A stretch of 20,854 nt of DNA. Source: Nocardioides sp. (GTDB lineage: Bacteria; Actinomycetota; Actinomycetes; Propionibacteriales; Nocardioidaceae). Each line of letters opens with the position of its first letter. Within the stretch, counting starts at the first letter, position 1. Below the pieces are notes generated by a model, which worked only from the letters and a program-made list of their open reading frames with translations, had not been told where the DNA came from and made no database searches. A program made the position numbers and the translations under genes. This document shows positions 1 to 20,854 of this stretch, one piece after another. The DNA is taken from assembly GCA_021166815.1 (NCBI GenBank), contig JAJPEO010000029.1, positions 1 to 20,854 on the forward strand, in the 5' to 3' direction.

Positions 1-62
1 ACCGCGCACGGCGGCCCGGTAGGTTGCTCGTGTCCCGACCGGTCCGGCGAAAGGCTTCCCAC

Positions 63-776
63 GTGACCTATGAGCGCGTCCTCCTCAAGCTCTCAGGTGA
101 GGTCTTCGGTGGTGGCGGGGTCGGCCTCGACCTCGACGTCATCAACGGGGTCGCTGCCCAGATCGCCGAGGTCGCCAAGTCCGGGGTCCAGGTCGCCATC
201 GTCGTGGGTGGGGGCAACTTCTTCCGCGGCGCCGAGCTGCAGCAGCGCGGCATGGAGCGAGCCCGTGCCGACTACATGGGCATGCTCGGCACGGTGATGA
301 ACTGCCTGGCGCTGCAGGACATGATCGAGCAGCACGGCGTCGAGACCCGCGTGCAGACGGCCATCACGATGGGCCAGGTCGCCGAGCCGTACATCCCTCG
401 TCGCGCCATCCGTCACATGGAGAAGGGCCGCGTGGTCATCTTCGGCGCCGGCGCCGGCATGCCCTTCTTCTCGACCGACACCGTGGCTGCCCAGCGCGCG
501 CTGGAGACGCGGTGCCAGGTGCTGCTCATGGGCAAGCAGGGTGTCGACGGCGTGTACGACTCCGACCCCAAGACCAACCCCGAGGCCAAGATGTTCGACC
601 GCCTCACCTACGACGAGTACCTCGCCCGCGACCTCAAGGTCGCCGATGCCACGGGCATCGCGATGGCGCGCGACAACAACCTCGACATGGTCTTCTTCAA
701 CCTCTCCACCCCCGGCACGATCGTGCGCGCGGTGAAGGGTGAGAAGATTGGCACGCTGGTGAGCAGCAACGCCTGA
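63..776 (+). CDS. pyrH: UMP kinase (uridylate kinase)
   Basis: Hexameric bacterial UMP kinase of the amino-acid-kinase fold, which phosphorylates UMP to UDP with ATP in cytosolic pyrimidine synthesis. From the GTG at 63 it is 237 residues, the normal family length. Visible hallmarks are the N-terminal RVLLKLSGE strand and loop, [10 protein letters not shown] (UMP/phosphate binding), the [19 protein letters not shown] helix, the GMPFFSTDT segment, and [14 protein letters not shown] near the ATP site. I chose GTG 63 because a Shine-Dalgarno-like GAAAGG lies at 49-54, eight bases upstream, and homologues begin just before the RVLLKLSGE strand; the in-frame TTG at 24 and GTG at 30 would add an unconserved extension. 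A TAGGTT hexamer at 20-25 could be its -10 element. It is followed by frr after 59 bases, the near-universal bacterial pairing. Confidence 0.97.
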
Positions 777-835
777 CCCACCGGGACGCGACAGCCCCAC
801 CCGGAACCCTCTCCCACGATACGACTGGAGCAGCC

Positions 836-1393
836 GTGATCAACACGATCCTCAACGATGCCGACGCCAAGATGGACAAGTCGGTCGAAGCGACGCGTGA
901 GGAGTTTGCGACGATCCGTGCAGGTCGCGCCAACCCGGCGATGTTCGCCAAGCTCACCGCCGACTACTACGGCACCCCGACGCCGCTGCAGCAGCTCGCC
1001 TCCTTCACGTCCCAGGACGCCCGCACGATCATCGTGGCGCCCTTCGACATGGGCGCCCTCACCGCGATCGAGAAGTCGATCCGCGACAGCGACCTGGGGG
1101 TCAACCCGTCCAACGACGGCAGGGCCATCCGCTGCGTGTTCCCCGAGCTCACCGAGGAGCGCCGCAAGGAGTACATCAAGATCGCCAAGACCAAGGCCGA
1201 GGACGGCCGCGTCTCGGTGCGCAACGTGCGTCGCCACGCCAAGCAGGAGCTCGAGCGTCTCGAGAAGGACGGCGAGGTCGGCAAGGACGACGTCACCGGT
1301 GCCGAGAAGAAGCTCGACGCCACCACCAAGAAGCACACCGACGCCATCGACGAGATGCTCAAGAACAAGGAATCCGAGCTGCTCGAGGTCTGA
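836..1393 (+). CDS. frr: Ribosome recycling factor
   Basis: Ribosome recycling factor, the tRNA-mimicking protein that with EF-G splits post-termination ribosomes. At 185 residues it is exactly family length. The three-helix-bundle segments are clear: the N-terminal DAKMDKSVEATREEFATIRAGRANP, the domain II portion YYGTPTPLQQLASF, then FPELTEERRKEYIKIAKTKAED and VRNVRRHAKQELERLEKDGE. The start is GTG at 836 with a GGAG Shine-Dalgarno at 827-830, five bases upstream. It lies between pyrH and cdsA, all in the same direction, so co-transcription with pyrH is likely. Nothing unusual is visible. Confidence 0.97.
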   Translation: MINTILNDADAKMDKSVEATREEFATIRAGRANPAMFAKLTADYYGTPTPLQQLASFTSQDARTIIVAPFDMGALTAIEKSIRDSDLGVNPSNDGRAIRCVFPELTEERRKEYIKIAKTKAEDGRVSVRNVRRHAKQELERLEKDGEVGKDDVTGAEKKLDATTKKHTDAIDEMLKNKESELLEV

Positions 1394-1402
1394 GCCACGC
1401 CC

Positions 1403-2278
1403 ATGACGACCACGTCCGCCCCGTCGGGGGCACCCAAGAAGGACCACGGCCGGGCCGGCCGCAACCTGCCTGCGGCCGTCGCCTCGGCGGTGGTCCTGCT
1501 GACCCTGATCGGCACCACGCTCTACTTCTGGAAGACCGCCTTCGTCTTCGTGGTGGCCGCCGCCGTGGTCGTCGGGATCTGGGAGCTGCGGCGCGGGCTG
1601 CTGGCCAAGAACATCGACCTGCCCGAGCAGCCGCTCATGGCCGGCGGCACCGTCATGGTGCTGGTCGCCTACTTCGGTGGGGCTCCCGCACTGGTCGCCG
1701 CCACGGCGGTCACCGCGCTCGTGACGATGCTGTGGCTGCTGCGACGCGGCGTCGACGGCTACGTCCGCAACGCCTCGGCCGCGGTGTTCGTGCTCGTCTA
1801 CGTGCCCTTCCTGGCGTCCTTCGTGGGGCTCATGCTCTCCGAGGGCGGCACGACGGGGTTCGACCGGTGGGACGACGGCGTGAAAGGGATCCTCGCCTTC
1901 ATCCTGGTCACCATCGCCTCCGACATCGGCGGCTACGCCTTCGGCGTGCTCTTCGGCAAGCACCCGATGACCCCGGTGATCTCGCCCAAGAAGTCGTGGG
2001 AGGGCTTCGCCGGATCGGCCGTCTCGTGCGTCGCCGCCGGCATCGGACTCGTCATCTGGCTCTTCGACGCCCAGTGGTGGGTGGGTCTGCTGCTCGGCCT
2101 GGTGGCTGTGGTGATGGCGACCCTGGGTGACCTGTGCGAGTCGGTCATCAAGCGCGACCTCGGTGTCAAGGACATGAGCCAGGTGATCCCCGGCCACGGT
2201 GGCCTCATGGACCGCCTCGACTCCCTCCTCGCGACGATCGCCCCCATCTGGCTCGTCCTGCACTACCTCGTCTTCTGA
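1403..2278 (+). CDS. cdsA: Phosphatidate cytidylyltransferase (CDP-diacylglycerol synthase)
   Basis: Integral membrane enzyme that makes CDP-diacylglycerol from CTP and phosphatidic acid, the precursor of phosphatidylinositol, cardiolipin and phosphatidylglycerol. It is 291 residues with about eight hydrophobic segments from residue 22 to the C terminus. The diagnostic CDS signature is present at about 247-273: SVIKRDLGVKD followed by PGHGGLMDRLDS, carrying the metal/CTP-binding aspartates. SPKKSWEGFAG (194-204) is the conserved preceding loop. The N-terminal 20 residues are polar and rich in Ser, Thr and Lys, as in other actinobacterial CdsA proteins. It starts at ATG 1403, nine bases after the frr stop, consistent with a pyrH-frr-cdsA operon. 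Confidence 0.96.
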   Translation: MTTTSAPSGAPKKDHGRAGRNLPAAVASAVVLLTLIGTTLYFWKTAFVFVVAAAVVVGIWELRRGLLAKNIDLPEQPLMAGGTVMVLVAYFGGAPALVAATAVTALVTMLWLLRRGVDGYVRNASAAVFVLVYVPFLASFVGLMLSEGGTTGFDRWDDGVKGILAFILVTIASDIGGYAFGVLFGKHPMTPVISPKKSWEGFAGSAVSCVAAGIGLVIWLFDAQWWVGLLLGLVAVVMATLGDLCESVIKRDLGVKDMSQVIPGHGGLMDRLDSLLATIAPIWLVLHYLVF

Positions 2279-2294
2279 GCGGGGTCCGGCCCTG

Positions 2295-3077
2295 ATGCGC
2301 CTGCTCGTCACCGGTGGCCGCACCGGCTACCTCGGGCGTCACGTCTGCCGTGTCGCCGCCGGCCACGGCCACGAGATCGAGGCGGTGGCGAGCGTGGAGT
2401 GCGACGTACGCGACCCCGACGCGGTCCTGGCCCTTCTGCGAGCCGCCCGCCCGGACGCGGTGGTCCACACCGCCTACCGCCAGGACGACTGGGACGTCAC
2501 GGCGACGGGGGCCGCCCACGTCGCCCTGGCGGCGGCGGAGGTGGGGGCGCGCCTGGTGCTGGTCTCCTCGGACGTGGTGTTCTCCGGCTCGGCCCCCTCG
2601 TACGCCGAGAGTGCCCGACCCGACCCGATCACCGCCTACGGCGCTGCGAAGGCCGCGGCCGAGACGGTCGCGCTCGCGGTGTGCGTCGACGTGGTCGTGG
2701 CGCGTACGTCGGTGATCCTGGGCGACGGGCAGTCCCCGCACGAACGCCTGGTCCACGACCTGGCCGCAGGCGGTGAGGGTGCGCTCTTCGACGACGAGCT
2801 GCGGTGCGCGGTACACGTGGAGGACCTCGCGTCGGCGCTGGTCGAGCTGGCCGCGAACGACCACCGGGGCGTGATCCACCTGGGGGGCGCCGACCCGGTG
2901 AGTCGTCTCGAGCTCGGGAGGCTGGTGGCGGCGCGTGACGGCCTCGACGTCGCGGCGCTGCGTGGCGCGAGCCGTGCTGCCCTCGGTGTCCCGGGGCCGT
3001 TGGAGCTGCGGCTGGACTCGTCGTTGGCGTCGCGACTGCTCTCCACGCGACTGCGTGGGGCCCGGGAGTTCCTGTGA
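2295..3077 (+). CDS. NAD(P)-dependent SDR/RmlD-like sugar-nucleotide reductase or epimerase family protein
   Basis: Extended short-chain dehydrogenase/reductase of 260 residues, closest in layout to the RmlD (dTDP-4-dehydrorhamnose reductase) substrate-binding family. Visible are the N-terminal Rossmann start MRLLVTGGRTGYLG (nucleotide-binding glycines at 7-14), the CDVRDPDAV segment, PDAVVHTAY, the catalytic-serine strand VLVSSDVVFSG (88-98), and the Y115-x3-K119 pair in TAYGAAKAAAE. The C-terminal half contains AVHVEDLASALVELA, typical of the substrate domain. The reading frame is open upstream of 2295, but that part lies over cdsA and is a shadow; ATG 2295 gives the exact Rossmann N terminus. 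The substrate is not deducible. It is coupled to the next gene by a GTGA overlap. Confidence 0.85.
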   Translation: MRLLVTGGRTGYLGRHVCRVAAGHGHEIEAVASVECDVRDPDAVLALLRAARPDAVVHTAYRQDDWDVTATGAAHVALAAAEVGARLVLVSSDVVFSGSAPSYAESARPDPITAYGAAKAAAETVALAVCVDVVVARTSVILGDGQSPHERLVHDLAAGGEGALFDDELRCAVHVEDLASALVELAANDHRGVIHLGGADPVSRLELGRLVAARDGLDVAALRGASRAALGVPGPLELRLDSSLASRLLSTRLRGAREFL

Positions 3078-3589
3078 CCCTGCACCTGGTGCGTCACGGG
3101 CGTCCTCTCGTCGAGCCGGGGGTGCCGGCCGCGCAGTGGCGCCTCGACCCGGCCGGGTTCGACGACGTGTGGGCGCTGCGGGCGCGGATGCCGTCGCGCG
3201 CGTCGTGGTTCTGCTCCCCGGAGCCGAAGGCGATGGAGACCGCCCAGCTCCTGACCGATGCCCAGGTGGGGATCGTCGACGACCTGCGTGAGCACGAGCG
3301 CTCGGGCGCCTGGCTCGACGACTTTCCGGCGGCGGTGCGACGCGCGTTCGCCGCGCCAGACATCGCCGCGGTGCCGGGGTGGGAGCCGCTGGAGGCGTGC
3401 GCGGCCCGGGTGGTGCCGGCCGTGCGCCGCATCGTCGAGCTGCACCGCGAGGACGACGTCGTGCTGGTCGGCCACGGCACGGCGTGGACCCTGGCGGTCG
3501 CGGCCCTCACCGGACGGGAGCCCGACCTCGAAGCGTGGGCGGCCCTCGGCATGCCCGACGTGATCGTGGTCCCTTCGCCTCTACGATGA
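3074..3589 (+). CDS. Histidine phosphatase superfamily protein
   Basis: Cytosolic branch-1 histidine phosphatase/phosphoglycerate-mutase-like protein of 171 residues. The RHG motif is at the N terminus (LVRHGR, H8 being the phospho-acceptor), a CSPEPKAMETA segment at 47-57 corresponds to the SSPxxRaxqTA helix (Lys where Arg is common), an acidic DLREHE lies at 70-75, and the second histidine motif VLVGHGTA is at 130-137 (H134). The substrate cannot be told from sequence; close relatives act on small phosphorylated metabolites. The GTG start overlaps the TGA stop of the preceding SDR gene by four bases, so translational coupling is likely and the pair may act in one pathway (inference). Confidence 0.9.
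   Translation: MTLHLVRHGRPLVEPGVPAAQWRLDPAGFDDVWALRARMPSRASWFCSPEPKAMETAQLLTDAQVGIVDDLREHERSGAWLDDFPAAVRRAFAAPDIAAVPGWEPLEACAARVVPAVRRIVELHREDDVVLVGHGTAWTLAVAALTGREPDLEAWAALGMPDVIVVPSPLR
3582..3587 (+). promoter_or_regulatory. Putative -10 element of a leaderless transcript (membrane protein gene at 3595)
   Basis: TACGAT fits the actinobacterial TAnnnT -10 and ends seven bases before ATG 3595, so transcription would begin at or next to the start codon. It lies inside the 3' end of the histidine phosphatase gene. No -35 hexamer is evident. Confidence 0.45.
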
Positions 3590-3594
3590 GGCAC

Positions 3595-3951
3595 ATGACC
3601 AAGCAGGAGCCGATCGCGCCCGACCAGGTGGGACCGGTGCACGCGCCTGACTGGTGGCACCGTGACCACCCGACCTTCACCGCCCTCACGGGCTTCTTCT
3701 CGGGCATGCTGTTCGTCACGGCCGTTCCGGGCGGCTTCGCCGCCATCCTGCGGCTGCTCCTGCCGTTCGAGACGGCCGAGAAGCTGTTCCCCCTGGTGGC
3801 CATCACCCTGGTCGTCCCCGCGGGGCTCCTCGTCTACCGGCCGACTCGTCGGTTCGGCAAGTACATGTGGTTCGGCATGGCCCTGACCGCGCTGGTCGTG
3901 CTCGGAGTGGCCTCGCTGGTGGTCTACTTCATGCTCCAGCTCGATCGCTGA
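3595..3951 (+). CDS. Small three-helix membrane protein of unknown function
   Basis: A 118-residue protein I cannot assign to a named family. After a polar, proline-containing N terminus (to about residue 25, including DWWHRDHP) come three hydrophobic segments at about 28-55, 63-82 and 91-114, separated by short loops ([17 protein letters not shown]). The Arg/Lys-rich loop between helices 2 and 3 suggests that side faces the cytoplasm. There are two possible starts. ATG 3586 overlaps the upstream stop as ATGA (adding MRH). ATG 3595 is preceded by a TACGAT -10 seven bases upstream and would be a leaderless start; I prefer it. The gene sits between the histidine phosphatase and rlmN. Nothing indicates a catalytic role. 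Confidence 0.75.
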
Positions 3952-3991
3952 GTCGTCGTCGGGGCCCTCGGGGTGGGAAGATCGTCCCCTG

Positions 3992-5119
3992 ATGTCCGAG
4001 TCACCCAAGCCCCTGCCCCTGGTCTTCTCCGAGCCGCGCGGTCGCAAGAAGCCGCCGCGGCACCTCGCCGACCTCGATGAGGCCGGTCGCAAGGAGCTCC
4101 TCGAGGAGATGGGGCTGCCGGGCTTCCGCGCCAAGCAGCTGTCCAACCACTACTTCGCCCGGCTGGTCGACGACCCGGCCGAGATGACCGACCTGCCGGC
4201 CGGTCAGCGCGACGAGCTGGTCTCCGCGCTCCTTCCCGAGCTCATGACGCCGCTGCGCACGATGGAGGCGGACAAGGGCACCACGCGGAAGACCCTGTGG
4301 CGGCTCTTCGACGGCGCGCTGGTCGAGTCGGTGCTCATGCGCTACACCGACCGGGTCACGATGTGCGTGTCGAGCCAGGCCGGCTGCGGCATGGCCTGCC
4401 CGTTCTGCGCGACCGGTCAGGGCGGCCTGCAGCGCAACATGTCGACCGCCGAGATCGTCGAGCAGGTCGTGGCGGGTGCCCGCTCGCTCGCCCGCGGCGA
4501 GGTGCCGGGCGGACCGGGTCGGGTGTCCAACGTCGTCTTCATGGGCATGGGCGAGCCCCTGGCCAACTACAAGGCCGTCCTGGGAGCCGTACGCCGCCTC
4601 ACCGACCCGAGCCCTGCCGGGCTCGGCATGTCCGCACGCGGCATCACGGTCTCCACGGTGGGCCTGGTCCCGCGCATCCTGCAGCTCGCCGACGAGGGCA
4701 TCCCGGTCACGCTCGCGCTGAGCCTGCATGCGCCCGACGACGAGCTGCGCAACGAGCTGGTGCCGATCAACACCCGGTTCTCGGTGGCCGAGACCGTCGA
4801 CGCCGCGTGGACCTACGCCGACAAGACCAAGCGCCGTGTCTCGATCGAGTACGCCATGATGCGCGGCATCAACGACCAGGCATGGCGGGCCGACCTGCTG
4901 GCCGACGTGCTGCTCGCGCGCGGGACCTGGGGCTGGGTGCACGTCAACCTCATCCCGCTCAACCCGACGCCCGGGTCGAAGTGGACCGCGAGCGATCCGG
5001 CCGACGAGCGTGAGTTCGTCCGGCGCCTCGAGGCCCGGGGCATCCCCACGACCGTGCGCGACACGCGTGGGCGTGAGATCGACGGGGCGTGCGGACAGCT
5101 CGCCGCCACCGAGGCCTGA
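3992..5119 (+). CDS. rlmN: Dual-specificity 23S rRNA A2503 / tRNA A37 C2-methyltransferase (radical SAM)
   Basis: RlmN methylates C2 of A2503 in 23S rRNA and A37 in some tRNAs by a radical-SAM, ping-pong mechanism. The 375-residue product has the N-terminal HhH-like/accessory region ([19 protein letters not shown]), the iron-sulphur motif C132-x3-C136-x2-C139 in [12 protein letters not shown], the [10 protein letters not shown] loop binding [23 protein letters not shown], the [13 protein letters not shown] segment, and the second mechanistic cysteine C367 in [12 protein letters not shown]. The methyl-carrier cysteine usually found near position 355 of the E. coli protein corresponds to this one. 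The start at ATG 3992 has no convincing Shine-Dalgarno; a GAAGAT hexamer nine bases upstream is a weak -10 candidate. The gene follows cdsA in many actinobacteria. Confidence 0.97.
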
Positions 5120-5141
5120 CGTCACACCCGCGCGGCTCGGC

Positions 5142-5147
5142 GAGAAT
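5142..5147 (+). promoter_or_regulatory. Putative -10 element, possible leaderless start (DUF2332 gene)
   Basis: GAGAAT ends six bases before ATG 5154. It keeps the two most conserved -10 positions (A2, T6) but lacks T1, so this is a weaker candidate than the strict TAnnnT cases. No Shine-Dalgarno precedes the start. Confidence 0.3.
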
Positions 5148-5153
5148 GTCCTG

Positions 5154-6128
5154 ATGCTTCTCTTCGACGACATCGCCGCCGAGTACGACGACTTCGCCGC
5201 CTACGCGCAGGGCGACTCCGCGACCTTCACGACGTGGGCCAGGGAGGTCGCGCGCGACGAGGAGGTCCTGGCGTGGCTGGGCGACCTGCCGGCGATCAAG
5301 CACCAGCCCAACCTCGTGTTCGCCGCGGCCCGCCGCCACGGTGTCCCCGCGCCGGGGCCGTACTCCGGCCTCCGCGAAACCCTGCTGGGCGACGAGGGCG
5401 CGATCCGGGAGACGATCCTCACCCACGCCACCCAGACCAACGAGGTGGGCCGGCTCGCGACGCTGCTGCCCGCGTTCTCCCGGGTTCCCGGCCCGTTGGC
5501 GCTGCTCGAGGTGGGAGCGGCCGCCGGACTGTGCCTGTACCCCGACCGCTGGGCCTACGACTGGCGCACCGACACCGGGCACGTGCGCCTGGGGGAGGGG
5601 CCGGTGCTCGAGTGCCGGGTCAAGGGCGCCGCGCCGTTGCCCGACGCGCTGCCGATGGTGGCGTGGCGCGGCGGCATCGACCTGAACCCGCTGGACGTCA
5701 CCGACGACGGCGACATGGCCTGGCTCGAGACGCTGGTGTGGCCCGAGCACGACGACCGCCGAGACCGCCTGCGTGACGCGATCGAGATCGCCCGGCGGGA
5801 GCCGCCTGCCATCGTGCGCGGCGACCTGCTGGAGGAGCTCCCGGCCCAGGTGGAGCGGGCTGCCGAGCACGGCACGGTGGTCGTCTTCCACTCGGCGGTC
5901 ATCGCGTACCTCGAGCCCGACGACCGGGCCCGGTTCGAGGAGATGATGCGCGGGCTCGTGGCGCTCGGTCGCTGCCACTGGGTCAGCAACGAGGGCAAGC
6001 GCGTGATCGCGTCGATCACGGACACCGGGCCGGCCATCGAGCCGGAGCGGCAGACCTTCGTCCTGGGCCTCGACGGCCGGGCCATCGCCCACACGCACGG
6101 GCACGGGCGCTTCCTGCGCTGGGTGTAG
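5154..6128 (+). CDS. DUF2332 family protein
   Basis: A 324-residue cytosolic protein recognisable as DUF2332, a family common in actinobacteria and of unknown function. Conserved-looking blocks are KHQPNLVFAAARRHG (49-63), HATQTNEVGR (91-100), LALLEVGAAAGLCLYPDRW (115-133), RGGIDLNPLD (172-181), VVVFHSAVIAYL (242-253), HWVSNE (275-280) and HGHGR near the C terminus. The LLEVGAAAGL block resembles the glycine-rich SAM-binding motif I of class I methyltransferases, and VVVFHSAVIAYL sits where motif IV would; that assignment is inference. ATG 5154 begins 34 bases after rlmN stops. Upstream in-frame codons lie over rlmN and are not conserved. The position directly after rlmN may be incidental. 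Confidence 0.88.
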   Translation: MLLFDDIAAEYDDFAAYAQGDSATFTTWAREVARDEEVLAWLGDLPAIKHQPNLVFAAARRHGVPAPGPYSGLRETLLGDEGAIRETILTHATQTNEVGRLATLLPAFSRVPGPLALLEVGAAAGLCLYPDRWAYDWRTDTGHVRLGEGPVLECRVKGAAPLPDALPMVAWRGGIDLNPLDVTDDGDMAWLETLVWPEHDDRRDRLRDAIEIARREPPAIVRGDLLEELPAQVERAAEHGTVVVFHSAVIAYLEPDDRARFEEMMRGLVALGRCHWVSNEGKRVIASITDTGPAIEPERQTFVLGLDGRAIAHTHGHGRFLRWV

Positions 6129-6206
6129 CCCGACCCGTCGGTTCCGGACCCCCGGCTGTTCACGCGACAGTCCTCGCGCGCACCCGGCCCGTTGACCCGG
6201 GGCTCC

Positions 6207-6212
6207 TACCGT
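6207..6212 (+). promoter_or_regulatory. Putative -10 element of a leaderless transcript (glycosyltransferase gene)
   Basis: TACCGT matches TAnnnT and ends seven bases before ATG 6220. A TTGACC at 6192-6197 looks like a -35 but is only nine bases away, so it cannot pair with this -10. Confidence 0.45.
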
Positions 6213-6219
6213 CCCGCAC

Positions 6220-7440
6220 ATGGACCTGCTCCAGACATGGCCCCTGCGCCGCTCGAACCTGAGCCCGACCGCGTCCAACCTCGTCCCCCTCCGGCGGGCG
6301 GATGTGCGCGACGGCCACCTGCGGGTGCTGGTGGTCAGCGAGTCGTTCCTGCCGCAGGTCAACGGCGTGACCAACTCGGTGCGCCGGGTGCTCGAGCACC
6401 GCGCCGCCGAGGGTCACGCAGCCGAGCTGGTCGCCCCGACGGGCCCGGAGAGCTGTGCCGGCTTCCCGGTGACGATCACCCGGGGCGCCCGCCTGCCGGT
6501 CTACAAGGAGTTCCGGATCGGCCTGGAGACTCGCCGACGGCTCCGGGCGGTCATGCTCCGGTTCCGGCCGGACGTCGTCCACATCGCCTCGCCCGCCACG
6601 CTCGGCTACCAGGCCGCCCGGGCCGCCGGCGAGCTCGGCATCCCCACCGTGGCCATCTACCAGACCGACCTCGTGGGGTTCGCGGAGCGGTACGCCGTGC
6701 CCGGCGGGGTGCGTGCGATGGCGGCGCTGACGCGTCGCATCCACCTGGCGGTCGACCGGACCCTCGCGCCGTCCTCCGCGTCGATGCGGCAGCTCGAGGA
6801 GCTCGGTGTCCCCGGGCTCGGGCGCTGGCCGCGCGGCGTGGACCAGGTGCTGTTCGACCCGTCGAAGCGTGATGAGTCCCTCCACCGCGAGCTCGCCCCC
6901 GGCGGCGAGCGGCTGGTGGGCTACGTGGGTCGGCTCGCGGCCGAGAAGGAGCTGGAGCTGCTCGCCCACGTGGAGCGGCTGGACGGCGTACGGCTCGTGG
7001 TCGTCGGTGGTGGGCCCGAGGAGCAGCGTTTGCGGGACCTGCTGCCCGGCGCTGCCTTCCTCGGGGTGCTGCACGGGGAAGAGCTGGCCCGTGCCTACGC
7101 GACCCTCGACGTCTTTGTGCACACCGGGCGCCACGAGACCTACTGCCAGTCGGCCCAAGAGGCGCTGGCCTCGGGGGTCCCGGTCGTCGCTCCGCGCGCC
7201 GGTGGGCCCGTCGACGTGGTCGAGGACACGGTCGCCGGCTACCTCTACGCCCCCGGCGACGGACAGGAGATGGCGGCACACGTCCAGCGCCTGGTCGCAG
7301 ACCCGGTGCGCCGGCTGCGGATGTCGCTGGCAGCGCGACGCAGCGTGGCCGGCCGCACCTGGCAGGCCGTCAACGACCTCCTGCTGGACCACTACCGGGA
7401 GGTTGTCGGCGCGGACGTGCCGAGGCGCCGTGCGGGGTGA
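6220..7440 (+). CDS. GT4-family glycosyltransferase, MgtA-like mannosyltransferase
   Basis: A 406-residue GT-B retaining glycosyltransferase of family GT4, most like actinobacterial GDP-mannose-dependent MgtA/PimB-type enzymes that mannosylate membrane-anchored glycolipids at the inner face of the membrane. The N-domain begins LRVLVVSESFLPQVNGVTNSV (34-54), the typical acceptor-side loop with glycines, followed by DVVHIASPATLG. The C-domain has GYVGRLAAEKELE (234-246; R238 and K243 bind the donor diphosphate), VVVGGGPEE, and the E306-x7-E314 motif in ETYCQSAQEALASGVPVVAP. The first 33 residues are an unconserved extension; the leaderless-type -10 supports ATG 6220, but a later start cannot be excluded. 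Acceptor and donor are inferred from family resemblance only. It ends five bases from the convergent LOG gene. Confidence 0.88.
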   Translation: MDLLQTWPLRRSNLSPTASNLVPLRRADVRDGHLRVLVVSESFLPQVNGVTNSVRRVLEHRAAEGHAAELVAPTGPESCAGFPVTITRGARLPVYKEFRIGLETRRRLRAVMLRFRPDVVHIASPATLGYQAARAAGELGIPTVAIYQTDLVGFAERYAVPGGVRAMAALTRRIHLAVDRTLAPSSASMRQLEELGVPGLGRWPRGVDQVLFDPSKRDESLHRELAPGGERLVGYVGRLAAEKELELLAHVERLDGVRLVVVGGGPEEQRLRDLLPGAAFLGVLHGEELARAYATLDVFVHTGRHETYCQSAQEALASGVPVVAPRAGGPVDVVEDTVAGYLYAPGDGQEMAAHVQRLVADPVRRLRMSLAARRSVAGRTWQAVNDLLLDHYREVVGADVPRRRAG

Positions 7441-7451
7441 GTCGCTCACCC
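7435..7451. terminator. Hairpin across two convergent stop codons (candidate bidirectional terminator)
   Basis: GGGTGAG and CTCACCC form a perfect 7-bp stem with a TCG loop. The plus-strand stop TGA (7438-7440) and the minus-strand stop (7446-7448) both lie within the stem arms. There is no U-tract on either side, so termination would be of the tail-less kind proposed for high-GC actinobacteria. Confidence 0.5.
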
Positions 7452-8525
7452 GGTGACGACGGCGACCGCCTCGTCGACCGTGTCGACCAGGTGGACGTGC
7501 TCCTCCATGGCGCGTCCCCGCGCCAGCGTCTGGAGCAGCGGCCACGCGGGAAGCTCCTCGGTCCAGTAGCGGCGGCCCACCAGCACCATGGGGGCCACGG
7601 ACGAGGGATCGGCGTAGAAGTTCTCGCAGGCGTCCTGGAAGATCTCCTGCACGGTCCCGCCGGCGCCGGGCAGGAACACGATGCCGGCGTTGCAGACCTC
7701 CAGCAGGAGCGCCTCGCGGGGCGCGTTGCGGAAGAACTTCGCGATCGACGTCGCGAAGGGGTTGGGCGGCTCGTGGCCGTAGTGCCAGGTCGGGATGCCG
7801 AGCGAGTCCGCGCCGGGCGTCGCCCCCAGGACCTCGAACGCGACGGCGGCCCAGTCGGCGATGCTGGGACGGAACGACGGGACGCGGGCGAGCCGGTCGA
7901 GCGCGTCCTCCAGCTGGTCCGAGGGCCCTGCCGAGGCCCACGCGCCGAGGTTGGCCGCCTCCATCGCGCCCGGTCCGCCACCGGTGGCGACGGTGAGTCG
8001 CGTGCCCAGGCCGCGACCCAGCTCGGCGGCCGCGGCGTACCCGGCGCTGCCGCGCACCAGGGCATGCCCGCCCATGACGCCGGCGACCGAGCGGGCGTCG
8101 ACCCACTTCGCGAGCGCGACGTCGATCGCGTGGTCGTGCAGGGCCATGGCCAGGGCGTCCTCGTCCGACCCGGGCCGCTGCGACCAGGCGTAGGCCTGGG
8201 CGTCCAGGCTCGCGTGGTAGCCGTCGTCGCCGAAGAGCTCGGCGGGGGAGTAGAGCCGTGGGCGGTACGGGTCCACCGGCACCCCGGGGATCTCGGGGAA
8301 CACGATGCCGCCACGGCGGCGCACCGTGTCGGCGTCGTCGTCGGCGAAGGTGCAGCCGAGGAAGAGCGACTGGGCGACGTCGCAGGAGTCCAGCAGCTCG
8401 TGGCGTCCGGTGAGGTCGACGTCGATGATGCGCCAGCCCTCCATCGAGCGGGCGCCGGCGGCGACACGGCGGTCCAGGTCGGCCAGGGAGGTCACCTCGA
8501 CCACTCGTCCGCGGGTCTGCTTCAC
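7446..8525 (-). CDS. LOG-family (TIGR00730-like) nucleotide 5'-monophosphate hydrolase-like protein
   Basis: A 359-residue Rossmann-type protein of the LOG (lysine decarboxylase-like) family, whose members cleave nucleoside 5'-monophosphates to base and ribose 5-phosphate (cytokinin activation in plants, PpnN in E. coli). The two diagnostic motifs are present: TGGGPGAMEAAN (181-192) and the PGGxGTxxE equivalent written as PGAGGTVQE (286-294). It is much longer than a 180-200-residue classical LOG because of about 140 residues ahead of the Rossmann core, making it more like large PpnN-type proteins. I chose GTG 8525 (MKQTRGR...), preceded by GGAGG nine bases upstream; a TTG three codons earlier directly abuts that site. 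It lies downstream of the RIO kinase gene, separated by a strong hairpin. The substrate is unknown. Confidence 0.85.
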   Translation of the reverse strand: MKQTRGRVVEVTSLADLDRRVAAGARSMEGWRIIDVDLTGRHELLDSCDVAQSLFLGCTFADDDADTVRRRGGIVFPEIPGVPVDPYRPRLYSPAELFGDDGYHASLDAQAYAWSQRPGSDEDALAMALHDHAIDVALAKWVDARSVAGVMGGHALVRGSAGYAAAAELGRGLGTRLTVATGGGPGAMEAANLGAWASAGPSDQLEDALDRLARVPSFRPSIADWAAVAFEVLGATPGADSLGIPTWHYGHEPPNPFATSIAKFFRNAPREALLLEVCNAGIVFLPGAGGTVQEIFQDACENFYADPSSVAPMVLVGRRYWTEELPAWPLLQTLARGRAMEEHVHLVDTVDEAVAVVTG

Positions 8526-8544
8526 GGCGCACAACCTCCGCGCG

Positions 8545-8575
8545 GGTCCCTGAGTCGCACACCGACTCAGGGACC
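8545..8575 (-). terminator. 13-bp perfect hairpin between the RIO kinase and LOG genes
   Basis: GGTCCCTGAGTCG and CGACTCAGGGACC form a perfect 13-bp stem with a 5-base loop (CACAC). It begins eight bases after the RIO kinase stop and ends seven bases before the LOG gene's Shine-Dalgarno, with no U-tract. It could terminate or attenuate RIO-to-LOG read-through, or stabilise one side of a processed transcript. Confidence 0.6.
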
Positions 8576-8582
8576 AGCGCCG

Positions 8583-9464
8583 TCAGAAGGCCCCCGCGAC
8601 CACCTCGGAGAACAGTTCCTGCTCGTCGACCTCGAGCCCTCGCGCGCGGAACCAGCGGCACATGTTCGCGCAGTCACGCAGCAGGAAGTCGAAGCCCTGG
8701 GGATTGCCGGCGAGGTCGATCACCTGGGGCAGGTCGATCACGACCAGCCGGTCACCCGCGAGGAGGGTGTTGTACGGCGAGAGGTCCCCGTGGACGAGGC
8801 CAGCCGCGGCGAGCGAGGCCAGCACCTCGCGCACCTGCTCGAGGAGGTCGGCCAGCAGGTCCGGGCCGGGCCGGGTGCCGGCGAGACGCGGCGCCGTCTC
8901 GCCTTCGTGGGTGATCCACTCCATCAGGATCTCGGTCCCGTCGATCTGCACGGGGTAGGGGACCGGCAGTCCCAGCTCCCAGCAGCGTCGGAGCGCGCTC
9001 CACTCCGACGCGGCCCACTCGCCGGCCGCGACGACACGGCCCCACGTGGTCTTGCGCTTCAGGGCGCGGTTGTCGCGCGACCGCTTCATCGACCGGCCCT
9101 CGGTGTAGGCGGCGGCGCGGTGGAACGAGCGGTGGTCGGTGTCGCGGTAGCGCTTCGCGGCCATGACGACCGCCGAGTCCGGGCGGTGCGGGTCGCACCG
9201 CTCGACGAGGAACACGTCGGCTTCCTTGCCGGTCTTGAGGATGCCGAGATCGGTGTCCACGGCGCCGCTGGACGTGATCACCCAGGAGGGCCGCGGCTCG
9301 GGCCCTCGCATCAGGGCCTCGAGGTCCTCCCACTGCGACCAGCGCTGCCCGGGGGCCAGGTCGTCGTCGTAGGAACGGAAGTCGAAGACGAACCGCTCGT
9401 CGATGCCGTCGAGCGGGTCGGTGTGGTCAGGAGTGAGGAACTCCGAGGGAAAGGTCGGGGTCAT
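8583..9464 (-). CDS. RIO-type serine/threonine protein kinase-like protein
   Basis: A 293-residue atypical kinase of the RIO1-like family. In order: an acidic, aromatic-rich N-terminal region (1-70), the RIO phosphate-loop variant LKTGKEADVF (76-85), the ATP lysine in AAKRYR (K104), an Arg/Lys-rich stretch SMKRSRDNRALKRKT (125-139), hinge region MEWI (181-184), the catalytic loop HGDLSPYN (225-232, D227 as the catalytic aspartate) and the metal-binding VVIDLPQ (241-247, D244). All catalytic residues are intact, so it is expected to be active. In eukaryotes and archaea RIO kinases mature the small ribosomal subunit; the bacterial role is unsettled. ATG 9464 has a GGAG eight bases upstream. Small open frames precede it on the same strand. 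Confidence 0.9.
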   Translation of the reverse strand: MTPTFPSEFLTPDHTDPLDGIDERFVFDFRSYDDDLAPGQRWSQWEDLEALMRGPEPRPSWVITSSGAVDTDLGILKTGKEADVFLVERCDPHRPDSAVVMAAKRYRDTDHRSFHRAAAYTEGRSMKRSRDNRALKRKTTWGRVVAAGEWAASEWSALRRCWELGLPVPYPVQIDGTEILMEWITHEGETAPRLAGTRPGPDLLADLLEQVREVLASLAAAGLVHGDLSPYNTLLAGDRLVVIDLPQVIDLAGNPQGFDFLLRDCANMCRWFRARGLEVDEQELFSEVVAGAF

Positions 9465-9525
9465 GCGTGGTGCTCCGGTTCGTGGAGGAGGTGGCTGCGG
9501 ACAGGCCGGGGACCGTGGTCGTCAT
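9427..9525 (-). CDS. Possible 32-residue upstream/leader ORF overlapping the RIO kinase start
   Basis: ATG at 9525 is preceded by AGAGGAG seven bases upstream, a better Shine-Dalgarno than the kinase's own. The frame runs 32 codons (rich in Thr and Ser, starting MTTTVPGLSAA) and ends at TGA 9427-9429, overlapping the first 38 bases of the kinase gene in another frame. It could couple or throttle kinase translation. There is no homology evidence, and a chance ORF is quite possible. Confidence 0.25.
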   Translation of the reverse strand: MTTTVPGLSAATSSTNRSTTHDPDLSLGVPHS

Positions 9526-9602
9526 GGCTCGACTCCTCTCGTCAGGGCACGCACCGTGCGCACGCGACCTCCATCGTCGACGACCGGAGCCGCAATCGGC
9601 AA
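9522..9602 (-). CDS. Possible 26-residue small ORF, ATGA-coupled to the next leader ORF
   Basis: A TTG at 9602 follows a strong AAGAGGAGG (9619-9611 on the minus strand) by eight bases. The frame, ending ...VRTVRALTRGVEP, stops at 9522 in an ATGA overlap with the start of the 32-codon ORF. The combination of a ribosome site and a coupled junction is suggestive but may be chance in this high-GC sequence. Confidence 0.18.
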   Translation of the reverse strand: MPIAAPVVDDGGRVRTVRALTRGVEP

Positions 9603-9653
9603 CGGCTTTTCCTCCTCTTGGCAGGACGGCGACATCTCGGGGCGGGTGGGCAG

Positions 9654-9659
9654 TAGATT
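9654..9659 (+). promoter_or_regulatory. Putative -10 element of a leaderless transcript (M1 peptidase gene)
   Basis: TAGATT matches TAnnnT and ends six bases before GTG 9666. It sits in a locally AT-richer stretch. No -35 consensus is clear, and no Shine-Dalgarno precedes the GTG. Confidence 0.5.
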
Positions 9660-9665
9660 TCGGGC

Positions 9666-11114
9666 GTGAAGACCCCCCGTTCCGTGGTGGCCGCCGTCGC
9701 CGCCGCGGTGGCCGTCCTGGCCTCCTCGATGTCCGTCGTCCCAGCGCCCCTCGCCTCCGGTGCGGAGGCGGTCGCGGTGGCGCCCGTCGACGGAGCGGCC
9801 GGGATCGGCGACCCGTACTGGCCGCTCGACGGCAACGGCGGGATCGACGTGACGTCCTACCGCATCGTCAACCGCTACGCCTTCGACACCGGTCGCCTCA
9901 GCGGGCGTACGACCATCCGGCTGCGGGCGCTCCAGGACCTGTCCAGCTTCTCGCTGGACTTCCTGCTGCCGGTGCGCTCGGTGGCCGTGGACGGGCGCCG
10001 GGCCGGGTTCGTCAAGCGGGGCAAGGGCCACGAGCTGCGCATCACCCCGTCGCGGGTGCTGCCCCGCGGGACGGCGCACCGCGTCGTCGTGCGCTACGCC
10101 GGCCGCCCTGCCGAGCACCGGTACGCCGGCCAGCGCAACTGGCTCGCCGACAAGCGCGAGGTCGTGGCGATGAACGAGCCGCACATGGCGCCGTGGTGGT
10201 TCCCGGCCAACGACCACCCGAGCGACAAGGCGCTGGTCGACGTGAGCGTCACGGTGCCGCGGGGCAAGGAGGTGGTCGCCAACGGGCGCCTCGTCAAGCG
10301 CACCGTCGGGCGGCGCCTGACCCGCTGGCGCTGGCGCGCCGACGAGCCGATGGCTCCCTACCTCGCGTTCTTCGCCGCCGGGGACTTCCAGGTCGAGCGG
10401 GGCACCCGGGACGGCACACCGTGGCTGCTCGCGGTGTCGCAGCAGCTGCCGCTCCCGCAGCGCCAGGCCTCGATGCGACTGATGCGCAAGACGCCGCGCA
10501 TCGTGGGCGGCCTCGAGCAGGACCTCGGCGACTACCCCTTCTCGGTGTCCGGGGGCCTCACCACCGCGCTCAACCCCGGCTTCGCGCTGGAGAACCAGAC
10601 CAGGCCGACGTACCCCGCCGTGGGCGCGTACGCCGAATGGCTCGTGGTCCACGAGCTGGCCCACCAGTGGTTCGGCAACCACGTCGCGGTGCAGCGCTGG
10701 CGCGACATCTGGCTCAACGAGGGCTTCGCCACCTTCATGGAGTGGCGCTGGAACGAGCGCAACGGCGGGCGGGCCGCCAAGGCGGCCCTCCGGTTCGCGT
10801 ACGACACCAACGGGCGCGGCTCGTCGCTGTGGAGCGTCGAGATCGGCCAGCCCGGGCCCCGCGACCTCTTCCACTTCGCCGTCTACGAGCGCGGGGCGAT
10901 GACGGTGCAGGCGTTGCGCAACCGGGTGGGCGAGCAGGACTTCTGGAGGATCGTGCGGACCTGGCTGGCGGAGCAGGGCGGGCGCAACGGCTCGAGCGCC
11001 CAGTTCGAGGCGCTCGCCGAGCGGGTCAGCGGGGAGGACCTCCAGGGGTTCTTCGAGGCCTGGCTGCGCACGGCGTCCAAGCCCGCCGACACCGCGCACA
11101 ACGGCCTGCGCTGA
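9666..11114 (+). CDS. Secreted M1-family zinc metallopeptidase (aminopeptidase-like)
   Basis: A 482-residue exported peptidase. It has a Sec-type signal peptide: MKTPR, then a hydrophobic Ala/Val-rich core to about residue 25, with likely cleavage in the APLASGAEA region. The N-terminal beta domain runs from about 50 to 240, and the thermolysin-like catalytic domain follows: GFALENQT (305-312, the GxMEN equivalent with Leu for Met), the zinc motif HELAHQWFGN (H329, E330, H333) and WLNEGFATFMEW with the third ligand E352 eighteen residues on, and the catalytic-tyrosine segment VYERGA (Y406). The protein stops after the helical domain and lacks the long C-terminal domains of PepN, as do other short actinobacterial M1 proteins. 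It acts outside the membrane, presumably on peptides; the substrate is unknown. Confidence 0.93.
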   Translation: MKTPRSVVAAVAAAVAVLASSMSVVPAPLASGAEAVAVAPVDGAAGIGDPYWPLDGNGGIDVTSYRIVNRYAFDTGRLSGRTTIRLRALQDLSSFSLDFLLPVRSVAVDGRRAGFVKRGKGHELRITPSRVLPRGTAHRVVVRYAGRPAEHRYAGQRNWLADKREVVAMNEPHMAPWWFPANDHPSDKALVDVSVTVPRGKEVVANGRLVKRTVGRRLTRWRWRADEPMAPYLAFFAAGDFQVERGTRDGTPWLLAVSQQLPLPQRQASMRLMRKTPRIVGGLEQDLGDYPFSVSGGLTTALNPGFALENQTRPTYPAVGAYAEWLVVHELAHQWFGNHVAVQRWRDIWLNEGFATFMEWRWNERNGGRAAKAALRFAYDTNGRGSSLWSVEIGQPGPRDLFHFAVYERGAMTVQALRNRVGEQDFWRIVRTWLAEQGGRNGSSAQFEALAERVSGEDLQGFFEAWLRTASKPADTAHNGLR

Positions 11115-11126
11115 CCCGTTGCGCGG

Positions 11127-11172
11127 GCCGTCCGGCGACGTGAGGACGCCGTTCGTCGCCAGGCTGGACGGC
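11127..11172 (+). terminator. 14-bp bulged hairpin after the M1 peptidase gene (candidate terminator)
   Basis: GCCGTCCGGCGACG (11127-11140) pairs with CGTCGCC (11154-11160) and GGACGGC (11166-11172), leaving a five-base bulge (AGGCT) and a 13-base loop. It starts 12 bases after the peptidase stop. No U-tract follows. It separates the peptidase transcript from the following synthetase gene. Confidence 0.55.
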
Positions 11173-11197
11173 GGGGTGGACGAACGCCGGGCGGGGC

Positions 11198-11210
11198 CAC
11201 CACAGTGGTG
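11198..11210. promoter_or_regulatory. Palindrome over the putative -10 of the propionyl-CoA synthetase gene
   Basis: CACCAC-A-GTGGTG is a perfect 6-bp inverted repeat ending two bases before ATG 11213. It covers CACAGT (11201-11206), which is the -10 candidate six bases from the start; TGGACG at 11177-11182 is a plausible -35 at 18-base spacing. Such an overlap would suit a repressor site, but no regulator is identified and a 13-base palindrome can occur by chance. Confidence 0.3.
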
Positions 11211-11212
11211 CC

Positions 11213-13102
11213 ATGGGTGACTACCAGGCGACCTACGACCGCTCGATCGACGACCCGGCGGGCTTCTGGGGCGAGCAGGCCGCGCTCGTCGACTGGATCC
11301 GCAAGCCGCAGCGGGTGCTCGACGACAGCCGGGCCCCGCACTACCGCTGGTTCCCCGACGCCACGCTCAACACCTGCTTCAACGCGTTGGACCGCCACGT
11401 CGTCAACGGCGGCGGCGAGCGGTTGGCCCTCATCTACGACTCCGCCGTCACCGGCGCGAAGCAGTCATGGACCTACGCCGAGCTCCTGGCCGAGGTGGCA
11501 GCCTTCGGCGGCGTGCTGCGCACCCTCGGTGTCGAGAAGGGCGACCGCGTCGTCATCTACATGCCGATGATCCCGGAGGCCGTGGTCGCGATGCTGGCGT
11601 GCGCGCGCATCGGCGCCGTGCACTCGGTGGTCTTCGGCGGCTTCGCTCCCCACGAGCTCGCCGTACGCATCGACGACGCCCGCCCCACGGTCCTCGTGAC
11701 GGCCAGCTGCGGCATCGAGCCCAGCCGGGTGGTGGAGTACAAGCCCTTCGTGGACCGCGCCCTCGAGCTGGCCGAGCACCCGCCGGCGTCGGTTGTCGTC
11801 AAGCAGCGGCCCGAGCTCGAGGCGAGCATGGTCGAGGGGCGCGACCTCGACTGGGACGTCGCCATGCGCGCCGGGCGCACCGACCCGGCGGCGGTGGTCG
11901 AAGTGGCCGCCACCGATCCCCTCTACGTCCTCTACACCTCCGGCACCACCGGCAAGCCCAAGGGCATCGTGCGCGACAACGGCGGTCACGCCGTCGCGCT
12001 GGCCTGGTCGCTGGGCAACATCTACGGCATCGGCCCCGGCGACGTCTGGTGGGCCGCCTCCGACGTGGGCTGGGTGGTCGGCCACTCCTACATCGTCTAC
12101 GCGCCCCTGATCGCCGGTGCGACGACCGTTCTGTACGAGGGCAAGCCGGTCGGGACGCCGGACGCCGGCGCGTTCTGGCGGGTCGTCTCCGACTACGGCG
12201 TCAAGGCGCTCTTCACCGCGCCCACCGCCATCCGGGCGGTGAAGAAGGAGGACCCCGAGGGCAGGCTGATCAAGGACTACGACCTCTCCTCGCTCGAGAC
12301 GCTGTTCCTCGCCGGCGAGCGCCTCGACCCCGACACCTACCACTGGGCGTCCCAGCACCTGGGGGTGCCGGTGGTCGACAACTGGTGGCAGACCGAGACC
12401 GGTTGGCCCATCGCCTCCAACCTGCGCGGTCTGGAGCCGATGGACATCAAGCCGGGCTCACCGTCGGTGGCCGTGCCCGGGTACGCCGTGAAGGTCCTCG
12501 ACGCCAACGGCGCCGAGGTGCCGCCGGGGGAGGAGGGTGCCATCTGCATCCGGCTGCCGCTGCCGCCCGGGACGCTCCCGACCCTGTGGGGCGACGAGGA
12601 GCGCTTCGTCTCCTCCTACCTCTCCGCGTTCGACGGCTACTACCTCTCCGGTGACGGGGGGTACGTGGACGAGGACGGCTACCTCTTCGTCATGGGCCGC
12701 ACCGACGACGTGATCAACGTGGCCGGCCACCGCCTGTCCACCGGGTCGATGGAGGCCGTGATCGCCCAGCACCCGGCCGTGGCGGAGTGCGCCGTGATCG
12801 GTGTCGCCGACTCCATGAAGGGCCAGATGCCGCGCGGCTTCGTGGTGCTCAAGGCGGGTGTCGAGGCCGACCCCGAGGAGATCCGGGCGGACCTGGTGCG
12901 GATGGTGCGCGAGGAGATCGGCGCGGTCGCCTCCTTCAAGGAGGTCGAGGTGGTCGGGGGCCTGCCCAAGACCCGGTCGGGCAAGATCCTGCGCAAGACC
13001 ATGCGTGAGATCGCCGACGGCAAGGACGCGGCCGTCCCGTCCACGATCGAGGACCCGGCGGTGCTGGACGACCTGCGTCCGGTGCTGCGCCGGGAGCAGT
13101 GA
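11213..13102 (+). CDS. prpE: Propionyl-CoA synthetase-type acyl-CoA synthetase (AMP-forming)
   Basis: A 629-residue ANL-superfamily acyl-CoA synthetase, closest by eye to PrpE/ACSS3, which activates propionate (and more slowly acetate) via an acyl-adenylate. The N-terminal ACAS-type region reads DYQATYDRSIDDPAGFWGEQ. The phosphate loop is YTSGTTGKPKG (241-251), followed by the PrpE-like RDNGGHAVALAWSLGNIYGI and WWAASDVGWVVGHSYIVYAPL. The A5 motif is NWWQTETGWPI, A7 includes YYLSGDGGYVDEDGYL, the hinge region is MGRTDDVINVAGHRLSTG, and the C-terminal catalytic lysine is K591 in RSGKILRK, the usual acetylation-controlled site. ATG 11213 is the natural N terminus. Neighbours give no metabolic context; prp cycle or methylmalonyl genes are not in the window. 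Acetate-specific Acs is the main alternative. Confidence 0.9.
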   Translation: MGDYQATYDRSIDDPAGFWGEQAALVDWIRKPQRVLDDSRAPHYRWFPDATLNTCFNALDRHVVNGGGERLALIYDSAVTGAKQSWTYAELLAEVAAFGGVLRTLGVEKGDRVVIYMPMIPEAVVAMLACARIGAVHSVVFGGFAPHELAVRIDDARPTVLVTASCGIEPSRVVEYKPFVDRALELAEHPPASVVVKQRPELEASMVEGRDLDWDVAMRAGRTDPAAVVEVAATDPLYVLYTSGTTGKPKGIVRDNGGHAVALAWSLGNIYGIGPGDVWWAASDVGWVVGHSYIVYAPLIAGATTVLYEGKPVGTPDAGAFWRVVSDYGVKALFTAPTAIRAVKKEDPEGRLIKDYDLSSLETLFLAGERLDPDTYHWASQHLGVPVVDNWWQTETGWPIASNLRGLEPMDIKPGSPSVAVPGYAVKVLDANGAEVPPGEEGAICIRLPLPPGTLPTLWGDEERFVSSYLSAFDGYYLSGDGGYVDEDGYLFVMGRTDDVINVAGHRLSTGSMEAVIAQHPAVAECAVIGVADSMKGQMPRGFVVLKAGVEADPEEIRADLVRMVREEIGAVASFKEVEVVGGLPKTRSGKILRKTMREIADGKDAAVPSTIEDPAVLDDLRPVLRREQ

Positions 13103-13152
13103 CCCTGCGGCGGGTCCCGCGAGGAGAGTTCACCGTGCGTGCGCTGCCCTGA

Positions 13153-13158
13153 GACACT
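13153..13158 (+). promoter_or_regulatory. Putative -10 element, possible leaderless start (dxr)
   Basis: GACACT ends six bases before GTG 13165. It has A2 and T6 but not T1, so it is a weak match. No Shine-Dalgarno lies at the right distance; GAGGAG at 13121-13126 is too far. Confidence 0.28.
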
Positions 13159-13164
13159 GACGGC

Positions 13165-14214
13165 GTGACTGCGCGCGACATCGTGATCCTTGGATCCACC
13201 GGATCGATCGGCACCCAGGCGCTGGACCTCGTCCGGGCCAACCCCGACCGCTTCCGCGTCGTGGGCCTCACGGCCGGGGGGTCGAACCCCGAGCTCTTCG
13301 AGCAGCAGGTCGCCGAGTTTGCGCCCAGCGTCTCCGGGCTGGGGGAGGAGGCCTCCGTCGGCCTGCGACCCACCCTCGCCGCGCTCTCGGCCGGCAACGC
13401 GCTCGCGCTGGCCAACAAGGAGTCGCTCATCATCGGCGGCCCACTGGTGAGGGAGCGTGCGCGGCCCGGTCAGATCGTGCCGGTCGACTCCGAGCACAGC
13501 GCCATCGCCCAGAGCCTGCTGGCGGGCCGGGCCGAGGAGGTGCGCCGGCTGGTCCTGACCGCGTCCGGTGGGCCGTTCCGGGGCCGCTCCCGCGCCGAGC
13601 TGGAGAGCGTGACTCCCGCGCAGGCCCTGGCCCACCCCAACTTCGCGATGGGCCGGGTCATCACGACCAACTCCGCGACGCTGGTCAACAAGGGCCTGGA
13701 GGTCATCGAGGCCCACCTGCTCTTCGACGTTCCCTTCGACCGCATCGACGTCGTGGTGCACCCCCAGCAGTACATCCACTCCATGGTGGAGTTCGTCGAC
13801 GGCGCGGTGGTCGCCCAGCTGGGCCTGCCCACGATGATGGTCCCCATCGCGCTGGGGATGGGATGGCCCGAGCGGGTGCCCGACGCGGAGGCGGCGATCG
13901 ACTGGACGAAGGCGGCCGACTGGCGCTTCGAGCCGCTGGATGACGAGGTGTTCCCCGCCGTCCGGCTCGCGCGCGAGGCCGGCGAGCGCGGCGGTACCGC
14001 GCCGGCGGTCTACAACGCCGCCAACGAGGTGGCCGTCGACGCGTTCCACGACGGGCGGATCCGGTTCACCGACATCGTGACGACGATCGCCACCGTGCTC
14101 AGGGACCACGACGTACGCTCTTCCCAGCACCTCACCGTTGACGACGTGCTCGCTGCCGACGCCTGGGCACGGGGCGAGGCGTCCCGCCTGATCGAGAAGG
14201 ACCCACCGCGATGA
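13165..14214 (+). CDS. dxr: 1-deoxy-D-xylulose 5-phosphate reductoisomerase with an internal deletion in the NADPH domain
   Basis: Dxr (IspC) converts DXP to 2-C-methyl-D-erythritol 4-phosphate, the committed MEP-pathway step. At 349 residues it is short (E. coli 398, M. tuberculosis about 413). The Rossmann start GSTGSIGTQ (10-18) and LANKES (82-87) are present, as are the metal ligands D108 and E110 in PVDSEHSA and E179, the SGGPFRG loop, H157 in AHPNFAMG, and S170/N175/K176 in [15 protein letters not shown]. From D108 to E179 is 71 residues, as in M. tuberculosis (151 to 222). All the missing length is between residues 39 and 68: ...SGLGEEASV runs straight into GLRPTLAAL, so the conserved DVVLNxxxG strand and preceding segment are absent, in frame. 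The stop overlaps rseP by ATGA. Activity is doubtful unless the deletion is an assembly error. Confidence 0.93.
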
Positions 14215-15557
14215 CCGCGCTCCTCTACACCCTCGGTGTCGTGGCGTTCGTCGTGGCGATCCTCGTCTCGATCGGCCTGCACGAGCTCGGGCACCTGGTC
14301 CCGGCCAAGCGCTTCGGGTGCAAGGTGCCCCAGTGGTTCATCGGCTTCGGGCCCACGGTGTGGAGCAAGAGGATCGGCGAGACCGAGTACGGCATCAAGG
14401 CGATCCCGCTGGGCGGCTACGTCAAGATCGTCGGGATGCTCCCGCCCGGGGCCCACGACCTCGTCGAGGAGACCACCTACACCGAGGCGGGGGAGCCCGT
14501 CCACAAGGTGCGCCGCTCCAACACCGGCCTGTTCACCCAGCTCATCTCCGACGCGCGCGCGGCCGAGTGGGAGTACGTCGCGGCCCATGACGCCGACCGG
14601 CTCTTCTACCGGCTGCCGTGGTGGCAGAAGGTGATCGTCATGGCCGGTGGACCGAGCGTCAACATCGCCATCGCGTTCCTCATCTTCACCCCCCTGTTCG
14701 CCACCTACGGCAACCCCGGCGACACCGTCGTCGAGCCCGTGGTGAAGGACGTCTCCGAGTGCGTCATCCCCGTCAAGGAGCTGCCGCGCTCGTGCACCGC
14801 CGAGGACCCGGAGGCGCCTGCCCACGCTGCCGGGCTCCAGCCCGGTGACGTCTTCGTGTCGTTCAACGGCGAGCCGGTCACCGACTGGGCCAGCCTGCAG
14901 CAGGACATCCGCGACAACCGTGACGGCGAGGCGGCCATCGTCGTGCGCCGTGACGGCGAGGAGCTGACGCTGCGCACCAACACCACGGTCCAGCTGCGCT
15001 ACTCCTCCGCCGAGGACCCCCAGCTGGTCGAGATGGGCTTCCTCGGCGTCGAGCCGGTCAACTACAACGCCACCGGCGGCCCGGTCTACACCGCACAGCA
15101 GATGGGCCACATGACCGCCCAGACCGCGGAGGCCCTGGTCCACCTGCCGGCCAAGGTGTGGGGTGTGGCGCGAGCGATCGTCGGGCTCGAGGAGCGCGAT
15201 CCGCAGGGCCCGGTCTCCATCGTCGGTGGAGGTCGCTTCGCCGGGGAGACGGCGGCCCACGAGGCGTTCCCGCTGGAGGACAAGCTGGTGACGCTGGCGT
15301 TCCTCGTTGCCAGCTTCAACCTCTTCATCGGGTTGTTCAACTTCGTCCCGCTGCTGCCCCTCGACGGTGGGCACATCGCCGGGGCGTTGTACGAGGCCGT
15401 ACGCCGTGCGTTCGCCCGGGTGCTCGGCCGTCCCGACCCCGGCCACGTCGACGTGGCCAAGCTGCTGCCCGTGGCCTACGTCGTGGGCCTGGCCATGCTC
15501 GTGATGGGCGTCGTCCTGATCGTCGGGGACCTGGTCGTCCCGCTGCACATCTCCTGA
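14211..15557 (+). CDS. rseP: Site-2 intramembrane metalloprotease (RseP/Rip1 family, M50)
   Basis: A polytopic M50 protease performing regulated intramembrane proteolysis, for example of anti-sigma factors (RseP in E. coli, Rip1 in mycobacteria). It is 448 residues. The zinc motif HELGH (H24, E25, H28) lies in the first membrane helix. The conserved GPTVWS...[17 protein letters not shown] segment follows at 48-76. A second helix lies near 141-163 ([19 protein letters not shown]). A single PDZ domain covers about 205-265 ([17 protein letters not shown]), and the third zinc-ligand motif LDGG (D385) is in [15 protein letters not shown] within the third helix; a C-terminal helix ends the protein. 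The ATG overlaps the dxr stop by four bases, with GAAGGA about ten bases upstream, so translation is coupled to dxr. Confidence 0.96.
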
Positions 15558-15616
15558 CCGGGCGTCGTCAGGGCGGGTGCCGCACCGGCGATGCGGGTCG
15601 CCGTGGACGCCGCTCC

Positions 15617-15622
15617 TAGAAT
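15617..15622 (+). promoter_or_regulatory. Putative -10 element of a leaderless transcript (ispG)
   Basis: TAGAAT is a strong TAnnnT match ending seven bases before ATG 15630. With no Shine-Dalgarno in front, this supports ATG 15630 over the upstream in-frame ATG at 15591 and gives ispG a promoter separate from dxr-rseP. Confidence 0.55.
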
Positions 15623-15629
15623 CGGTGGC

Positions 15630-16781
15630 ATGAGCGCTGTTGGTCTCGGCATGCCCCCCATGCCCGCACCCGTCCTGTCTCCTCGCCGTCCCACCCGACA
15701 GATCAAGGTCGGGTCGGTGGGGGTGGGCAGCGACTCGCCCGTGTCGGTGCAGTCGATGACCACGACGCTGACCTCCGACATCAACTCCACCCTGCAGCAG
15801 ATCGCCGAGCTCACCGCGGCGGGCTGCGACATCGTCCGTGTCGCCTGCCCGAGCGCCGACGACGCAGAGGCCCTGCCGGCGATCGCGAAGAAGTCGCAGA
15901 TCCCGGTCATCGCCGACATCCACTTCCAGCCGAAGTACGTCTTCGCGGCCATCGAGGCCGGGTGCGCCGCCGTGCGAGTCAACCCGGGCAACATCAAGAA
16001 GTTCGACGACCAGGTCAAGGAGATCGCCCAGGCCGCCGCCGACCACGGCACGTCGATCCGCATCGGCGTCAACGCCGGCTCCCTGGACAAGCGGCTGCTG
16101 GAGAAGTACGGCAAGGCCACGCCCGAGGCGCTGGTCGAGTCGGCGGTGTGGGAGGCCAGCCTGTTCGAGGAGCACGGCTTCCGCGACTTCAAGATCTCGG
16201 TCAAGCACCACGACCCGGTGACGATGATCCGCGCCTACGAGCTGCTCGCCGAGCGGGGCGACTGGCCCCTCCACCTCGGCGTCACCGAGGCCGGCCCCGC
16301 CTTCCAGGGCACGATCAAGTCCGCCACGGCGTTCGGCATCCTGCTCGGCAAGGGCATCGGTGACACGATCCGCGTGTCCCTCTCGGCGCCGCCGGTCGAG
16401 GAGGTCAAGGTCGGCCTGCAGATCCTGCAGTCGCTGGGCCTGCGCGAGCGCAAGCTCGAGATCGTCTCCTGCCCCAGCTGCGGGCGGGCCCAGGTCGACG
16501 TCTACAAGCTCGCCGAGGAGGTCACCGCCGGCCTCGAGGGCATGGAGGTGCCGCTCCGCGTCGCCGTCATGGGGTGCGTGGTGAACGGACCCGGTGAGGC
16601 GCGCGAGGCCGACCTGGGTGTCGCCTCGGGCAACGGCAAGGGCCAGATCTTCGTCAAGGGCGAGGTGATCAAGACCGTGCCGGAGTCGCAGATCGTGGAG
16701 ACCCTCATCGAGGAGGCCATGCGCATCGCCGAGAGCATGGAGCCCGTCGAGGGCGCCGAGGCGAGCGTCACGGTCTCCTGA
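15630..16781 (+). CDS. ispG: 4-hydroxy-3-methylbut-2-en-1-yl diphosphate synthase (flavodoxin/ferredoxin-dependent)
   Basis: IspG (GcpE) reduces 2-C-methyl-erythritol 2,4-cyclodiphosphate to HMBPP, the penultimate MEP step. From ATG 15630 it is 383 residues, family length. The TIM-barrel half shows [11 protein letters not shown] (40-50), [30 protein letters not shown] (115-123), ISVKHHDP (189-196), GVTEAG and [24 protein letters not shown]. The C-terminal 4Fe-4S domain has C281-PS-C284 and C316 in [10 protein letters not shown], plus the cluster-ligand or catalytic E323. All key residues are intact, in contrast to the damaged dxr two genes upstream. It begins 72 bases after rseP and has its own probable promoter. 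Confidence 0.97.
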
Positions 16782-16803
16782 GCGCCGGTCCCGCACACCC
16801 GGC

Positions 16804-16809
16804 TAGCAT
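16804..16809 (+). promoter_or_regulatory. Putative -10 element of a leaderless transcript (GNAT gene)
   Basis: TAGCAT matches TAnnnT and ends seven bases before GTG 16817 (an out-of-frame GTG at 16815 overlaps it). No Shine-Dalgarno is present. Confidence 0.5.
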
Positions 16810-16816
16810 CCGCGGT

Positions 16817-17668
16817 GTGCGGCCGAGCGGTGATGAGGTGCGGGTTCTGGGCCCGGTCGACCGCGACCGGTTCATCGCTCTCGCCGAGCGCGACCCGGTG
16901 GTCAACGTCTTCGCCGACTACCGGGCCCGGCTGACCAACCTCGACGAGCGGTGGCTCGGCGGCCAGGTGTGGGGCCGCTTCGTCGACGGCTCGCTCGTGG
17001 CGGCGTGCCACATGGGCGCCAACCTGGTGCCCGTCGAGTGCACGCCGGAGGATGCCCGCGCGTTCGCCGACGTGGCGGTGTCCAGGCGACGCTCCACCGG
17101 CACGATCGTGGGTCCGGTCGATGCGGTGGAGGCCCTGTGGTCGGCCGTGCGACACCGGTGGGGCAGGCCGCGGGAGGAGCGCTGGAACCAGCCGCACCTG
17201 GAGATCGCCGCTGCCTCGGCGGTGCCCGCCGCGAGCGACGTACGCCAGACCACCCCCAGCGACCTGCCCGCGCTCTACCCCGCCTGCGTGGCGATGTACA
17301 CCGAGGAGGTGGGCGTCTCGCCCGACTCCGAGGCTGGCAGCGGTGACTTCTACCGGGCGCGGGTCCAGCAGCTCATCGCCCGTGGCTGGTCCTTCGCGAG
17401 CTTCGACGACGACGGCGTCGTGTTCAAGGCCGAGGTCGCCTGCGTGTCGCCGTACGCCGCCCAGGTCCAGGGGGTCTGGGTGCGGCCCGACCGACGGGGG
17501 GAGGGGCTCGCGACGAGCGGGATGGCCGCCGTGGTCGCCCAGGTCCTGGAGCGCGAGATCGCCCCCGTCGTGTCGCTCTACGTCAACGACTGGAACATCG
17601 CGGCGCGAGCGGCGTACGAGCGGGTGGGGTTCCGCCAGACCGCGACGCTCGCGACGCTGATGTTCTGA
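16817..17668 (+). CDS. DUF4081/GNAT-family N-acetyltransferase
   Basis: A 283-residue cytosolic protein with two parts: an N-terminal DUF4081-type domain (about 8-125, including ERDPVVNVFADYRARL and GNL-like HMGANLVPVE) and a C-terminal GNAT domain (about 140-283). The acetyl-CoA-binding signature is VQGVWVRPDRRGEGLATSGM (217-236), followed by SLYVNDWNIAARAAYERVGF, the GNAT beta5-alpha4 end. This two-domain acetyltransferase follows ispG in many actinobacteria (Rv2867c next to gcpE in M. tuberculosis), so the linkage is old. The substrate is unknown; some relatives are annotated as protein or drug acetyltransferases without proof. It converges on the minus-strand beta-propeller gene with eight bases between stops. 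Confidence 0.9.
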   Translation: MRPSGDEVRVLGPVDRDRFIALAERDPVVNVFADYRARLTNLDERWLGGQVWGRFVDGSLVAACHMGANLVPVECTPEDARAFADVAVSRRRSTGTIVGPVDAVEALWSAVRHRWGRPREERWNQPHLEIAAASAVPAASDVRQTTPSDLPALYPACVAMYTEEVGVSPDSEAGSGDFYRARVQQLIARGWSFASFDDDGVVFKAEVACVSPYAAQVQGVWVRPDRRGEGLATSGMAAVVAQVLEREIAPVVSLYVNDWNIAARAAYERVGFRQTATLATLMF

Positions 17669-17685
17669 GCCCGCTCTCAGGGCTC
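17667..17685. terminator. Hairpin at the second convergent junction (candidate bidirectional terminator)
   Basis: GAGCCC and GGGCTC pair in a 6-bp stem around a 7-base loop. The plus-strand TGA (17666-17668) overlaps the left arm and the minus-strand stop (17677-17679) lies in the loop. There is no U-tract. The geometry repeats that of the 7435-7451 hairpin. Confidence 0.4.
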
Positions 17686-18630
17686 GATGACGGGCCCGGG
17701 GTCGGTGGCGTTCTCGCACGTCACGACCACGCACCGCACGGTGGCGGTCCGCTTCTCCCCGTTGACGCGCAGCAGGAGGGTCGTGGGGTCCTCCCAGCGC
17801 ACGCCGCTGAACCAGCCGGTCGTGTAGCGGGCGATCGGTGCCCCGCCGATGCGGCGCAGCGTGTAGCGGTTGGGGCCGATGCCGTCGCTGAGGATGTCGG
17901 TCGTGACCATCCGCTTGCCGTCGGGGGAGAGCACGTCGATCCGGTCGGTGCAGGATCGCCACACGCGGGCGCCCGGGTCCGAGAGGCGGGTCAGCAGGGT
18001 GCACCCGTCACGGTAGGGGTCGCCGGTGTAGGTCGCGAGGAGGTCGCGGCGGATGCTGGCCACGGACGCGGGGCGTGTGGTCAGGCGCGTGACCCGTCGG
18101 GTGCGCAGGTTCCACCAGGAGGTCCCGCGCTCCCAGCTGGTCAGCAGGATCCGGTGGCGTCGCGCGGCGACGACGTCGACGTACGTCGGGAAGCGACGAG
18201 TGCGCTGCAGCGTCCCGGTCCGTGCGGACCAGACCCGGACCCTCCCGGAGCCGCCCGCGGCCAGGCGTCGTCCGTCCTCGGACAGGGTGAGGACCCACGG
18301 GTTGATGCCCTTCATGATCACGGTGAGGCTGTCGTCGGCCTCGACGCGCACGATCTTGCGGTTTCGCATCCCGTCGGCGCTGGTCGTGCCGACGAGCCAC
18401 GCGTCGCCGACGCGGCCGAAGAGGGTCGCGCGGGCGCCCGGCAGGTCGACGCGCCGGTCGCCGTGGACGAAGTCGTCGCCGTCGACGTGGGCGACGGCGA
18501 TGTCAGGACCCCGGGTCAGCTTCTCGGGCTGGAGGTCGATGCCGGGCGCCTTCGCGGCGCCGGCGGGTCCGGTGAGTGCGAGGACGGCGACGGTGGCCGT
18601 GAGGATCGCGGTGTGCCAGGTGGCGCGCAT
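17677..18630 (-). CDS. Secreted WD40-like beta-propeller protein of unknown function
   Basis: A 317-residue exported protein. From ATG 18630 there is a Sec signal peptide: MRATWHT, a hydrophobic Ala/Thr/Val/Leu core to about residue 20, and cleavage near GAAKA (24-28). I chose this start because GGGAG lies seven bases upstream; an ATG at 18666 would bury the signal. The mature part consists of repeating beta-strand units of WD40/YVTN style, such as PWVLTLSEDGRRLAAGGSGRVRVWS (111-135) and IDVLSPDGKRMVTTD (231-245), which are classic propeller blades. Four cysteines (C210, C227, C300, C305) could form two disulphides. No catalytic motif is visible. It is inserted in reverse between the ispG-GNAT pair and proS, with a divergent 113-base promoter region shared with proS. 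Ligand and role are unknown. Confidence 0.75.
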   Translation of the reverse strand: MRATWHTAILTATVAVLALTGPAGAAKAPGIDLQPEKLTRGPDIAVAHVDGDDFVHGDRRVDLPGARATLFGRVGDAWLVGTTSADGMRNRKIVRVEADDSLTVIMKGINPWVLTLSEDGRRLAAGGSGRVRVWSARTGTLQRTRRFPTYVDVVAARRHRILLTSWERGTSWWNLRTRRVTRLTTRPASVASIRRDLLATYTGDPYRDGCTLLTRLSDPGARVWRSCTDRIDVLSPDGKRMVTTDILSDGIGPNRYTLRRIGGAPIARYTTGWFSGVRWEDPTTLLLRVNGEKRTATVRCVVVTCENATDPGPVIEP

Positions 18631-18730
18631 GGTGTGCTCCCGGGTGTGCGGTCGGATGGGTTTCACCCTGAAGACGCACTGCGGGGCGTCTCGGTTGCCC
18701 GCTGGTGCGGGTCAGGATCCGGTGCGCACC

Positions 18731-18736
18731 TATCCT
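18731..18736 (+). promoter_or_regulatory. Putative -10 element of a leaderless transcript (proS)
   Basis: TATCCT matches TAnnnT and ends seven bases before ATG 18744. No Shine-Dalgarno precedes the start. It lies in the divergent region shared with the minus-strand propeller gene. Confidence 0.5.
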
Positions 18737-18743
18737 TGCGCCC

Positions 18744-20525
18744 ATGACCGCCCGCATCCTCCGCATGTCGTCCCTGTTCGTCCGCACGCTGCGCGACGAC
18801 CCCAACGACGCCGAGGTCCCGAGCCACAGGCTGCTGGTCCGCGCCGGCTACATCCGCCGGACCTCCCCGGGCATGTACACCTGGCTGCCGCTGGGCCTGC
18901 GGGTGCTCCGCCGGATCGAGCAGGTCATCCGCGACGAGATGGACGCCATGGGTGCCCAGGAGCTGCTGTTCCCGGCGCTGCTGCCCAAGGAGCCCTACGA
19001 GGCGACGAACCGGTGGACGGAGTACGGCGACGCCCTGTTCCGGGTGCAGGACCGCAAGGGCGCCGACTACCTGCTCGGGCCGACGCACGAGGAGATGTTC
19101 ACCCTCGTGGTCAAGGACCTCTACAGCTCCTACAAGGACCTGCCGCTGTCGATCTACCAGATCCAGACCAAGTACCGCGACGAGGCGCGTCCCCGTGCGG
19201 GCCTGCTGCGCGGCCGTGAGTTCGTCATGAAGGACTCGTACTCCTTCGACGTCGACGACGCCGGCCTGGAGGCCTCCTACCAGCGGCACCGCGACGCCTA
19301 CATCCGGATCTTCGACCGGCTCGGCTTCGAGTACGTCATCGTCAAGGCGACCTCGGGCGCCATGGGCGGGTCGGCCAGCGAGGAGTTCCTCGCCAAGGCC
19401 GAGGTCGGCGAGGACACCTACGTGCGGTGCAGCGACTGCGACTACGCCGCGAACGTGGAGGCGGTCGCCGTACGCGCGCCCGAGCCGGTCTCGCACGACG
19501 GCGTGCCGGCCGCCCACGCGGAGGCGACGCCGGACACGCCCACGATCGAGACGCTCGTGGACCACCTCAACGCGCACTTCCCCCGTGAGGACCGTCCGTG
19601 GGGTGCCGCCGACACGCTCAAGAACGTGATGGTGGTGCTGCGGCACCCCGACGGCAGCACCGAGCCGCTGGCCATCGGTGTGCCCGGCGACCGTGAGATC
19701 GACCTCAAGCGACTGGGCGGCCAGCTCGAGCCCATCGAGGTCGAGCCCATGGACGAGGTCGAGATGAAGAAGCACCCGGCGCTGGTCAAGGGTTACATCG
19801 GCCCGGGCGTGCTCGGGGAGGAGGGCGAGTCCGGCATCCGCTTCCTGGTCGACCCGCGCGTCGTGGACGGCACCCGGTGGGTCACCGGCGCCAACGTCGC
19901 CGGCTCCCACGTCGTCGACCTCGTCGCGGGCCGCGACTTCACCCCCGACGGCACGATCGAGGCTGCCGAGGTGCGCGAGGGCGACGAGTGCCCGAACTGT
20001 GCCGAGGGCACGCTCCACGCCGCACGCGGCATCGAGATGGGCCACATCTTCCAGCTCGGCCGCAAGTACGCCGAGGCGCTGGGCCTGCAGGTCCTCGACG
20101 AGAACGGCAAGCTCGTCACGGTCACCATGGGCTCGTACGGCATCGGCCCGTCGCGCGCCGTGGCCGCGATCGCGGAGAACACCCTGGACGAGATCGGCCT
20201 GTGCTGGCCGCGTGAGGTCGCCCCGGCCGACGTGCACGTGGTCGCCGCGGGCAAGGACGAGGCGGTCTTCGCGGCTGCCGAGCAGCTCGCCGCCGACCTC
20301 GCTGCCCAGGGCATCGAGGTGCTGTACGACGACCGCGCCGGCAAGGTGAGCCCGGGCGTGAAGTTCAAGGACGCCGAGCTCATCGGCGTCCCGACCATCG
20401 TCACGGTCGGTCGCGGGCTCGCCGACGGCACCGTCGAGGTGCGTGACCGGGCGTCGGGGGATCGGACCGAGGTGCCGGTGTCGGAGGCGGCCGCCCACGT
20501 GGCCGCTGTGGTGCGACCTGCCTGA
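18744..20525 (+). CDS. proS: Prolyl-tRNA synthetase (bacterial type with INS editing domain)
   Basis: Class II aminoacyl-tRNA synthetase charging tRNA-Pro. From ATG 18744 it is 593 residues, typical of bacterial-type ProRS. Motif 1 spans [19 protein letters not shown] onwards (44-81), the TxE loop is GPTHEEMFT (112-120), motif 2 is [19 protein letters not shown] (142-160) and motif 3 is [17 protein letters not shown] (462-478). The long insertion (about 225-405) is the INS cis-editing domain that removes mischarged alanine, with K293 in TLKNVMV and the [10 protein letters not shown] loop (349-358). Cysteine pairs C229/C232 and C416/C419 flank it, as in other bacterial ProRS. The anticodon-binding domain is about 490-590 ([20 protein letters not shown]...). 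The start is supported by the leaderless-type promoter. Confidence 0.97.
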
Positions 20526-20547
20526 GCACTCCCGTCCCGAGGAGGCA

Positions 20548-20584
20548 GTGCTGCAGGTTTGTGCGTTGCAGAAACCTGCAGCAC
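20548..20584 (+). terminator. 37-base near-perfect palindrome downstream of proS (candidate terminator or dispersed repeat)
   Basis: GTGCTGCAGGTTT pairs perfectly with AAACCTGCAGCAC (13 bp). Inside, after one G-G mismatch, TGC pairs with GCA around a GTT loop, giving 16 of 17 pairs. It lies 22 bases after the proS stop. No T-run follows on either strand. The unusually long symmetry could also mark a repetitive extragenic palindrome or a protein-binding site. Confidence 0.55.
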
Positions 20585-20704
20585 CGAAAGGCTAGGCGCA
20601 TCCCGATCTGCGCTGCATGATTGTGCATGTGGTTCCGCCACCCCCACAGACGGGGCCACACGGGTGATGCTGACCAATCCCACACGGGCGGCCCGCGTCC
20701 TCAC

Positions 20705-20737
20705 CCCTTGGGAAAGATCTCGGGACTTCCCCAAGGG
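20705..20737 (-). terminator. 11-bp hairpin, candidate terminator of the gene entering from the right
   Basis: CCCTTGGG (20705-20712) pairs with CCCAAGGG (20730-20737). After one A-C mismatch, AAG pairs with CTT around a nine-base loop. It lies 57 bases beyond the probable minus-strand stop at 20795, so it fits as that gene's terminator. Confidence 0.45.
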
Positions 20738-20794
20738 CCGAGGCCGCGGGTCGTTCGCATTTCCGTCCGCACCCGTTGCGCCGTGGGGCGCCGC

Positions 20795-20854
20795 TCAGTC
20801 CGCGTCGGCCTCGCCCGGCTGCGGGAGACCGAGCTCGGGGGCTCCGGGCCAGAT
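20795..20854 (-). CDS. Probable C-terminal end of a gene running in from the right edge (partial)
   Basis: On the minus strand the last 60 bases read as an open frame ending IWPGAPELGLPQPGEADAD and stop. The composition (Pro, Gly, Ala and acidic residues) is typical of an unstructured C-terminal tail in high-GC bacteria, and a hairpin lies just downstream. Too little is visible to name a family, and the frame might be chance. Confidence 0.35.
   Translation of the reverse strand: MWPGAPELGLPQPGEADAD

Follow-up and report, generated by a model that had tools for sequence, protein, structure and literature searches.

Does the dxr gene of this Nocardioides sp. contig record a real loss within the cofactor-binding domain of its product, or a fault in the assembled sequence? 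dxr is a normally essential gene of isoprenoid synthesis, and Dxr is a well-studied drug target. If the loss is real, it would mean that a step that is normally essential has disappeared in nature and been substituted in some way, or else it would offer a test of how far the NADPH fold is needed in this drug target. If it is a fault, the in-frame loss of 54 bp leaves a clean frame that still passes the family model TIGR00243, and annotation may miss it. The window, by which we mean the whole stretch of 20,854 nucleotides that was analysed, is contig C47 of assembly G000, which comprises 400 contigs and 2.83 Mb and is 89.74% complete.

A Dxr lacking part of its NADPH domain

The protein resembles type I Dxr/IspC (TIGR00243; PF02670, PF08436, PF13288) in its GSTGSIG dinucleotide motif, its NKES motif, its D-S-E metal site and its catalytic and C-terminal domains, and its gene is accompanied by rseP and ispG (Table 1). 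Its TIGR00243 score of 359.8 bits exceeds the equivalog cut-off of 315.7, while two other NCBIfam Dxr models, scored on the window protein alone, fall below theirs (382.5 vs 461 and 327.8 vs 515). It differs from type I Dxr in the absence of 18 residues containing D-V-V-L-N-G-I-T-G ahead of the GLRPTLAAL helix, so that its NADPH domain is incomplete, without the D-V-V-x-N-G strand and the loop that follows. As the original prediction had noted for positions near 13357-13362, SGLGEEASV abuts GLRPTLAAL at Val65|Gly66 with the frame unbroken (codons of Ser64, 13354-13356; Val65, 13357-13359; Gly66, 13360-13362). The predicted distance of 71 residues between the metal ligands was likewise recovered, between D108 and E179, conserved acids whose role in metal binding is described in PMC9782300.

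Table 1 Features of the dxr region in the window
Feature	Position	Strand	Description	Basis
dxr (ispC)	13165-14214	+	GTG start, 349 aa, single open frame, without 18 residues of the NADPH domain	
LGSTGSIG dinucleotide-binding motif codons	13189-13212	+	retained	
Deletion junction, TCC GTC GGC	13354-13362	+	exact position may shift within GTCG, 13357-13360	alignment to 29 relatives
D108-S109-E110 codons, conserved acids of the metal site	13486-13494	+	retained	
rseP-type site-2 protease (Peptidase_M50, PDZ)	14211-15557	+	448 aa	
ispG (gcpE)	15591-16781	+	intact; start may be internal (15651)	

The N-terminal model PF02670 matches the window protein in two pieces, at model positions 1-53 and 101-129, leaving 54-100 unmatched. 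It also splits into two stretches on the intact relative P0002, so part of this gap is normal for the genus.

Eighteen private and sixteen shared residues

Against 4oof, the best-matching solved Dxr chain, which we take to be the M. tuberculosis enzyme, window residues 6-52 correspond to chain residues 29-75 and residues 63-343 to 120-400, the second block without a gap, which bears out the expectation that the remainder of the protein keeps its spacing. The window Dxr is 34 residues shorter than this chain, and the whole difference lies before the metal site. However, the Nocardioides-type Dxr P0002, which is identical to the window protein at 307 of 343 aligned positions, also falls short of 4oof, by 16 residues (6-358 vs 29-397). 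The two share this short linker and the downstream part, whereas the 18-residue segment is present only in the relatives. Sixteen residues are thus absent from relatives in common and 18 are private to the window, and the original figure of about 34 missing residues stands as a comparison with 4oof but not as the size of the private loss. In these alignments the event is a loss of 54 bp, corresponding approximately to E-A-A-x-x-x-C-D-V-V-L-N-G-I-T-G-A-V of the relatives, with the other 16 residues representing a normal trait of the genus.

The distance from GSTGSIG to DSEHS puts this division in numbers. It is 98 in the window protein and 116 in all 119 other proteins among the matches listed, a set made up of the 120 best of 8000 scored with the window's own included (two of them, P0072 and P0085, carry names other than Nocardioides). 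Of those with an organism name, the one ranked highest, P0009, comes from Nocardioides sp. J2M5. A search for dxr loci covered 58 genomes, the window's own among them, and 25 of the 36 same-genus relatives were read letter by letter. Of the 29 other loci, 23 have a distance of 116 and 2 a distance of 120, which together make up the 25 same-genus loci, and all four same-order loci have 150. A distance of 116 also occurs in the Microbacterium locus L068. Ahead of the D-V-V-x-N-G strand, the linker of the same-genus loci L004-L025, L027, L028 and L032 is 30-34 residues shorter than that of four same-order loci from another family.

Loss of the segment was seen in none of the 109 other loci among the matches listed (L003-L112 without the window's own), a set that joins 30 loci from the genome search with the best 80 of 593, in which some genomes occur twice and near kin may be absent. 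Of L003-L112, 108 loci were measured by script and two, L050 and L079, by eye; three proteins and four loci that missed the strict motif pattern hold the segment with substitutions. The window Dxr forms a cluster of a single sequence.

Conserved columns in the missing segment

We aligned the window Dxr with 51 selected relatives: 16 proteins chosen from the 119 others listed, and 35 loci from the set of 80. The window protein keeps 103 of the 107 columns that are invariant in these relatives, and the four it lacks (V, N, T and G) all lie inside the segment. Where conservation is at least 94%, 8 of 164 columns are missing, every one again inside the segment, and the protein deviates at no other conserved column. 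PMC11346426 describes the N-terminal domain of a solved Dxr as a Rossmann fold built on seven parallel strands, and the missing stretch probably comprises one of these strands together with the loop before the next helix.

Selection on dxr and the quality of the assembly

Pairwise dN/dS against the related genome G036 is 0.21 for dxr, 0.23 for ispG and 0.58 for rseP, and within dxr it is 0.13 for codons 1-65, 0.19 for codons 66-150 and 0.26 for codons 151-349; these values are averaged over both lineages and hence give no date for the deletion. Together with the conserved columns kept outside the segment, they agree with the earlier statement that the rest of dxr has no sign of decay, as far as its sequence indicates.

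As a control on the assembly, 63 contigs of G000, with 407,206 bases or roughly 14% of the assembled sequence, were compared with 1.2 Mb of G036, which matched 72 genes at a level of at least 65% (21,442 residues on 16 contigs). No frame changes were seen in these 72 genes. Events of at least 5 residues comprised nine deletions and four insertions, the largest insertion being of 13 residues in a gene 69% identical. Only three deletions reach at least 8 residues: that of 18 in dxr, one of 10 in a gene with an overall identity of 66%, and one of 8 near the N-terminus, five residues away from it, in the gene at 3992-5116, whose identity is 0.90 (0.80 and 0.85 in the flanks). The dxr deletion is therefore the sole interior deletion of at least 8 residues in those of the 72 genes that are at least 70% identical. 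Stop codons fall inside six matches between G000 and G036, four of them at an identity of at least 0.70 and the others at 0.26 and 0.59. Of the four, one has its stop ahead of the likely start and another at the extreme C-terminus, and the two other matches look like open reading frames called in the wrong frame. Widespread assembly damage is not supported by this 72-gene sample.

Search for a bypass

The original prediction had considered compensation by a second Dxr, a DRL-type enzyme or mevalonate genes. DXR-II/DRL catalyses the same reaction as Dxr with no significant sequence similarity to DXR-I (PMC3847144). In G000, at 89.74% completeness, we found one dxr and no second copy, no match to the DRL_cat domain (PF21135), no HMG-CoA synthase (PF01154) and no diphosphomevalonate decarboxylase (PF18376). 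The synthase model matched 7 and the decarboxylase model 3 of 14 control genomes; the control genomes gave no DRL_cat match either, although this model does match in 13 of 148 genomes of the class. The test of the mevalonate route covered the synthase, the decarboxylase and the reductase, and all these absences are provisional, since the assembly lacks a tenth of the genome. ispH is present, as is dxs, cut by a contig start; with ispG, these genes indicate that the pathway is otherwise present in G000.

The genome does contain an HMG-CoA reductase gene, on contig C258 (L135:3-959, minus strand), where it is cut by the contig end and preceded by a GAF/PucR-type regulator. An HMG-CoA reductase is present in 6 of 36 same-genus relatives. 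The gene order of C258 recurs in two relatives, G001 and G003, where it is followed by lyase-like and membrane-protein genes, which a Pfam scan of the G003 genes assigned to the HMGL-like family and to a TctA-type transporter; C258 ends within the reductase gene, so the lyase is unseen in G000 itself. This layout suggests that the locus may serve the degradation of mevalonate, or its use as food, rather than its synthesis. Given the catabolic-looking arrangement and the lack of a synthase and a decarboxylase among the genes found, we rejected a mevalonate bypass through this reductase, and none of the proposed forms of compensation was found in the assembled part of the genome. Four same-genus genomes have another type of HMG-CoA reductase, which scores better (loci L137-L140 in G027, G025, G029 and G016, respectively) and lies in neighbourhoods that differ from that of the catabolic type.

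Sequence context of the junction

Short repeats 54 bp apart are found at the position of the junction in some relatives, as GTCG in 7 of 29 and CGGTCG in 3 of 29 (raw counts, with no chance level set); the remaining 19 have a shorter repeat or none, except for CGGT in one. Such repeats serve slippage in the cell and jumps by a polymerase or during assembly alike, and so leave the choice between a lesion and a fault undecided. A strong hairpin at the deletion was considered and rejected: inverted repeats do occur in G036, but the folding of the stretch there lies within the range of shuffled sequences (z -1.25; matched by 21 of 200 shuffles).

Weighing the explanations

We lean towards the view that the assembled 54-bp loss is a fault of assembly or amplification, or a minor variant, rather than a fixed state of the species. 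An assembly or sequencing deletion, one of the explanations offered by the original prediction, fits best with a deletion that is private to one sequence, with a constrained gene whose remaining conserved columns are kept, and with an assembly of 400 contigs at 89.74% completeness; we favour a fault or a non-fixed variant because the gene is normally essential and otherwise maintained, the loss is seen once, the assembly is fragmentary and no bypass is visible. A Dxr without the segment presumably could not work and the cell presumably needs Dxr, in which case living cells of this species probably carry a different sequence. The starting point would be an ordinary Nocardioides dxr from whose assembled sequence 54 bp were dropped in frame: a polymerase, or a read joined wrongly, may have jumped over the GC-rich stretch, perhaps from one short repeat to another, and this path would have been kept by the assembler. 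Several observations count against a fault. The loss is of exactly 18 codons, for which the chance is one in three, and the sampled 72 genes of the rest of the assembly are clean; a simple base error would not suffice to skip 54 bp, which takes chimeric molecules or a real variant; the GTCG or CGGTCG junction repeat, of 4-6 bp, is missing from 19 of the 29 relatives; and in G036 the stretch has no exceptional folding potential.

The same clean, in-frame loss in a gene whose conserved columns are otherwise undisturbed is also what a very recent slippage deletion would leave, one that inactivates Dxr in the sampled lineage and is tolerated temporarily, or is covered by outside supply or from the tenth of the genome that is unassembled, for example by a second dxr. 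The short repeats that 10 of 29 relatives have at the junction and the incompleteness of the assembly accord with such a young lesion, but neither a second dxr nor a DRL domain, HMG-CoA synthase or diphosphomevalonate decarboxylase was found in what is assembled, and the HMG-CoA reductase found is of a kind that in G003 lies beside a transporter gene and one of the HMGL-like family. We regard this explanation as unlikely. More doubtful again is a real, working Dxr that dispenses with the strand and loop, in which the sheet would close up and the remaining motifs would hold NADPH. If the allele is fixed, the intact columns and the lack of a visible bypass imply that the enzyme should work; furthermore, the TIGR00243 cut-off is still exceeded and the genus tolerates a shorter linker immediately before the segment. 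Against this, the segment carries the invariant V, N, T and G of a cofactor domain built as a Rossmann fold (PMC11346426), it is lost in none of the other proteins and loci listed, and the window protein, the one protein scored with them, falls below the cut-offs of two NCBIfam Dxr models. That a functional Dxr without the D-V-V-x-N-G strand and the T-G loop should be the sole reductoisomerase of the cell strikes us as quite improbable; if it were so, the cofactor fold would be able to do without a core strand.

The notion of an unusually compact NADPH domain, common to the relatives and within ordinary family variation, accounts for the 16 residues that relatives also lack, and the distances of 116 or 120 in all 25 same-genus loci against 150 in all four same-order loci agree with it. 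It fails for the other 18, which are present in every relative examined, and as an explanation of the whole 34 it is refuted to that extent; we give it very little credence for the event itself. Close relatives sharing the shorter form would, according to the original prediction, speak against the loss, and they do share it for the 16 residues but not for the 18.

Genes flanking dxr

Directly upstream of dxr lies an acyl-CoA synthetase gene (ACAS_N, AMP-binding; 11213-13102), for which tblastn against an 800-kb stretch of G036 containing dxr returned no match at E 1e-20. Downstream, ispG is intact, as had been predicted. The start of rseP overlaps the dxr stop codon by 4 bp, and its product is as long as most relatives among the matches listed. 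The nearest separate protein to rseP is 83% identical, and the cluster to which the window rseP belongs has two member sequences on one contig; a second close rseP may exist.
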